NCBI RefSeq assembly: GCF_026967925.1
Contig: NZ_JAPVBI010000002.1
Span: forward strand, 1,169,628 to 1,233,627
Source: Modestobacter sp. VKM Ac-2985
GTDB taxonomy: Bacteria > Actinomycetota > Actinomycetes > Mycobacteriales > Geodermatophilaceae
Direction: 5' to 3'
DNA: 64,000 nucleotides
The translations under genes were made by a program, and so were the position numbers. Below, one piece after another: positions 1 to 64,000 of the stretch (position 1 is its first letter; each line of letters begins with the position of its first letter). Under the pieces are notes generated by a model. It saw nothing but the letters and a program-made list of their open reading frames with translations, searched no databases and was not told the origin of the DNA.

Positions 1-39
1 GTCGTCCTCGTCGGACCGGCTGTCCATCTTCCGGCTCAC
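1..39 (-). CDS. rsgA: Ribosome small-subunit GTPase RsgA, first 13 codons (partial)
   Basis: Only the N-terminus is in the window; the gene continues past the left edge. The reading frame starts at a GTG whose last two bases form part of the aroA stop (GTGA overlap) and reads VSRKMDSRSDEDD. Actinobacterial RsgA proteins begin with a similar acidic DEDDVR-type stretch, and rsgA commonly follows aroA in this phylum. RsgA is a GTPase that checks late maturation of the 30S subunit. The call rests on 13 residues plus gene order, so it is tentative. Confidence 0.55.
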   Translation of the reverse strand, partial: MSRKMDSRSDEDD

Positions 40-1316
40 GCGGGCACCCCGGCGTCCTCGCCGAGCAGACCGGCCCAGCGTTCCCGGAAGTCCGGCAGCG
101 TCTTGGTCACCGCCCCCGGGTCGGTGACCTCGATGCCGTCGACCGCCAGGCCCAGCACCGCCGCCGCGTGCACCATCCGGTGGTCGGCGTAGGAGTCCAG
201 CCGGGCCGGGCGGTGCCGCCCCGGGGTGATGACCAGCCCGTCGGGCAGCTGCTCGACCCGGGCGCCGACGGCGCTGAGCACCTCGTCCAGCGCCTGCAGC
301 CGGTCGGTCTCGTGGCCGCGCAGGTGGGCGATGCCGGTGAGCCGGGACGGCCCGTCCGCCAGGGCGCACAGTGCGGCGAGCACCGGGGTCAGCTCGCCCA
401 CCTCGCCCAGGTCGGCCTCCAGCGGGGCGATCCGGGAGCCTCCGGTCACCTGCAGCCCCTCGGGCGTGCGCACCACCGTGGCGCCCATCGCGGTGAACAG
501 CCGGTCGAGCTGGGCGCCGGGCTGGGTGGTGTCGGTCGGCCAGTCGCGCACGGTCACCCGGCCGCCGGTCACGAGAGCCGCAGCGAGGAACGGTGCGGCG
601 TTGGACAGATCCGGCTCGACGACGCGGTCCAGCGCCGCGATCGGGCCCGGCGCGACGCGCCACCCACCGTCGGTCCGGCTCACCTGCACGCCGTGCTCGG
701 CCAGCGTCCGGACGGTCATCTCCACGTGCGGCAGGGACGGCAGGCTCCCGGCGAGGGTCAGCTCGATGCCGCTGTCGAAGCGGGCCGCGGCCAGCAACAG
801 CCCGGACACCACCTGGCTGGACTCGCTGGCGTCGACGGTGACGGCACCGCCACGCACCGCACCGGTGCCGTGCACGGTGAACGGGGCCCGGCCGCGGCCG
901 TCGTCGTCGACCCGGACGCCGAGGTCCCGGAGGCCGGCGATCAGGCCGGCGTTGGGTCGGTCGCGCAGCCGGGCGTCGCCGTCGATCCGGACCGGCCCGG
1001 CGGCCAGTGCGGCGACCGGCGGCAGGAAGCGGAGCACCGTGCCGGCCAGCCCGGCGTCCACCTCGGCCGGCCCCCGCAGCGGCCCGGGGGTGACCAGCCA
1101 GTCCCCGCCGTCGGCGACGATGCCCACCCCGATCGCCCGCAGCCCGGCGGCCATCAGGTCGGTGTCGCGGGCGCGCAGCGGGCGCACCAGCCGGCTGGGC
1201 CCGTCGGCGATCGCGGCCAGCACGAGGGCGCGTGCGGTGATCGACTTGGACCCGGGGAGGGTCACCACGGCGTCCACCGGGGTGCGGCGGGCGGGCGTCG
1301 TCCAGACCTCGGTCAT
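36..1316 (-). CDS. aroA: 3-phosphoshikimate 1-carboxyvinyltransferase (EPSP synthase)
   Basis: The enzyme joins PEP to shikimate-3-phosphate, the sixth step of chorismate synthesis, in the cytoplasm. About 426 aa, normal for the family. The N-terminal PGSKS substrate-binding motif is clear, as are LAGTVLRF, the ASESSQ-type loop (DASESSQVVSGLL) and a C-terminal DHRMVHAAAV segment. I chose ATG 1316 (MTEVWTTP) because an AGGA lies about 9 nt upstream; ATG 1325, three codons earlier, is too close to it. It overlaps rsgA by 4 nt and sits 83-92 bp after the aldehyde dehydrogenase on the same strand. aroA, SRAP and rsgA cluster similarly in mycobacteria. Confidence 0.95.
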   Translation of the reverse strand: MTEVWTTPARRTPVDAVVTLPGSKSITARALVLAAIADGPSRLVRPLRARDTDLMAAGLRAIGVGIVADGGDWLVTPGPLRGPAEVDAGLAGTVLRFLPPVAALAAGPVRIDGDARLRDRPNAGLIAGLRDLGVRVDDDGRGRAPFTVHGTGAVRGGAVTVDASESSQVVSGLLLAAARFDSGIELTLAGSLPSLPHVEMTVRTLAEHGVQVSRTDGGWRVAPGPIAALDRVVEPDLSNAAPFLAAALVTGGRVTVRDWPTDTTQPGAQLDRLFTAMGATVVRTPEGLQVTGGSRIAPLEADLGEVGELTPVLAALCALADGPSRLTGIAHLRGHETDRLQALDEVLSAVGARVEQLPDGLVITPGRHRPARLDSYADHRMVHAAAVLGLAVDGIEVTDPGAVTKTLPDFRERWAGLLGEDAGVPA

Positions 1317-1408
1317 GCCGCTCATCCTGCCCTGCCGACGTCCTCGGCCCCCGTGTCGTGACCGCGGCCGGGCCCCGGGCCCCGCCGGAGCAGGACCCGG
1401 GGGCGGGA

Positions 1409-2878
1409 TCAGCCTCCGACGTGCTGCGCCGGTGCCGCCTGCTTCTTCGGCGGCATGGTGCGCACCAGCCGGCGGTTGGCGAACTCGAACATGCCCAGCT
1501 CGGAGAGCTCGCGTCCGTAGCCGGACCGCTTCACCCCGCCGAAGGGCAGCTCGGGGGAGGAGCCGGACGGCTGGTTGATCCAGACCATCCCGGACTCCAG
1601 CCGGTCGGCCACCTCGCGGGCCCGCTCGGTGTCGCCGCTGTAGACGGCCGCCGAGAGCCCGAAGTCGCTGTCGTTGGCCAGCGCGACGGCCTCGTCGGCG
1701 TCCTTCGCCCGGTAGACGACGGCGGCCGGGCCGAAGAGCTCCTCGTGGTAGGCCCGCATCTCGGGGGTGACGTCGGCCAGCAGGGTCGCCTGGACGAACG
1801 CACCGTCGTGCTCGGGGCGGCTGCCGCCGGCGAGCACGGTGGCGCCCTTGTCGACGGCGTCCTGGATCTGCGCGGCGAGGTCCTGTGCCGCCCGCTCGGT
1901 GGACAGCGGGCCCAGCGTCGTCGCCGGGTCGGCCGGGTCGCCGGGAGCGAAGGTGCCGAAGGCCTGCTGCAGGCCGGCGACGACGTCGTCGTAGACGTCG
2001 TCGAGCACGATGATCCGCTTGGCGGCGATGCACGCCTGGCCGGTGTTGGCCATCCGGGCCATGGTCGCGGCCTTGACGGTGCGGCCCAGGTCCGGGGCGT
2101 CCAGCACGATGAACGGGTCGCTGCCACCGAGCTCCAGCACCGACTTCTTCAGGTGCTTGCCGGCCAGCTGGGCCACGCTCGCCCCGGCCCGCTCGCTGCC
2201 GGTCAGCGTCACGCCCTGCACCCGCCGGTCGGCGATGACCTGCTCGACGTCGGCGATCCGCAGGAACAGGTTGGTGTAGACGCCCTCGGGGGCCCCGGCG
2301 TCCCGGAACAGCTGCTCCAGGGCGAGGGCGCACTGCGGGTTGTTCTCCGCGTGCTTGAGCAGGACGGTGTTGCCCAGGGTCAGGTTCGGGCCGGCCACCC
2401 GCACCACCTGGTACAGCGGGTAGTTCCACGGCTCGATCGCCAGCAGGACGCCGATCGGCTCGTTCACCACCTCGGCCTCGCCGCCGCCCATCACGTCGAT
2501 CGGCTTGGGCGCCAGGAACCGCGGGCCGTTGGTGGCGTAGTACTCCAGGATGCTGGCGGCCAGCTGGACCTCACCGGCGGCCTCCTGGATCCGCTTGCCC
2601 ATCTCCCGGGTGATCAGGGCGGCGAGCTCGTCCTGCCGCTCGCGCATGAGCTCGGCGGCCCGGCCGACGACGGCGGCGCGCTCCTCCACCGACCGGCGAC
2701 GCCACTCACCGAAGGCGGCGTGGGCCCGGGAGACCACGCCGTCGATGGCGTCGGTCTCCAGGAAGGGGAACTCCTTCTCCGTCTTCCCGGTGTAGGGGTT
2801 CACCGTCGCGTACGGGCGTGCGCCTGCGTCGCTGGCGGTCTTCGGCTGCTCGGTCGAGGGAGCCTGGGTGGTCGTCAC
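1409..2878 (-). CDS. NAD(P)-dependent aldehyde dehydrogenase, succinate-semialdehyde dehydrogenase type
   Basis: 489 aa, full length for the ALDH superfamily. The catalytic Cys is at about residue 283 ([11 protein letters not shown]), the general-base Glu at about 249 (LELGGSDPF), and the oxyanion Asn at about 152 in PWNYP. The overall sequence resembles GabD/Sad enzymes, which oxidise succinate semialdehyde to succinate, but the true aldehyde cannot be read from sequence. The GTG start has a GGAGGG about 8 nt upstream. A TAGGAC box on the minus strand at 2936-2931 could be its -10, giving a leader of about 50 nt. It is divergent from the SRAP gene. Confidence 0.88.
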
Positions 2879-2983
2879 GTGATGTGCCCTCCGTCGTGCT
2901 TCGTCGCGGTGCGTCGGGTCTGTGGTCTCCGTCCTACCCCTCTCCGCACCGGTGACGCACGGCGGGTCGTCGGTGGGCGCACC

Positions 2984-2989
2984 TACGCT
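2984..2989 (+). promoter_or_regulatory. Probable -10 element (TACGCT) for the SRAP gene
   Basis: TACGCT fits the actinobacterial TANNNT -10 consensus. It would start transcription near 2996, leaving a leader of about 25 nt with a strong GGAGGAGGAG Shine-Dalgarno before ATG 3022. No convincing -35 is visible. Confidence 0.45.
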
Positions 2990-3021
2990 CGGGGACGTCG
3001 TCGTCGGAGGAGGAGCCCGTC

Positions 3022-3768
3022 ATGTGTGGTCGGTACGCCGCCAGCCGCCGTCCTGAGGACCTCGCGCTGGAGTTCGAGGCCGTCCCGGCCGAGGGTCAGA
3101 CCCCGCTGCCGGCCGACCACAACGTCGCCCCCACCAAGGACGTGTACGTGGTCCGGCACAAGAAGGAGCGGGACGCCGAGGGTGCGCTCACCGGCGGCGG
3201 GCACCGCGAGCTCCGGGTCGTGCGCTGGGGCCTGGTGCCCTCCTGGGCCAAGGACGTGTCGGTCGGCAACCGGATGCTCAACGCCCGGGTCGAGTCGCTG
3301 GCCGAGAAGCCCGCGTTCCGCACCGCGGCGGCGAGCCGACGCTGCCTGGTCCCGGCCGACGGCTGGTACGAGTGGGCCCCCCGGCAGGACCGCCCCGGCA
3401 AGCAGCCGTACTACGTGACGCCGGAGGACGGGTCCGGTCTGGCCTTCGCCGGGCTGTGGGAGGTGTGGGGTCGGGGTGAGGACCGGCTGTACACCTGCAC
3501 CGTGGTCACCGCACCTGCCGTCGGCGCGCTCACCGAGGTGCACCCCCGGATGCCACTCGTGCTGCCGCCCGACCGCTGGGCGCAGTGGCTGGACCCGGCC
3601 GCCGAGGACGTCACCGAGGTCGCCGCCCCGACGCCACCGGAGTACGTCGAGCGACTGGAGATCCGCCCGGTCGGCCCGGCCGTGGGCAACGTGGCCCACA
3701 ACGGGCCCCAGCTCACCGCGCGGGTGGAGTCGGTCAGCGAGCCCGCCGACCAGCCCGCCCTGTTCTGA
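3022..3768 (+). CDS. SRAP (HMCES/YedK) abasic-site-processing protein
   Basis: 248 aa. It begins MCGRYA, so Cys2 becomes the N-terminal nucleophile after Met removal and can crosslink to abasic sites in single-stranded DNA, shielding them during replication. Other SRAP signatures are present: N39VAPT near the N-terminus, the RWGLVPSWAK segment, NARVES, RCLVPADGWYEW with its conserved Glu, and HPRMP with the catalytic His. It has a strong GGAGGAGGAG ribosome site. In M. tuberculosis the homologue (Rv3226c) also neighbours aroA. No SOS-associated partner gene is adjacent here. Confidence 0.93.
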   Translation: MCGRYAASRRPEDLALEFEAVPAEGQTPLPADHNVAPTKDVYVVRHKKERDAEGALTGGGHRELRVVRWGLVPSWAKDVSVGNRMLNARVESLAEKPAFRTAAASRRCLVPADGWYEWAPRQDRPGKQPYYVTPEDGSGLAFAGLWEVWGRGEDRLYTCTVVTAPAVGALTEVHPRMPLVLPPDRWAQWLDPAAEDVTEVAAPTPPEYVERLEIRPVGPAVGNVAHNGPQLTARVESVSEPADQPALF

Positions 3769-3787
3769 CCATCCCCCGATCCCCGAG

Positions 3788-5341
3788 GTGAGCCCGCTGG
3801 ACCCGCACCCGACCACCGCGTCGACCGACCCGGAGCACGTCCAGGTCTCCGCCCGGGCGCTGCCCGACTGGATCGCCGCGGGCGTGACCTTCCTGTCCTC
3901 CGGAGCGGTGCTCGTGATGGAGATCGTCGGCCTGCGGCTGATCGCCCCCTACGTCGGCATCACGCTGCAGACCAGCACCGCGATCATCGGGTTCGCGCTG
4001 GCGGCGATCGCGATCGGTGCCTGGGCCGGCGGGGCGGCGGCCGACCGCACCGACCCGCGACGGCTGATCGCGCCGCTGATGGTCGCCGGTGGGGCTCTCG
4101 TGGTGGCGGTGCTGCCGCTGGTCCGGTTCGCCGGGGAGCTGCTCACCGGCGCCGCGGCCGGCAACGTGCTGCTGCTGGCCGCGGTCAGCGTGGTCGTCCC
4201 GGCCGCGTTGCTCTCCGCCGTCCCGCCGATGGTGGTCGCGCTCCAGCTGGGCGACCTGGCCCGGACCGGCTCGGTGGTCGGCCGGCTGTCGGGCATCGGC
4301 ACGATCGGGGGCATCGTGGCGACGTTCGCCACCGGCTTCCTGCTGGTCGCGATCCTGCCGAGCAGCGTGATCCTGGTCGGCACCGGGCTGCTCGTCGTCG
4401 TGGTCGGGGTGGCCCTCGCCGTGCTGCTGCGCCGCCGGACCCCCGGGGTGGCCGGCCGGCTCCCGGTCGGGCTGCTGGCCCTGGCCGTGGCCGCCCCGGT
4501 GCTGGCCGCGGTGGCGCCGACGCCCTGCGAGCGGGAGACCGCCTACCACTGCGCCCGGGTGGTCGCCGACCCCGAGCGGGACACCGGCCGAGTGCTGCTG
4601 CTGGACACCCTGCGGCACTCCTACGTCGATCTGGCCGACCCGACGTACCTGGAGTTCGAGTACGTCCAGGCGATCGCCTCGGTGGCCGATGCGATCGCCC
4701 CGCCGGCCGAACCGCTGTCGGCGCTGCACGTCGGTGGCGGTGGGCTGACCCTGCCCAGGTACCTGGCCGAGGTGCGGCCGGGCACGCTCAGCCGGGTGCT
4801 GGAGGTCGACCCCGGCGTCGTCGCGATCGACGAGCAGGAGCTGGGGCTGGAGACCTCCGACGAGCTGCAGGTGCAGGTCGGCGACGCCCGGGTCGGGCTC
4901 GGGCAGGAGGCCACCGGGCAGCGGGACCTCGTCGTCGGCGACGCCTTCGGCGGGTTGTCGGTGCCGTGGCAGCTCACCACGGAGGAGGCGCTGCGCCTGG
5001 TCGACGACGCGCTGGCCGAGGACGGCGTCTACGCGGCCAACCTCATCGACAACCCGCCGCTGTCCTTCGTCCGCGCGGAGCTGGCGACCCTGCAGCAGGT
5101 CTTCGACCACGTGCTCCTGCTGGCCAGGGCACCGGTGTTGGCCGGCGAGGACGGCGGGAACGTGGTCGCGGTCGCCTCGCAGCGCCCGCTGCCGGTGACG
5201 GAGATCGCCGCCGCACTGGACGAACGCGGACTCGCCTGGCAGGTGGCCGAGGGGCCCGAGCTCGACCGGCTCATCGGGGACGCCGGCGTCCTCACCGACG
5301 ACTTCGCGCCGGTCGACCAGCTGCTCACCCCGTACGGCTGA
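3788..5341 (+). CDS. Fused multi-span membrane / spermidine-synthase-like methyltransferase-fold protein
   Basis: About 517 aa from GTG 3788, 19 bp after the SRAP stop, so probably cotranscribed. The first ~235 residues hold roughly seven hydrophobic segments (for example VTFLSSGAVLVMEIVGL and TAIIGFALAAIAIGAWAG). The C-terminal half is soluble and has the spermidine-synthase / SAM-fold pattern: HVGGGGLTLPRYL, then an acidic VLEVDPGV and later DLVVGDAFGG. Fused transporter/spermidine synthases of this layout are frequent in actinobacteria and mostly uncharacterised. Aminopropyl transfer cannot be asserted from sequence alone. The start is uncertain because no strong Shine-Dalgarno is visible. 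Confidence 0.8.
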   Translation: MSPLDPHPTTASTDPEHVQVSARALPDWIAAGVTFLSSGAVLVMEIVGLRLIAPYVGITLQTSTAIIGFALAAIAIGAWAGGAAADRTDPRRLIAPLMVAGGALVVAVLPLVRFAGELLTGAAAGNVLLLAAVSVVVPAALLSAVPPMVVALQLGDLARTGSVVGRLSGIGTIGGIVATFATGFLLVAILPSSVILVGTGLLVVVVGVALAVLLRRRTPGVAGRLPVGLLALAVAAPVLAAVAPTPCERETAYHCARVVADPERDTGRVLLLDTLRHSYVDLADPTYLEFEYVQAIASVADAIAPPAEPLSALHVGGGGLTLPRYLAEVRPGTLSRVLEVDPGVVAIDEQELGLETSDELQVQVGDARVGLGQEATGQRDLVVGDAFGGLSVPWQLTTEEALRLVDDALAEDGVYAANLIDNPPLSFVRAELATLQQVFDHVLLLARAPVLAGEDGGNVVAVASQRPLPVTEIAAALDERGLAWQVAEGPELDRLIGDAGVLTDDFAPVDQLLTPYG

Positions 5342-5344
5342 GTG

Positions 5345-5824
5345 TCAGGCGCGGGCGATCGGGGCGGTCCGGGCCCGGGTCAGCCGCACCAGGTCCGCCG
5401 GCGACAGCTCCACCTGCAGCCCGCGCCGACCCGCGCTGACCAGCACGGTCGGGAAGGTCAGGGCGCTGTCGTCCACCACGGTCGGCAGCGCCTTGCGCTG
5501 GCCCAGCGGGCTGATCCCGCCCCGGACGTAGCCGCTGCTCCGCTCGGCGTCGGCCGGTTCGGCCATGGTGGCCTTCCGGCCGCCCGCGGCGGCGGCCAGC
5601 GCCTTGAGGTCCAGCTGGCCGCTGACCGGCACGACGGCGACGGTGAGCGCACCGTCGACCCGGGCGACCAGGGTCTTGAACACCTGGGCCGGATCGGCGC
5701 CCAGGGCGGCCACCGCCACCTCGCCGTAGCCGTGTCCGTCCGCGCCGTCGGCCGGGTCGTACTCGTGCAGGGAGTAGGCGGCCCGCGCCTCGTCCAGGGT
5801 CCGCACCGCCGGTGTCGCCGCCAC
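5345..5824 (-). CDS. ybaK: YbaK/EbsC-type aminoacyl-tRNA deacylase (Cys-tRNA(Pro) class)
   Basis: About 159 aa from GTG 5824 ([12 protein letters not shown]), the usual YbaK length. The YbaK family hydrolyses mischarged Cys-tRNA(Pro) in trans. Family features: the catalytic Lys in VFKTLVA, the [15 protein letters not shown] strand-helix segment and the [12 protein letters not shown] loop. It converges with the preceding gene (3 bp between stops) and is divergent from sigR, so the interval upstream of its start carries the sigR promoters. Confidence 0.9.
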
Positions 5825-5888
5825 GGCGCAGCAGCCTAGGCCGGACGCGACGGCGCCGGCAGCGGTTTCCCCGACGAACGCCCCGGCG

Positions 5889-5916
5889 GGGAATCGAGCC
5901 CGGGTGCGTGCCGTTG
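5889..5916 (+). promoter_or_regulatory. SigR-type promoter (GGGAAT-N18-GTTG) upstream of sigR
   Basis: GGGAAT at 5889-5894 and GTTG at 5913-5916 are separated by exactly 18 nt, matching the GGAAT-N18-GTT consensus of Streptomyces SigR / mycobacterial SigH promoters. It drives into sigR, so positive autoregulation is the natural reading. Transcription should begin around 5922-5925. GTG 5925, in frame with sigR, lies exactly there. Confidence 0.85.
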
Positions 5917-6015
5917 CACCGACCGTGAGCAGCACAGTCTCGGGCGCCCCGGCGCGCATCGCGCGCGGTCCCGCGCCCGCCCGCCGTCCCCCCGGCCGTC
6001 CCGGCCGCACCCGGC

Positions 6016-6021
6016 TAGGAT
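6016..6021 (+). promoter_or_regulatory. Second sigR promoter, housekeeping-type -10 (TAGGAT)
   Basis: TAGGAT fits TANNNT and lies 8 nt before an in-frame GTG at 6030. It could supply basal sigR transcription, complementing the stress-induced SigR promoter about 110 bp upstream. No clear -35 is visible. Confidence 0.5.
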
Positions 6022-6068
6022 CGAGCGACGTGGTCGCCCGCTCCCGGGCGCCGCAGAGAGGACGGTCG

Positions 6069-6761
6069 GTGCCCGAGGAGCCCGCGAGCGACAGCCCCGT
6101 CGTCGAGACGGGGAAGCCCGATGAGACGCCGGAGGCGCGCGCCGACGGCAGTCGTGCCGAGCTCGCCGAGACCCGGGCCCAGCGCGACGCCCGCTTCGAG
6201 CGCGACGCCCTGCCCTACCTGGACCAGCTGTACCCGGCGGCGCTGCGGATGACCCGCAACCCCGCCGACGCCGAGGACCTGGTGCAGGAGACCTTCGTCA
6301 AGGCGTACTCCGCCTTCCACCAGTTCGCCGAGGGGACCAACCTCAAGGCGTGGCTGTACCGGATCCTCACCAACACCTACATCAACAGCTACCGCAAGAA
6401 GCAGCGCCAGCCGCAGCAGTACCCCACCGAGCAGGTGCAGGACTGGCAGCTGTACGCCGCCGAGGAGCACACCTCCAGCGGCCTGCGCTCCGCGGAGATG
6501 GAGGCGCTGGACCACCTGCCGGACACCGACATCAAGGACGCGCTGCAGCAGCTGCCGGAGGACTTCCGGCTCGCGGTGTACCTGGCCGACGTCGAGGGGT
6601 TCGCCTACAAGGAGATCGCCGAGATTATGGGCACGCCCATCGGCACGGTGATGTCCCGCCTGCACCGCGGTCGGCGCGGACTGCAGAAGCTGTTGGCCGA
6701 CTACGCCCGGGAACGCGGCTTCGTCGCGGCCGGAGCTGCTGAGGAGGCGACCCGCTCATGA
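6069..6761 (+). CDS. sigR: ECF RNA polymerase sigma factor SigR (thiol-oxidative stress)
   Basis: About 230 aa from GTG 6069, preceded by AGAGAGGA at a suitable distance. Region 2 is visible as [24 protein letters not shown] and WLYRILTN; region 4 as [11 protein letters not shown], the [11 protein letters not shown] helix and [11 protein letters not shown]. The family directs transcription of thioredoxin and other thiol-homeostasis genes when RsrA releases it. rsrA overlaps its stop (ATGA), a typical translational-coupling arrangement. The frame stays open upstream: GTG 6030 and GTG 5925 are also in frame and each lies just after a promoter, giving possible proteins of about 243 and 278 aa. 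No structural gene of the regulon is adjacent. Confidence 0.95.
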
Positions 6762-7141
6762 GCACCGACGCTCACGACGGCGCTCGGCACGACCTCCACG
6801 GTGACGACGTCACCTCCTGCGACGACGTGCTCTCCCACGTCTTCGAGTTCCTCGACCACGAGACCGATGACGCCCGCCGGGCGGTCATCGCCGAGCACCT
6901 CGAGGACTGCTCGCCGTGCCTGCGTCAGTTCGGCATCGAGCAGGAGTTCAAGGCGCTGGTGCGCCGGCGCTGCGGCGGTGACCCCACGCCGATGGGCCTG
7001 CGGGACCGGATCAAGGTGCAGCTGACGAGCGTCTCCTTCGAGGAGGACGGCACGCAGGTGCGCGTGGAGAAGGCCAGCATCGAGTCGAGCACGATCCGGG
7101 TGCACGGCGACCAGCCGCCGGGGGAGCGCCCCACCACCTAG
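6758..7141 (+). CDS. rsrA: Zinc-binding anti-sigma factor RsrA
   Basis: 127 aa, starting at the ATG that overlaps the sigR stop. It carries the ZAS-family HxxxCxxC motif (HLEDCSPC) plus an upstream Cys in VTSCDDV. In the family these bind zinc under reducing conditions; disulfide formation releases the sigma factor. The C-terminal ~30 residues are acidic/polar and poorly conserved. It is the last gene of the sigR operon and converges with the tiny ribosomal-protein gene, with only 24 bp between stops. Confidence 0.95.
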
Positions 7142-7165
7142 GGCGGTGCAGCGCTCCCCCCGCCG

Positions 7166-7240
7166 TCAGGCGTTGGGGCGCTTGCCGTGGTTGGCGCCGC
7201 TCTTCTTGCGGGCGCGCCGCTTGCGTCCACGCTTGGACAT
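7166..7240 (-). CDS. Ribosomal small basic protein, bL37 type (24 aa)
   Basis: A 24-residue Lys/Arg-rich protein beginning MSKRGRKRRARKK and ending NHGKRPNA. It matches my memory of the actinobacterial 50S protein bL37 described from mycobacterial ribosome structures, which has the same length and NHGKRPN tail. A strong AGGAGGGG Shine-Dalgarno lies 6 nt before ATG 7240. The gene is too short for most gene finders. It is encoded opposite the end of the sigR-rsrA transcript, and a perfect 9-bp hairpin (7264-7286) sits in its leader just upstream of the ribosome site. Confidence 0.8.
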   Translation of the reverse strand: MSKRGRKRRARKKSGANHGKRPNA

Positions 7241-7263
7241 CGCTGCCCCTCCTCTCTGTGCTC

Positions 7264-7286
7264 CACCCGGGCAGGACGCCCGGGTG
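7264..7286 (-). promoter_or_regulatory. Perfect 9-bp hairpin in the leader of the bL37-type gene
   Basis: CACCCGGGC and GCCCGGGTG flank a 5-nt loop. On the minus strand the hairpin ends about 8 nt before the Shine-Dalgarno of the 24-aa ribosomal protein, where a structured control element could sit. On the plus strand it could instead end read-through from rsrA. It has no T-run in either direction. Confidence 0.45.
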
Positions 7287-7489
7287 CGGATCGGTCCCGG
7301 TGGTGGGGTGCCCCGTGTGAGCTGCAGGGCACCTGTCCACCGGTCAAGCTGACCCTGCAAGGCTCTCACGGGTGGGCCGGGGACCGTGCGCTGGTGCGCG
7401 GTCGGGGCCGGTGGTGGACCGGGCCACCGGCAGGATGCCGGTACCGCCGATGTGCGCAGGACCGGCCCAGCCGGGAAGAGGAGGACGAC

Positions 7490-8542
7490 GTGGTCCAGGC
7501 AGTCGACAGCGTGCTCGTGGCCGGTCGCGGGCCGATGGCCTGCGCGGTGATCCGGGCGTGCGGTCAGCTGGGCGTGAAGGCCGTGGCGGTCCACTCGGAG
7601 GCCGAGCGCAACGCCCGGCACGTGCGGATGGCAGACGAGTCCGTGCTGCTGGGTCCGGCCCCGGCGGCCGAGTCCTACCTCGACGTCCGCCGGTTGGTCG
7701 AGGCCGCCCGGCGCACCCGGGTCGACGCGGTGCTCCCCGTTCCCCCCGCTCTCGCCGGGAACGCCCGGCTGGCCGCCGCGGTCGCCGACGCCGGGCTGGG
7801 CTGGGTCGGCCCGGAGGCCGGGGTGCTCGAGCGCCTCGGCGGCGACGGGGTCGAGCCGGCCAGTGAGCGCGGCTTCCTGGCCTGGGTCAGCGCCGAAGGG
7901 CTGCACCACGTCACCCCGGTGCTGCGCGACCGCGCCGGGGGCACCCCACGGGTCTCCTGGACGCCCCCCGACGGGTTGGGGTCGCTGCCCGCGGCCGCCC
8001 GGCGGCTCCCGGAGCTCGGCTGGCGCGGGCTGGTCACCGTGGGCATCGACCCCGGTGGTGAGCTCGCCGAGGTCGCGGCCGGGTTCTCCCTCGACATCGC
8101 CGTGCTCGAGCGGGCCCACGGGCTGGACGCCGTCGCCCTCGCGCTCGGCAGCGTGTCCGGTGCGCCGGTGGGCGGGCTCCCCGACGACGCCGAGGAGCCG
8201 CCGCGCGCCGGGCTGGCCGTCCAGCTGCGGTCGACGCTGCCGCCGGGCACCGAGGGCCGGGTCAGCGGCCGGCTCCCCGACGTCCTGCCCTCCGGTGGTC
8301 GGATCGCCGGGGGCACCGAGCTGGTCGCGGTCAGCGGCTATGACGAGGGGGACCGGCTCGACGGCTGGTACGACGCGCTGCTGGCCACGGTCAGCGCCGC
8401 CGGTCCCGATGCGGCGAGCGCGGCGCGGGCCGCAGCGGAGCTCCTCACCGGTGTCCCGGAGATCGGCGTCCCGCACGACGGGGCCGCCGTCTGCAGCGTG
8501 CTGCGCCGCATCGCCGGTGCACTCGTCCCCGACTGCAACTGA
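7490..8542 (+). CDS. Degenerate biotin-carboxylase-like protein (probable pseudoenzyme)
   Basis: About 350 aa from GTG 7490 with a GAGGAGG Shine-Dalgarno. The first ~110 residues align by eye with the N-terminal domain of biotin carboxylase (AccC): VLVAGRGPMACAVIRAC replaces the usual VLVANRGEIALRVIRAC, followed by AVHSEAERNARHVRMADE and GPAPAAESYLD. After that the ATP-grasp hallmarks are missing: no HPGYGFLSE (LPVPPALAGNA instead) and no GGGGxGM glycine loop with its lysine. The protein is about 100 residues shorter than AccC. It precedes the biotinyl carrier gene by 101 bp. Third-position GC is high throughout, so it looks maintained rather than decayed. A scaffold or carrier-binding role is only inference. 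Confidence 0.7.
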   Translation: MVQAVDSVLVAGRGPMACAVIRACGQLGVKAVAVHSEAERNARHVRMADESVLLGPAPAAESYLDVRRLVEAARRTRVDAVLPVPPALAGNARLAAAVADAGLGWVGPEAGVLERLGGDGVEPASERGFLAWVSAEGLHHVTPVLRDRAGGTPRVSWTPPDGLGSLPAAARRLPELGWRGLVTVGIDPGGELAEVAAGFSLDIAVLERAHGLDAVALALGSVSGAPVGGLPDDAEEPPRAGLAVQLRSTLPPGTEGRVSGRLPDVLPSGGRIAGGTELVAVSGYDEGDRLDGWYDALLATVSAAGPDAASAARAAAELLTGVPEIGVPHDGAAVCSVLRRIAGALVPDCN

Positions 8543-8643
8543 GCCGGCGCTCGGTGGACTGCGGCCTCCGGCTCTCCGCGTGCTTTCATGTGCACACCGT
8601 CGGCTGAGGCGGGTCGGCGCAGGTCAGGGAACAGGGGGCACCG

Positions 8644-8868
8644 GTGGCGGTCGAGGAGATCCACGCCGAGATGGTCTCCAGCGTGTGGAAGGTGCTCGTG
8701 GCCCCCGGCACGGAGGTCGCTGCCGGCGACACGCTGGTCATCCTCGAGTCGATGAAGATGGAGATCCCGGTGCTCAGTGAGCGCGCCGGCACGGTCGGCG
8801 AGCTGCACGTGGTGGAGGGCGAGGTCCTCCAGGAGGGCGACCTGATCGCCACCGTCCTCCCCGGCTGA
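8644..8868 (+). CDS. Small biotinyl/lipoyl-domain protein (TB7.3-like biotin carrier)
   Basis: 74 aa, essentially one biotinyl domain. The ESMKME motif places the biotinylated lysine at residue 38, midway along the protein as expected. Flanking Gly-rich turns (PGTEVAAGDT; VVEGEVLQEGD) fit the hammerhead fold. M. tuberculosis encodes a stand-alone homologue (Rv3221c, TB7.3) at the same place between rshA and the Rv3220c kinase. Its carboxylase partner is not known from context. The GTG start follows AGGGGG. Confidence 0.92.
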   Translation: MAVEEIHAEMVSSVWKVLVAPGTEVAAGDTLVILESMKMEIPVLSERAGTVGELHVVEGEVLQEGDLIATVLPG

Positions 8869-8876
8869 CGGACCCC

Positions 8877-9371
8877 TCAGAGGTCGAGCGAGTAGACCCG
8901 CAGGTCGACGCCGGGCACCGGCGTCCAGTCCCGCTCGGGCAGCCGGGTGAACCCCAGTTGCCGGTAGAGCCGGTGCGCCGCGGCCATCTGGTCGCCGGTG
9001 GACAGCACCATCCGCCGCTTGCCGGCTGCCCGGGCCCGGTCCAGGCAGGCGCGCACCAACGCCGCCCCGATGCCTCGGCCGCGCGCCGCGGTGTCGACGG
9101 CGAGCATCCGGAACGCCGCCTCGTCCGCGGACTCGACGACCTCGCCGAAGTCCCCGGACAGCACCAGCGCCACGCTGCCGACGATGCCCCCGTCGAGGTC
9201 ACGAGCCACCAGCAGCTTCGACTGCTCCGCCCGGCCCGCCACGTCGGCGAGCTGGGGCAGGTACTCGGCGGGCGCGAGGTCCTCGGCGGCGTAGGCGGCG
9301 ACGGTGAGCTCGGCGATGCGGGCGAAGTCCGCAGGGCCGGCCGGGCCGACGACGGGTGCGGAGGAGGCCAC
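8877..9371 (-). CDS. GNAT-family N-acetyltransferase
   Basis: About 164 aa. The acetyl-CoA-binding motif A is visible as MLAVDTAARGRGIGAALV, followed by RMVLSTGDQMAAAHRLYRQLGF, typical of motif B. GTG 9371 is chosen because a minus-strand TACTCT (9383-9378) lies exactly 6 nt upstream, the geometry of a leaderless mRNA. It converges with the biotinyl gene (8 bp) and is divergent from the histidine kinase. The substrate is unknown. Confidence 0.85.
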   Translation of the reverse strand: MASSAPVVGPAGPADFARIAELTVAAYAAEDLAPAEYLPQLADVAGRAEQSKLLVARDLDGGIVGSVALVLSGDFGEVVESADEAAFRMLAVDTAARGRGIGAALVRACLDRARAAGKRRMVLSTGDQMAAAHRLYRQLGFTRLPERDWTPVPGVDLRVYSLDL

Positions 9372-9458
9372 CGGAGCAGAGTAGACAGCGGGCCCTGTCC
9401 CGATCCGTCCTCGCAGGCCCGGGTGGCCTCCGGACAGGGCCGTAGGCTCCGGCTCACG

Positions 9459-10940
9459 ATGAGCAGCCTCTCCGAACGTCTCACCCGCGGCTCGGCGAGC
9501 CCGTCCCAGGTCGACCACGCGCGCCGGCTGGTGGCCGACTGGCAGCTGCTGGCCGACCTGTCCTTCGCCGACCTCACGCTGTGGGTGCCGCTGCAGAGCG
9601 GGGCCTGGTGGTGCGTGGCCCAGGTCCGCCCGCTGACGGCGCCCACGAGCCAGCCGGAGGACCTGGTGGGAAGCGAGGCCACCGGAGCCGACGCCGAGCC
9701 GCTGCTGCGTGCCCAGCGGGAGGGCCAGCCGATCACCGACGGAGATCGCGACGTGTCGGGGACCAGCCTCCGCCATCGGGAGGTCATCCCCGTGCGGCAC
9801 GACGGCGCGGTGGTGGCGGTGCTGGCCAAGGACACCAACCTCGCAGCGACCCGGTCCCCGTCGACCCTCGAGCTCACCTACCTCGACATCGCCGCCGACC
9901 TCTCGCTGATGGTGGCGGCCGGCACCTTCCCGCCGCGGATGCTGGACGACGCGGAGATGAGCCCGCGGGTGGGGGACGGGCTGGTCCGGTTGGACGGCAC
10001 CGGGCACGCGGTCTACGCCAGCCCCAACGCCCTGTCGGCCTACCGGCGGATGGGGTTGACCGGGGACGTGGTCGGCGCCGACCTGGCCGAGGTGACGCGC
10101 CGGGTCTCGGCGGAGCGCGTCGCCGGTGAGGCCGTGGCCGCGAGCATCGCCGCCGCGGTCGCCGGCCGGTTCCCCGAGCCGATGGACGTGGAGAACGACG
10201 CGGCGACCATGCTCGTGCGCGCGCTGCCGCTGCAGGCCCCGGGCGGCGAGGCGGGCGCGCTGGTGCTGGTCCGGGACGTCACCGACGTCCGCCGCCGGGA
10301 CCGGGCGCTGATGACCAAGGACGCCACCATCCGGGAGATCCACCACCGGGTGAAGAACAACCTGCAGACCGTGGCCGCGCTGCTGCGGCTGCAGGCCCGC
10401 CGGATGACCGAGCCGGCGGCCCGGGCGGCGTTGGAGGAGTCGGTGCGCCGGGTGGCCTCGATCGCGGTGGTGCACGAGACGCTGGCGGGCAGCCGGGAGG
10501 ACGTCGTGGAGGTCGACGACGTCCTGGACCAGGTGCTGCCGATGCTCGGCGACGTCACCTCGGTGGGGCCGGCGGCGCGGATCACCCGCGACGGCGCGAT
10601 CGGGGAGCTGCCTGCGGCCTGTGCGACGCCGCTGGTGATGGCGGTGACCGAGCTGCTGCACAACGCGGCCGAGCACGCGTTCGAGGAGGGCGAGCCGGGG
10701 ACGATCGTGCTCGCCGCCGAGCGGACGGGTGACGACCTGGTGGTCCGGGTCCGCGACGACGGCCGCGGCCTGCCACCGGGGTTCGACCCGGCGGCCAGCA
10801 CGGGGCTCGGGCTGCAGATCGTCCGGACGCTGGTGACCAGCGAGCTGCACGGGACGCTGGAGATGGGCCCGCCGTCGGACGGCGGCCCGGGGACCGAGGC
10901 GGTGCTCAGCCTCCCGGGCGCCGGGCGCCCTCGCCGGTGA
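9459..10940 (+). CDS. pdtaS: Sensor histidine kinase, PdtaS type (HisKA_2)
   Basis: 493 aa with no transmembrane segment, so cytoplasmic. Layout: an N-terminal GAF-like region (to ~residue 150), a PAS-like region (~165-285) ending in VLVRDVTDVRRRD, then the HisKA_2 dimerisation/phosphoacceptor segment REIHHRVKNNLQT, and a GHKL ATPase with the N box ELLHNAAEHA and G boxes DDGRGLPPG and GLGLQIV. In M. tuberculosis PdtaS (Rv3220c) pairs with the distant ANTAR-type regulator PdtaR; likewise no response regulator is adjacent here. A TAGGCT -10 lies 10 nt before the ATG, implying a leader of about 3-4 nt. Confidence 0.9.
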   Translation: MSSLSERLTRGSASPSQVDHARRLVADWQLLADLSFADLTLWVPLQSGAWWCVAQVRPLTAPTSQPEDLVGSEATGADAEPLLRAQREGQPITDGDRDVSGTSLRHREVIPVRHDGAVVAVLAKDTNLAATRSPSTLELTYLDIAADLSLMVAAGTFPPRMLDDAEMSPRVGDGLVRLDGTGHAVYASPNALSAYRRMGLTGDVVGADLAEVTRRVSAERVAGEAVAASIAAAVAGRFPEPMDVENDAATMLVRALPLQAPGGEAGALVLVRDVTDVRRRDRALMTKDATIREIHHRVKNNLQTVAALLRLQARRMTEPAARAALEESVRRVASIAVVHETLAGSREDVVEVDDVLDQVLPMLGDVTSVGPAARITRDGAIGELPAACATPLVMAVTELLHNAAEHAFEEGEPGTIVLAAERTGDDLVVRVRDDGRGLPPGFDPAASTGLGLQIVRTLVTSELHGTLEMGPPSDGGPGTEAVLSLPGAGRPRR

Positions 10941-10942
10941 AC

Positions 10943-10981
10943 GCAGCAAGGGCCGCTCCGGTACGGAGCGGCCCTTGCTGC
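10943..10981. terminator. Bidirectional terminator hairpin (17-bp stem)
   Basis: A perfect 17-bp inverted repeat with a 5-nt loop, 2 bp after the kinase stop and 61 bp from the whiB1 stop. It sits between convergent genes and can serve both. No U-tract follows, as is usual in GC-rich actinomycetes. Confidence 0.85.
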
Positions 10982-11042
10982 ACTCGGCCCCGTCCAGAGG
11001 CTCGCCCCGAGTGTGCGGGCGTGCGCAGGACGGGGTCCTTCG

Positions 11043-11294
11043 TCAGGCGGTGCGGACCCGGGTGCGTGCGGTCCGACGCTTCAGGGCACGGCGCTCGTCC
11101 TCGGACAGACCGCCCCAGACCCCGGAGTCCTGTCCGGAGGTCAGGGCCCAGTCCAGGCAGGACTCGACGACCGGGCAGCGGCGGCACACAGCCTTGGCCT
11201 GCTCGATCTGGACGACTGCCGGGCCCGTCGTCCCGATCGGGAAGAAGAGCTCCGGATCCTCGTCCCGGCAGAGCGCGCGGTGGCGCCAGTCCAT
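11043..11294 (-). CDS. whiB1: Iron-sulfur transcription factor WhiB1
   Basis: 83 aa starting MDWRHRALC; GAGGAG lies 9 nt before the ATG. The four [4Fe-4S] ligands are Cys9, Cys37, Cys40 and Cys46 (C...CxxCxxxxxC), followed by the GVWGGLSEDERR turn and a basic C-terminal tail KRRTARTRVR for DNA contact. The sequence is very close to mycobacterial WhiB1, an essential NO-sensitive regulator that binds the primary sigma factor. Its position beside the PdtaS kinase is conserved with M. tuberculosis. The frame is open far upstream, but the extension lacks family similarity. Confidence 0.95.
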   Translation of the reverse strand: MDWRHRALCRDEDPELFFPIGTTGPAVVQIEQAKAVCRRCPVVESCLDWALTSGQDSGVWGGLSEDERRALKRRTARTRVRTA

Positions 11295-11580
11295 GGCGAT
11301 GTACTCCTCGATCTCGTCAGGGTGTCCGGTCGTCGGTCCGGAGACCGCCCCTGCTGCTCGGGGGCTGGTGTCAGCACGGAGAACGACGACCGCCTGCTGT
11401 GTTACCAGCAGGTTGCTTGCTTGTGATGCTTTCACGAGTGGACGCACTGTCAAGCAGTTCGCCGGGCGTTCGACGGCGCTCGTGAGCAACCTCACCACGC
11501 CCCGCACGACCTCGCCACTCCGTCCTACCCCACTCGGCGCGACCGTGCACCACCCCGTGGGGTCTCGTTGTCGAGCGCTC
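11295..11580 (-). promoter_or_regulatory. whiB1 upstream region: TTGACA box and leader hairpin
   Basis: No gene is visible in this ~290-bp stretch. On the minus strand a perfect TTGACA lies at 11453-11448, with only weak -10 candidates (AAGCAT with 16-nt spacing, or TAACAC further on). A CCTGCTG...CAGCAGG hairpin at 11393-11412 would fall in the whiB1 leader. The section around 11420-11460 is AT-richer than its surroundings, as expected of a promoter. Confidence 0.55.
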
Positions 11581-11632
11581 GGTCACACGACGACGCGCAG
11601 CGCCTCGGTCACACGACGACGCGCAGCGCCTC
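11581..11632. repeat. Exact 26-bp tandem duplication across the end of the DGK-like gene
   Basis: Two identical adjacent 26-mers (11581-11606 and 11607-11632). The inner copy contains the last codons and stop of the DGK-like gene. The outer copy repeats the same sequence, including the stop, just downstream. 26 is not a multiple of 3, so the copies would not extend the protein in frame. Confidence 0.95.
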
Positions 11633-12574
11633 CGGGACCGACCGGACGCGGAGCCCGGTGGCGGTGCCCAGGTGGTCACCGTCCAGCTGCCAGCCCTGGG
11701 GGCGGGTGGACGTCAGGGTGAGCTCGCCGAGGTCGTGCCAGCGGTGCACCCCGCGGCCCCGGGCGTCCGGCCGGGCGGCCATGGTCTGGCGCAGGTGGTG
11801 CAGCATCCGGACGACGCCGACCCGACCCATCGCGAAGACGTCCAGGCCGGTGTCGAAGGACGCGTCGGGGCTGGGGTCGATGGGGCGGGCCCCCAGGTAG
11901 GTCCACGGGCTGACGTTGGAGACCAGGGCGAGGAACAGCCCGTCGACGGGGGGCTCGCCGGGCAGGTCGAGGGTCATCGGCGGACGACGCCGGTCCCGCC
12001 CCAGCAGGAACGCGTTGACCCCGGCCCCGATGTAGAGGCTGCCGGTGGACCGCCGCCCCCGGGCGCGCTGGGCCTCGACCCGGGAGATCACGTCGGCGTC
12101 GTAGCCCATCCCGGCGGCGAAGACGAACCAGCGGGGCGTGGTCCAGCCCTCCGTCGTCCCCTCGTCGCCGGTCAGCGCGGAGGCGGTGCCGAGGGAGACC
12201 AGGCGGGTGCGGCCGGCGCGCAGCGAGTCGAGGATCTCCCCGGTCGCCTCGACCGGGTCGCGGGAGCGGCCGAGGGCGCGGGCGAAGACGTTGGTCGACC
12301 CGCCCGGGACGACGGCGAGCATCGGCACCCGGGGCCCCGGACCGGCCGTCAGGAGCCCGTTGGCGGCCTCGTTGACGGTGCCGTCGCCCCCGAGGGTCAC
12401 GACGACGTCGACGCCGTCCACCGCGGCCTGGGCGGCGAGCTCCCGCGCGTGACCGCGGTGCGCGGTCTCGGCCAGCTCGACCCGCAGTTCGCTGGACAGT
12501 GCCCGGACCAGCACGTCGCGCACCTTGCGGGTGGTGGTCGTGGCCGCCGGGTTCGCCACCAGCAGCGCACGCAT
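11609..12574 (-). CDS. Diacylglycerol/lipid-kinase-family protein (DAGK catalytic domain)
   Basis: About 321 aa. The DAGK_cat signature VTLGGDGTVNEAANGLL is present, followed by VVPGGSTNVFARAL, a variant of the nucleotide-binding PxGTxN motif with Ser in place of Thr. The C-terminal half resembles the YegS/BmrU beta-sandwich domain. Family members phosphorylate diacylglycerol or other lipids at the membrane; the substrate here is unknown. ATG 12574 (MRALLVANP) is supported by a minus-strand TATGTT (12587-12582) placed 7 nt upstream, a leaderless layout. Confidence 0.88.
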   Translation of the reverse strand: MRALLVANPAATTTTRKVRDVLVRALSSELRVELAETAHRGHARELAAQAAVDGVDVVVTLGGDGTVNEAANGLLTAGPGPRVPMLAVVPGGSTNVFARALGRSRDPVEATGEILDSLRAGRTRLVSLGTASALTGDEGTTEGWTTPRWFVFAAGMGYDADVISRVEAQRARGRRSTGSLYIGAGVNAFLLGRDRRRPPMTLDLPGEPPVDGLFLALVSNVSPWTYLGARPIDPSPDASFDTGLDVFAMGRVGVVRMLHHLRQTMAARPDARGRGVHRWHDLGELTLTSTRPQGWQLDGDHLGTATGLRVRSVPEALRVVV

Positions 12575-12664
12575 GCCGCCCAACATATCGACCGGCCCCG
12601 CGGCGACGGTGCGGCACGTCCGGGGCACCGGGAGGTGAGGTGCCCCGCGCGTAACCTCGGCGGC

Positions 12665-13147
12665 GTGTCAGGTCAGGACGGACAGACCCCGGGCCGTCGT
12701 CGGCCGTGGGCGGAGGGCCTGCTCGGGAGGGCGGCCGAGCCCACCGCAGCCAGCCGGGCTCGGCCCCGCACGCCGGCGCCGACCGCCGTCCGGCGGGCTG
12801 CGCTGGTGGTCGCCGTGGAGGCGCTCGCGCTGACCGCCCTCGCGCTCACGCTGCTCGTGCTGACGCTGACCGGCTCGCCGGACAGCGTCGGCCGGGCGCT
12901 GGCCGAGGTGGTCTACGTGGGGCTGGGGGCGGCCCTGCTGGCGGCCGCTGCCGTCGGGTTGTGGCGGGTGTCCGGCTGGGCCCGCGGCCCGGTCATCGTG
13001 CTGCAGATCCTGCTGGGCCTGCTCGCCTACAACGCGGCGTTCGAGGCGCAGCAGCCGCTGATCGGTCTGCCGGTGCTGGCCCTGGTCGCCACCGAGCTGT
13101 GGTTGCTGGCCACCCCCGAGGCCCGGCTGGCCTTCTTCGAACGTTGA
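12665..13147 (+). CDS. Small integral membrane protein of unknown function
   Basis: About 160 aa from GTG 12665. A polar, Arg/Pro-rich N-terminus (~45 aa) precedes four hydrophobic segments, roughly residues 45-70, 80-100, 108-128 and 132-152 (LVLTLTG, LGAALLAAAAVGLW, IVLQILLGLLAYNAAF, LPVLALVATELWLL), and it ends PEARLAFFER. Similar small membrane proteins occur widely in actinomycetes without assigned function. TAACCT (12652-12657) lies 7 nt before the GTG, suggesting a leaderless transcript. It is divergent from the DGK-like gene, about 90 bp away. Confidence 0.75.
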   Translation: MSGQDGQTPGRRRPWAEGLLGRAAEPTAASRARPRTPAPTAVRRAALVVAVEALALTALALTLLVLTLTGSPDSVGRALAEVVYVGLGAALLAAAAVGLWRVSGWARGPVIVLQILLGLLAYNAAFEAQQPLIGLPVLALVATELWLLATPEARLAFFER

Positions 13148-13148
13148 G

Positions 13149-13164
13149 GCCCCCTCGCGGGGGC
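13149..13164. terminator. Short GC hairpin between convergent genes
   Basis: GCCCCC-TCGC-GGGGGC lies 1 bp after the membrane-protein stop and 14 bp from the HAD stop. A 6-bp all-GC stem at a convergent junction is probably a terminator. Confidence 0.55.
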
Positions 13165-13178
13165 GAGGGCTTCCTCCC

Positions 13179-13961
13179 TCAGATCAGCTCGATGACCTCG
13201 CCGATCGAGGGCAGCACCCGGCTGGGCCGGAACGGGAACCGGCTGACGTCCTCGGCGCGGGTCGAGCCGGTGAGCACCAGGATCGTGTCCAGCCCCGCCT
13301 CGATGCCGGCCACGACGTCGGTGTCCATCCGGTCACCGATCATCGTGGTGGACTCCGAGTGCGCCTGGATCCGGTTCATCGCGCTGCGGAACATCATCGG
13401 GTTGGGCTTCCCGACGAAGTAGGGCTCGGCGCCGGTGGCCTTGGTGATCATCGCGGCCACCGAGCCGGTCGCCGGCAGCGGGCCCTCGGGGGAGGGGCCG
13501 GTGACGTCGGGGTTGGTGGCGATGAACCGGGCGCCGGCGCCCACCAGCCGGACCGCCTGGGTGATCGCCTCGAACGAGTACGTGCGGGTCTCCCCGAGGA
13601 CGACGTAGTCCGGGTCGGTGTCGGTCATCGTGTACCCGGCCTCGTGCAGTGCCGTGGTCAGCCCGGCCTCGCCGATGACGTACGCCGAGCCGCCGGGCAG
13701 CTGGGAGGCCAGGAAGTCCGCCGTCGCCAGCGCGGAGGTCCAGATCGCCTGCTCGGGGACGTCGAGGCCGCTGCGGGAGAGCCGGGCGGAGAGGTCGCGC
13801 GGGGTGAAGATCGAGTTGTTGGTCAGCACCAGGAACCGGCGATTGCGCTCGACCAGCCGGGCCAGGAAGTCAGCGGCGCCGGGCAGCGCCTTGCCCTCGT
13901 GCACCAGGACGCCGTCCATGTCGGTCAGCCAGCACTCGGACTCGCCGCGTTCGGTGGTCAC
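13179..13961 (-). CDS. HAD-IIA family phosphatase (NagD-like)
   Basis: 260 aa from GTG 13961, with AGGAG about 6 nt upstream. The HAD nucleophile motif [10 protein letters not shown] gives Asp14 and Asp16. Motif II (LVLTNNS) is present, as is the motif III/IV region VGKPNPMMF and [17 protein letters not shown]. The cap position matches HAD-IIA enzymes such as NagD, which dephosphorylate sugar or nucleotide monophosphates. It is the last gene of an apparent psd-pssA-GNAT-HAD run (25 bp after the GNAT stop), but a lipid role is not shown. Confidence 0.88.
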
Positions 13962-13986
13962 GCCGTTCTCCTGTCGGTCGGGTGGG

Positions 13987-14463
13987 TCAGCGACGGTCGG
14001 CCGCGAACCGGGTCAGGGCGTCACCGGTGAGCCGGAAGACCGTCCACCCGTCCATCGGCACCGCACCGGCAGCTCTGTAGAACTCGATGGACGGGGTGTT
14101 CCAGTCCAGGACGGACCACTCCAGCCGGGCGAACCCGCGGGCCACGCACTCGTCGGCCAGCGTGCGCAGCAGCTCCCGGCCCAGCCCGGTCCCCCGGTGG
14201 GACGGGGAGACGTAGAGGTCCTCCAGGTACAGCCCGTGGGTGCCGCGCCAGGTGGAGAAGTTGAGGAACCACAGTGCGAAGCCGGCGATGTCGCCGTCGC
14301 CGCCCAGCGCCACGTGCCCGAACAGGGCCGGGGACTCCCCGAACAGCGCTGCGTGCAGCTGGTCGGCGGTCATCTGGGCCTCGTGCACGGACTCCTCGTA
14401 GGCGGCCAGCTCACGGACCAGCCGGAGCACCGTCGGGACGTCGTCGGGCCGGACCCGGCGCAC
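13987..14463 (-). CDS. GNAT-family acetyltransferase, spermidine/diamine acetyltransferase-like
   Basis: About 158 aa from GTG 14463, 2 bp after the pssA stop; AAGGAGGTG inside the pssA tail serves as its ribosome site, so translation is likely coupled. Motif A is [20 protein letters not shown], then [21 protein letters not shown], the pattern seen in SAT1-like diamine acetyltransferases. The acceptor substrate is not determined. Its coupling to phosphatidylserine synthase is notable. Confidence 0.85.
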
Positions 14464-14465
14464 GC

Positions 14466-15263
14466 TCAGGACAGCACCTCCTTCACCCGGTCGGGGACCA
14501 GCCTGCCCAGGGGGGTCAGCACCGGCATCACCAGCGGGGAGACGAGGTAGCTGTAGGCGACCACGAGGCTGGTCACGGTCGGGACGGTGAGCAGGCCGAC
14601 GACGACGAGGACGACCGACGTGACCAGGCCGTAGGGCTTGCCGCTCTTCGGGCTGACCAAGGACCGGAACGAGCGGTAGCGGATGTTGCTGATCATCAGC
14701 AGCCCCGGGACGACGACGACCAGCAGCACCCACAGCCGGTCACGGCCCTGCATCAGGTCGGCGAAGGCGTACACGCTGGCCAGCACGACCCCGGCCGCGC
14801 CAGGGCTGGGCAGGCCGGTGAAGAAGCGCTTGTCGGCCGTCGGGTCGATCGTGGTGTTGAAGCGGGCGAGCCGGATGGCGGCGCAGGCGACCCAGAGGAA
14901 GCAGGCCACCCAGCCCAGGGCGTCGAGGGAGTCCCGACCGTCGGAGAAGAGGGCGAAGACCAGCAGGGACGGGGCCAGGCCGAAGGAGACCAGGTCGGCC
15001 AGCGAGTCGAACTGCAGACCGAACGGGGAGACGGCGCCGACCAGCCGGGCCACCGCGCCGTCGGCGATGTCGAACACGACCGACAACGCGATCAGCAGAC
15101 AGGCCAGCCGGTACTCGCCGCGGAACGCGACCAGGATGGCCCCGAAGCCGCACATCATGTTGGCGAGGGTGAACAGGCTGGGCAGCCACGAGCGAGCCCG
15201 CCGCCGCCCGCCGCGTACGGAACCCCGGACGAACTCGACGGTGGTGGTGCGCCTCCCTGGCAT
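14466..15263 (-). CDS. pssA: CDP-diacylglycerol-serine O-phosphatidyltransferase
   Basis: About 265 aa with 6-8 hydrophobic segments. It makes phosphatidylserine from CDP-diacylglycerol and serine in the cytoplasmic membrane. The CDP-alcohol phosphotransferase motif DxxDGxxARxxxxxxxxGxxxDxxxD is complete (DIADGAVARL ... FGLQFDSLADL). ATG 15263 has GAGGAG 8 nt upstream, overlapping the psd stop region. psd lies 11 bp upstream on the same strand, so serine-to-ethanolamine lipid synthesis is encoded together. Confidence 0.95.
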   Translation of the reverse strand: MPGRRTTTVEFVRGSVRGGRRRARSWLPSLFTLANMMCGFGAILVAFRGEYRLACLLIALSVVFDIADGAVARLVGAVSPFGLQFDSLADLVSFGLAPSLLVFALFSDGRDSLDALGWVACFLWVACAAIRLARFNTTIDPTADKRFFTGLPSPGAAGVVLASVYAFADLMQGRDRLWVLLVVVVPGLLMISNIRYRSFRSLVSPKSGKPYGLVTSVVLVVVGLLTVPTVTSLVVAYSYLVSPLVMPVLTPLGRLVPDRVKEVLS

Positions 15264-15274
15264 CCGCCCGCTCC

Positions 15275-15940
15275 TCAGCTGGGGTGGGACCAGCGGGCGA
15301 TGACGGTCTCGCCGCCCCGCACCCGCTGTCCCTTCGTGACGGTGACGGTGCACTCCGGGGGGACGAAGACGTCCATCCGGGACCCGAACTTCATCAGCCC
15401 GACCCGCTCACCGGTGGCCACCTGCTGTCCCGGCACCACGCGGGTGACGATCCGGCGGGCCAGCACGCCGACGATCTGACGGAAGACGACCGTGCGGTCG
15501 CCGTCGCGCACCCACAGCTCGCTGTGCTCGTTGCGGTGCGCGCTCTCCGCGCGGTAGGCGGCCAGGAAGCTGCCCGGCGTGTACGTGGAGGAGGTGATCC
15601 GGCCGCCGTAGGGGGCGCGGTTCACGTGCACGTCGACGACGGAGAGGAAGACGCTCACCTGCTGCCAGTCGCCCTCGGGGGCCACGCCGGGCTGGGGGTC
15701 GCCGGCGACCATGACGACGCCGTCGGCGGGGGAGATGACGTCATCGGCCGGAGGCGGGGTCGAGTCGCACCGCCGCTCGGGGTCGCGGAAGAAGACGGCC
15801 ATGTACGCCGACAGGGCGAGGAGGGGCCACGTCAGGGCCCGGGCCCCACGGGGACCGCTGCCCCGCCCCAGGGCGGTGGTGACCGCCGCAGAGGCCAGGG
15901 GAACGGCGAGGAAGGGCCAGCCGGCCCGGTCGATGCGCAT
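15275..15940 (-). CDS. psd: Phosphatidylserine decarboxylase proenzyme
   Basis: 221 aa, the short archaeal/actinobacterial-type Psd. It converts phosphatidylserine to phosphatidylethanolamine. Autocleavage should occur at Gly186-Ser187 within MKFGSRMDVF, leaving a pyruvoyl group on the alpha chain. Two N-terminal hydrophobic stretches anchor it. Also present are PADGVV and the VNRAPYGG segment with its catalytic His upstream (DVHVN). TAACCT (15955-15950) lies 9 nt before ATG 15940, so the mRNA has little or no leader. Confidence 0.95.
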   Translation of the reverse strand: MRIDRAGWPFLAVPLASAAVTTALGRGSGPRGARALTWPLLALSAYMAVFFRDPERRCDSTPPPADDVISPADGVVMVAGDPQPGVAPEGDWQQVSVFLSVVDVHVNRAPYGGRITSSTYTPGSFLAAYRAESAHRNEHSELWVRDGDRTVVFRQIVGVLARRIVTRVVPGQQVATGERVGLMKFGSRMDVFVPPECTVTVTKGQRVRGGETVIARWSHPS

Positions 15941-16017
15941 CGCAGACCGAGGTTACCGGGACGCGGCCCGAACGCCTGCGGACGGCGGCGTCGCGGCGGC
16001 CGCGCGTTCCCGCGGGG

Positions 16018-17250
16018 TCACGAGGAGGCGAGCCGGTCGCTGGCCCCGGTGCGGCTCACGCGGTCGCGGGGCGGGCCGCCGTACCAGTCGAGGCAGACCA
16101 CCGAGGCGTCGTCCCGCAGCACCCCGCCGGTGGCGCGCAGCACCGCCTGCCCGAGCTCGTGGACGACCTCCCGGGGGTGCAGCGCGGCCGTGGCAGCCAG
16201 CGCGGCCGCGACGTCGAGGGAGGCCGCGTTGCGCTCCTGCATCCCGTCGGTCACGAAGACGACCCGGTCGCCGGGCTCCAGCACGAAGCGCTGGAGCTGG
16301 TACTGGGTACCGGCCTGGACGCCGAACGGCAGGTCGATGGCCAGCTCGACCTCCTCCACGCGGCCGTCGCGGAGCCGCAGCGGGAACGGGTGCCCGGCGT
16401 TCACGATCTCGGCCTCGAGCGTGTGCAGGTCGACACGCAGGACCTGGCCGGTGACGAACTCCCCGGGCGCCGAGTGCGAGCTCACGGCGTCGTTGGCGTT
16501 GCGGGTCTGGTCGCCGAGGCCGAGCCCGCGACGCCGCTCGTTGCGCAGGCTGCCGACCAGCAGGGTGGCCAGCAACGCCGCGCCGACCTCGTGTCCGACC
16601 GCATCGCTGACCGAGACGTGGAGGGAGTCCCGGTCCAGTGCGTAGTCGAAGGTGTCCCCGCCCACGGTGGCGGCCGGCTCCAGCCACCCGGCCAGGGTGA
16701 ACTGTGCGGCTTCGCAGGTGAACGCGCTGGGCAGCAGCCGGCGCTGGATCTCCGCGGCCAGCGAGAAGGGCGTGGTGCGCTGACCCCACTCGAAGAGGTC
16801 GGTGTGCCGCCGGTTGGCGATGATCACGTAGGCGAGCGCGTGGCCGGCCGCGGAGATGTCGGCCAGCTCGTCGGCGCCGGGCGGTTCGGGGAGCGTCAGT
16901 TCGAGGACGCCGATGGCGTCCCCGCGGTCGGTGACCGGGACGATCACGCAGGCGCCCTCGTCCCCCGGCTGCACGACGGCCTGCTGGCTGCGCAGGACCT
17001 GCTGGTGCACCGTGCCCGCCAGCGCGAGGGTCGCGGCGTGCTCGGGGCCGCGGACCCGGGAACCGTCGGGCGCCTGGGTCGCCGTCCCGAGCCGGACCAG
17101 GGCCTGCCCGCTGAAGTCGGCGATCAGGAACGAGACCTCGGTGGCGCCGGACAGGGTGGCGAGCTCAGCGGTGACCGCGGTGACTGCGTCGATCGGTGCG
17201 GCTGCCTCCACCCGTTCCAGCAACGAGCGCAGGTCGAAACGGCGGCTCAT
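16018..17250 (-). CDS. PP2C-type (SpoIIE) protein serine/threonine phosphatase with GAF-like sensor
   Basis: About 410 aa from ATG 17250 (AGGAGACC upstream). The N-terminal ~165 residues look like a GAF sensory domain. Next comes a short linker with the helix AAEIQRRLLP, typical of RsbU/SpoIIE phosphatases, then the catalytic domain: VGGDTFDYAL (metal Asp), SDAVGHEVGAALLA, NAGHPFPLRL and DGMQERNA, ending RDDASVVCLDWY with the final metal Asp. Such enzymes act on anti-sigma-factor antagonists in general-stress partner switches; no such partner is adjacent. No transmembrane segment is visible. Confidence 0.88.
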   Translation of the reverse strand: MSRRFDLRSLLERVEAAAPIDAVTAVTAELATLSGATEVSFLIADFSGQALVRLGTATQAPDGSRVRGPEHAATLALAGTVHQQVLRSQQAVVQPGDEGACVIVPVTDRGDAIGVLELTLPEPPGADELADISAAGHALAYVIIANRRHTDLFEWGQRTTPFSLAAEIQRRLLPSAFTCEAAQFTLAGWLEPAATVGGDTFDYALDRDSLHVSVSDAVGHEVGAALLATLLVGSLRNERRRGLGLGDQTRNANDAVSSHSAPGEFVTGQVLRVDLHTLEAEIVNAGHPFPLRLRDGRVEEVELAIDLPFGVQAGTQYQLQRFVLEPGDRVVFVTDGMQERNAASLDVAAALAATAALHPREVVHELGQAVLRATGGVLRDDASVVCLDWYGGPPRDRVSRTGASDRLASS

Positions 17251-17305
17251 GGCGCTGGTCTCCTGGGTCGGGCGAGCTGCCACCCGACCGGCAGCAGGTA
17301 CGACA

Positions 17306-17339
17306 CTGCCGGGCCACCCCGGAGGGGATGACCCGGCAG
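17306..17339 (-). terminator. Terminator hairpin downstream of sodN
   Basis: An outer stem CTGCCGGG/CCCGGCAG encloses an inner CCCC-GGA-GGGG. It lies about 60 bp past the sodN stop on the minus strand, before the phosphatase gene. Confidence 0.65.
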
Positions 17340-17399
17340 TACGGCCCCGTCCCGAGGTCCACCCCGAGCGTGCGAGGGGTGGTGAGGACGGGTCCTCGA

Positions 17400-17804
17400 T
17401 CAGGCGGCGGCCTTGGTCTCCCAGAAGATCTTGTCGATCTCGGCGATGTAGTCGAGCAGCTTCTGACCCTCGGCGGGGTCCATGCTGCCCTTGCCGCCGG
17501 CGGCGCCGGCCTGCTTGGTCGCCTTGTTGAACAGCTCGTGCAGCTGCGGGTACTTCTCGAAGTGCGGGGGCTTGAAGTAGTCGGTCCACAGCACCCACAG
17601 GTGGTGCTTGACCAGCTCGGCCCGCTGCTCCTTGATCAGGATGGCGCGGGTCCGGAAGACCGGGTCCTCGTTGCCCTGGTACTTCTCCTGGATGCCCTTG
17701 ACGCTCTCGGCCTCGATGCGGGCCTGGGCCGGGTCGTAGACGCCGCAGGGGAGGTCGCAGTGCGCGGTGGCCTCCACGGCGGAGAACATGCGGAACAGAC
17801 GCAT
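17400..17804 (-). CDS. sodN: Nickel superoxide dismutase
   Basis: 134 aa. It dismutates superoxide in the cytoplasm using nickel. A 14-residue leader (MRLFRMFSAVEATA) precedes the mature N-terminus HCDLPCGVYDP, the Ni-hook that supplies His1, Cys2 and Cys6 as ligands. Cleavage must occur exactly there, presumably by the divergent sodX product. The helical-bundle region is intact (KHHLWVLWTDYFKPPH). GGAGGC lies before ATG 17804; a minus-strand TAGGGT at 17848-17843 is a likely -10. A hairpin follows the gene. Confidence 0.97.
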   Translation of the reverse strand: MRLFRMFSAVEATAHCDLPCGVYDPAQARIEAESVKGIQEKYQGNEDPVFRTRAILIKEQRAELVKHHLWVLWTDYFKPPHFEKYPQLHELFNKATKQAGAAGGKGSMDPAEGQKLLDYIAEIDKIFWETKAAA

Positions 17805-17842
17805 GGGTGTGCCTCCGGGTTCGCGGGGATGGGTCTTCTGCG

Positions 17843-17848
17843 ACCCTA
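17843..17848 (-). promoter_or_regulatory. Probable sodN -10 element (TAGGGT)
   Basis: On the minus strand, TAGGGT sits in the 50-bp divergent interval between sodN and sodX. It gives a leader of about 32 nt with a GGAGGC ribosome site. I could not identify a nickel-repressor (Nur) operator with confidence. Confidence 0.45.
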
Positions 17849-17854
17849 CCCGCG

Positions 17855-18232
17855 GTGATCAACGAGGACACGTCGAGAAGTGGCAGCCCGGACGACCTGC
17901 CCGGGCTGCCGACCCGTTGGGTGTCGGCCCGGGTGACCGGGCCCTCGATGACCCCGACGGTGCGGCACGGCGACCGGCTGCTGGTCCGCCGGGTGGCGGT
18001 CGGTGCGTCCGTGCCGAGCGGCACCGTCGTGCTCGCCCGCTTCCCGGCGCGGCCGGAGCTGCTGGTGGTCAAGCGGGTGCGTCGCGCGGTGCCCGGCGGG
18101 CACTGGGTGGAGGGGGACAACCCGCTGGTCACCGACGACTCCCGGGCCTTCGGGACGGCGGTCGTCGTGGGGCGGGTGGTGGGCCGGCTGTGGCCTCGGC
18201 CGGGGCGGCTGCGCCCCACCCCGCCCGGCTGA
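17855..18232 (+). CDS. sodX: Nickel-SOD maturation protease SodX (S24/S26 peptidase)
   Basis: About 125 aa. The signal-peptidase-like Ser/Lys pair is visible: Ser31 in TGPSMTPT and Lys73 in LVVKRVRR, followed by GHWVEGDNP and an SRAFG box. SodX-type proteases remove the short leader of Ni-SOD so the Ni-hook becomes the N-terminus. The divergent arrangement with sodN, 50 bp apart, supports the pairing. No N-terminal membrane anchor is present, unlike true signal peptidase I, consistent with a cytoplasmic substrate. The GTG 17855 start lacks a strong Shine-Dalgarno. Confidence 0.88.
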   Translation: MINEDTSRSGSPDDLPGLPTRWVSARVTGPSMTPTVRHGDRLLVRRVAVGASVPSGTVVLARFPARPELLVVKRVRRAVPGGHWVEGDNPLVTDDSRAFGTAVVVGRVVGRLWPRPGRLRPTPPG

Positions 18233-18242
18233 CGGGTCGGCG

Positions 18243-18947
18243 TCAGCCGAGGCGGTCCAGCAGGGGGGCGACGAGGTCGTGCGCCGCGGTGTTCAGGTAC
18301 AGCAGGACGACGGTGGCCACCAGGAACAGCGGGACCAGCACGGCCTTCTCCACGATCGCACCGGTGCGCAGGTGCACGGGGGCCAGCCGGCTGCGCCGGA
18401 CGAGCCAGAAGACCGGGACGGGCACCCCCTCCTTGGTCAGCCAGTCGCCGGCGATGTGGGTCAGCGTGCCGAGGACGACGGCCAGCGGGAGCCACCCGGG
18501 CGCCGGACTGTGCTCGAGCAGCAGCCACGCGCCGCCCCAGGAGAGCGCCAGGTTGCCGATCACGGTGTTCTCCGCACGGCCGGGGATGACGAAGTGCAGC
18601 GCCCGCAGCGCCAGCCCGATCGCGAGCGCCAGCAGCAGCAGGGTGGACCAGCGGTGCCACGTCGCGGCGGTGGCCAGGAGCCCGAACGCCAGCGAGCCGA
18701 GGACGGCGTCGTGGGTGCCCCAACGGTGTCCCCGGGCGATCGTGTTGACGAGGCCGGACGGGACGTCGGTCAACGGCCCCCACATGCCGGAGATCGTGGA
18801 ACCCCGCTGGTCCAGGTCGGGGAGCATGGCGAACCCGCCGACGGCGGAGACCCAGGCGACCTGGGCGACCGTGCCGTGCACCGGGACCCAGGGGAGCGTC
18901 GCGGCGCCGGCAGCCAGACCGGAGAGGGCGTGAGAGTGACCGAGCAC
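18243..18947 (-). CDS. Membrane-bound metal-dependent hydrolase family protein (YdjM/DUF457-like)
   Basis: 234 aa from GTG 18947, converging with sodX (10 bp between stops). It begins LGHSHALSG and contains PDLDQ, GHRWGTHD and HIAGDWLTKEG: the His/Asp motifs spaced among hydrophobic segments that define the YdjM/LexA-regulated membrane hydrolase family. At least five transmembrane stretches are visible. Members are predicted metal enzymes in the cytoplasmic membrane with no settled substrate. Confidence 0.82.
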   Translation of the reverse strand: MLGHSHALSGLAAGAATLPWVPVHGTVAQVAWVSAVGGFAMLPDLDQRGSTISGMWGPLTDVPSGLVNTIARGHRWGTHDAVLGSLAFGLLATAATWHRWSTLLLLALAIGLALRALHFVIPGRAENTVIGNLALSWGGAWLLLEHSPAPGWLPLAVVLGTLTHIAGDWLTKEGVPVPVFWLVRRSRLAPVHLRTGAIVEKAVLVPLFLVATVVLLYLNTAAHDLVAPLLDRLG

Positions 18948-18951
18948 CTAC

Positions 18952-18979
18952 GCAGCGTGCCGCCGCGACGGCACGCTGC
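18952..18979 (-). terminator. Terminator hairpin after the kgd transcript
   Basis: A perfect 11-bp stem (GCAGCGTGCCG / CGGCACGCTGC) with a 6-nt loop. It follows the DUF6104 stop by about 40 bp on the minus strand and precedes the hydrolase start. Confidence 0.75.
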
Positions 18980-19020
18980 CCAGGAGGCGCGCTCGGAGAG
19001 GCGGGAAGAGGGGTCCTTCC

Positions 19021-19206
19021 TCAGTCCTCGTCGACGTCGTCCGTGCCGCCCCGGGCCAGCCAGGTGGCCAGCCGCTCGACCGGCACCTCGAAGTCCGGGT
19101 GCTGGTCGACGAAGGCCTGGAGCTGGTCGGCCAGCCAGGAGAGCGAGACCTGCTCCTCGCCCCGCCGGCCGGCCAGCTCCTCGATGCCGCGATCGGTGAA
19201 GTACAT
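19021..19206 (-). CDS. Small acidic protein, DUF6104 type (61 aa)
   Basis: 61 residues starting MYFTDRGIEELAGRRGEEQV and ending in an acidic DDVDED tail. It resembles the small actinobacterial proteins of the DUF6104 family that often accompany kgd. It lies 17 bp after the kgd stop on the same strand, so it is probably cotranscribed with the 2-oxoglutarate enzyme. Function is unknown; no transmembrane segment or metal motif is visible. Confidence 0.8.
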   Translation of the reverse strand: MYFTDRGIEELAGRRGEEQVSLSWLADQLQAFVDQHPDFEVPVERLATWLARGGTDDVDED

Positions 19207-19223
19207 CGTCGGGCCCCGTCGCG

Positions 19224-22200
19224 TCAGTCGGCGAAGGCCCGCGCGACCAGCTGACGCTGCTCGACCTCGTGCACCTTGGCCGAGCCCACGGCCGGGCTGG
19301 CCGAGGCCTTCCGGGACACCCGGCGCAGCGTGCGCCCGGCCGGCAGGTGCTCGGGCAGGTTGACGGCCATGAACTGGGCTGCGCCCATGTTGGCCGGCTC
19401 CTCCTGGACCCACACGACGTCGTCCGCCTCCGGGTAGGCCGCCAGCGCCTCGGCGATCTCCTCCGCGGGCAGCGGGTAGAGCTGCTCGACCCGCAGGATC
19501 GCGGTGTCGGCGGTGCCGTCCTTCTCCCGCTGGGCGAGCAGCTCGTAGCTGATCTTGCCGCTGCAGAGCAGGACGCGGCGCACCGCGGAACCGTCCAGGG
19601 CCTCCCCGCCCACCCCCGGGTCGGGCAGCACCGGGCGGAACCGCTGCTCGGTGAAGTCGTCGACCGGGCTGACCGCGGCCTTGGCGCGCAGCAGGGACTT
19701 GGGTGTGAAGACGACCAGCGGGCGGTGCACCTCCGACAGCGCCTGGCGGCGCAGCAGGTGGAAGTAGTTCGCCGGCGTGGAGCAGTTGGCGACCGTCATG
19801 TTGTTCTCGGCCGACAGCTGCAGGAACCGCTCGATCCGGCCGCTGGAGTGGTCGGGCCCCTGGCCCTCCAGCCCGTGCGGGAGCAGCATGACGACGCCGG
19901 AGCGCTGGCCCCACTTGGCCTCGCCGGAGCTGATGAACTCGTCGATGACCATCTGGGCGCCGTCGACGAAGTCACCGAACTGGGCCTCCCAGAGCACGAG
20001 GGCCTTGGGGTTGGCCACCGAGTACCCGTACTCGAAGCCGAGCGCGGCGTACTCCGACAGCAGCGAGTCGTAGACGAAGAACTTCGCCTGGTCCTCGGAG
20101 AGGTTCAGCAGCGGGGTGTGCTCGCTGGCGGTCTCCCGGTCGATGAGCACCGAGTGCCGCTGGACGAACGTGCCGCGGCGGGAGTCCTGTCCGGCCAGCC
20201 GCACCGGGACGCCTTGCATGAGCAGCGACCCGAAGGCCAGCAGCTCGCCCATCGCCCAGTCGACGCCGCCCTCGCTGGCCATCGCCGCCCGGCGCTCCAG
20301 CATCCGCTGCAGCTTCGGGTGCACGGTGAAGTCGGTGGGGAGCGAGACGTGCGCGTCGCCGATGGTCTTGAGGACCTCGGGCGTGATCGCCGTGTCGACC
20401 GTGGCCTCCTGCGGCGAGCGGGGGTCCATGACCGGCTCGGGCCCGGAGGAGTCGCGGGAGTCGTGGGTCTCGGCGAAGGCCCGCTCGAGCTGGCCGCGGT
20501 AGTCCTTCAGGGCCTCCTCGGCCTCGGCCAGCGTGATGTCGCCGCGGCCGACGAGCGCCTCGGTGTACAGCTTCCGGACCGAGCGCTTGCGGTCGATGAT
20601 GTCGTACATCAGCGGCTGGGTCATCGACGGGTCGTCGCCCTCGTTGTGCCCGCGACGGCGGTAGCAGACGAGGTCGATGACGACGTCCTTCTTGAACTCC
20701 TGGCGGTAGTCGACCGCCAGCTTCGCCACCCGGACGCAGGCCTCGGGGTCGTCGCCGTTCACGTGGAAGACCGGGGCGCCGATCATCCGCGCGACGTCGG
20801 TCGAGTAGAGGCTCGACCGCGCGGCCGCCGGGCTCGTGGTGAAGCCGACCTGGTTGTTGATGACGACGTGCACCGTGCCGCCGGTGCGGTAGCCGCGCAG
20901 CTGGGAGAGGTTCAGGGTCTCCTGCACCACGCCCTGGCCGGCGAACGCGGAGTCGCCGTGCAGCAGCAGGGGGAGCACGGTGAAGCCGCCCTCGCCCTTG
21001 TCGATCATGTCCTGCTTGGCCCGCACGATGCCCTCGAGCACCGGGTTGACCGTCTCCAGGTGGCTGGGGTTGCTGGCCAGCGACACCGCCACCGAACGGC
21101 CCTCGTGCTCGAAGCTGCCCTCGGCGCCGAGGTGGTACTTCACGTCACCGGAGCCCTGCACGGTGCCCGGGTCGATGTTGCCCTCGAACTCACCGAAGAT
21201 CTTGGCGTAGCTCTTGCCCAGCACGTTGGCCAGCACGTTCAGCCGGCCGCGGTGGGCCATGCCGATCGCGACCTCCTCGATCCCGTGCTCCGAGGAGCTC
21301 ACCAGCACCTCGTCCAGCAGCGGGATGACCGACTCGCCGCCCTCCAGGCTGAACCGCTTCTGACCGACGTACTTGGTCTGCAGGAAGGTCTCGAACGCCT
21401 CGGCGGCGTTGAGCCGGCCGAGCACGCGCTTCTGCTTGTCCCGGCCGGGCTGGTCGTGCTTGACCTCGATGCGCTCCTGGAGCCACTGGCGCTCCTCGGG
21501 GTCGGTGATGTGCATGTACTCGATGCCGACGGTGCGGCAGTAGGAGTTGCGCAGCACGCCGAGGATGTCGCGCAGCAGCATCGTCCGCTCGCCGGCGAAG
21601 CCACCGACCGGGAAGGGCCGGTCGAGGTCCCACAGGGTCAGCCCGTGCTGGACGATGTCCAGGTCGGGGTGGGTGCGGACCTTGAACTCCAGCGGGTCGG
21701 TGTCGGCCATGAGGTGGCCGTTGCGCCGGTAGGCCTCGATGACCTCGATGACCCGGGCTTCCTTGTCGATCTGGCCCTCGTGGCTGACCCGCTTGTCCGG
21801 CACCCAGCGGACCGGCTCGTACGGGATGCGCAGCGAGCGGAAGACGTCGTCGTAGAAGCCGTCCTGGCCCAGCAGCAGCCCGTGCATCCGGCGCAGGAAG
21901 TCGCCGGACTCCGCGCCCTGGATGACCCGGTGGTCGTAGGTCGAGGTCAGCGTGATGATCTTGGAGACGGCCATCTCGGCGAGGGCCTCGGGGCTCATCC
22001 CCTGGAACTCGGCCGGGTAGTCCATCGCGCCGACGCCGACGATCGTGCCCTGGTTGGTGGTCAGTCGCGGCACCGAGTGGTTGGTGCCGATGGTGCCGGG
22101 GTTGGTGAGGCTGATCGTCGTGCCGGAGAAGTCCTCCATCGTCAGCTTGCCCGCCCGGGCCCGCCGGATGATCTCCTCGTAGGCGCCCCAGAAGGCGGCG

Positions 22201-23174
22201 AAGTCCATCTCCTCGGCGGCCTTGATGGAGGCGACCACCAGTGATCGGGTGCCGTCGGGCTTGGGCAGGTCGATGGCCAGGCCGAAGTTGACGTGCTCGG
22301 GCTGGACGTGGACCGGCTTGCCGTCGACCTCGGCGAAGGCGCTGTTCATGTTCGGGAAGTCGTCCAGCGCCCGGACCAGCGCGTAGCCGATCAGGTGGGT
22401 GAAGGAGATCTTCCCGCCCCGGGCGCGGGCCAGGTGGTTGTTGATGACGATGCGGTTGTCGACCATCAGCTTGGCCGGCACCGCCCGCACGCTGGTGGCC
22501 GTCGGCACGGTCAGCGAGGCGTTCATGTTCTTCACGACGCTCGCGGCGGCCCCGCGCAGCGGGGTGCGCTTCGGGCCGGCGTCGTCGCCCTCGGCGCGGC
22601 CGGGACCCGGCTTGACGACCGGCTTGGCCGGCGCCGCGGGCTGCTGCTGGGAGGCGCGCTCGGCGGCACGGGCCACGACCGTGCCCTCGGACCGGGCGTC
22701 GCTCTCGGCGGCGCGGGAGGCCGGGGCGGCAGCCCCCTTGTCGGAGGCGCTCTTGTCGGAGGAGCTCTTCGCCGAGGCGCCCGTGGCGCCCTCGTCGGAC
22801 GAGCTCGTGCTGGCGGGTGCCGGCTTCGGTGCGGCGGGACCCGACTGGGTCATCTGCGGTGCGACCTCTCGGCTGGGCGCGGGGGAGGCGTAGGTGGTGG
22901 CCGACGGCGTCGACTCCGCCTGGGCGCTCCGGGGCTCGGACGGTTCCGGCGCCGGGGCCGGTTCGGCCGGCTCCGTCGTGCGGTCCTGCCCGTCGGCGAC
23001 CGGGCTGCCGGGCCGGTAGTCGGCGAAGAAGTCGTGCCAGGCCTGGTCCACGCTCCGTGGATCGGCGAGGTACTGCTGGTACATCTCCTCGACCAGCCAC
23101 TCGTTGGTACCGAAGCCCGCCACCGGGTTGGCGGAGTGGGCAGGGGACGGCTGGGATGAGCTCACGCTTGACAC
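19224..23174 (-). CDS. kgd: Multifunctional 2-oxoglutarate metabolism enzyme (E1o/decarboxylase with fused E2 domain)
   Basis: 1316 aa. It is the actinobacterial TCA-cycle enzyme combining 2-oxoglutarate decarboxylase/E1 with an acyltransferase-like domain. Residues 1-40 carry the E1/E2-interaction peptide ([16 protein letters not shown]). Residues ~45-200 are an Ala/Ser/Pro/Glu-rich flexible linker. Residues ~205-445 form the E2-like catalytic domain with [15 protein letters not shown]. The rest is thiamine-dependent E1: [29 protein letters not shown] and [13 protein letters not shown] lipoyl domain is absent, as expected. TAAAGT (23228-23223, minus strand) is a likely -10. The GTG 23174 start could alternatively be GTG 23165. 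Confidence 0.96.
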
Positions 23175-23222
23175 GGGGTCGAGTGCCTTCTTCGTCGAGG
23201 GACGTCGTTGGACCGGGTGCCG

Positions 23223-23228
23223 ACTTTA
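23223..23228 (-). promoter_or_regulatory. Probable kgd -10 element (TAAAGT)
   Basis: A minus-strand TAAAGT about 50 bp before GTG 23174, in a locally AT-richer spot of an otherwise GC-rich 174-bp interval. No clear -35 is visible. Confidence 0.4.
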
Positions 23229-23348
23229 CGCCCCGGCTCCGGCGGTGCAGTGATGCTCCGTGAGTTGCCGCACGTGTCCCGGGTCACCGGCCCCTCGTGA
23301 CCCACGAGAACCGGCACCGCGCGGTCCGGTCTGGGGCCCGGGCCGGTC

Positions 23349-24242
23349 TCATCCGGTGGCCCCGGCGGTGACCAGCATCTCGACGAGCGCGTCGGCCTCC
23401 GGCGCGTCCCCGGTGGCCGCGGCGCGCTGCCGCGCGGCCGCCACCCGGGCGATGTCCAGCGCGGACGCGCCGTCGTGGGTGGTGGCGTCCACGTCGGCCC
23501 CGGCCTCGAGCAGCAGCCGGACCACGGCCGGGGCGTCGTGCCCGGGACCGGCGGCGGCGTCGTGCCCGGAACCGGTGACGGCGGCGTGCAGGGCGGTGCG
23601 GCCGGTGGCCTCGTCACGGCGGTCGACGTCCGCGCCGGCGTCGAGCAGTGCCTGCACGACCGTCGGTGCACCGGCGGCGGCTGCGGCGTGCAGCGCGGGG
23701 CCGGGTGCCGCACCGCGCCGCAGCAGCAGCTCGACGGCGTCCCGTCGGCCGCCGGCCGCCGCCCAGCTCAGCAGGTCCGCGTCGGTGTCCGGGTCGGTGA
23801 GCGGAGCGCCGTCGTCCAGCGCACGGGACAGCGTCTGGACGTCACCCAGGAACGCCGCAGAGGCGGCGTCGACGGGGGCGCCCAGCTCGCGGAGCACCTC
23901 GACGAGGTGCGGCGTGTGCGCCAGGGCCAGGTGCAGCGGGGTGCGGCCGTCCTCGGTGCGGGCGGTGGGGTCGGCCCCGGCCTCCACCAGGGCGGTCACG
24001 ATCGGCGCGTGCCCGGCGGCCACGGCCAGGTGCAGCGGGGTCCAGCCGTCGGCCCCGTCCCGCTCGACGGCGACCGAGAGCAGCTGCGGCTGCTCCTGCA
24101 CCGCTGTCCGGACGGCGGCCAGGTCGCCGTCGGAGACGAGCAGGCTCAGCCGCTGTGCGGTCATCCGGCTCAGCCGCTGGGCGGTCGTCCGGGTGGTCGC
24201 CGAGCGCCCCCCGTCGTCCTCCTGCCCCGGTGCGGCGCCCAC
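23349..24242 (-). CDS. Ankyrin-repeat protein
   Basis: 297 aa from GTG 24242, directly abutting the ABC permease stop (TGA then GTG), so probably translationally coupled. After a polar 30-residue head it carries about six ankyrin units, seen as DGWTPLHLAVAAGHAPIVTALVEAGADP, DGRTPLHLALAHTP, LLSWAAAGGRRDAVELLL, ALHAAAAAGAPTVVQALLDAGADVD, TALHAAV and VVRLLLEAGADVDATT. The head has a short internal duplication (TAQRLSRMTAQRLS). Ankyrin repeats bind proteins; linkage to the exporter suggests a regulatory or scaffold role, which is inference. Confidence 0.85.
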   Translation of the reverse strand: MGAAPGQEDDGGRSATTRTTAQRLSRMTAQRLSLLVSDGDLAAVRTAVQEQPQLLSVAVERDGADGWTPLHLAVAAGHAPIVTALVEAGADPTARTEDGRTPLHLALAHTPHLVEVLRELGAPVDAASAAFLGDVQTLSRALDDGAPLTDPDTDADLLSWAAAGGRRDAVELLLRRGAAPGPALHAAAAAGAPTVVQALLDAGADVDRRDEATGRTALHAAVTGSGHDAAAGPGHDAPAVVRLLLEAGADVDATTHDGASALDIARVAAARQRAAATGDAPEADALVEMLVTAGATG

Positions 24243-25010
24243 TCAGACCACGTCCCGGCGGACGGCCAGCAGGGTGCCGAGCAGGGCGGCGGCCAGCCCG
24301 TAGCCCAGCAGCAGGAGCACGCCCTGCCACTGCTCCAGGAGGTCCGGGCCCTGGAAGGTGGCCGTCATCGCCTCCAGCGCCCCGCCGGGCAGCCACTTGT
24401 AGGCCCCGGAGGTCGCCGGGATGCTGCGCAGCAGCGGCTCGACGACGTAGAGGTAGACCAGGGCGGCGACGATGGCCCCCACCTGGTTCTTCAGCAGGGC
24501 ACCGAGCCCGACGCCGATCACCGTGTAGACGACCAGGGCCAGACCGGCGAAGGCGAGCACTTCCAGGTTCTCCCCGGTCAGCTCGGGTGCGTTGCCGCGG
24601 GCGTTGCCGTAGACCAGCACGACCGCCACGGTGACCGCGCAGACGAGCACCGCGTAGGGGACGGCCACGAGGGCGTAGGCCAGCAGCTTGGCGATCACCA
24701 CCCGGCCACGCTGCGGGGTCGCCAGGAAGGTGGGCGTCGCGGTGCGGTGCCGGTACTCCTGGGTGATCCCGATGATCCCGAGGACGACGGAGATGACCGT
24801 CGCGTTCGTGGCGATGGAGAAGGCCAGCCGCGCGTACTCGGGCGAGTCCAGCGGCGGCAGCCCGCTGTCCTGGTTGCCGGCGAAGGCGGTGAACAGCGCC
24901 GCGAACGCACCGGAGAGCACGCAGGCGCCGAGCAGCAGCCCGATCCAGACCCGGGTGGTGAACAGCTTCGTCCACTCCGCACGGACCAGCCGTGCGACGA
25001 CCGTGCCCAT
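24243..25010 (-). CDS. ABC-2 type transporter permease
   Basis: 255 aa. Six hydrophobic segments: ~20-42, 65-90, 103-130, 142-165, 170-190 and 228-248. The N-terminus (MGTVVARLVRAEWTKLFTTR) is typical of ABC-2 permeases of the drug/lantibiotic-export type. ATG 25010 overlaps the ATPase stop by one base (TGATG), so the two are coupled. With the ATPase it should form a homodimeric-permease exporter; the substrate is unknown. Confidence 0.9.
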   Translation of the reverse strand: MGTVVARLVRAEWTKLFTTRVWIGLLLGACVLSGAFAALFTAFAGNQDSGLPPLDSPEYARLAFSIATNATVISVVLGIIGITQEYRHRTATPTFLATPQRGRVVIAKLLAYALVAVPYAVLVCAVTVAVVLVYGNARGNAPELTGENLEVLAFAGLALVVYTVIGVGLGALLKNQVGAIVAALVYLYVVEPLLRSIPATSGAYKWLPGGALEAMTATFQGPDLLEQWQGVLLLLGYGLAAALLGTLLAVRRDVV

Positions 25011-25927
25011 CACGCGGCTCCCTGCTCGGCGTGGGCGGCGGCGTACTGCTCCTGACCGGCGGTGAGCTGGAAGTAGATCTCTTCCAGTCCGCTGGTGTGC
25101 GACCGCAGCTCGTGCAGCTCGATCCCGCCGGCGAAGGCCCGCCGACCGACCTCGTCGGTGCTCAGCCCGGTGACGGTCAGGCCGTCGGGGATGGCATCGG
25201 TCGGGGCCACCGTCGTCCCGGTGGTGCGCAGCAGGTCGGCCAGGGCGGTGCTGTGCGGGCTGCGCACCAGCACGCTGCCGGCGTTGCCCGAGCGCAGCTC
25301 GGCCAGCGTCCCCTCCCGGACGAGCTTCCCGGCGCCGACGATCACCACCCGGTCGGCGGTCTGCTCGACCTCGGCCAGCAGGTGGCTGGAGACCAGCACG
25401 GTGCGGCCCTGGGTGTGGGCCAGGTGGCGGAGGAAGCCGCGCAGCCACTGGATGCCCTCCGGGTCCAGGCCGTTGGCCGGCTCGTCGAGCACCAGCACGG
25501 CCGGGTCGCCCAGCAGGGCCGTGGCCAGGCCGAGGCGTTGGCGCATGCCCAGGGAGTAGCCCCCGGCCCGGCGTCGGCCGGCGGTGCCGAGCCCGACCTG
25601 CTCGAGCACCTCGTCGGCGCGGCGGACCGGCAGGCCGGTCGCACGGCAGTACACCCGCAGGTGGTCCCGGCCGCTGCGGGCGGGGTGGAACGCCGTCTCC
25701 AGCACCGCGCCGACCTGGCGCATCGGCTCGGGCAGCCCGGCGTAGCGGACGCCGTTGAACGTGGTCGTCCCGTTGTCGGGGGTGATGAGGCCCAGGGCCA
25801 TCCGCAGCGTGGTCGTCTTGCCTGCGCCGTTGGGACCCAGGAAGCCGGTCACCTGCCCCGGCTCGACGGTGAAGCTGAGGTCGTCGACCGCGCGCACCGT
25901 GCCGAACGTCTTCGTGAGGCCGTTCAC
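25010..25927 (-). CDS. ABC transporter ATP-binding protein (ABC-2 exporter)
   Basis: About 305 aa from GTG 25927. Walker A is GPNGAGKTTT, the signature motif GYSLGMRQRLGLA, and Walker B VLVLDEPANGLDP, followed by the H-loop VSSHLLAEVE. The ~100-residue C-terminal region resembles the regulatory extension of drug-export ATPases (DrrA/CcmA-like). The start is uncertain: the frame is open to an ATG at 26092 (360 aa), and the best Shine-Dalgarno (GAGGAGGG at about 25984-25977) has no standard in-frame start right after it. It overlaps the permease start by one base. Confidence 0.88.
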   Translation of the reverse strand: MNGLTKTFGTVRAVDDLSFTVEPGQVTGFLGPNGAGKTTTLRMALGLITPDNGTTTFNGVRYAGLPEPMRQVGAVLETAFHPARSGRDHLRVYCRATGLPVRRADEVLEQVGLGTAGRRRAGGYSLGMRQRLGLATALLGDPAVLVLDEPANGLDPEGIQWLRGFLRHLAHTQGRTVLVSSHLLAEVEQTADRVVIVGAGKLVREGTLAELRSGNAGSVLVRSPHSTALADLLRTTGTTVAPTDAIPDGLTVTGLSTDEVGRRAFAGGIELHELRSHTSGLEEIYFQLTAGQEQYAAAHAEQGAA

Positions 25928-26129
25928 CTCGACCCGGACGGGGTCGACGGCGGCCGATCTGACGCTGGTGATCTCGCCCTCCTCGTTCCGCCGGCCGGTC
26001 CGGCACCGCAGCCATCCAAGCGCACCGGCCTGGCCGGTGGCCAGGGCCGTGGACGCCCCGCGCGGGCCTCGTGGGACGTCGCCGGGCGGCACGCCGTGCC
26101 CCTTGGGGCCGGGGGCGCAGGCGTCGCGC

Positions 26130-26135
26130 TAGGTT
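26130..26135 (+). promoter_or_regulatory. Possible -10 element (TAGGTT) for the usp gene
   Basis: A plus-strand TAGGTT about 65 bp before GTG 26200 in the divergent interval with the ABC ATPase. Transcription from it would read usp and probably the cyclase. Confidence 0.4.
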
Positions 26136-26199
26136 TCGGCCCGGGTGCACTGCGCCCAGGCCGAGGGCTCGATGGTCGGGTCACGGGCGAGGGGGTCGT

Positions 26200-26658
26200 G
26201 TGAGCGCGTACCGGTGTGTCGTCGTGGGGACCGATGGCTCGGAGTCCTCGATGCGAGCCGTCGATCGGGCGGCCGAACTGGCAGGTGCCTGCCAGGCCAG
26301 GCTGGTCGTCGCGTTGGCCCACCAGCCGCGGACGGTCGATGAGGGGACCGCAGCCGACGCCCGGGCCGCGCTCGGCTCCGAGGCGCACCTCGCCTTCGGC
26401 ACGGCTCCGGGTGAGGACGCGGTCCGCCGGGCGGGGGACCGCGCGCGAGCGGCTGGTGCGCGGTCCGTGGACACCGTGGCCGCCGTCGGTGCCCCGGTCG
26501 AGGCACTGCTGGACATCGTCCGCCGGGAGGACGCCGACCTCCTGGTGGTGGGCAACCGCGGGCTCTCCGGGCTCCGGGGGCGACTCCTGGGCTCGGTGCC
26601 GGCCGACGTCACCCGGCGGGCGACCGTCGACGTGCTCGTCGTGCACACCACGGACTGA
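26200..26658 (+). CDS. Universal stress protein (UspA family, ATP-binding type)
   Basis: 152 aa, a single Usp domain. It starts VSAYRCVVVGTDGSESS with the nucleotide-contacting Asp, and the phosphate-binding signature G-2x-G-9x-G(S) is present as GNRGLSGLRGRLLGS, then VDVLVVHT. Such proteins bind ATP and respond to growth arrest or energy stress. The stop is followed, in the same reading frame and only 3 nt later, by the probable start of a nucleotidyl cyclase, so the pair is likely coexpressed. Confidence 0.92.
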   Translation: MSAYRCVVVGTDGSESSMRAVDRAAELAGACQARLVVALAHQPRTVDEGTAADARAALGSEAHLAFGTAPGEDAVRRAGDRARAAGARSVDTVAAVGAPVEALLDIVRREDADLLVVGNRGLSGLRGRLLGSVPADVTRRATVDVLVVHTTD

Positions 26659-26661
26659 CCG

Positions 26662-27765
26662 CTGTCGCAGAGCGGCCACGACCCGCGCGACGACCTCGAG
26701 CAGCTGCTGCTCGGCGGGCCCCGCCGGTACACCCGCCGGCAGGTGGCCGAGCTGGCCGGCATGCCCCCCGAGCGCACCCAGCGGCTGTGGCGCGCCCTGG
26801 GCTTCGCCGACGTCCCGGAGGACCACCCGGCGTTCACCGACGCGGACGTCACCGCCCTGGCCCGGCTGTCGGCGCTGATCGACTCGGGTTTCGTCGAGCC
26901 CGGCGCCGAGGCGTCCATCGCCCGTGCCATGGGGCAGTCGCTGTCCCGGCTGGCCGACTGGCAGACCGACATGCTGGCCACCCTCCTCACCGCGCCCGAC
27001 GCCGCGCCGGCGGACCGTGTGGCGGTGGAGGCCGAGGCCGTCCGGACCACCGAGCAGCTGCTGCCGCTCATGCGCGAGCTGCAGGACTACGTCTGGCGGC
27101 GGCACCTGGCCGCCAACGCCGGGCGGCTGTTCCTTGCCGCCCCTGGTGCCGGGGACCGGCGGGAGCTGGCGGTCGGCTTCGCCGACCTCGTCGGCTACAC
27201 CTCCCGCAGCCGCGGCATGGGCGGCCGGGAGCTGGGTGCGATGGTCGAGGACTTCGAGGGGCTGGCCGCCGACGTCATCGCCCGGTTCCGTGGCCGGGTG
27301 GTGAAGACGGTCGGGGACGGCGTGCTGTTCACCTGCGCCGACCCGGCGGACGCCGTGGAGATCGCGCTGCTGCTGCCCGACGAGTGGACCGCCGCGGAGC
27401 GTCCACCGCTGCGGGTGGGCGCCGCCTACGGCCCGGTGCTCACCCGGCTCGGGGACGTCTACTCACCGGTGGTCAACCTGGCGAGCCGGCTCACCTCGAT
27501 CGCCCGGCCCTCGACCGTCCTGGTCGACCAGCAGCTGGCGCGCGAGCTGCGCGGCGTCCGGGAGTACCGGGTACGGCCGCTGCGCCGGGTGTCGGTGCGC
27601 GGCTACGACAACCTGCGCCCGTGGCTGGTACGGCGGAGCGCCACGGGTGACGAGGCCCCGGGTGTGGCGGCGTTCGAGGAGCTGCTCGACGAGATCGCCG
27701 ACGACGTGCTGGCCGCGTCGGAGGAGGAGGAGCTGCCCGGCGGAGCCGGTCCCTTCGCCGATTGA
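26662..27765 (+). CDS. Class III adenylate/guanylate cyclase with N-terminal regulatory domain
   Basis: About 367 aa from a putative CTG 26662; the first standard start is GTG 26743, giving 340 aa. The N-terminal ~160 residues resemble the regulatory domain of Rv1264-type adenylyl cyclases. That domain normally begins with the conserved LLGGPRRYTR segment, which here lies upstream of the GTG, favouring the CTG. Catalytic elements look intact: metal-binding VGFADLVGYTSRSR, GRVVKTVGDGVLF and the transition-state pair in VVNLASRLTS. It should make cAMP. It follows usp in the same frame after a single TGA. Confidence 0.85.
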   Translation: MSQSGHDPRDDLEQLLLGGPRRYTRRQVAELAGMPPERTQRLWRALGFADVPEDHPAFTDADVTALARLSALIDSGFVEPGAEASIARAMGQSLSRLADWQTDMLATLLTAPDAAPADRVAVEAEAVRTTEQLLPLMRELQDYVWRRHLAANAGRLFLAAPGAGDRRELAVGFADLVGYTSRSRGMGGRELGAMVEDFEGLAADVIARFRGRVVKTVGDGVLFTCADPADAVEIALLLPDEWTAAERPPLRVGAAYGPVLTRLGDVYSPVVNLASRLTSIARPSTVLVDQQLARELRGVREYRVRPLRRVSVRGYDNLRPWLVRRSATGDEAPGVAAFEELLDEIADDVLAASEEEELPGGAGPFAD

Positions 27766-27824
27766 GCAGGTCCGCGCCGGGGCCGCTCACCGGTCCGCCG
27801 GCCATCGGGCGGCACCATGAGCGG

Positions 27825-29462
27825 GTGTCCGCCACGCTGCTCGCCCGTGGACTGGCCGCCGGTCACGGCGCCCGGGTCCTGTTCGCCGACCTCGACCTGG
27901 TCGTCGCCCCCGGCGACGTCGTCGGCCTGGTCGGGGTGAACGGCGCCGGGAAGTCCACCCTGTTGCAGACCCTCGCCGGGGTGCTGCCGGCCGAGTCCGG
28001 GGAGATCGCGCTCAGCCCGCCGTCGGCGACGGTCGGGTACCTGCCGCAGGAGACCGACCGGCGGCCGGGGGAGACCGTGCTGGACCTGCTGGCCCGCCGG
28101 ACCGGGGTGGCCGCCGCCGAGCGGGCGATGGAGGAGGCCACGGAGGCGCTCACCGCCGGTGCCCCGGGTGCCGACGACCGGTACGGCGACGCCCTGGAGC
28201 GCTGGCTGGCCCTCGGTGGCGCCGACCTGGTCGAGCGTGCCGAGGCGGTGGTGGACTCGGTGGCCCCCGGTGTCGCGCTGGACGCGGCGACGGTCGGGCT
28301 CTCCGGCGGGCAGGCCGCCCGGGTCGGGCTGGCGTCGCTGCTGCTGAGCCGGTACGACGTCCTGCTCCTCGACGAGCCCACCAACGACCTCGACCTGGCC
28401 GGGCTGGAGCAGCTGGAGCGCTTCGTCACCGGCCTCCGCACCGGGGTGGTGCTGGTCAGCCACGACCGGGAGTTCCTCGCCCGCACCGTCACCCGGGTGG
28501 TGGAGCTGGACCTGGCCCAGCAGCTGGTGCGGGTGCACGACGGCGGCTACGAGGCCTACCTGGTCGAGCGGGAGGTGGCCCGCCGGCACGCCCGCGAGGA
28601 GTTCGAGGAGTTCGCCGACACCAAGGCCTCGCTGGAGTCGCGGGCGCGGATGCAGCGCAACTGGATGGCCAAGGGCGTCCGCGACTCGATCAAGAAGTCC
28701 AAGGACGGCGACAAGCACATCAAGGCGGCCAACCGGTCCTCCTCGGAGAAGCAGGCCGCCAAGGCCAAGCAGACCGAGCGGCGGATCGAGCGGCTGGAGG
28801 TGGTCGAGGAGCCGCGCAAGGAGTGGGAGCTGCGGATGGAGATCGCCGCCGCCCCGCGCGCCGGTGCCGTGGTCGCCACGCTGCGCGGCGCCGTCGTCCG
28901 CCGGGGCTCCTTCACCCTCGGTCCGGTCGACCTGCAGGTGGACTGGGGGGACCGGGTGGCGATCACCGGGGCCAACGGCTCGGGCAAGAGCACGCTGCTG
29001 GCTGCGCTGCTGGGCCGGCTGCCCCTCGAGGAGGGGACGGCGTCGCTGGGGTCCGGCGTGCGGCTGGGCGAGGTGGACCAGGTGCGTGGGCTGTTCCTCG
29101 GCGACGAGCCGCTCGCGGCCGCGTTCGGTGCGGAGGTGCCCGACCTGCCCGATGCCGAGGTGCGCACGCTGCTGGCCAAGTTCGGGTTGCGCGCCGACCA
29201 CGTGGTGCGGCCGGCCGGCACCCTGTCACCGGGGGAGCGGACCCGTGCGGCGCTGGCGCTGCTGCAGGCTCGCGGGGTCAACGTGCTGGTGCTCGACGAG
29301 CCGACCAACCACCTGGACCTGCCGGCGATCGAGCAGCTGGAGCAGGCGCTGGCCGACTACACCGGCACGTTGCTGCTGGTCACCCACGACCGCCGGATGC
29401 TCGAGGCGGTGCGCACCACCCGGCGGTTCGCGGTGGCCGACGGCCGGGTCCAGCAGGGCTGA
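27825..29462 (+). CDS. ABC-F family ATPase (ribosome-associated type)
   Basis: 545 aa, two tandem ABC domains and no transmembrane region, the ABC-F layout. Domain 1: GVNGAGKST, LSGGQAARVGLA, LLDEPTNDLD. A long charged linker (~residues 250-340; DTKASLESRARMQ to RRIERLEVVEE) matches the P-site tRNA-interaction motif region. Domain 2: GANGSGKST, LSPGERTRAALAL, LVLDEPTNHLD. ABC-F proteins rescue or tune ribosomes; some confer antibiotic resistance, which cannot be decided from sequence alone. GTG 27825 is 59 bp after the cyclase stop; an in-frame TTG 27762 is possible but less likely. Confidence 0.9.
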   Translation: MSATLLARGLAAGHGARVLFADLDLVVAPGDVVGLVGVNGAGKSTLLQTLAGVLPAESGEIALSPPSATVGYLPQETDRRPGETVLDLLARRTGVAAAERAMEEATEALTAGAPGADDRYGDALERWLALGGADLVERAEAVVDSVAPGVALDAATVGLSGGQAARVGLASLLLSRYDVLLLDEPTNDLDLAGLEQLERFVTGLRTGVVLVSHDREFLARTVTRVVELDLAQQLVRVHDGGYEAYLVEREVARRHAREEFEEFADTKASLESRARMQRNWMAKGVRDSIKKSKDGDKHIKAANRSSSEKQAAKAKQTERRIERLEVVEEPRKEWELRMEIAAAPRAGAVVATLRGAVVRRGSFTLGPVDLQVDWGDRVAITGANGSGKSTLLAALLGRLPLEEGTASLGSGVRLGEVDQVRGLFLGDEPLAAAFGAEVPDLPDAEVRTLLAKFGLRADHVVRPAGTLSPGERTRAALALLQARGVNVLVLDEPTNHLDLPAIEQLEQALADYTGTLLLVTHDRRMLEAVRTTRRFAVADGRVQQG

Positions 29463-29479
29463 CGGGGCCGGGAACGACG

Positions 29480-29514
29480 CCGCCCGCCCGGGACTAGGTG
29501 TCCTGGGCGGGCGG
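29480..29514 (+). terminator. Terminator hairpin after the ABC-F gene
   Basis: A ~15-bp stem (CCGCCCGCCC... / ...GGGCGGGCGG, one internal mismatch) with a short TAGGT loop, starting 17 bp after the stop. It also insulates the convergent tRNA gene. Confidence 0.8.
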
Positions 29515-29541
29515 GGTGTCGTGGTGCGAGCTGGGCTGGTG

Positions 29542-29613
29542 TGCCCCCGGCAGGATTCGAACCTGCGCCCCTGCCTCCGGAGGGCAGTGCTCTATCCCCT
29601 GAGCTACGGGGGC
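29542..29613 (-). tRNA. tRNA-Arg (anticodon CCG)
   Basis: 72 nt without CCA. The acceptor stem GCCCCCG/CGGGGGC is perfect, the D-stem is GCTC/GAGC, the anticodon stem CTGCC/GGCAG encloses loop CTCCGGA (anticodon CCG), the variable loop is 4 nt, and the T-arm is GCAGG-TTCGAAT-CCTGC. The discriminator is A. CCA is not encoded (CAC follows). It decodes CGG, a frequent codon in this genome. Confidence 0.97.
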
Positions 29614-29734
29614 TCGTCCACGTGTCCTGCTGTCCTGCGATCGTGCTGCGCTCTGCTCCCGCTCGGCGCCCGTGGCACGTTACCAGCCCGCGGGTGGCGC
29701 ATCGGCAGGGACCCCGGCGACCCCGCCGACCGGG

Positions 29735-30436
29735 TCAGGGGGCCGGGAGGGGCTCCCCGCCACGGGCCCGGAGCATCGTCGCCATGGTGGTCGTCTCGGC
29801 GTCCTGGGTCTCCGCGATCGACCGGGCCAGGCGCTCCACGACGTCCACGTCGGAGTGCTCCCGGCCGTACTCGGCCATGGCCAGGCCGCCCTGGTGGTGC
29901 CGGATCATCAGCTGCAGGAACATCGCGTCGAACGCCGTCCCGGACAGCGAGCGCAGCTCGGCGAGCTCTGCCTCGGTCGCCATCCCCGGCATGAGCGCGC
30001 CGCCGGCCGTGTCGTGGCCGGCCATGTCGTGCCCGGCCATCTCCGCGCCCTCGGACATCCAGGCCATGGTCTCCCCGCCGGTGAACGGCAGGTCCCACAG
30101 CGCCAGCCAGCCCTGCATCCGGCCCAGCTGGTTCGTCTGGGTGGCCGAGATGTCGAACGCGAGCTGGCGGATCTCCGGGTCCTCGGTCCGGAGGAGGGCC
30201 AGGTTCGCCATCTCCACGGCCTGCAGGTGGTGCCGGGACATGTCCCGGGAGAACCCGGCCGCCACCGAGTCCGTGGTGGGCTGGTCCTCCCGGCCGACTC
30301 CCATCGCCACGGCCAGCCCGCCACCGGCCAGCAGCAGTCCCACGGCGATCACCGCCACCAGGACGCCGGTCAGCCAGCCGCGGGGCCGGCCGGAGCTCGT
30401 CGCTCCGCGGTCGTCCTCGGTCGCGGGATCGGTCAT
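29735..30436 (-). CDS. DUF305 family membrane-anchored His/Met-rich protein
   Basis: 233 aa. One N-terminal transmembrane segment (~20-45) follows a cytoplasmic head, leaving an extracytoplasmic domain. DUF305 hallmarks: paired HH motifs in MSRHHLQAVEMA and MIRHHQGGLAMAEYG, with a Met/His-rich linker GAEMAGHDMAGHD between them, suggesting copper or another soft metal as ligand. It lies 37 bp after the DUF3105 gene on the same strand. The pairing recurs in actinomycetes; neither function is established. Confidence 0.88.
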   Translation of the reverse strand: MTDPATEDDRGATSSGRPRGWLTGVLVAVIAVGLLLAGGGLAVAMGVGREDQPTTDSVAAGFSRDMSRHHLQAVEMANLALLRTEDPEIRQLAFDISATQTNQLGRMQGWLALWDLPFTGGETMAWMSEGAEMAGHDMAGHDTAGGALMPGMATEAELAELRSLSGTAFDAMFLQLMIRHHQGGLAMAEYGREHSDVDVVERLARSIAETQDAETTTMATMLRARGGEPLPAP

Positions 30437-30473
30437 CGGGTCCTCTCAGGTGCCGTGCCGGGCGGGCGGCGGG

Positions 30474-31286
30474 TCAGGGCGCCGAGGTCGTCTCGGGCGC
30501 CGGGGTCGACGTCGTCGGTGCGTCGGTGACCATCGCGTCGGTGCCGCGGCTGCTGCTGCCCGCCAGGATCGGGTCGGTGATGAACAGCGGGTTCTCGCAG
30601 CTGGCCCCGACCTCGGGGTAGAAGTCGGCGTTGTAGGTCATGAACTCGGCGTACTGCTGCACCCGGATGTCGTCGGCGGAGTCGACGGTCAGCTGGTGGT
30701 TCCACGACTGCAGGCTGATCGGCGAGCCGAGCCCGACGTAGGGGGAGAGCATGAGCCCGGACGTGCCCTCGACCAGCTCTTCCAGCGTGGCGAGGTCGCC
30801 GTCGCTGATCAGCTCCGGGTCGTAGGTGATCCAGGTGGCGCCGTGCTCCATGGAGTGGACGGCGTTCTCGTGCCGGATGTCCACGTCGTAGACGGTGCCG
30901 GTGCAGTCGGCCCACTCACCGTCGTGCGGCCCACCGACCGGCGGGCTCTCGGTGTAGCTGACCGGCGTGGTGACGTGCTCCTGGCCGGCGGCGTAGTCGA
31001 AGGTCTCCAGGCCGGTGATCTCGCTGGCCTCGGTGACCTGGTTCGCGTTCGACTCGTTCACCTGGACGACGGCGTAGCTGATGATGGCTGCGGCGAAGAC
31101 GACCACCGCGACGGTCGCCGCGATCAGGCCCCAGGGCTTCTGCTTGGTGACCACGTTGGCCGGCGGGCGGGTGCGCCCGCGGCCGCCCGAGCCCTTGCCG
31201 GGCACCCGCTGGCCGCTGGCGCCGGACCCTCCACGGGAAGCGCCGCCGGTCGCGCGGCTGTTCTCGGGCTTGGGGTCCTTGGCCAC
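30474..31286 (-). CDS. DUF3105 family membrane-anchored protein
   Basis: 270 aa from GTG 31286 with GAGGAG upstream. A Gly/Ser/Arg-rich cytoplasmic head (~50 aa) precedes one transmembrane segment (~52-75). The exported DUF3105 domain contains the conserved HVTTPVSYTESPPVGGPHDGEWADCTGTVYD stretch and ENAVHSMEHGATW, with a C-terminal Cys (GASCENP) that could pair with the Cys in ADCTG. It ends in a Thr/Ala/Pro tail. It is first gene of a two-gene operon with DUF305. A minus-strand TAGACT (31388-31383) may be the -10. Confidence 0.85.
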   Translation of the reverse strand: MAKDPKPENSRATGGASRGGSGASGQRVPGKGSGGRGRTRPPANVVTKQKPWGLIAATVAVVVFAAAIISYAVVQVNESNANQVTEASEITGLETFDYAAGQEHVTTPVSYTESPPVGGPHDGEWADCTGTVYDVDIRHENAVHSMEHGATWITYDPELISDGDLATLEELVEGTSGLMLSPYVGLGSPISLQSWNHQLTVDSADDIRVQQYAEFMTYNADFYPEVGASCENPLFITDPILAGSSSRGTDAMVTDAPTTSTPAPETTSAP

Positions 31287-31486
31287 TGCCGCTCCTCGTT
31301 CGCTGTGCGTCGTGAGCTGCGCCGTCCCGTGGGAGCCGCACCGCTCGCGTCCGTCCCGGGCTGCTCCCGTCCGGCGGCTGCGAGTCTAGGTCGCCGACCT
31401 GTGCGGTCCCTGACCGTCGGCGGTCGCTGCAGAGGTGTCCCCGCACACAGTCGGCGGGCAGGTCGGAACGGGGATGCCCCGCTCCG

Positions 31487-31492
31487 TACGAT
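31487..31492 (+). promoter_or_regulatory. -10 element (TACGAT) giving a leaderless argS mRNA
   Basis: TACGAT ends exactly 6 nt before GTG 31499, so the expected transcription start coincides with the start codon. No Shine-Dalgarno precedes the GTG. Confidence 0.6.
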
Positions 31493-31498
31493 CGAACG

Positions 31499-33160
31499 GT
31501 GACACCCGAGCAGCTCAGCGACGTCGTCCGGTCCGCAGTCGCGGCGGCCGTGGAGCGCGGCGTGCTCTCGGTCGCCGTCCCCGACGAGGTCGTGATCGAG
31601 CGCCCGAAGAACCCCGAGCACGGCGACTACGCCACCAACGTCGCGCTCCGGCTGGCCAAGGCCGCCGGCCGCCCGCCGCGCGAGGTCGCCGAGGTGCTCG
31701 CCGGTGAGCTCCGTGGCGTCGAGGGCATCTCGGCCGTCGACGTCGCCGGGCCCGGCTTCCTCAACGTCACCCTGGCCAAGGACGCGTTGGGGCAGATCGC
31801 CGTCCGGGTGGTCGCCGCGGGGGAGGCCTACGGACGCACGGAGGTGCTGGCCGGGCAGCGGCTGGACCTGGAGTTCGTGTCGGCGAACCCGACGGGGCCG
31901 GTGCACATCGGCGGCACCCGGTGGGCCGCCGTCGGGGACGCGCTCGGCCGGCTGCTGACCGCCAGCGGCGCGCAGGTCACCCGGGAGTACTACTTCAACG
32001 ACGCCGGTGCGCAGATCGACCGTTTCGCGTTGAGCCTGCTGGCCGCCGCACACGGGCGGCCGGTGCCGGAGGACGGCTACGCCGGCGACTACATCGGCGA
32101 GATCGCCGCCCAGGTGGTCGCCGCCGAGCCCGGCGTGCTCGAGCTGCCCGAGGCCGAGCAGCAGGAGCGGTTCCGGGTGCGCGGCGTCGACCTGATGTTC
32201 GCCGAGATCAAGCGGACGCTGGCCGACTTCGGCGTCGTCTTCGACGTCTACTTCAGCGAGCGCACGCTGCACGAGACCGGTGCGTTGGAGAAGGCGGTGG
32301 CCCGGCTGCGCGAGCAGGGGCACGTCTACGAGGCCGACGGCGCCGTCTGGCTCCGGACGACGACCTTCGGGGACGACAAGGACCGGGTCCTGGTCAAGAG
32401 CGACGGCGAGACGACCTACTTCGCCGCCGACTGCGCCTACTACCTGGACAAGCGCGAGCGTGGCTTCGACAAGGTCGTGATCATGCTCGGCGCCGACCAC
32501 CACGGCTACATCGGCCGGTACAAGGCGCTGGTCGCCGCACTGGGCGACGACCCGGACACCAACCTGGAGATCCTGATCGGCCAGCTGGTCAACCTGGTCC
32601 GGGACGGCGAACCCCTGCGGATGAGCAAGCGCGCCGGCACGGTGGTGCTGCTGGAGGACCTGGTGGCCGCCGTCGGGGCCGACGCGGCCCGGTACGCCCT
32701 GGCCCGGGCCTCGGTCGACCAGCAGATCGACCTGGACCTGGACCTGTGGAGCCGGCAGACCAACGACAACCCGGTCTTCTACGTCCAGTACGCCCACGCC
32801 CGGATCTCCTCGCTGCTGCGCGGCGCGGCCGACCTCGGCCTGCCGCTGGGCGAGGCCGGCGACGTGGACACCGCGGCGCTCGCCCACCAGCGGGAGGGCG
32901 ACCTGCTGCGGGCGCTGGGGGAGTTCCCCCGGGTGATCGCCTCGGCCGCGGAGCTGCGGGCTCCGCACCGGGTGGCCCGGTACCTGGAGGAGCTGGCCGG
33001 CACCTACCACCGGTTCTACGACTCCTGCCGGGTGCTGCCCCGCGGTGACGAGGAGGCCACGCCGGTGACCACCGCCCGGCTGTGGCTGTGCGCGGCGACC
33101 GCGACGGTGCTGCGCAACGGCCTGGCCGTGCTCGGCGTCTCCGCCCCGGAGCGGATGTGA
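31499..33160 (+). CDS. argS: Arginyl-tRNA synthetase
   Basis: 553 aa, class I synthetase. The HIGH signature appears as [12 protein letters not shown], and the KMSKS-equivalent as [11 protein letters not shown]. The N-terminal Add1 domain (to ~residue 110) and the C-terminal DALR-type anticodon-binding domain (last ~120 residues, [13 protein letters not shown] onward) are both present. It opens the argS-lysA-hom-thrC-thrB cluster, the same order as M. tuberculosis Rv1292-Rv1296. lysA overlaps its stop by 4 nt (GTGA). Confidence 0.97.
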
Positions 33161-34650
33161 GGGCGCACCCGGCCGGTCCGCTGCACGGCAACATCGCGCC
33201 GCCCCCGGCGGCCGGCCCGGCACCGGCCGACCTCGGCGTGCTCGACCCGCAGGTCTGGCCGCGGTCGGCCCGGCGGGTCGACGGCGAGCTGGAGCTGGGT
33301 GGCCGCCGGGTGACCGACCTGGCCCGCGAGCACGGCACGCCGCTGTTCGTGCTGGACGAGGGCGACTTCCGCGGCCGGGCCGCCGACTTCGCCGACGCCT
33401 TCACCGACGCCGACGTGCACTACGCCTCCAAGGCGTTCCTCTGCGGGCAGGTGGCCCGCTGGATCGCCGACGACGGGCTGCACCTGGACGCCTGCAGCGG
33501 CAACGAGCTCGCGGTCGCGCTGGCCGCCGGCTTCCCGGCCGAGCGGATCGCGCTGCACGGCAACAACAAGTCGCTGGTCGAGCTGCAGCTCGCGGTCGAC
33601 GCCGGGATCGGCCACGTGGTGCTGGACTCCTTCGACGAGATCGACCGGCTGGTGCCGCTCGGCGAGGCCCGGCTGGCCGCCGGTGGCGCGCCGGTGTCGG
33701 TGCTGATCCGGTCGACGGTGGGCATCGAGGCGCACACCCACGAGTTCATCGCCACCGCCCACGAGGACCAGAAGTTCGGCTTCTCGCTGGCCACCGGCGA
33801 CGCGCTCACCGCAGCGGTCCGGGTGATCCGGGAGCCGGGGCTGCACCTGGCCGGCCTGCACAGCCACATCGGCTCGCAGATCTTCGACACGGCCGGCTTC
33901 GAGGCCGCCGCGCACCGGGTCGTCGGCCTGCTCGGCCAGGTGCACCAGGCCACCGGTGAGGTGCTCGGCGAGCTCAACCTCGGCGGCGGGTTCGGCATCG
34001 CCTACCTCGCCGAGGACGACCCGGTCACCCCCGAGGACGTCGCGGTGAAGCTCCGGTCGGTCATCGCCGCCGAGTGCGCGGCCCTCGGGCTGCCGGTGCC
34101 GCGACTGGCCGTCGAGCCGGGCCGCGCGATCGCCGGGCCGGGCACCGTGACGCTGTACGAGATCGGCACGATCAAGCCGGTGCGGCTCGGGGCCAGCGGC
34201 GCGCCGGGCACCCCGCTGGTGCGCAACTACGTCTCCGTCGACGGCGGGATGAGCGACAACATCCGCACCGCCCTCTACGACGCCAGCTACACCTGCGTGC
34301 TGGCCAACCGCAGCTCCGACGCCCCGCCGGCGCTGTGCCGGGTGGTCGGCAAGCACTGCGAGAGCGGCGACGTGCTGGTCCGCGACCTGTGGCTGCCGTC
34401 GGACGTGCAGCCCGGCGACCTGCTGGCGGTCGCCGCCACCGGCGCCTACTGCTGGTCGATGGCGAGCAACTACAACTACCTGCTGAAGCCGCCGGTGGTC
34501 GCCGTGCGGGACGGGGTGGCGACCGAGATCGTGCGGCGTCAGACACTGTCCGACGTGTTCGCCCTCGATGCCGTCCTCGCCGACGTGCCCGCCCCCAGCC
34601 CGGCGATCGACCAGCCGGCACCCGAGCACGCCGCAGGAGCCCAGTCGTGA
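33157..34650 (+). CDS. lysA: Diaminopimelate decarboxylase
   Basis: 497 aa, PLP enzyme making lysine from meso-diaminopimelate. The PLP lysine is Lys92 ([10 protein letters not shown]). The glycine-rich phosphate site is [17 protein letters not shown] is present, and the second-subunit active-site Cys is in GKHCESGD. The start is GTG 33157 overlapping the argS stop; the N-terminus carries a ~25-residue Pro/Ala-rich extension. Its own stop overlaps hom (GTGA), suggesting strict translational coupling along the operon. Confidence 0.97.
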
Positions 34651-35942
34651 GTGACTCGTTGAAGGTGGCCCTGCTGGGCTGCGGCACCGTGGGCGGCGCC
34701 GTCCTGCGGCTGCTGTCCGAGCAGGCCGACGACCTGACCGCCCGGATCGGGCGCCGGGTCGAGGTCGTCGGGGTCGCCGTGCGCCGCCCCGACCGGCACC
34801 CCGAGGTGCCCGCCGAGCTGCTGACCACCGACGCCGAGGGGCTGGTCACCCGCCCCGACGTCGACCTGGTGGTCGAGGTGATCGGCGGCATCGAACCCGC
34901 GCGCACCCTGCTGCTGGCCGCCATCGGCGCCGGGAAGTCCGTGGTCAGCGCGAACAAGGCGCTGCTGGCCGAGGACGGCGTCGCGCTGCACGCCGCGGCC
35001 GCCGAGGCCGGCGTCGACCTCTACTACGAGGCCGCGGTCGCCGGGGCCATCCCGCTGCTGCGCCCGCTGCGCGAGTCGCTGGCCGGTGACCAGCTCCGGC
35101 GGGTGGTCGGCATCGTCAACGGGACGACGAACTACATCCTGTCCCGGATGGTCGAGACCGGTGCCGGCTTCGGCGAGGCGCTGGCCGAGGCGACCGAGGC
35201 CGGGTTCGCCGAGGCCGACCCGACCGCGGACGTCGACGGCTTCGACGCCGCCGCCAAGGCCGCGATCCTGGCCTCGCTGGCCTTCCACTCCCCGGTCACC
35301 GCCGCCGACGTGTACCGCGAGGGCATCTCCGCGGTCTCCGCGGCCGACGTCGCCCGAGCCGCCGAGATCGGCTGCACGGTCAAGCTGCTGGCGATCTGCG
35401 AGCGGGTCGCCGGCAGCGACGGCGCCGACGACTCCGTCGCCGTCCGGGTGCACCCGGCGATGATCCCGACCACCCACCCGCTGGCGGCGGTGGGCGGCGC
35501 GTTCAACGCCGTCTTCGTCGAGGCGGAGGCGGCGGGTGAGCTGATGTTCTACGGCCAGGGCGCCGGCGGGCAGCCGACCGCCAGTGCGGTGCTGGGCGAC
35601 CTGGTCGCGGTGGCCCGCAACCGGGTCGCCGGCGTCGCCGGGCCGGGGACGACGGGCTACGCCGGCCTCACCGTGCGGCCGATGGCCGACACCCCCACCC
35701 GGTACCACGTCAGCCTCGACGTCGCGGACAAGCCCGGCGTGCTGGCGACCGTCGCGCACGAGTTCGCGGCGCAGGGCGTGAGCATCGCCACCGTCCGCCA
35801 GGACGGGCACGGCGACGCCGCGACGCTCGTGATCGTGACCCACCGGGCCCCGGACGCGGCGCTGGCCACGACCGTCGCCCGGCTGCGGGAGATGTCGGCC
35901 GTCCGGGGCGTGACCAGCGTGCTGCGGGTGGAGGGGCTGTGA
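34647..35942 (+). CDS. hom: Homoserine dehydrogenase
   Basis: 431 aa. The NAD(P) fold is [12 protein letters not shown] at the N-terminus; the catalytic core has [29 protein letters not shown] and [15 protein letters not shown]. The last ~80 residues are an ACT domain ([22 protein letters not shown]), the usual site of threonine feedback inhibition. It reduces aspartate semialdehyde to homoserine, feeding threonine and methionine. The start overlaps the lysA stop. Confidence 0.97.
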
Positions 35943-35979
35943 CCAGGGTGTGCGGCGGAGACGAACGGGTGATGTGGTC

Positions 35980-37071
35980 ATGAGCGCTGGACTCCCGACG
36001 GGGCTGCGCGCCCCGGTCTCGCCGTACTGGCCCGGGCTGATCGAGGCCTACCGGGACCGGCTGCCGGTGAGCGCCGCGACCCCGGTGGTGACGCTGCAGG
36101 AGGGCGCCACCCCGCTGCTGCCGGCGCCGGAGCTGTCCCGCCGCACCGGGTGCGAGGTCTGGCTGAAGGTCGAGGGGGCCAACCCCACCGGGTCGTTCAA
36201 GGACCGCGGCATGACCATGGCCATCTCCAAGGCGGTGGAGGAGGGCGCGCAGGCGGTGATCTGCGCCTCCACCGGCAACACCAGCGCGAGTGCCGCGGCC
36301 TACGCCGCCCGCGCCGGGCTGACCTGCGCCGTCCTGGTCCCGACCGGCAAGATCGCCACCGGCAAGCTCGCCCAGGCGCTGGTGCACGGGGCGAAGCTGC
36401 TGCAGGTCGAGGGCAACTTCGACGACTGCCTGACCCTGGCCAGCAAGCTGGCGATCGACTACCCGGTCAGCCTGGTCAACAGCGTCAACCAGTACCGCAT
36501 CGAGGGTCAGAAGACGGCGTCGTTCGAGATCGTCGACGTGCTCGGCGACGCCCCCGACGTGCACTGCCTGCCGGTCGGCAACGCCGGCAACATCACCGCC
36601 TACTGGCAGGGCTACCGCGAGTACGCGGCTGATGGCACGGCCACCCACACCCCGAGGATGTGGGGCTTCCAGGCCGCCGGCGCCGCGCCCATCGTCACCG
36701 GTCGGGTGGTCGACCGGCCCGAGACCATCGCCACCGCCATCCGGATCGGCAACCCGGCGTCCTGGACGAAGGCGCTGGACGCCCGGGACACCTCCGGTGG
36801 CCGGATCGACGCGGTCACCGACCGGGCGATCCTGGCCGCCTACCGGCTGCTGGCCCGCAGTGAGGCCGTCTTCGTGGAGCCGGCGTCGGCCGCATCGGTG
36901 GCCGGGCTGCTGCAGGTCGCGGAGGCCGGCGGGCTGGAACCGGGCCAGCGGGTCGTCTGCACGGTCACCGGCAACGGCCTGAAGGACCCGGAGTGGGCGA
37001 TCTCCGGTGCCCCCGTCCCGGTCACCGTCCCGGTCGACGCCGCCGCCGCGGCGGCGCAGCTGGGGCTCTGA
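35980..37071 (+). CDS. thrC: Threonine synthase
   Basis: About 363 aa from ATG 35980 (MSAGLPTGL); an in-frame GTG two codons earlier is also possible. PLP enzyme: Lys74 in [13 protein letters not shown] binds the cofactor, and [19 protein letters not shown] and [12 protein letters not shown] form the phosphate-binding loops. It converts phosphohomoserine to threonine. It is 37 bp after hom, and thrB begins at the very next base after its stop. Confidence 0.97.
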
Positions 37072-38052
37072 GTGGCGCAGCTCCCCGCGGTCCGCGTCCG
37101 GGTCCCGGCGACGAGTGCGAACCTCGGGCCGGCCTTCGACTGCGCAGGCCTGGCGCTGTCCTGCTGGGACTCCGTCGACGTCGCCGTCACCGACGGCGGG
37201 CTCACCGTCGAGGTGGCGGGCGCCGGGGCCGGTGACCTGCCCACCGACGAGTCGCACCTGGTGGTGCGGGCGTTCCGCGCCGCCTCGGCCGAGCTGGGCT
37301 GGACGCCGCCCGGGCTGCGGCTGTCCGCGCACAACGCCATCCCGCAGGGGCGGGGGATGGGCTCCTCCGCCGCGGCCGTGACCGCCGGGGTGCTGGCGGC
37401 GTGGTCGCTGTGCCCCGACGTCGCCGAGGTCGACGAGGACGCCGTGCTGCGGCTGTGCTCGGAGCTCGAGGGCCACCCGGACAACGTGGCCCCGTGCCTG
37501 CTCGGTGGGGCGACGCTGTCCTGGACGACGGCCTCGGGCGCGCGCGCCGCGCGACTGGCCGTCGACCCGCGGATCGTCCCGGTGCTCTTCGTGCCGGCCA
37601 CCACGTTGTCCACCCACCTGGCCCGGGGGCTGCTGCCGGCGTCCGTGCCGCACGCCGACGCCGTCCACGCCGCCGGCCGTTCCGCGCTCCTGGTGCACGC
37701 GCTCACCCGCGATCCCGCTCTGCTCCTGGAGGGGACCGAGGACCGGCTCCACCAGGCGCAGCGGGCACCCGCCATGCCGGAGAGCGCCGCGCTGCTGGCC
37801 CGGCTGCGGGCCGACGGGCACGCGGCCGTCGTCTCCGGCGCCGGCCCGTGCGTCCTGGCGCTGGCGGTGCTGGGTCCGGGCGAGGACGCCGCGACGCCGG
37901 CTGCCGCGGCGCAGGTCAGGGCGCTGCAGGAGCTGACACCGGGTGGTTGGGAGTGTCGACCCATGGCCGTCGACCCCACCGGTGCGGTCGTCACCCCGCG
38001 GCCCGGTGATCACGATGCGGTATCGTCGTCAGCGCTCGGAACACACCCGTGA
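37072..38052 (+). CDS. thrB: Homoserine kinase
   Basis: 326 aa, GHMP kinase. The family motifs are VRVPATSANLGPAFDCAGLAL near the N-terminus, IPQGRGMGSSAAAV (ATP loop) and VSGAGPCVLAL near the C-terminus. It makes O-phosphohomoserine for ThrC. The GTG start directly follows the thrC stop (TGAGTG). It is the last gene of the amino-acid cluster; a promoter for rho lies just after it. Confidence 0.97.
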   Translation: MAQLPAVRVRVPATSANLGPAFDCAGLALSCWDSVDVAVTDGGLTVEVAGAGAGDLPTDESHLVVRAFRAASAELGWTPPGLRLSAHNAIPQGRGMGSSAAAVTAGVLAAWSLCPDVAEVDEDAVLRLCSELEGHPDNVAPCLLGGATLSWTTASGARAARLAVDPRIVPVLFVPATTLSTHLARGLLPASVPHADAVHAAGRSALLVHALTRDPALLLEGTEDRLHQAQRAPAMPESAALLARLRADGHAAVVSGAGPCVLALAVLGPGEDAATPAAAAQVRALQELTPGGWECRPMAVDPTGAVVTPRPGDHDAVSSSALGTHP

Positions 38053-38286
38053 CGGACTGCGTTGTGAGCACTGTCGGCCTGTGTCTAGGCTGATGACGTA
38101 GCCGCCCCCGGGCGAGCCTCACGCGGGGCGTTGCAGACGGTCGATCCGTCGCCGCTGAACCCCTCGCATCCACAGACCCGCGCACTCCCGATCGATCCGA
38201 TGAGTCCTCCACCGGGCTCTCGCGTTCCGGGGCCGGGTCACCTCCTGCGCTGGTAGGCGCAGGTCACCGCAGGGAAGGACCTGTAC
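38053..38286 (+). promoter_or_regulatory. rho promoter and long structured leader
   Basis: TTGTGA (38062-38067) and TAGGCT (38086-38091) are 18 nt apart, placing the rho start near 38098 and leaving about 190 nt untranslated. A CCTGCGC-TGGTAG-GCGCAGG hairpin (38244-38263), flanked by direct GGTCACC repeats, ends just before the AAGGA ribosome site. Rho in other bacteria attenuates its own leader; that is a plausible but unproved use here. No leader peptide with good coding signal was found. Confidence 0.6.
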
Positions 38287-40623
38287 GTGAGCGAGAGCAC
38301 CGACCTCATCGACGGCGCGCACGACGCCGCCCCGTCCGACGAGGCAGCTGCCGAGAGCGCGACGGCTCCCCGTTCGCGTCGCCGGGGCAGCGGACTGTCC
38401 GGCATGCTGCTGCCCGAGCTGCAGCGTCTGGCCGGCGAACTGGGCATCCCCGGGACCGGCAAGATGCGCAAGAGCGACCTCGTCGCCGCCATCTCCGAAC
38501 GCCAGGTCGGCGGCGCTCCCGCCGCCGAGGCGCCCGCCGCTGCGCCGGCCACCGCCCCGGACGTGTCGGCCCCGCGCGCCGACGAGACCCTCGCCGGTGG
38601 TGCCGCTGCTCAGGCTGCGCCCCTGGAGGCCCCCGTCAGTGGCGGCGCCAACAGCGGCCCGGTGGTCGGCACCGACACTGCTCCCTCCGGCACTGCCCCC
38701 GCCGACGACGCCCCCACGGGCCGTCGCCGCCGCGCGGCGAGCCGTCCGGCGGGTGCCCCCACCGGCGACGCCTCGACCAGCACCCCCGACGCACCGGCGA
38801 GCCCGGCCGCCGCGGACGAGGTCGCCCAGCCGACCCCGGCCGAGGGGACTGCCGCGGACACCGATCAGGCTCCGCAGGCCGACACCCGCAGCGGCGGCGA
38901 CCGGCCCCAGCGCAGCCGCAACCGGGACCGCGCCGAGCGTGGCCCCCGGGAGGGTGGCGAGCGCGAGGAGCGTGCCCCCCGCGAGGACCGCAACCGGGAC
39001 GCCGGCAACCGCGACGAGCGGGCCACCCGCGACTCCGGCCCCCGCGAGGACCGCACCCGTGACGCCGGCAGCCGCGACGCCGACCGGGACGAGCGGGGGA
39101 ACCGCGACTCCGGCCGGGAGGACCGCAACCGGGACTCCAGCCGCGACGAGCGGGGCAACCGGGACGGCGCGGACCGCGACGGTGAGCAGCGCGGCGGGCG
39201 CAACCGCACCGACGGCGAGTCCGGGCGCCCGGGTCGCAACAACCGGGACGGCAACCGCCCCGACGCCCCGGGCAACCGTGGCGACGCGGGCGCCAACCGC
39301 AACGACACGCGTGGCGACACCCGTGGCGAGGCCCGTGGTGAGGCCCGGAACGACGAGGACGACGACGACTTCGAGGGCAGCCGCGGTCGCCGCGGTCGCC
39401 GGTACCGCGACCGCAACCGGCGCGGCAGCAGCGCCGGTGGGCGCGAGCGCTTCGACCAGGGCGAGCCCACCGTCAGCGAGGACGACGTCCTGCTGCCGGT
39501 GGCGGGCATCCTGGACGTGCTGGACAGCTACGCGTTCGTCCGCACGTCGGGGTACCTGACCGGCCCGAACGACGTCTACGTCTCGCTGTCCCAGGTGCGG
39601 CGTTACGGCCTGCGCCGCGGTGACGCAATCACCGGGGCGGTCCGTCAGCCCCGGGAGGGCGAGAAGAAGGACAAGTACAACGCGCTCGTCCGGCTGGACT
39701 CGGTCAACGGGCTGGACCCGGAGCAGGCGCGCAACCGCCCCGAGTTCACCAAGCTGACCCCGCTCTACCCGCAGGACCGCCTGCGGTTGGAGACCGAGTC
39801 GCACCTGATGACCACCCGGCTCATCGACCTGGTCATGCCGATCGGCAAGGGCCAGCGGGCGCTGATCGTCAGCCCGCCGAAGGCCGGCAAGACGATGGTC
39901 CTGCAGTCGATCGCCAACGCGATCACGACCAACAACCCCGAGGTCCACCTCATGGTGGTGCTGGTCGACGAGCGGCCCGAAGAGGTCACCGACATGCAGC
40001 GCTCGGTGAAGGGCGAGGTCATCGCCTCGACCTTCGACCGGCCGCCGGCGGACCACACCACGGTCGCGGAGCTGTCGATCGAGCGGGCCAAGCGCCTGGT
40101 CGAGATGGGCCACGACGTCGTCGTCCTGCTCGACTCGATCACCCGGCTGGGTCGCGCCTACAACCTGGCGGCCCCCGCCAGCGGGCGCATCCTGTCCGGT
40201 GGTGTCGACTCCACGGCGCTCTACCCGCCGAAGCGCTTCCTCGGTGCAGCCCGCAACATCGAGAACGGTGGCTCGCTGACGATCATCGCCTCGGCGCTGG
40301 TCGAGACCGGTTCGACGATGGACACGGTCATCTTCGAGGAGTTCAAGGGCACCGGGAACGCGGAGATCAAGCTGGATCGGCGGCTCGCCGACAAGCGGGT
40401 CTTCCCCGCGGTCGACGTGAACGCCTCGGGCACCCGCAAGGAGGAGATCCTCCTCTCGCCCGACGAGCTGGCGATCATCATCAAGCTGCGCCGGGTGCTG
40501 TCCGCCCTGGAGCCCCAGCAGGCCCTGGAGCTGCTGCTCGACCGGATGCGCAAGACGCGCAACAACATCGAGTTCCTGATGCAGGTGCAGAAGACGACGC
40601 TGGGCGTGAACGAGAAGGACTGA
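38287..40623 (+). CDS. rho: Transcription termination factor Rho with large disordered insertion
   Basis: 778 aa versus about 420 in E. coli. An N-terminal helical Rho_N domain (~35-75; [15 protein letters not shown]) is followed by an acidic Ala/Pro region, then ~200 residues (~195-385) rich in Arg, Asp, Asn and Gly with repeated NRD/RDE/GNRD units, as in other actinobacterial Rho. The cold-shock RNA-binding domain ([18 protein letters not shown]) and ATPase follow: Walker [10 protein letters not shown], Walker [11 protein letters not shown] and the Q/R-loops. The hexamer unwinds RNA to end transcription. GTG 38287 has AAGGA upstream. Confidence 0.97.
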
Positions 40624-40627
40624 CGAA

Positions 40628-40681
40628 GGCCCCCTGCTCCCCGCCGCGTGCCAGCTCGCGGCGGGGCTCGGCAGGGGGGCC
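40628..40681 (+). terminator. Large terminator hairpin after rho
   Basis: A two-part stem (GGCCCCCTGC/GCAGGGGGGCC outside, CCCCGCCGCG/CGCGGCGGGG inside) with small internal bulges and an 8-nt loop, beginning 4 bp after the rho stop. The rpmE promoter starts right after it. Confidence 0.85.
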
Positions 40682-40682
40682 G

Positions 40683-40688
40683 TACACT
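40683..40688 (+). promoter_or_regulatory. rpmE -10 element (TACACT)
   Basis: TACACT matches TANNNT directly after the rho terminator, giving a leader of about 95 nt for rpmE. The -35 region overlaps the terminator stem and is weak. Confidence 0.6.
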
Positions 40689-40790
40689 GGGCGATCGAGC
40701 CTCCGCCGTCAGGGTCGCCCAGTTCCCCGACGGTGCAACGACCAGGCGACAGACCAGCAGACCACGAGACCAGAGAGAGGGTGTACCGGC

Positions 40791-41021
40791 ATGAAGGCCG
40801 ACATCCACCCGCAGTACAACGTCACCGAGGTGACCTGTGGTTGCGGTAACACGTTCACCACCCGCAGCACCTCGCCGACCGGTCAGCTGACCGTCGAGGT
40901 CTGCTCGGCGTGCCACCCCTTCTACACCGGCAAGCAGAAGATCCTGGACACCGGTGGCCGTGTCGCCCGCTTCGAGAAGCGGTTCGGCAAGCGCGCTGCC
41001 GGTACCCCGGCCGACAAGTAG
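40791..41021 (+). CDS. rpmE: 50S ribosomal protein L31 (zinc-binding form)
   Basis: 76 aa. Four cysteines in the CxC...CxxC pattern (TCGCGNTF and VCSACHPF) mark the zinc-containing C+ paralogue rather than the zinc-independent form used in zinc starvation. The typical L31 ending [26 protein letters not shown] is intact. It is between rho and prfA, the same order as in mycobacteria. A ribosome site AGAGAGGG precedes the ATG. Confidence 0.97.
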
Positions 41022-41028
41022 CACCCCC

Positions 41029-41073
41029 GACGGCGCCTGCGCCGCCCTGCACCAGGGCGGCACAGGCGCCGTC
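41029..41073 (+). terminator. Terminator hairpin after rpmE
   Basis: GACGGCGCCTG and GCCGCCCT pair with AGGGCGGC and CAGGCGCCGTC around a GCACC loop, with a single unpaired base on each side. It begins 8 bp after the rpmE stop. Confidence 0.85.
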
Positions 41074-41144
41074 GTCGTGTCCGCACCCCGCCTGGGGCCT
41101 GCGGGATCGAGCAGGAGCGGGATCGACGACCAGGAGGAGTGCCC

Positions 41145-42224
41145 GTGAGCAGCAGCACCGGAGCCGGCAGCGACCGGCTCGCCGGCCTGCTCGCCGAGCA
41201 CCGTGAGCTCGAGGCCGAGCTCGCCGACCCGGCGGTGCACGCCGACGCCGCGCGGGCCCGCCGGCTGGGGCGGCGGTACGCCCAGCTCGCACCGGTCGTG
41301 GAGACCGCACGTGCCCTGGACGCTGCGGCCGACGACCTCGCCGCCGCCCGGGAGCTCGCCGGGGAGGACCCCTCCTTCGCCGCCGAGGCCGAGGAGCTGG
41401 CCGGCAGCGTCGGTGAGCTGACCGGCCGGCTCACCGAGCTGCTGCTGCCCAAGGACCCCGACGACGAGAAGGACGTCATCCTCGAGATCAAGGCGGGGGA
41501 GGGCGGGGCGGAGTCGGCGTTGTTCGCCGGCGACCTGCTGCGGATGTACCTGCGCTACGCCGAGCGGCGCGGCTGGGCGACCGAGGTCCTCGACGCCGTC
41601 CCGGCCGAGCTGGGCGGGTACAAGGACGTCGCCGTGGCGATCAAGTCGCGCACCGACGAGGGCATCTTCGCCCGGCTGAAGTTCGAGGCCGGGGTGCACC
41701 GCGTGCAGCGGGTCCCGGTCACCGAGTCCCAGGGCCGGATCCACACCTCGGCGGCGGGGGTGCTCGTGCTCCCCGAGGCCGAGGAGGTCGACGTCAGCGT
41801 CGACCCGAACGACCTGCGCATCGACGTCTTCCGTTCCTCCGGGCCCGGTGGGCAGAGCGTCAACACCACCGACTCGGCAGTGCGGATCACCCACCTGCCC
41901 TCCGGGATCGTGGTGAGCTCGCAGAACGAGAAGAGCCAGCTGCAGAACCGTGAGTCCGCGCTGCGGGTGCTGCGTTCCCGGCTGCTCGCCGCCGCGCGGG
42001 AGGAGGCCGCCGCCACCGCGTCGGACCAGCGGCGCAGCCAGGTGCGCACGGTCGACCGCAGCGAGCGGGTGCGCACCTACAACTTTGCGGAGAACCGCAT
42101 CGCCGACCACCGGGTCGGCTTCAAGGCGCACAACCTGGACCAGGTGCTGGACGGCGACCTGGACCCGGTGCTCGACGCGCTCACCGCCGCCGCGACGGCC
42201 GAGCTGCTGGCGGCCGGCTCCTGA
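41145..42224 (+). CDS. prfA: Peptide chain release factor 1
   Basis: About 359 aa. It recognises UAA/UAG and triggers peptide release. The GGQ motif is in [24 protein letters not shown], and the codon-recognition region contains [24 protein letters not shown] 41145 is preferred over GTG 41139 because AGGAGGA sits at a proper distance only from the former. prmC, which methylates the GGQ glutamine, overlaps its stop codon. Confidence 0.97.
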
Positions 42225-43111
42225 CCGCCGCCCGCACCCTGCTCACCGACGCGGCGCGGCGGCTCGCCGAGGCCGGGGTGGAGTCGCCGCGGGTGGACGC
42301 CGAGCTGTTGCTCGCCGCCGTCCTGGGCACCTCCCGCGCCGCCCTGCTCACCGCTGGTGACGTGCCCGCGGCCGCCGCCGAGCGGTTCGCCGGGTGGATC
42401 GAGCTGCGCGCCGACCGGGTGCCGCTGCAGCACCTCACCGGCACCGCCCCCTTCCGGCACCTCGAGCTCGCCGTCGGGCCCGGGGTGTTCGTGCCCCGCC
42501 CGGAGACCGAGCTCATCGCCGGCTGGGTGCTCGAGCGCGTCGCCGGGCAGGACGCGCCGCTCGTCGTCGACCTGGGCAGCGGGTCCGGGGCGATCGCGCT
42601 GTCGGTGGCCCACGAGCACCCCGGTGCCCGGGTGGTCGCCGTGGAGCGGGACGCCGGGGCCATCGAGTGGACCCGGCACAACGCCCGCACCCGGGCCGCG
42701 GCCGGTGACACCCCGGTCGACGTGCGCTCCGGGGACATGACCGACCCGTTGCTGCTCGCCGAGCTCGACGGCACCGTCGACGTCGTCGTCTCCAACCCGC
42801 CCTACGTGCCCGACGGCGCCCGGTTGCCGCGGGAGGTCACCGAGCACGACCCGCCGCTGGCGCTGTGGGGCGGGCCGGACGGGCTGGACGTCGTCCGGGG
42901 CCTGCTGGGCACCGCCGCCCGGCTGCTGCGGCCCGGCGGCTGGCTGGGCATCGAGCACGCCGACCAGCAGGGGGCCTCGCTGCCGGCGCTGGTGCGGGCT
43001 CACGGCGGCTGGGCCGGGGTGGCCGACCACGCCGACCTCGCCGGCCGGCCCCGCTACACCACGGCACGGTGGACGGGGACTCAGCTGGCCGGGCACCACT
43101 CCGCCACGTAG
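42221..43111 (+). CDS. prmC: Peptide chain release factor N5-glutamine methyltransferase
   Basis: About 296 aa from a CTG that overlaps the prfA stop (CTGA). The first standard start, GTG 42278, would delete 19 residues whose sequence ([17 protein letters not shown]) matches the conserved PrmC N-terminal helix, so a CTG start is inferred. Motif I is [16 protein letters not shown] and the substrate-binding motif is VVSNPPYVP. It methylates the Gln of the GGQ loop in release factors, matching its coupling to prfA. Its 3' end overlaps the convergent lipoprotein gene by 31 bp. Confidence 0.93.
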
Positions 43112-43854
43112 GCAGGGTCGCCCGGTACCGACACCGCCAGGTCGCGGCGCTGCACGCTCAGGCCCGCGACACCGCAGGCCGCGGCGAACCCCTCGTCGGT
43201 GTACTCGACGTCGAGCACCACGGCATAGGCGTCGGTGAAGGTCGTGCACTCGTCGTAGGCGCCGCAGTCCTCGACCACGGCGAAGTCGAACCCCAGGCCC
43301 GTGCCGGCCAGCTCGGGGGCGTTCTTCTGCGCGACCGCGAGACCGGCGGCGTGCGCCCGGTCGACCAGCAGCCGCGCCATCGCCGCCGCGTCGGCCCGGT
43401 CCAGCAGGCCCCCGGACCGGGTCCAGCTGTCCAGGTTGTCCAGCTCGACGGCGGCGAACCCGTCGGCGGCGCAGCCGGTGAGCCAGCCGCCCACCCGCTC
43501 CGCGAGACGCTCGCGCCGATCGGCGGTGGAGACGTCGAGCAGGTGCTCGCCGGGCCAGTCCGGGTCCTCGACCAGCTCCCCGCCGTCGCGCAGCAGCAGG
43601 TCGGCGGGGAGCTCCGTGGCGCCCGGCTGGGTCTGGAAGGCGTTGACGTAGCAGACCGGGTACCCATCGCCCGGCTCGGCGGTGCGGTCGCGGACCACCA
43701 CCTGTACGCCGTCCGCCGGTGGGTGGGCCCCGCCCAGCTGATAGTCGAAGCGGGCTCCGGTGGCCGGTGCGGTGACCTGCGCCGCGGGCGCCCCGGCCTC
43801 CCCGCAGCCGGCCAGCAGCAGCACGAGGGACGTCGCCACCGCCCACCTGTGCAC
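43081..43854 (-). CDS. Putative lipoprotein, GH114 (polygalactosaminidase-like) domain
   Basis: About 257 aa from GTG 43854; a GTG at 43887 would add 11 residues. The N-terminus is a lipoprotein signal (VATSLVLLLAGC) with the lipobox Cys, so the product is exported and lipid-anchored. The rest resembles GH114/endo-alpha-1,4-polygalactosaminidase-like TIM barrels: VCYVNAFQTQPG, HLLDVST, GFAAVELDNLD, VAQKNAPEL and VVEDCGAYDEC, including candidate catalytic acids in ELDNLD and VED. It is inserted between prmC and sua5 in an otherwise conserved run, oriented opposite. The glycan target is unknown. Confidence 0.78.
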   Translation of the reverse strand: MHRWAVATSLVLLLAGCGEAGAPAAQVTAPATGARFDYQLGGAHPPADGVQVVVRDRTAEPGDGYPVCYVNAFQTQPGATELPADLLLRDGGELVEDPDWPGEHLLDVSTADRRERLAERVGGWLTGCAADGFAAVELDNLDSWTRSGGLLDRADAAAMARLLVDRAHAAGLAVAQKNAPELAGTGLGFDFAVVEDCGAYDECTTFTDAYAVVLDVEYTDEGFAAACGVAGLSVQRRDLAVSVPGDPAYVAEWCPAS

Positions 43855-43889
43855 GAGGGCGCAGCGTAGGTGGAGCAGACTGCGCACTC

Positions 43890-44531
43890 GTGCCCGACGT
43901 CTATGACTGCAGTGACCCCGACCAGCGCGAGGCCGGCCTGACCGAGGCCGCCATGGCGCTGTCCCGCGGTGAGCTCGTGCTGCTCCCGACGGACACCGTG
44001 TACGGCGTGGCCGCCGACGCCTTCACCCCGGCCGCGGTGACCCGACTGCTGGCCGCCAAGAACCGGGGCCGGAACATGCCGGTCCCCGTGCTGGTGGGGG
44101 AGGCATCGACGCTGGCCGGGCTGGTCGTCGTCGTGCCCCCGGTCGCCCACCAGCTGGCCGAGGCCTTCTGGCCCGGCGGGCTGACCCTGGTGGTCGAGCA
44201 CGCGCCGTCGCTGGCGTGGGACCTCGGGGACGCCGAGGGGACCGTCGCCGTCCGGCTGCCGGACGACGACGTCACCCGGGACCTGCTGCGCCGGACCGGC
44301 CCGCTGGCGGTCTCCAGTGCCAACCGTTCCGGCCGGCCGGCCGGCACGACCGCGGCGGAGGCGGCCTACCAGCTGGGCGAGCACGCGGCGGTGGTCCTGG
44401 ACGGCGGGCCGCGCACCGGGTCGGCGCCCAGCACCATCGTCGACTGCACGGCCCCGACCCCCCGGGTGCTGCGGCTGGGCGCGATCAGCCTCGAGCAGCT
44501 CCGCGAGGTCGTCCCGGAGATCACTGATTAG
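43890..44531 (+). CDS. L-threonylcarbamoyladenylate synthase (Sua5/YrdC/TsaC)
   Basis: 213 aa. It makes threonylcarbamoyl-AMP from threonine, bicarbonate and ATP for t6A modification of ANN-decoding tRNAs. The YrdC signature LVLLPTDTVYGVAADAF is present, with the basic KNRGRNMP segment and SSANRSGRPAGTT. The length fits the YrdC domain without the extra Sua5 domain. Homologous genes follow prmC in mycobacteria. The GTG start lies 35 bp from the divergent lipoprotein start. Confidence 0.93.
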   Translation: MPDVYDCSDPDQREAGLTEAAMALSRGELVLLPTDTVYGVAADAFTPAAVTRLLAAKNRGRNMPVPVLVGEASTLAGLVVVVPPVAHQLAEAFWPGGLTLVVEHAPSLAWDLGDAEGTVAVRLPDDDVTRDLLRRTGPLAVSSANRSGRPAGTTAAEAAYQLGEHAAVVLDGGPRTGSAPSTIVDCTAPTPRVLRLGAISLEQLREVVPEITD

Positions 44532-44543
44532 AAGGCGACCCTG

Positions 44544-44572
44544 ACGGGCCGCAACGCGGCCAACGGCCGTCC
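44544..44572 (+). terminator. Nested hairpin after the Sua5-type gene
   Basis: GACGG...CCGTC encloses GCCGC-AAC-GCGGC, 12 bp after the stop. A probable terminator separating this gene from the glyA leader. Confidence 0.55.
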
Positions 44573-44974
44573 CCCCTGCTGCGCCGAGCCGCTTCGTGCG
44601 ATGCCGGCGGGACCCTCCGGGCCCGCGCCGGCCTCCCACAGTGGTCCTCCGGACGATGCCGTGGTCCGGTCTCGAGGTCGTCGTCAGGTGGTGGTCGCGT
44701 CGCGGGTGGTCGCGTCGCGGGTGGTCGCGTGGTGGCTGTCCGGTCTCGCGGTCCGTGCGGTGGTGGGCCTGTCCCGAGATCGTGACCCGGCGGCGGCCGG
44801 AGGCTGCCCGCCGGCGGGGCACGACACGGCTCACCGCGTCCTGGGGGACGGCACCTGGCCGCGGTGCGATCCGGAGGATCGCGGAGTCGTAGCGATACCG
44901 TGGTGCGACAGCCGCGCGCCTCTCACGACGAGTGCACGCGGGCACCGGCACCGAGCAGCAGGAGTGCACCCGCG
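44573..44974 (+). other. glyA upstream region without a recognised gene
   Basis: About 400 bp. It contains a GCCGGC...GCCGGC hairpin (44603-44632), a 15-bp tandem repeat (44691-44730) and an AGGAG ribosome site 10 nt before ATG 44975. A TACCGT near 44896-44901 is a weak -10 candidate. No riboswitch class (glycine, ZTP, THF, SAH) could be matched by eye. Open frames across it read as low-complexity Arg/Trp/Val runs caused by the repeat and are not convincing genes. Confidence 0.5.
44691..44730. repeat. 15-bp tandem repeat (GTGGTCGCGTCGCGG, about 2.7 copies)
   Basis: Two full copies and a 10-bp partial copy lie in the intergenic region about 245 bp before glyA. The unit is a multiple of 3, but no credible coding frame covers it. 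Confidence 0.9.
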
Positions 44975-46282
44975 ATGAGCACCCCGGCCACCACCCCCTA
45001 CTGGGGCCCCGACTTCGACGCCCTGGCCGACTTCGACCCGGAGATCTCCGGCGTCGTCCTCGACGAGCTCGACCGGCTGCGGGGTGGACTGCAGCTGATC
45101 GCCAGCGAGAACTTCACCAGCCCCGCCGTCCTGGCCGCGCTGGGCAGCACGCTGTCGAACAAGTACGCCGAGGGTTACCCGGGGCGCCGCTACTACGGCG
45201 GCTGCGAGGTCGTCGACCGCGCCGAGGAGATCGGCATCGCCCGCGGCAAGGAGCTGTTCGGCGCCGAGCACGTCAACCTGCAGCCGCACTCCGGTGCCAG
45301 CGCGAACCTGGCGGCCTACGGCGCCTTCCTGCAGCCCGGGGACACCCTGCTGGGCATGGCGCTGCCGCACGGCGGGCACCTGACCCACGGCACCAAGGTC
45401 TCCTTCTCCGGCAAGTGGTTCAACGCCGTGCAGTACGGCGTCGACGAGAAGACCGAGCACATCGACTACGACCAGGTCCGCGACCTGGCCCGCGAGCACC
45501 GGCCCAAGCTCATCGTCGCCGGGGGCTCGGCGATCCCGCGACTGATCGACTTCGCCGCCTTCCGCGAGATCGCCGACGAGGTCGGCGCGATCTTCATGGT
45601 CGACGCGGCCCACTTCATCGGCCTGGTGGCCGGCAAGGCGATCCCCTCGCCGGTGCCCTACGCCGACGTCGTCACCTTCACCACGCACAAGGTGCTGCGC
45701 GGCCCCCGCGGCGGGGCGATCGTCTGCAAGGCCGAGCACGCCAAGGCCATCGACAAGTCGGCCTTCCCGATGATGCAGGGCGGCCCGCTGATGCACGCCA
45801 TCGCGGCGAAGGCGGTGAACCTCAAGGAGTGCCTCGCGCCCGAGTACCAGACCTACGCCCGCCAGGTGATCACCAACGCCCAGGCGCTGACCGCCGGCCT
45901 GGCCGCGGAGGGCCTGCGCCCCGTCGCCGGCGGCACCGACACCCACCTGGCGCTGCTGGACCTGCGCGAGGTCACCGACACCGCCGGCGAGCTGGTCACC
46001 GGGAAGGTGGCCGAGGCCCGCTGTGACGCGGCCGGGATCGTGCTCAACAAGAACGCCATCCCCTTCGACCCGCAGCCGGCCTCGGTCGCCTCCGGCGTCC
46101 GGGTCGGCAGCCCCTCGGTCACCACCCAGGGCATGGTGGAGAGCGACATGAAGTCGATCGCCTCGCTCATCGGCACCGCCATCCGGGACGCCGACGGCTC
46201 CCGGACGACCGAGGTCGCGGCCGGGGTGCGCGAGCTGGTCGGCGCCCACCCTGCCTACCCCGAGCCCACGCGCGTCGGCTGA
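44975..46282 (+). CDS. glyA: Serine hydroxymethyltransferase
   Basis: 435 aa, PLP enzyme interconverting serine and glycine with tetrahydrofolate, the main one-carbon source. Lys239 in [13 protein letters not shown] binds [31 protein letters not shown] and [12 protein letters not shown] are family blocks. The start follows AGGAG. wecA follows 3 bp after its stop, tying it to the wall/ATP-synthase run; glyA is an insertion relative to the M. tuberculosis order. The long upstream region suggests separate regulation. Confidence 0.97.
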
Positions 46283-46285
46283 GCC

Positions 46286-47536
46286 GTGCGCGAGTACGCC
46301 GTCGTCCTCCTCGCCGCCGCGCTGGTCACCTTCCTGGCCACGCCGGTGGTGCGGGTGGCGGCGGTCCGGTTCCGGGTGATGGCGGCGGTCCGTGACCGGG
46401 ACGTGCACGTCATCCCGACCCCGCGGGGCGGGGGAGTGGCGATGTACCTCGGCGTGGCGGCCGGCGTCCTGGTCGCCTCGCAGCTGCCCTCGCTGCAGCG
46501 GAGCTTCGAGTTCAGCACCCAGACGATCGCCGTCCTGGTGGCTGGTGGGCTGATCTGCGCCCTCGGGGTGCTGGACGACCGGTTCGGCCTGGACGCGCTC
46601 ACCAAGCTCACCGGCCAGATCGCCGCGGCCGGGGTGATGGTGCTGCTCGGTGTGCAGCTGGCGTACGTGTTCCTGCCGGTCGCCGACATCGGCACGCTGT
46701 CCCTGGGCCCGGACGTCGGCGTGCCGGCGACGATCCTGCTGACCGTCCTCACGGTCAACGCGCTCAACTTCATCGACGGGCTGGACGGGCTGGCCGCCGG
46801 GGTCTCGGCGATCGCGGCGCTGGCCTTCTTCGCCTACAGCTACAACCTGGGCCTGGTCGGCTTCGACGACGTGGCCAGCGCGCCCGCCCTGATCACCGCC
46901 GTGCTCGCCGGGGCCTGCCTGGGCTTCCTGCCGCACAACTTCAGCCCGGCCCGGATCTTCATGGGCGACTCCGGCTCGATGCTGGTCGGGCTGATGCTCT
47001 CGGCCGCGGCGGTCTCGGCCACCGGGCAGACCGACTCCCAGACCCTCGGCTCGGCGGCCAGCCTGCTGCCGCTGACCCTGCCCCTCCTCGTGCCGATCGC
47101 AGTGCTCTTCATCCCGTTCATCGACCTGCTCATGGCCGTGGTGCGCCGCACCCGGCGCGGTCGGTCGCCGTTCAGCCCGGACAAGATGCACCTGCACCAC
47201 CGGCTGCTGTCGATCGGCCACTCGCACCGCCGGGCGGTGCTCATCATGTACTTCTGGGCCGCCCTGCTCAGCTTCGGCGCAGTCGCGCTGTCCATCACCG
47301 GCGGCACCGTCGAGGTCCTGGTGATCGTCGGCGCGCTGCTCGTGGTGGGCGTCGTCGTGGTGCTGAGCCCACGCGCCCGCCGGGCGGCGATCGCCGCCCG
47401 CGAGGCCGAGCTCGCGGCGATGCGGGACCGCAGCCGCGCCGCCCACCCGGCCAGCCGGGCGGTCCGGCAGGGCGCCGGGACGCCGCGTCCGCCCTCTGCT
47501 GCCGCACCGTCCACCCCGGCCGGGGTGCGCCGGTGA
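46286..47536 (+). CDS. wecA: Undecaprenyl-phosphate N-acetylglucosaminyl-1-phosphate transferase (WecA family)
   Basis: 416 aa, polytopic (about 11 hydrophobic segments). It is the polyprenyl-phosphate HexNAc-1-P transferase that starts arabinogalactan-type wall or surface glycan synthesis. Motifs: GGGVAMYL, LGVLDDRFGL, NALNFIDGLDGLAAG, IFMGDSGSM and the basic HLHHRLLSIGHS loop. The ~55-residue C-terminus is cytoplasmic and Arg/Pro-rich. Orthologous to mycobacterial Rv1302 by position, directly before the ATP-synthase operon. The downstream gene overlaps its stop (GTGA). Confidence 0.94.
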   Translation: MREYAVVLLAAALVTFLATPVVRVAAVRFRVMAAVRDRDVHVIPTPRGGGVAMYLGVAAGVLVASQLPSLQRSFEFSTQTIAVLVAGGLICALGVLDDRFGLDALTKLTGQIAAAGVMVLLGVQLAYVFLPVADIGTLSLGPDVGVPATILLTVLTVNALNFIDGLDGLAAGVSAIAALAFFAYSYNLGLVGFDDVASAPALITAVLAGACLGFLPHNFSPARIFMGDSGSMLVGLMLSAAAVSATGQTDSQTLGSAASLLPLTLPLLVPIAVLFIPFIDLLMAVVRRTRRGRSPFSPDKMHLHHRLLSIGHSHRRAVLIMYFWAALLSFGAVALSITGGTVEVLVIVGALLVVGVVVVLSPRARRAAIAAREAELAAMRDRSRAAHPASRAVRQGAGTPRPPSAAAPSTPAGVRR

Positions 47537-48003
47537 GCGGTGTCCGGACGACCGGGGACGCGCCCTGGGACCTGTCGTTCCTGCGGATCGGTCTGCTCGC
47601 CACCGGCGCGGTGACCGGGGTGGCCGCTGTCGTCGTCGGGGTGGCGCTGAGCTGGGCGGATGCGCTGACCGTGCTCATCGGCGCGGCCGTCGTCACGGCG
47701 TTCTTCTGCGTCTCGGGGCTGGTCGTGGCCTGGGCCGGCAAGGTCGACGACACGTGGACGATGCCGGCGGCGCTGGGCACCTTCGGGCTCAAGGCCCTGG
47801 TGCTGTTCCCGCTGCTCACCGGCCTGCCGGCCGAGGGGTGGCCGGACCGCCAGGTGCTGGCCTGGACCGTCGTCGCCGGTGCCCTGCTGTGGAGCGGTGT
47901 GCAGCTGCGCTGGGTCTGGACCCGGCAGCTGTTCTACGTCCCGCCGCCTGCGCCGCCGGGGGGCCCGCGGCCTTCCCCGGACGGACCGCCGCCGGGCGGC
48001 TGA
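47533..48003 (+). CDS. Conserved membrane protein preceding the ATP synthase operon
   Basis: 156 aa from GTG 47533, overlapping the wecA stop. Four hydrophobic segments (roughly 20-42, 45-68, 80-98 and 108-128) and a Pro/Gly-rich C-terminal tail. It occupies the place of mycobacterial Rv1303, a small membrane protein between wecA and atpB that may be AtpI-like. I see no motif that assigns a function. Confidence 0.8.
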   Translation: MSGVRTTGDAPWDLSFLRIGLLATGAVTGVAAVVVGVALSWADALTVLIGAAVVTAFFCVSGLVVAWAGKVDDTWTMPAALGTFGLKALVLFPLLTGLPAEGWPDRQVLAWTVVAGALLWSGVQLRWVWTRQLFYVPPPAPPGGPRPSPDGPPPGG

Positions 48004-48009
48004 TAGTGT
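48004..48009 (+). promoter_or_regulatory. Possible -10 element (TAGTGT) at the head of the atp operon
   Basis: TAGTGT begins right after the preceding stop codon and lies 8 nt before ATG 48018, which has no clear Shine-Dalgarno. The spacing suits a near-leaderless transcript of atpZ-atpB and following genes. Confidence 0.45.
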
Positions 48010-48017
48010 CCGAACCA

Positions 48018-48341
48018 ATGGCCGAGGACACCTCCGAACCTGGGGGCGCACGACCACGACCTGCGCGTGCAGCTCGTCAGCCCAGTGGGGCCGACATGGG
48101 CTGGGCGGTCACCGGGACGCTCCTGTCCGGGATGGCGGTGTGGGGCGGGGTCGGGTGGCTGATCGACCAGTGGCTGGACACGCGAGTGTTCTTCCCGGGC
48201 GGGATCATCCTCGGCGTGGCAGTGGCCATCTACGTGGTCTTCAAGACCTACGGCGAACCTGACCCGGCCCCCGGGCGGATCGCCGGACACCCCCCGGGCG
48301 GACGACGGAGCCGGCCCAGGACGCAGAAGGGACAACGGTGA
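48018..48341 (+). CDS. atpZ: AtpZ/AtpI family protein
   Basis: 107 aa with two transmembrane segments, around residues 28-50 (WAVTGTLLSGMAVWGGVGWLI) and 58-76. The GVGWLIDQWLDT hairpin and second-helix region fit the AtpZ/AtpI family, proposed to aid c-ring assembly or Mg/Ca transport for ATP synthase. Basic C-terminal tail. atpB overlaps its stop by 4 nt (GTGA). Confidence 0.85.
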   Translation: MAEDTSEPGGARPRPARAARQPSGADMGWAVTGTLLSGMAVWGGVGWLIDQWLDTRVFFPGGIILGVAVAIYVVFKTYGEPDPAPGRIAGHPPGGRRSRPRTQKGQR

Positions 48342-49165
48342 CCTCCAGCGCCCACGCGCTCGGCGACGTGCTCGCCGTGGAGAGCGACCCCGGCGGCGGC
48401 TTCACGCCTCCGGGCGTCGGCGAGTTCTTCCCCGAGACGCTGTTCGGCTTCTCGGTCCTCGGCATCCAGTTCGACATCGACCGGATCATCCTGGCGCTGT
48501 GGCTCGCCACCGCGGTGATCCTGGTCTTCCTGGTGCTGGCGGCCCGCAAGGCCGAGATCGTCCCCGGCCGCCTGCAGTTCATCGGCGAGTCCGGCTACTC
48601 GCTCGTGCGCGACGGCATCGCCCGCGACGTGGTCGGGCCCAAGGGGCTGCCCTTCGCCCCGTTCCTGGCCTCGTTGTTCTTCTTCATCCTCGCCAACAAC
48701 GCGCTCGCGATCATCCCCGGCATCCAGATCTCGCCGATGGCACGGTTCTCCTTCCCCCTGGTGCTCGCGCTGATCTGCTGGGTCGTCTACATCGCGGTCG
48801 GCATCAAGAACCAGGGTCTGTGGCCCTACTTCCGGGACATCATGTTCCTGCCGGGCGTGCCGAAGGCCGCCTACATCCTGGTGACGCCGCTGGAGCTGCT
48901 GCAGAACTTCATCGTGCGGCCGTTCACCCTGGCGATCCGGCTCTTCGCCAACCTGTTCGCGGGCCACATGCTGCTGGTGACGTTCGCGCTGGGCGCGGTC
49001 TACCTGTTCCAGGTCGGCAACTTCTCCGTGATCTTCTTCCCGCTGTCGGCGCTCATGGCGATCGTGATGACGTTCTTCGAGCTGCTGATCATCTTCCTGC
49101 AGGCCTACGTCTTCACGATGCTGATGGGCACCTACCTCAACGGTTCGGTCGAGGCCGCGCACTGA
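48338..49165 (+). CDS. atpB: ATP synthase Fo subunit a
   Basis: 275 aa, five to six transmembrane helices. It carries the essential proton-path arginine in FTLAIRLFANLFAGHM and the C-terminal helix FFELLIIFLQAYVFTML. With the c-ring it forms the two proton half-channels. The GTG start overlaps atpZ. A 107-bp interval with a hairpin separates it from atpE. Confidence 0.97.
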   Translation: MTSSAHALGDVLAVESDPGGGFTPPGVGEFFPETLFGFSVLGIQFDIDRIILALWLATAVILVFLVLAARKAEIVPGRLQFIGESGYSLVRDGIARDVVGPKGLPFAPFLASLFFFILANNALAIIPGIQISPMARFSFPLVLALICWVVYIAVGIKNQGLWPYFRDIMFLPGVPKAAYILVTPLELLQNFIVRPFTLAIRLFANLFAGHMLLVTFALGAVYLFQVGNFSVIFFPLSALMAIVMTFFELLIIFLQAYVFTMLMGTYLNGSVEAAH

Positions 49166-49227
49166 CCTGACCGCGGTGGCCACCCCGGTCCACCCCACGT
49201 ACTGCACCACCGCACGACCCCGCCAGC

Positions 49228-49247
49228 CGCCCGGTGACCACCGGGCG
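49228..49247 (+). promoter_or_regulatory. Intercistronic hairpin before atpE
   Basis: CGCCCGGT-GACC-ACCGGGCG, a perfect 8-bp stem ending about 8 nt before the AGGAGG of atpE. Because subunit c is needed in about ten copies, an RNA element here could protect or boost the atpE message; this is inference. Confidence 0.55.
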
Positions 49248-49272
49248 ACCGACACAGGAGGAACACCCCGCA

Positions 49273-49503
49273 ATGATCGAGGTTCTCGCAGAGCTCGAAG
49301 GCAGCATCGGTTCCGTCGGCTACGGCATCGCCACGATCGGCCCGGGCATCGGTGTCGGTCTGGTGTGGGCCGCCTACATCCAGGCCACCGCCCGCCAGCC
49401 CGAGTCCGCCGGGCTGACCCGCACCTACGCCTTCCTGGGCTTCGCCCTGGCCGAGGCGCTGGCCCTCATCGGCTTCGTCGCCCCCCTCGTCTACGGCACC
49501 TGA
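49273..49503 (+). CDS. atpE: ATP synthase Fo subunit c
   Basis: 76 aa hairpin of two transmembrane helices. The proton-carrying carboxylate is Glu61 in [12 protein letters not shown]; the Gly-rich first helix ([16 protein letters not shown]) and the polar loop ARQPE are intact. This is the ring subunit targeted by diarylquinolines in mycobacteria. A strong AGGAGG precedes the ATG. Confidence 0.97.
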
Positions 49504-49555
49504 TCCGTACGCCCCCCGCGTACGGTCACCCATTCCAGACAGGGACGTTGAGAGC

Positions 49556-50164
49556 ATGAGCATCCTGGCAGCGGAGAGCCCGAACCCGCTCATCCCGGTG
49601 GTCGGCGAGATCATCATCGGGACGATCGCCTTCCTGGTCCTCCTCTTCGTGGTGTGGAAGTTCGTCGCACCCGGCTTCGAGAAGGCCTTCCAGGCGCGTC
49701 GTGCGGCGATCGAGGGCGGCATCGAGCGGGCCGAGGCCATGCAGGCCGAGGCCGAGGCTGCGCTGGCGCAGTACCGGGCCCAGCTCGCCGAGGCCCGTAA
49801 CGAGGCCGCCGAGATCCGGGACTCCGCCCGGGCCGAGGGGCAGCAGATCATCGAGCAGCTGCGCACCCAGGCCCAGGAGGAGTCGGCCCGGATCGTGGCC
49901 CGCGGCGAGGAGCAGCTCGCTGCCTCCCGTCAGCAGGTCGTGGCCGAGCTGCGCGGTCAGATCGGCACCCTCGCCGTCCAGCTGGCCGGCCGGGTGGTCG
50001 GCGAGTCGCTGGCCGACGACGCCCGTCGCAGCGGGACGGTCGACCGGTTCCTCGACGAGCTGGACGAGATGGCCGCGAGCAACCCCGCCGGCAACGGCGG
50101 GGCGCAGCCGAGCTCGGGCGCCACGACCGGGAGCACGGTCTACGTCCCTGAGGGCAACCGCTGA
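49556..50164 (+). CDS. atpF: ATP synthase Fo subunit b
   Basis: 202 aa. One N-terminal transmembrane helix (~18-40) is followed by a long charged coiled coil (~45-160), the peripheral stalk. Unlike mycobacteria, b and delta are separate here rather than also fused. A ~30-residue Gly/Ser/Thr tail ends the protein. atpH starts one base inside its stop (TGATG). Confidence 0.95.
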   Translation: MSILAAESPNPLIPVVGEIIIGTIAFLVLLFVVWKFVAPGFEKAFQARRAAIEGGIERAEAMQAEAEAALAQYRAQLAEARNEAAEIRDSARAEGQQIIEQLRTQAQEESARIVARGEEQLAASRQQVVAELRGQIGTLAVQLAGRVVGESLADDARRSGTVDRFLDELDEMAASNPAGNGGAQPSSGATTGSTVYVPEGNR

Positions 50165-50994
50165 TGAACGCGTCCAGTCGGGCGGCGATGGAGGAGTCGC
50201 GGGCGGCCCTCCAGGAGAAGTCCCAGGGTGCGCGCAGCCGCAACCACGGTGACGTCCTGCTCACCCTGGCCGACGAGCTCTTCGCCGTGGCGCACCTCCT
50301 GGAGAGCCAGGCGTCGCTGCGGCGGGCGCTGTCGGACGCCTCCGTGCGGCCCGACGACCGCGCCGGGCTGGCTCAGCGGCTGCTCTCCGGGCAGTTGGGC
50401 GCCGACTCGATGTCCGTCGTCGAGACGGTCGCGCGGCAGCGCTGGTCTCGACCGCGGGACCTCGTGGAGGCCACCGAGACCCTCGCCACCGAGGCCGCAC
50501 TGGACGCGGCCGACGCCCGCGGTGAGCTGGAGGGGGTCGAGGACGACCTGTTCCGATTCGGCCGCATCGTGGCCGGCGACGCCGACCTCGCCCGGATCCT
50601 GGGTGAGCGGTCCGCGCCGCGGGAGGGCAAGACCGCCCTCCTCGACCGGCTGCTGGCGGGCCGGGTCAGCCCGGTGACCGAGCGGCTGGTGCGGAACGCT
50701 CTGACCAGCCCGCACGTGCACAACCCGGAGAACGAGGTCGAGCGGCTGTCCACCATGGCCGCCCGTCGCCGGGGGCGGTCGGTCGCCCACGTGACCTCCG
50801 CCGTCCCGCTGACGGTCGCGCAGGAACGACGGCTGACCGACGTGCTCGGCCGGCTCTACGGGCGGACGATGGGCCTGCAGGTCCAGGTCGACCCCGACGT
50901 GCTCGGTGGCCTGGTCGTCCGGGTGGACGACGAGGTCATCAACGGCAGCATCGCTGCGCGACTCGAGGCCAGCGGCCGGCGGCTCGCCGGCTGA
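50164..50994 (+). CDS. atpH: ATP synthase F1 subunit delta
   Basis: 276 aa, about 100 longer than the E. coli subunit, because of an N-terminal extension common in actinobacteria. The C-terminal domain has [19 protein letters not shown] and the final [23 protein letters not shown] signature. It links the F1 head to the b stalk. Translationally coupled to atpF. Confidence 0.95.
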
Positions 50995-51059
50995 ACCAGC
51001 TCGACCGGCACCGCCGCACCGCACCACCACAGACACCAGCAGGAAGAGGACGCAGAGCC

Positions 51060-52697
51060 ATGGCCGAGCTGACGATCTCCGCGGACGAGATCCGCAGTGC
51101 CATCCAGAACTACGTCACCGACTACACCCCGGACGTCTCCCGGGAAGAGGTCGGGGTCGTCACCGAGTCCGGCGACGGGATCGCCCGGGTCGAGGGCCTG
51201 CCCTCGGTCATGACCAACGAGCTGCTCGAGTTCGAGGGCGGCGTGCGTGGCCTGGCCCTGAACCTCGACGTGCGCGAGGTCGGCGTCGTCATCCTGGGTG
51301 ACTTCTCCGGCATCGAGGAGGGGCAGACGGTCCGCCGGACCGGCGAGGTCCTCTCGGTCCCCGTCGGCGACGGTTTCCTCGGCCGGGTCGTCGACCCGCT
51401 GGGCAACGCCATCGACGGCGGCAGCCCGATCGAGACCACGACCCGGCGCGCCCTGGAGCTGCAGGCGCCGACCGTGGTGCAGCGGCAGTCGGTGCACGAG
51501 CCGATGCAGACCGGCATCAAGGCCATCGACGCCATGACGCCGATCGGCCGCGGTCAGCGACAGCTGATCATCGGCGACCGGCAGACCGGCAAGTCGGCGA
51601 TCGCGCTGGACACGATCATCAACCAGAAGCAGGCCTGGGCGACCGGTGACCCGGCCCAGCAGGTGCGCTGCATCTACGTGGCGGTCGGCCAGAAGGGGTC
51701 GACGATCGCGGCGACCAAGGCCGCCCTCGAGGACGCCGGCGCGATGGAGTACACGACCATCGTCGCCGCCCCCGCCTCGGAGGCAGCCGGCTTCAAGTAC
51801 ATCGCGCCGTACACCGGCTCGGCCATCGGCCAGCACTGGATGTACGAGGGCAAGCACGTCCTGATCGTGTTCGACGACCTCTCCAAGCAGGCCGAGGCCT
51901 ACCGCGCGGTCTCGCTGCTGCTGCGCCGCCCGCCGGGCCGTGAGGCCTACCCCGGCGACGTCTTCTACTTGCACTCCCGCCTGCTCGAGCGTTGCGCGAA
52001 GCTCAACGACGAGCTGGGTGCGGGCTCGATGACCGGGCTGCCGCTCATCGAGACCAAGGGCAACGACGTGTCGGCCTACATCCCGACCAACGTCATCTCG
52101 ATCACCGACGGCCAGATCTTCCTGGAGACCGGGCTCTTCAACTCCGGTGTGCGTCCGGCGATCAACGTGGGCGTCTCGGTCTCCCGCGTGGGTGGGTCGG
52201 CACAGATCAAGGCGATGAAGTCGGTCGCCGGCCGCCTGCGGCTGGACCTGGCCCAGTTCCGCGAGCTGGAGGCCTTCGCCTCCTTCTCCTCGGACCTGGA
52301 CGACTCCAGCCGGGCGACCCTGGAGCGTGGCCAGCGCCTGGTCGAGCTCCTCAAGCAGGGCCAGTACTCCCCGTACCCGGTGGAGCGCGAGGTCGTGTCG
52401 CTGTGGCTCGGCACGACCGGCAAGCTCGACCGCGTCCCGGTGCCCGACGTCCGCCGCTTCGAGGTGGAGTTCCTGGAGTTCCTCGACCGGAGCGACAACG
52501 TCGTCTTCGACACGATCCGGACCTCCAAGAAGCTCGAGGAGGACACCGTGTCCAGCCTCGAGTCCGCCGTCGAGGAGTTCTACGGCCGGTTCACCACCTC
52601 CGACGGCGAGTCGCTCCGGGTCAACGAGCCCGAGGCCGAGGCCATGGACGCGCGCGAGCGGGGCCAGGAGACCGTCCAGGTCAAGCGGGCCGGCTGA
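51060..52697 (+). CDS. atpA: ATP synthase F1 subunit alpha
   Basis: 545 aa. The non-catalytic nucleotide site has Walker [11 protein letters not shown]; the ATP-synthase alpha/beta signature appears around residues 360-390 ([15 protein letters not shown]). The C-terminal extension beyond residue ~515 is acidic and typical of actinobacteria, where it can suppress ATP hydrolysis. A short 65-bp gap precedes it, and atpG follows 2 bp after its stop. Confidence 0.97.
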
Positions 52698-52699
52698 CG

Positions 52700-53668
52700 A
52701 TGGCCGGTTCCCTCCGCGCGCTGCGCCGCCGGATCCGCTCCACCCAGTCGACGAAGAAGATCTTCTCGGCCCAGGAGCTGATCGCCGGTGCCCGCATCGT
52801 GCGTGCCCAGGCCCGGGTCGAGGCCTCCAAGCCGTACTCCCGGGAGATCACCCGCGTGCTGTCGGCGCTGGCCGGCTCGGCGAGCCTGGACCACCCGTTG
52901 CTGACCGAGCGGGAGAACCCCCGGCGGGTCGCCGTCCTGGTGATCACCTCCGACCGTGGGTTCGCCGGCTCGTACAACGTCAACGTGCTGCGCCGCACCG
53001 AGGAGCTCCTCGCCCTGCTGCGCAACGAGGGCAAGGAGCCGCTGCTGTACGTCGTCGGCCGCAAGGGCGAGACGTACTACCGGTTCCGTGACCGGGAGAT
53101 GGAGGAGACCTGGACCGGTTTCTCCGAGCAGCCCGGCTACGAGAACGCCCAGGAGATCGGCCGGACGCTCATCGCCGCCTTCACCGCTGGTGAGGACGAC
53201 GACGAGACCGGTGGCGGTGCCGACGACGTGCTTGGCGTGGACGAACTGCACATCGTCTTCACCGAGTTCCGGTCCCTGCTCTCCCAGGTGCCGGTGGCCA
53301 ACCGGATGGCGCCGCTGGTGGTGGAGGAGGTCGACGAGCTGCGCGACGAACGTGACGCGCAGGTCGAGGAGTCGCACAGCACCGACATCACCCCGGCCTA
53401 CGAGTTCGAGCCGTCGGCCGAGCAGCTGCTGGACGCCCTGTTGCCCAAGTACGTGACCACCCGGATCTACGCGGCCCTGCTCGAGGCAGCGGCCTCGGAG
53501 TCGGCGTCGCGCCGGCGGGCGATGAAGTCGGCGTCCGACAACGCCGAGGAACTGGCCAAGAACCTCTCCCGGCAGGCCAACCAGGCCCGCCAGGCCGAGA
53601 TCACCCAGGAGATCAGCGAGATCGTCGGCGGCGCCGACGCGCTGGTGTCGGCCAACGCCGACGACTGA
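52700..53668 (+). CDS. atpG: ATP synthase F1 subunit gamma
   Basis: 322 aa. The rotor coiled coil is formed by the N-terminal ([21 protein letters not shown]) and C-terminal ([21 protein letters not shown]) helices; [10 protein letters not shown] is conserved. Extra residues in the middle (around 155-175, [14 protein letters not shown]) match the actinobacterial gamma insertion region. A strong hairpin lies between atpG and atpD. Confidence 0.97.
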
Positions 53669-55204
<1,536 letters not shown>

Positions 55205-55209
55205 TCGAG

Positions 55210-55253
55210 GACCCCTCGCTCCCGCCGCTCGCGACGGGGACCGGCGAGGGGTC
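55210..55253 (+). terminator. Hairpin 1 after atpD
   Basis: A GACCCCTCGC/GCGAGGGGTC stem around a 24-nt loop, 5 bp after the atpD stop. Confidence 0.65.
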
Positions 55254-55266
55254 GTCCGAGCACCGC

Positions 55267-55305
55267 GCCACGGCCGGGCACTCCTTCGGGGTGCCCGGCC
55301 GTGGC
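55267..55305 (+). terminator. Hairpin 2 after atpD (strong)
   Basis: A perfect 15-bp stem GCCACGGCCGGGCAC/GTGCCCGGCCGTGGC with a TCCTTCGGG loop, followed by GTTCT. Together with hairpin 1 it should end most atp transcription before atpC. Confidence 0.8.
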
Positions 55306-55497
55306 GTTCTCCGGCCTCCTGCGCCGGTCCAGAGCGGGGGACCGGTGACGGTCCGCGCGCGGGCGGCGCCGGTGCGCTGGCGGCGCGCCATCCGATCGGG
55401 TGGGCCGCAGCCGTGGACCTCAAGTTCGGGCGGCCGGGTGACGAACATGTCCATCGGAACGTCCGAGCGGCGGGCGTCATGCACAGGAGTTCGACTC

Positions 55498-55746
55498 GTG
55501 CACACCTGGCACCTGGCAGCGGCGCTGCGCAGCGGGACGACGATGACGGCGACCTCGATGAGCGGGACCACCCGCCACGACGCAGCACCGGACGACGCGA
55601 TGGAGTGGAGCTGGCCGCCGTACGCGCCGCTGGCCGTGGACGGTGAACCGTTCGACACGACCGAGTGGGCGCCGCCGTCGGTGGTCTGGCACCCCCAGCT
55701 GCGGCTCGGGCGTTGGACGGTCGTCTACCGCCGCACCGTCTGCTGA
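55498..55746 (+). CDS. Small Trp-rich hypothetical protein between atpD and atpC
   Basis: 82 aa from GTG 55498, which has GGAG 8 nt upstream; an in-frame ATG at 55447 is possible, but its extra codons have poor third-position GC. The last ~50 codons are almost all G/C-ending, strong evidence of coding in this genome. The product reads MEWSWPPYAPLAVDG and later TTEWAPPSVVWHPQLRLGRWTVVYRR, with six Trp in total, ending in Cys. No signal peptide, no transmembrane segment and no family that I recognise. It is preceded by terminator hairpins, so it should have its own promoter, which I cannot identify. Confidence 0.6.
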   Translation: MHTWHLAAALRSGTTMTATSMSGTTRHDAAPDDAMEWSWPPYAPLAVDGEPFDTTEWAPPSVVWHPQLRLGRWTVVYRRTVC

Positions 55747-55870
55747 GCGGCCCGCTGCCCGCACCGCTGACCGGCGCTCGGCGGCGCGCTCGACAGGAGC
55801 CCTCTCCCCAACCCGAGTGTGTCCGCGAGGCTGGTGACAGCCTGTGGCGGAACCGGGGCCACGCCGCCGG

Positions 55871-55876
55871 TACAGT
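55871..55876 (+). promoter_or_regulatory. Probable atpC -10 element (TACAGT)
   Basis: TACAGT fits the TANNNT consensus and gives a leader of about 79 nt for atpC with a GGAGGA ribosome site. A separate promoter would compensate for the hairpins after atpD. The -35 is weak. Confidence 0.5.
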
Positions 55877-55961
55877 GGGGGAGACCCGCTGCCGCTCCGA
55901 CCGGACCGGCGGCCCGCATCACCGGCCTGGCTCGGGCGGTCGATGACCCTGGAGGACATAC

Positions 55962-56351
55962 GTGGCGACCCTGCAGGTCGAGCTCGTGGCCGTGGAGAAG
56001 ATGCTCTGGTCCGGTGAGGCCAGCATGGTCATCGCCCGCACGACCGAAGGTGAGCTGGGTGTCCTGCCGGGTCACTCGCCACTGCTGGGCGAGCTGGCTC
56101 CCGGTGGGGTCGTGACGATCCGCACGGAGTCCGGGGAGGACCTCGTCGTCGCCGCGCACGGTGGCTTCCTCTCGGTGACCGAGCGAGGCGTCTCCATCCT
56201 GGCCGAGACCGCCGAGATCTCCACCGACATCGACGTGGAGCGGGCTCGCGAGGCGCTCCGCCGCGCGGAGCAGGACAGCGATGACCCAGAGGCCGTCGCC
56301 GCCGCGAGGCGGGCACAGTCCCGGCTCCGCGCCGCCGGCCAGGACGCCTGA
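55962..56351 (+). CDS. atpC: ATP synthase F1 subunit epsilon
   Basis: 129 aa. The N-terminal beta-sandwich carries the conserved TTEGELGVLPGHSPLLGEL, and a two-helix C-terminal part has [30 protein letters not shown]. It couples rotation to the c-ring and can regulate hydrolysis. GTG 55962 follows GGAGGA. It lies 757 bp beyond atpD instead of a few bases. Confidence 0.95.
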   Translation: MATLQVELVAVEKMLWSGEASMVIARTTEGELGVLPGHSPLLGELAPGGVVTIRTESGEDLVVAAHGGFLSVTERGVSILAETAEISTDIDVERAREALRRAEQDSDDPEAVAAARRAQSRLRAAGQDA

Positions 56352-56401
56352 CCGCCGTCCGAGTCCGTCCCTGACCCGCCTCGGCTGACGAGCCCCGCCC
56401 G

Positions 56402-56806
56402 GTGACCACCGCCGTCCTGGTCGTCGTCGGGCTGTTGCTGGTCGCCCTGGTGGCCGCCTTCCTGCTGCGTCGGCGGTTCCTGCTCTCCGGCCTGGGGGCG
56501 GTCACCATGTGGCTGCGCGCCCCGGGCACCTCCCGCTGGGCCGTGGGTGTCGCCTGGTACTCCGGCGACACCCTGCTCTGGTACCGCGCGCTGTCCCTGT
56601 CCGTCCGGCCGAACCGGCGGCTGTGCCGCGCCCAGTTCCAGGTCGACGCCCGGCGTCGCCCGACCGCGGCGGACCTGTCGCTGCCCGACGACAGCGTGAT
56701 CCTCACGGTGCGCACCGGAGCCGGGCCCCAGGAGCTCGCGATGGACTCCTCGACGGTGACCGGGTTCCTGTCCTGGATCGAGTCCGCCCCGCCGGTCGAC
56801 CGCTGA
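56402..56806 (+). CDS. DUF2550 family membrane-anchored protein
   Basis: 134 aa: one N-terminal transmembrane helix (~3-25), then a soluble domain with SRWAVGVAWYSGDTLLWYRALSLSVRPNRRL, the DUF2550 hallmark. It follows atpC as Rv1312 does in M. tuberculosis. Function is not established. The GTG start is 50 bp after atpC, so it is likely cotranscribed. It converges with pduO. Confidence 0.88.
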   Translation: MTTAVLVVVGLLLVALVAAFLLRRRFLLSGLGAVTMWLRAPGTSRWAVGVAWYSGDTLLWYRALSLSVRPNRRLCRAQFQVDARRRPTAADLSLPDDSVILTVRTGAGPQELAMDSSTVTGFLSWIESAPPVDR

Positions 56807-56827
56807 GCGGCCGAGCCGTCGTCCGGC

Positions 56828-57445
56828 TCAGGACTCCGGCTGAGCGGTGCGGGCGGCGCGCTGGGCGTGCACGCCGCTGTGCGCGCCGGGCTCCCACAGC
56901 ACGTCGCCGTCGGGGTTGGCGCTGCGGGCGAGGATGAAGAGCAGGTCCGACAGTCGGTTGAGGTACCGGGCGGTCTCGGTGTTGGTCCGCTCCGCGTCGT
57001 CGGCCAGCAACGCCCAGACGCTGCGCTCGGCCCGCCGGGCGACCGTGCGCGCCGTGTGGAGCAGCGCCGCCAGCGGGGTGCCGCCCGGGAGCACGAACGA
57101 AGTGAGCGCGGGGAGCTCGGCGTTGGCCGTGTCGCAGGCCGCCTCGAGTCGCTCCGTGTACGCCGCGGTGATCCGCAGCGGCGGGTGCTCCGGCGCCTCC
57201 TGGATCGGGGTGGAGAGGTCGGCGCCCACGTCGAACAGGTCGTTCTGCACGCTGCGGAGCAGCTCGGTGACCTCGGTCGACGGCCCGCCCAGGGCGATGG
57301 CGACCCCGATCGCGCTGTTGGTCTCGTCGACGTCGGCGTAGGCGATCAGCCGCGCATCCGTCTTGGCCACCCGGGACATGTCCCCGAGGTGGGTCTGCCC
57401 GGCGTCACCGGTGCGCGTGTAGATGCGGGTCAGCCGGACGGTCAT
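56828..57445 (-). CDS. pduO: Cob(I)yrinic acid a,c-diamide adenosyltransferase (PduO type)
   Basis: 205 aa. It transfers the adenosyl group of ATP to cob(I)alamin to make coenzyme B12. Family blocks: IYTRTGDAGQTHLGDMSRVAKTDAR (ATP-binding N-terminus), ADVDETNSAIG, FVLPGGTPLAALLHTARTVARRAERS and LNRLSDLLFILAR. A minus-strand TAGTCT (57458-57453) ends 7 nt before ATG 57445, a leaderless layout. AdoCbl is the cofactor of the MeaA-type mutase encoded 2 kb away. Position matches Rv1314c. Confidence 0.95.
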   Translation of the reverse strand: MTVRLTRIYTRTGDAGQTHLGDMSRVAKTDARLIAYADVDETNSAIGVAIALGGPSTEVTELLRSVQNDLFDVGADLSTPIQEAPEHPPLRITAAYTERLEAACDTANAELPALTSFVLPGGTPLAALLHTARTVARRAERSVWALLADDAERTNTETARYLNRLSDLLFILARSANPDGDVLWEPGAHSGVHAQRAARTAQPES

Positions 57446-57520
57446 GGTCCCGAGACTAGGCCGGACCAGGCGGTGCGTCGCCACCCCTGCGCCCGGTCGG
57501 GCTCCGTCCGCGCGCGCCTC

Positions 57521-57526
57521 TAGGCT
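57521..57526 (+). promoter_or_regulatory. -10 element (TAGGCT) giving a leaderless murA mRNA
   Basis: TAGGCT ends 6 nt before GTG 57533, and no Shine-Dalgarno precedes the start. The divergent pduO start 88 bp away has the mirror arrangement. Confidence 0.6.
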
Positions 57527-57532
57527 GGGCGG

Positions 57533-58828
57533 GTGGACTGCTTCGAGGTGACCGGCGGGTCGTCCCTGCGCGGCCGCGTCCGGGTCACCGGCGCCAAGAA
57601 CAGCGCGCTGAAGCTCATGGCGGCAGCGTTGCTCGCCCCGGGCCGGACGACGCTGGACGAGGTGCCCGACATCCTCGACGTCGCGATCATGAGCGAGGTG
57701 CTGCGGCGCCTGGGCTGTGGCGTGACCTTCGAGCGCTACCCGCTGGAGGCGGGCGGCAGCCCGAGCGGCGGCGGGCGGGTGCTGATCGACGTGCCCGAGC
57801 GCCCCTCCACCGAGACCGACTACGACCTGGTCCGCCGGATGCGCGCGTCGATCAGCGTGCTCGGCCCGCTGGTGGCCAGGCTGGGCACCGCCAAGGTGGC
57901 CCTGCCCGGCGGCGACGCCATCGGTTCCCGCGGGCTGGACATGCACATCGCCGGCCTGGAGCGGCTCGGCGCGACCGTGGTGAACGAGCACGGCTTTCTG
58001 ATCGCGACGGCCCCCAAGCTCGTCGGCACCTCGATCTGGCTCGACTTCCCCTCCGTCGGGGCCACCGAGAACCTGGTGATGGCCGCCGCCCTCGCCCAGG
58101 GGACGACGATCGTGGACAACGCCGCCCGTGAGCCGGAGATCGTCGACCTCTGCCGGATGCTGGTCGCGATGGGCGCCGAGATCGAGGGTGCCGGCACCTC
58201 CACCATCACCGTGGAGGGCGTCCGGGAGCTGCGGCCTGTGGCCTACTCGACCGTCCCGGATCGCATCGTCGCGGGCACCTGGGCGATCGGTGCGGTGATG
58301 ACCCGGGGCGACCTGGTGATCGAGCGGGCGGTGGCCGAGCACCTGAGCGTGCCGCTGGAGAAGCTCGTCAACGCCGGGGCGACCGTGGAGTCCCTGGACG
58401 ACGGCATCCGGGTGGCGATGGCGGACCGGCCACGGGGCATGGACATCGTGACGCTCCCGTTCCCCGGCTTCCCGACCGACCTGCAGCCGATGGCCGTGGC
58501 GCTGGCCGCGGTCTCCAGCGGCACCGCGCTGATCACCGAGAACGTCTTCGAGGGACGGTTCATGTTCGTCAACGAGCTGGTCCGCCTCGGGGCCGACGTG
58601 CGCATCGACGGCCACCACGCGGTCGTGCGGGGCCGGGAACGGCTCTCCAGCGCCCCGGTGCTGGCCACCGACATCCGCGCCGGCGCCGGGCTGGTGCTCG
58701 CCGGCCTGCTGACCGACGGCGTCACCGAGGTGCAGGACGTGCACCACGTCGACCGCGGCTACCCGGACTTCACCGACCAGCTGCGCGGTGTGGGCGTGCA
58801 GATCGAGCGGACCCAGCGTCCGAGCTGA
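57533..58828 (+). CDS. murA: UDP-N-acetylglucosamine 1-carboxyvinyltransferase
   Basis: 431 aa, catalysing the first committed step of peptidoglycan synthesis (enolpyruvyl transfer from PEP). Key motif [16 protein letters not shown] is at the N-terminus. The fosfomycin-reactive active-site Cys is replaced by Asp at about residue 128 ([16 protein letters not shown]; the Cys-type enzymes have GGC), as in mycobacterial MurA. Such enzymes are not alkylated by fosfomycin. C-terminal [15 protein letters not shown] and DRGYPDF are intact. A large hairpin follows. Confidence 0.96.
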
Positions 58829-58834
58829 CGGATC

Positions 58835-58890
58835 GGCCCCCTCGCAGGGGCCCGGACCGAGCGGAGCGAGGTCTGGGGGGCGAGGGGGCC
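58835..58890. terminator. Bidirectional terminator between murA and the DUF2007 gene
   Basis: GGCCCCCTCGC pairs perfectly (11 bp) with GCGAGGGGGCC around a 34-nt partly structured loop, 6 bp from the murA stop and 4 bp from the opposing stop. Confidence 0.75.
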
Positions 58891-58894
58891 TTCG

Positions 58895-59215
58895 TCAGCG
58901 CTCCCCGAAGGACAGCGCGAGCGCGCGGGCGCGCTGCAGGTCCTCGGGGAAGACGAGCACGTCCGCCCGGTGCGCGGCCGGCTCGCGGATCGTGGACCGG
59001 ATGCCGGCGTCGCTCAGCACGGCCCGCAGCGCCAGCGCCGAGTCCCTGCGGGTGAGCGTGGCCACCGGTGTCAGCAGCTCCTCGCGCTGCACCGGGGTGC
59101 CCGACGTGGTGTCCGAGGCGAAGGCCCAGCGGAGGAAGAGCCCGATCAGGACCAGCATCAGGAAGGCGATGACCGGCCCCACGGCGTAGTGCAGGCTCCC
59201 AGCGTCGATCGGCAC
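58895..59215 (-). CDS. Membrane-anchored DUF2007-like protein
   Basis: About 106 aa from GTG 59215 with GGAGG upstream. One transmembrane segment (~12-32, VGPVIAFLMLVLIGLFLRW) is followed by a soluble domain: LLTPVATLTRRDSALALRAVLSDAGIRSTIRE ... DVLVFPEDLQRARAL, the pattern of the DUF2007 (putative signal-transducing) family. Divergent from meaA with 113 bp between starts. No known partner. Confidence 0.75.
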   Translation of the reverse strand: MPIDAGSLHYAVGPVIAFLMLVLIGLFLRWAFASDTTSGTPVQREELLTPVATLTRRDSALALRAVLSDAGIRSTIREPAAHRADVLVFPEDLQRARALALSFGER

Positions 59216-59292
59216 GCTGACCCCCTCCGGAGGGGCGCGACCGGCCGGTCGCGAGCCCGGAGCCGAGTGTGCCACCGCGGGGGGAGGCCCGT

Positions 59293-59310
59293 GGCTACTG
59301 ATGAGTAACC
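59293..59310. promoter_or_regulatory. Palindromic operator upstream of meaA (GGCTACT-GATG-AGTAACC)
   Basis: 7-bp arms with one mismatch around a 4-nt centre, covering roughly the -35 to -15 positions of the meaA promoter. Size and symmetry suit a dimeric repressor such as TetR or GntR type. No regulator gene is adjacent. Confidence 0.6.
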
Positions 59311-59314
59311 GCCC

Positions 59315-59320
59315 TACACT
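59315..59320 (+). promoter_or_regulatory. meaA -10 element (TACACT)
   Basis: TACACT lies 8 nt before ATG 59329 with no Shine-Dalgarno, suggesting a leaderless or near-leaderless mRNA controlled by the adjacent palindrome. Confidence 0.6.
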
Positions 59321-59328
59321 CCGCTGGC

Positions 59329-61344
59329 ATGCCGTTCCCTTCAGCGCCGAAGGACCGCGACCGTCCCTGGGTCATGCGCACCTATGCCGGCCACTCCTCG
59401 CCCGCGGAGTCCAACGCCCTCTACCGGCGGAACCTCGCCAAGGGCCAGACCGGGTTGTCGGTCGCCTTCGACCTCCCCACCCAGACCGGCTACGACCCCG
59501 ACGACGAGCTGGCCGTCGGGGAGGTCGGCAAGGTCGGGGTGCCGGTGACGCACATCGGTGACATGCGGGCGCTGTTCGACGGCATCCCGCTGGACGAGAT
59601 GAACACGTCGATGACGATCAACGCGACCGCGATGTGGCAGCTCGCGCTCTACCAGGCGGTCGCGGAGGAGCACGGCCACGACGTCGCGCAGCTGGCCGGG
59701 ACGACGCAGAACGACATCATCAAGGAGTACCTGTCGCGGGGGACCTACGTCTTCCCGCCGGCGCAGAGCATGCGGCTGATCACCGACATGGTCGCCTACA
59801 CCGTGACGGCGATGCCGCGGTGGAACCCGATCAACATCTGCAGCTATCACCTGCAGGAGGCCGGGGCCACGCCGGTGCAGGAGATCGCCTACGCGATGAG
59901 CACCGCGATCGCCGTCCTGGACTCGGTGCGCGACTCCGGGCAGGTGCCGCCGGAGCGCTTCGGTGACGTCGTCGCCCGGATCTCCTTCTTCGTCAACGCC
60001 GGGGTCCGGTTCGTCGAGGAGATGTGCAAGATGCGCGCCTTCGGTCAGCTCTGGGACGAGCTGACCGCGGAGCGCTACGGCGTCGCCGACCCGAGGCAGC
60101 GGCGCTTCCGGTACGGGGTGCAGGTCAACTCCCTGGGCCTGACCGAGGCGCAGCCGGAGAACAACGTCCAGCGGATCGTGCTGGAGATGCTCGCGGTCAC
60201 GCTGTCCCGGGACGCCCGGGCGCGGGCGGTGCAGCTGCCGGCCTGGAACGAGGCGCTCGGCCTGCCGCGGCCCTGGGACCAGCAGTGGTCGCTGCGGCTG
60301 CAGCAGGTCCTGGCGTTCGAGACCGACCTGCTGGAGTACGAGGACCTGTTCACCGGTTCGGTGGTGGTCGAGCGCAAGGTCGCCGAGCTGGTCGAGGGCG
60401 CCCGGGTGGAGATCGCCCGGGTGCAGGAGCTGGGCGGCGCGGTGGCCGCGGTCGAGTCCGGCTACATGAAGAGCGAGCTGGTGACCTCGCTGGCCCAGCG
60501 CCGGCGGCGGATGGAGAGCGGGGAGGACGTCGTCGTCGGGGTGAACCGCTACACGACCAGCGAGCCCAACCCCCTGCTGGCCGACCTCGAGACCGCGATC
60601 CAGAGCGTCGACCCGGCGGTCGAGGCGGCGGCGCAGGCGGCGGTGCAGCGGTGGCGCGCGGAGCGGGCACCCGAGGCGGTGGCCGCGGCGCTCGACGAGC
60701 TGCGCGCAGCCGCGGCCACCGACCAGAACCTGATGGCCGCCACGCTGTGCTGCGCACGGGCCGGCGTGACCACGGGGGAGTGGGCCGGCGCGCTGCGCGC
60801 GGTGTTCGGTGAGTACCGGGCCCCGACCGGCGTGGGTGGGGCCAGCGCCGGTGCGGCCGACGCGAGCCTGACCGAGGTGCGGGAGCTGGTCCGGCGCACC
60901 GGCGCAGAGCTCGGGGGGCGGCTCCGCTTCCTGGTCGGCAAGCCCGGGCTGGACGGGCACTCCAACGGCGCCGAGCAGATCGCCGTGCGGGCCCGGGACG
61001 CCGGGTTCGAGGTGGTCTACCAGGGGATCCGGCTCACCCCGGCGCAGATCGTCTCCGCGGCCGTCGAGGAGGACGTGCACGTGGTCGGGCTGTCGGTGCT
61101 CTCCGGGTCGCACCTGCAGGTCGTCCCGGCAGTGCTGGCCGGCCTGCGGGCGGCCGGTCTGGACGACGTCCCGGTGGTCGTCGGCGGGATCGTCCCCGAC
61201 GGCGATGCGCGGCGGTTGCGGGACCTCGGCGTGGCCCGGGTCTTCACGCCCAAGGACTTCGGGATCACCGACATCATGGCCGAGGTGGTCGCCGTCGTCC
61301 GGGAGGCGAACGGCCTCGCGGCGGACGCCGCCGTCCCCGTCTGA
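59329..61344 (+). CDS. meaA: MeaA-type coenzyme B12-dependent mutase (ethylmalonyl-CoA mutase-like)
   Basis: 671 aa. The N-terminal ~500 residues form the acyl-CoA mutase barrel (GQTGLSVAFDLPTQTGYD, MNTSMTINATAMW, TTQNDIIKEYLSRGTY). The C-terminal cobalamin domain has the DxHxxG cobalt-ligand motif in GLDGHSNGAEQ with His at about 544, then GLSVLSGSH and VVVGGIVPDGD. MeaA proteins rearrange ethylmalonyl-CoA to methylsuccinyl-CoA or related substrates in C2/acyl-CoA metabolism. No crotonyl-CoA carboxylase/reductase or epimerase gene is in the window, so the exact substrate is unproved. pduO nearby supplies the cofactor. Confidence 0.92.
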   Translation: MPFPSAPKDRDRPWVMRTYAGHSSPAESNALYRRNLAKGQTGLSVAFDLPTQTGYDPDDELAVGEVGKVGVPVTHIGDMRALFDGIPLDEMNTSMTINATAMWQLALYQAVAEEHGHDVAQLAGTTQNDIIKEYLSRGTYVFPPAQSMRLITDMVAYTVTAMPRWNPINICSYHLQEAGATPVQEIAYAMSTAIAVLDSVRDSGQVPPERFGDVVARISFFVNAGVRFVEEMCKMRAFGQLWDELTAERYGVADPRQRRFRYGVQVNSLGLTEAQPENNVQRIVLEMLAVTLSRDARARAVQLPAWNEALGLPRPWDQQWSLRLQQVLAFETDLLEYEDLFTGSVVVERKVAELVEGARVEIARVQELGGAVAAVESGYMKSELVTSLAQRRRRMESGEDVVVGVNRYTTSEPNPLLADLETAIQSVDPAVEAAAQAAVQRWRAERAPEAVAAALDELRAAAATDQNLMAATLCCARAGVTTGEWAGALRAVFGEYRAPTGVGGASAGAADASLTEVRELVRRTGAELGGRLRFLVGKPGLDGHSNGAEQIAVRARDAGFEVVYQGIRLTPAQIVSAAVEEDVHVVGLSVLSGSHLQVVPAVLAGLRAAGLDDVPVVVGGIVPDGDARRLRDLGVARVFTPKDFGITDIMAEVVAVVREANGLAADAAVPV

Positions 61345-61467
61345 GTGACCGCGCTCCAGCACCCTGGAGGCGATGTGCGGGTGCTGGGCTGCCAGCCCGG
61401 TGGTCACCTCGAGTGGGTCGAGGACGACCACGCCGAGCTGCTGGCCGTCCAGGCGGCCCGCCGGTGA
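61345..61467 (+). CDS. Possible 40-aa protein abutting meaA
   Basis: GTG follows the meaA stop with no gap (TGAGTG). 40 codons, mostly G/C-ending, reading VTALQHPGGDVRVLG then HLEWVEDDHAELLAVQAARR. The C-terminal half could be an amphipathic helix. I do not recognise it. The coupling and codon use favour a real gene; the short length leaves doubt. It converges with the oxidoreductase gene 24 bp away. Confidence 0.4.
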   Translation: MTALQHPGGDVRVLGCQPGGHLEWVEDDHAELLAVQAARR

Positions 61468-61491
61468 CCGACCGAGGGACCGACCCGGCCG

Positions 61492-62559
61492 TCACCCGAG
61501 CCGGACGACGACGCCCTCGGTCGCGCTGCGGCGGGCGGCGTCGAGCACGGTGAGCGAGGCGACCGCGTCCTGCGGCTCGACCGGCACGGCGCCCAGGCCG
61601 CGGACGGCGGCGGCGAACGCCGGGTAGAACGTGTCCCAGGCGCCGGGCAGGGTGGGCACCCGGTACTCGTGGTCCCCCCGCAGCACCCGGCCCCAGCGGG
61701 CCTCCGGCTCGGCGCCCCACTCCGGACCGCGGGTGGCGGGGGTCTCCCCGGCGACCAGCGCCTCCTCCTGGCCGTCCATCGGCCCGCCGACGACGTAGCT
61801 GCCGGCCGTGCCGGTGACCCGGAACCGGTTCCCCGGTGCGCCCTCGCTCCAGCTGCCGGCCAGGTGCGAACGGGCGCCGCCGGCGTGCGTGAGGGCGACG
61901 AAGACGTCGTCGTCCAGCCCGCTCTCGCGCACCCGCCACTCGGCGTAGACCGAGGACACCGGGCCGAGCAGCACCAGCGCCTGGTCGACCAGGTGGCTGC
62001 CGAAGTCCAGCAGCGTGCCACCCCCGGACGGCGCCGGGCCGGGGTCGGGGGTGAACCGCTCGAAGCGGGACTCGAACCGGGTGATCGTGCCCAGCGTCCC
62101 TGCCTCGGCGAGCGCCTGGACGGTGCGGAAGTCGGAGTCCCAGCGGCGGTTCTGGTAGGGCGCCAGCGGCAGGCCGAGCCGGCGGGCGCGCTCGACGCTG
62201 GCCTGCGCGGCCGGGGCGTCCAGCGCGAACGGCTTGTCGCAGACCACGGCCAGGCCGAGGTCGAGCGCCTGGTCGGTGAGCGCGGTGTGGGTGTCGGCGG
62301 GCGTCGAGATCGCCACGGCCTCGACGCCGGCCGCGGCCAGCTCGGGCAGCGACCCGACGGCGGTCGCGCCCGGGTGCTCCTGGCGGAGCAGCTCGCGCCG
62401 CTCGGTCGAGGAGGTCGCCACCGCGACGAGGTCGCACTCCATGGCAGCGGCGAGCAGCGGGGCGTGGAAGTACCGCCCCCCGAAGCCGTACCCCACCAGT
62501 CCGAACCGAACGGGCTCCACCACGGTGCTCCCCACCTCGACGACGCGTGGCCGGATCAT
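61492..62559 (-). CDS. Gfo/Idh/MocA family NAD(P)-dependent oxidoreductase
   Basis: About 355 aa from ATG 62559; GTG codons 12-13 codons downstream, preceded by GGGGAGC, are plausible alternative starts. The dinucleotide fold is RFGLVGYGFGGRYFHAPLL, then VAISTPADTHTAL and a CDKPFAL variant of the EKP motif containing the conserved Lys. The C-terminal half has GGTLLDFGSHLVDQAL. These enzymes oxidise sugars or inositols. No sugar-uptake genes are adjacent, so the substrate is unknown. Confidence 0.88.
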   Translation of the reverse strand: MIRPRVVEVGSTVVEPVRFGLVGYGFGGRYFHAPLLAAAMECDLVAVATSSTERRELLRQEHPGATAVGSLPELAAAGVEAVAISTPADTHTALTDQALDLGLAVVCDKPFALDAPAAQASVERARRLGLPLAPYQNRRWDSDFRTVQALAEAGTLGTITRFESRFERFTPDPGPAPSGGGTLLDFGSHLVDQALVLLGPVSSVYAEWRVRESGLDDDVFVALTHAGGARSHLAGSWSEGAPGNRFRVTGTAGSYVVGGPMDGQEEALVAGETPATRGPEWGAEPEARWGRVLRGDHEYRVPTLPGAWDTFYPAFAAAVRGLGAVPVEPQDAVASLTVLDAARRSATEGVVVRLG

Positions 62560-62614
62560 CCCCTGTCCGCTGCCGGCGGCATCGCGCGGCTCGGCGGGGG
62601 ACCGGCGCAGCGCG

Positions 62615-63835
62615 TCAGAGCAGGGGCGCCGGACGGCCGAACAGGTATCCCTGGCCCAGCCCCACGCCCAGGGACCGGAGCACGCCGACCTCGGCGGGGT
62701 CCTCGATCCCCTCGGCCACCAGCCGGGCGCCCGTCGCGCCGGCGAAGCTGACCATCGCCGTGACCATCGCCTGCTTCGCCGGGTCGAGGTGCACGCCGGC
62801 GACCAGCGCGAGGTCGAGCTTGATCGCGTCGGGGCGCAGTTGCAGCACGTGCCGGAAGCTGGCGTACCCCGCACCGGCGTCGTCCACGGTCAGGCCGATG
62901 CCGGCGTCGCGGACACAGGTCAGGGCACGCCCCAGGGCGTCGTAGTCGTCCACCGGGCTGTGCTCGGTGACCTCGACCGCGACGTCCAGGTGCCGGTGGT
63001 CCAGCAGCAGGTCGGTGACCGAGGCGCACAGCAGCGCCGAGGGGGAGAGGTTGATCCCGAGCGGGCGTCCCGCGGGGAGCCGTGGTGCCACCGCGAGCGC
63101 GGCGCGCGCGGCCAGCTCCTCCAGCTCGGTGCCGAGCCCCGCGGCCGCGGCGGCGCTGAACAGCCGTTCCGGCCCTTCGGCGACGCCCGGGAACCGGGCC
63201 AGCGCCTCGTAGGCCACGACCTCCTCGGTGGCCAGGTCGACGATCGGCTGGACGTGGGTGACGACCGCCCCCTCGCTCAGCACGGCGCGTACCCGGGCAG
63301 CGGGGTCGGTCGGCGGTGCGGGCAGCGGCTCGGCCAGCCGGTCGGCGATGACGTCGGCCAGCAGCTCCAGGGTGCGGGCGGCCGCGCCGTCCAGGTGTGC
63401 GCCGTCGTCCCGGCTCACGCAGCACAGCATCCCGACCGGGCGGCCGTCCGGCGCCCGGACCGGGGCGCCCACGTAGGACCCGATGCCCAGGTCGGCGGTG
63501 ACCGCCAGGTGGCGGGTGCCGGGGTGCCGGCGGGCGCCGGTGACCACCGGGGGGAGCTGACCGCTGAGCACCCGGACGCAGAAGGAGCCCTCCAGGGAGG
63601 GCTCCATCCCCGGACGCACGTGCATGGCGTCCAGCGCGCCGGTGGCGGCGCGGATCTGCTGGCTGCTCTCGGTGAACGTCGACATCCAGGCGACGTCCAT
63701 GCCCAGCCGGGTGCGGGCAGCGTCCAGCACCCGGTGCAGCCAGGCGGGGGAGAGAGCGACGGACGGCGGGGGCGGCGACGTCGGGCTCCCGTTCACCCCG
63801 GCAGTCTGGCCCAGGACCTGCTCGCGCGGAACCAT
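62615..63835 (-). CDS. GAF-EAL protein, c-di-GMP phosphodiesterase
   Basis: 406 aa from ATG 63835; GTG 13 codons later is possible. No membrane segment. The N-terminal GAF domain (~20-175) contains EGSFCVRVLSG and YVGAPVRAPDGRPVGMLCCVS. The EAL domain (~190-400) keeps the catalytic set: the EAL triad in VAYEALARF, NLSPSAL, EVTEHS, DDAGAGYASFRH, KLDLALV, AEGIED and GQGYLFGRP. It therefore should hydrolyse c-di-GMP in response to a GAF ligand. No GGDEF domain is present. Confidence 0.9.
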   Translation of the reverse strand: MVPREQVLGQTAGVNGSPTSPPPPSVALSPAWLHRVLDAARTRLGMDVAWMSTFTESSQQIRAATGALDAMHVRPGMEPSLEGSFCVRVLSGQLPPVVTGARRHPGTRHLAVTADLGIGSYVGAPVRAPDGRPVGMLCCVSRDDGAHLDGAAARTLELLADVIADRLAEPLPAPPTDPAARVRAVLSEGAVVTHVQPIVDLATEEVVAYEALARFPGVAEGPERLFSAAAAAGLGTELEELAARAALAVAPRLPAGRPLGINLSPSALLCASVTDLLLDHRHLDVAVEVTEHSPVDDYDALGRALTCVRDAGIGLTVDDAGAGYASFRHVLQLRPDAIKLDLALVAGVHLDPAKQAMVTAMVSFAGATGARLVAEGIEDPAEVGVLRSLGVGLGQGYLFGRPAPLL

Positions 63836-63875
63836 CTCGTCTCGATTGGCCGGTGGGTCGCCCGACCGGCCGGGC

Positions 63876-64000
63876 TCACGGCACCCGCGGGCCGAACCGG
63901 ACGTCGACGCCGGGGGAGAACAGCACGCTGTCCGGGGCGCCGCCGACCGTGGGCAGGCCGGCGGCGGCGACCAGGTCGTCCTGGAGCTCCAGCAGCTCGG
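63876..64000 (-). CDS. C-terminus of a probable DUF2071 (YqjF-like) protein (partial)
   Basis: The last 40 residues of a gene entering from the right edge: ELLELQDDLVAAAGLP, then a segment ending LFSPGVDVRFGPRVP before the stop. The FSPGVDVRFG ending resembles the C-terminus of DUF2071 proteins, whose function is unknown. Third codon positions are strongly GC, confirming coding. Identity is tentative from so short a piece. Confidence 0.6.
   Translation of the reverse strand, partial: ELLELQDDLVAAAGLPTVGGAPDSVLFSPGVDVRFGPRVP

Follow-up and report, generated by a model that had tools for sequence, protein, structure and literature searches.

Results

The window, a 64,000-nucleotide stretch of the genome of Modestobacter sp. 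VKM Ac-2985 (Geodermatophilaceae), holds sigR, immediately followed by rsrA, the gene of a zinc anti-sigma factor, whose ATG at 6758 overlaps the sigR stop codon (ATGA; sigR ends at 6761). Upstream, the intergenic region ends at a divergent Cys-tRNA(Pro) deacylase gene (Table 1). Just 3' of rsrA, a 24-codon open reading frame on the minus strand (7166-7240) encodes bL37, a tiny ribosomal protein (NF047428, E 4.4e-14, above cut-off).

Table 1. Genes and predicted control elements around sigR in Modestobacter sp. VKM Ac-2985 (window coordinates)
Feature	Position	Strand	Basis
Cys-tRNA(Pro) deacylase gene, YbaK type, divergent; bounds the upstream intergenic region	5348-5824	-	TIGR00011, E 1.9e-51
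Putative sigma-R-type promoter p2: GGGAAT (5889-5894), 18 nt, GTTG (5913-5916)	5889-5916	+	sequence; conserved in family
GTG, candidate long-isoform start at which a leaderless mRNA is predicted to begin; 12 nt past the first G of GTTG	5925-5927	+	spacing conserved in family
48-codon N-terminal extension, SigR-prime type (MSSTV...RRPPGRP...)	5925-6068	+	open frame, lengths, pN/pS
Housekeeping-type -10 TAGGAT of putative promoter p1, inside the extension	6016-6021	+	near-fixed codons CTA GGA TCG
GTG in frame, 8 nt past TAGGAT; possible leaderless start for p1, partly conserved	6030-6032	+	sequence
Shine-Dalgarno-like AGAGAGG (6055-6061), 7 nt, GTG 6069 as short SigR start	6055-6071	+	sequence; family conservation
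sigR short form, 230 aa, ECF sigma factor, SigH_actino family	6069-6761	+	TIGR02947, E 1.5e-108, above cut-off
rsrA, anti-sigma factor	6758-7141	+	TIGR03988, E 9e-26

The original prediction had placed a SigR-type promoter ahead of an in-frame GTG, from which a leaderless mRNA would be translated into a longer SigR. Its promoter, p2, held base for base, and GTG 5925 is indeed in frame with GTG 6069, 144 nt or 48 codons further on, with no stop codon between them. Directly 5' of GTG 5925 lie the -10 and its spacer, and a Shine-Dalgarno sequence is not visible. Another GTG that is in frame in this strain, at 5904, was rejected as a start: it lies inside the promoter and is consequently not expected in the transcript. 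By its sequence and its conservation, p2 is a putative autoregulatory sigma-R promoter of sigR.

Across the 4.7-Mb genome, exact GGGAAY-N18/19-GTTG sites numbered 15, versus none for the reversed control pattern, so the p2 motif is both specific and rare. The nearest downstream open reading frames were scanned for 10 of these sites. Among them were trxB and cysD, both above curated cut-offs, as well as pieces of rpoB, a PknB-like kinase gene and a Clp ATPase gene, which were truncated at the ends of the loci and fell below cut-offs; no family could be assigned downstream of three of the 10. The matches upstream of rpoB (L220) and of the PknB-like kinase gene (L217) are exact. Sigma-R-type sites also precede candidate starts of clpX (TIGR00382) and of the Clp ATPase gene, whose product has Pfam Clp_N and AAA domains and whose best NCBIfam matches, ClpB and ClpA, were both below cut-off; its N-terminus suggests that this gene may be clpC. 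For the clpP pair of this genome, no match to the promoter pattern turned up in the 1,500 nt upstream. At trxB (L218, C2:221915-221942, minus strand), a GTG stands at the identical +12 spacing from its sigma-R promoter, and trxB thus also appears to be read without a leader. A 29-residue N-terminal stretch precedes the TIGR01292 match of the trxB product.

We found sigR in 106 of 112 Geodermatophilaceae genomes, including all 96 of those with completeness of 90% or more and contamination of 5% or less, and took one locus per genome; three of the 106 loci (L013, L015, L112) came without upstream DNA. The strict promoter form GGGAA[TC]-N17-19-GTT was present in 86 of the 106 loci, and nine loci of one genus carry GCTG or CTTG as the -10, so that p2 may be weak there. 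When any -10 was allowed and both frame and openness were required, an in-frame, open ATG or GTG followed the -35 by 29-32 nt in all 103 loci that had upstream DNA, and by 30-31 nt in 101 of them. The 86 strict-promoter loci have a GTG 12 nt (85 loci) or 13 nt (one locus) after the first G of GTT, and although these were not filtered for frame, that GTG is in frame and open to the sigR core in every one. At local composition, the chance of an ATG or GTG at one given position is 0.017. The predicted leaderless start is therefore supported by a near-constant spacing in all evaluable loci of the family and by trxB, and the layout is kept across a family other than that of Streptomyces, as had been proposed.

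Conservation starts abruptly at GTG 5925: in an ungapped comparison of 18 Modestobacter loci, the DNA upstream of the promoter was as diverse as unrelated sequence (∼0.6). The first 12 nt of the frame (5925-5936) are invariant at every codon position in these loci, which exceeds what protein conservation would need and perhaps reflects a requirement of leaderless initiation.

At local composition, 48 open codons have a probability of 0.65, and the open frame of this single sequence is by itself not beyond chance; it is the comparison among relatives that makes the layout far more than chance. Extensions in the 86 strict-promoter loci measure 43 (47 loci), 44 (16), 47 (2) or 48 codons (21), all lengths being multiples of three, and the frequent stops or frameshifts that would speak against a translated extension were absent. 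Selection on the extension was assessed from pN/pS in the region between the first codons and p1, a part that leaves out the three initial codons, p1 itself and the ribosome site. The synonymous bias sought in the original prediction was found: in-frame pN/pS was 0.41 in 18 Modestobacter loci, 0.41 in 36 loci with 43 codons and 0.42 in 14 loci with 44 codons, versus 1.65/1.49, 1.12/2.11 and 2.51/1.34 in the shifted frames of the same groups. These counts cover 68 of the 75 extensions measured among the 86 loci (seven of other lengths or genera were left out) and are pairwise, hence not phylogenetically independent. In two groups (first 14 loci each), column shuffles reached the observed pN/pS in one of 300 and none of 300 runs. 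Mature SigR is far more constrained, with pN/pS of 0.03-0.07, so that selection on the extension is real but modest. Stops interrupted the +1 frame in 75 of 75 extensions and the +2 frame in eight of 75, the former count being partly trivial because GTGAGC itself contains TGA.

An RPPG-type motif was present in 96 of 103 family loci, and within RRPPGRP the amino acids are kept while synonymous codons vary. Among 29 aligned long proteins, pair identity was 0.71 in the extension (6% gaps) versus 0.41 in residues 51-68 (24% gaps). These residues of the long form (∼6075-6128) are the N-terminal tail of short SigR, a hypervariable segment with many indels flanked by conserved segments. As a positive control, we analyzed Streptomyces-type extensions (20 and 6 distinct sequences, from 32 loci found by motif), which gave in-frame pN/pS of 0.74 and 0.63 versus 0.99-1.66 in shifted frames; one of the loci examined, L162, reproduces the published Streptomyces extension length of 58 residues (PMC5472188, available part). 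On this comparative evidence, the in-frame extension carries the coding signature expected of a SigR/SigR-prime system, and we regard it as a conserved reading frame that starts at the predicted transcript end.

At the short start, the Shine-Dalgarno sequence proposed for GTG 6069 was confirmed. The pattern [AG]GAGAGGA[CT]GGNNNGTG is present there in 86 of 86 strict-promoter loci, all of whose extensions end at a GTG behind [AG]GAGAGG.

Judged by its -10, a housekeeping-type promoter, p1, would lie between the long and the short start. In 96 family loci aligned on RPPG, the codons CTA GGA TCG over this -10 are almost fixed as nucleotides. Here the predicted layout of TAGGAT, 8 nt and an in-frame GTG at 6030 was found as described, but the GTG itself proved only partly conserved: of 105 hexamers in the family, 77 were followed at 8 nt by an in-frame ATG or GTG, and in two genera many loci have GCG at the position. 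GTG 6030 consequently looks dispensable beside GTG 6069, which is led by a ribosome site.

The comparison was extended to 104 loci from 34 other families of the class, of which 75 loci were picked among the matches listed and 26 belong to a single family (f30). A sigma-R-type promoter was detected in 96 of them (31 families), and eight had no match. Among the 96, in-frame ATG or GTG codons numbered five at +11, 15 at +12 and four at +13, with three out of frame in total, and these 24 starts span 19 of the 31 promoter-bearing families; the other 12 families had none among the sampled loci. At +10 the ratio was reversed, with 15 ATG or GTG codons out of frame (10 of them in f30) versus one in frame. 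From p2 to the sigR core, the sigR frame was open in 83 of 96 loci versus 25 and eight for the other frames. Leaderless starts at a sigma-R promoter are thus predicted to occur in other actinomycete families as well, beyond what had been proposed.

Of 80 named loci, 37 were examined for starts at +11 to +13, which were present in seven of seven Geodermatophilaceae and nine of 30 others, including three Nocardioides, Cellulomonas, Nonomuraea, Lentzea and Sciscionella. Among the same 37, such starts were absent from the Streptomyces, Micromonospora, Actinomadura and Rhodococcus loci.

TANNNT hexamers within the non-family extensions favored one codon register (97 versus 9 and 9), which was represented in all 34 families, and the valine of a frequent VSS was encoded by GTA in 37 of 40 cases versus 13 of 632 valine codons in the core. 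We read this register and codon bias as the mark of a putative -10 written into codons. An in-frame ATG or GTG followed at a gap of 8 nt in 36 of 115 hexamers (15 families), none was in frame at a gap of 7 or 9, and ten were in frame at a gap of 5; if the short form starts at the gap-8 codon, the fixed register is trivial there. Both promoters have a predicted leaderless start in 12 of the 104 loci (nine families), p2 only in 12, p1 only in 24 and neither in 56. Within Geodermatophilaceae, 66 of 94 loci with a predicted leaderless p2 start have one at p1 too.

The motif [DE]RP occurs within the first 14 residues of six of the 24 leaderless non-family extensions (L149, L181, L193, L199, L202, L203). 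The sequence V[NQ][AS]LTL[DE]RP is seen in L271, L289 and L307, all three from Nocardioides. It is possible that [DE]RP acts as a degron. An N-terminal degron motif common to the whole class was considered and dropped, since six of 24 extensions do not warrant a class-wide claim.

Discussion

Our analysis indicates that a pair of nested promoters drives sigR of Modestobacter and that each of them provides a different N-terminus, such that p2 would yield a leaderless long form and p1 a short form, a reading to which we assign a probability of roughly 80%. Positions 5925-6068 very probably encode the N-terminal part of a SigR-prime-type isoform, translated from a stress transcript that has no leader; we infer the transcription start at p2, the leaderless translation and the stress induction from sequence comparison.

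The two-isoform SigR/SigR-prime principle is already known, and the Modestobacter case is a leaderless variant of that switch. A 2009 paper by Kim et al. speaks of actinomycetes in its title. Modestobacter shares with Streptomyces coelicolor the sigR-rsrA operon and gene family, the order of p2 upstream of p1 and the in-frame N-terminal extension, which is 55 or 58 residues long in S. coelicolor (available parts of PMC4921905 and PMC5472188) and 48 in Modestobacter. According to the available parts of the same sources, S. coelicolor SigR-prime has a half-life of ∼10 min (PMC4921905) and is a Clp substrate (PMC5472188).

The two versions differ in their starts. In six of 10 Streptomyces-type loci, no in-frame start comes before an ATG lying 51-63 nt past the promoter, while in the other four a GTG or TTG at +8 to +17 precedes that ATG. 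Modestobacter has no such distant long start but a GTG at +12, predicted to be leaderless. We regard the distant start as belonging to the Streptomyces form and not to the two-isoform principle. Nor does Modestobacter begin its short form at GTC, as Streptomyces does, but at GTG 6069 behind AGAGAGG; the available part of PMC5472188 reports GTC use to be without evidence in other actinobacterial genera. By eye, apart from the codons over the p1 -10 and perhaps an initial M-[SG]-S-T, the extension has no overall similarity to that of Streptomyces.

In mycobacteria and corynebacteria, the orthologous sigma/anti-sigma pair is SigH-RshA. Mycobacterium tuberculosis sigH has a downstream p1 and an upstream p2 recognizable by SigH (PMC4921905, available part), and Corynebacterium glutamicum sigH has three mapped start points with SigA-type -10 hexamers (PMC3489674, available part), so that a p2 isoform is not expected in the latter. 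The named loci of Rhodococcus (two), Aldersonia and Nocardia had no start at +11 to +13, the Nocardia locus having an ATG at +10. In mycobacteria, a GTG or ATG suffices for a leaderless start and 24% of M. smegmatis transcripts are leaderless (PMC6448022, available part). Mycobacterial leaderless translation is a general mode of expression, whereas in Modestobacter sigR it would tie promoter choice to the N-terminus.

We propose that, once RsrA is oxidized, released sigma-R would transcribe sigR from p2, and that the transcript would begin at GTG 5925, so that ribosomes would start on that codon of a leaderless mRNA. The product would be a 278-residue SigR-prime, with 48 residues added to the 230-residue SigR. 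Since p1 lies inside the extension, its transcript would lack the long start codon and give shorter forms only, namely short SigR, started at GTG 6069 behind its Shine-Dalgarno-like sequence, and possibly, in most relatives, a form 13 residues longer that begins at the position of GTG 6030. Because each promoter carries its own start, the choice of sigma factor would set the N-terminus, and no separate ribosome site would be needed. Analogy with Streptomyces suggests that the long form is probably a transient amplifier that Clp proteases remove. Against this counts the lack of a sigma-R-type site in the 1,500 nt upstream of the clpP pair, given that the Clp proteases in the published loop belong to the SigR regulon.

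The presence of the GTG 6069 ribosome site on the p2 mRNA also counts against a distinct role for the long form, because this mRNA could yield mostly short SigR. With that site kept in all strict-promoter loci of the family, the extension might be translated mainly to couple ribosomes into GTG 6069, or as a by-product, giving mostly short protein and a long form with no separate fate. We consider this unlikely, as the amino-acid conservation of the RRPPGRP type exceeds what simple read-through would need and the extension frame is fused, stop-free, to sigR. It is quite improbable that the p2 transcript instead has a leader, starting upstream of 5925, or that translation begins at another in-frame codon. 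The upstream GTG 5904 of this strain and the more downstream start in Streptomyces could be taken that way, but GTG 5904 is promoter DNA, no ribosome site is visible ahead of 5925, and the spacing that is near-constant in the family peaks at +12 in other families too. Finally, we rejected as very improbable that the frame is an accident of high G+C content and that 5925-6068 is not translated, being a plain leader kept for the p1 promoter and ribosome site it holds: a single sequence would be open with 65% chance and those two elements are constrained as nucleotides, but with them excluded pN/pS stays at ∼0.41 in three groups and exceeds 1 in shifted frames, the frame is open in 86 of 86 loci with lengths in multiples of three, and RRPPGRP is constant in amino acids and variable in codons.

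Returning to two nested promoters with their own starts, the pair might be the ancestral form of actinomycete sigR control and the Streptomyces version derived from it. This suggestion is tentative and, in our estimate, somewhat short of even odds: the doubly leaderless loci within and outside the family argue for it, and the 56 of 104 non-family loci with neither start tell against it. If it is true, the initiating sigma factor would fix the N-terminus, and perhaps the lifetime, of the sigma factor that is made.

Among the matches listed in the open literature, none had a title dealing with SigR of Geodermatophilaceae or with a leaderless isoform of SigR. As far as the literature searched shows, the following are new: the leaderless form, its family-wide spacing, the selection measured for the extension and, in other families, the nested pair of leaderless starts. 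The prediction is precise, placing the 5' end of the p2 transcript at GTG 5925. Our results suggest that sigR and sigH annotations giving the short protein alone may miss a conserved part of the gene product.

Streptomyces tunes its thiol-stress response by means of a short-lived long isoform of a sigma factor. A SigR long-isoform device with a simpler start appears to be conserved among the desert and rock actinomycetes of a distant family, probably also in further families of the class, and it illustrates how promoter choice could be coupled to protein identity without an additional regulator.
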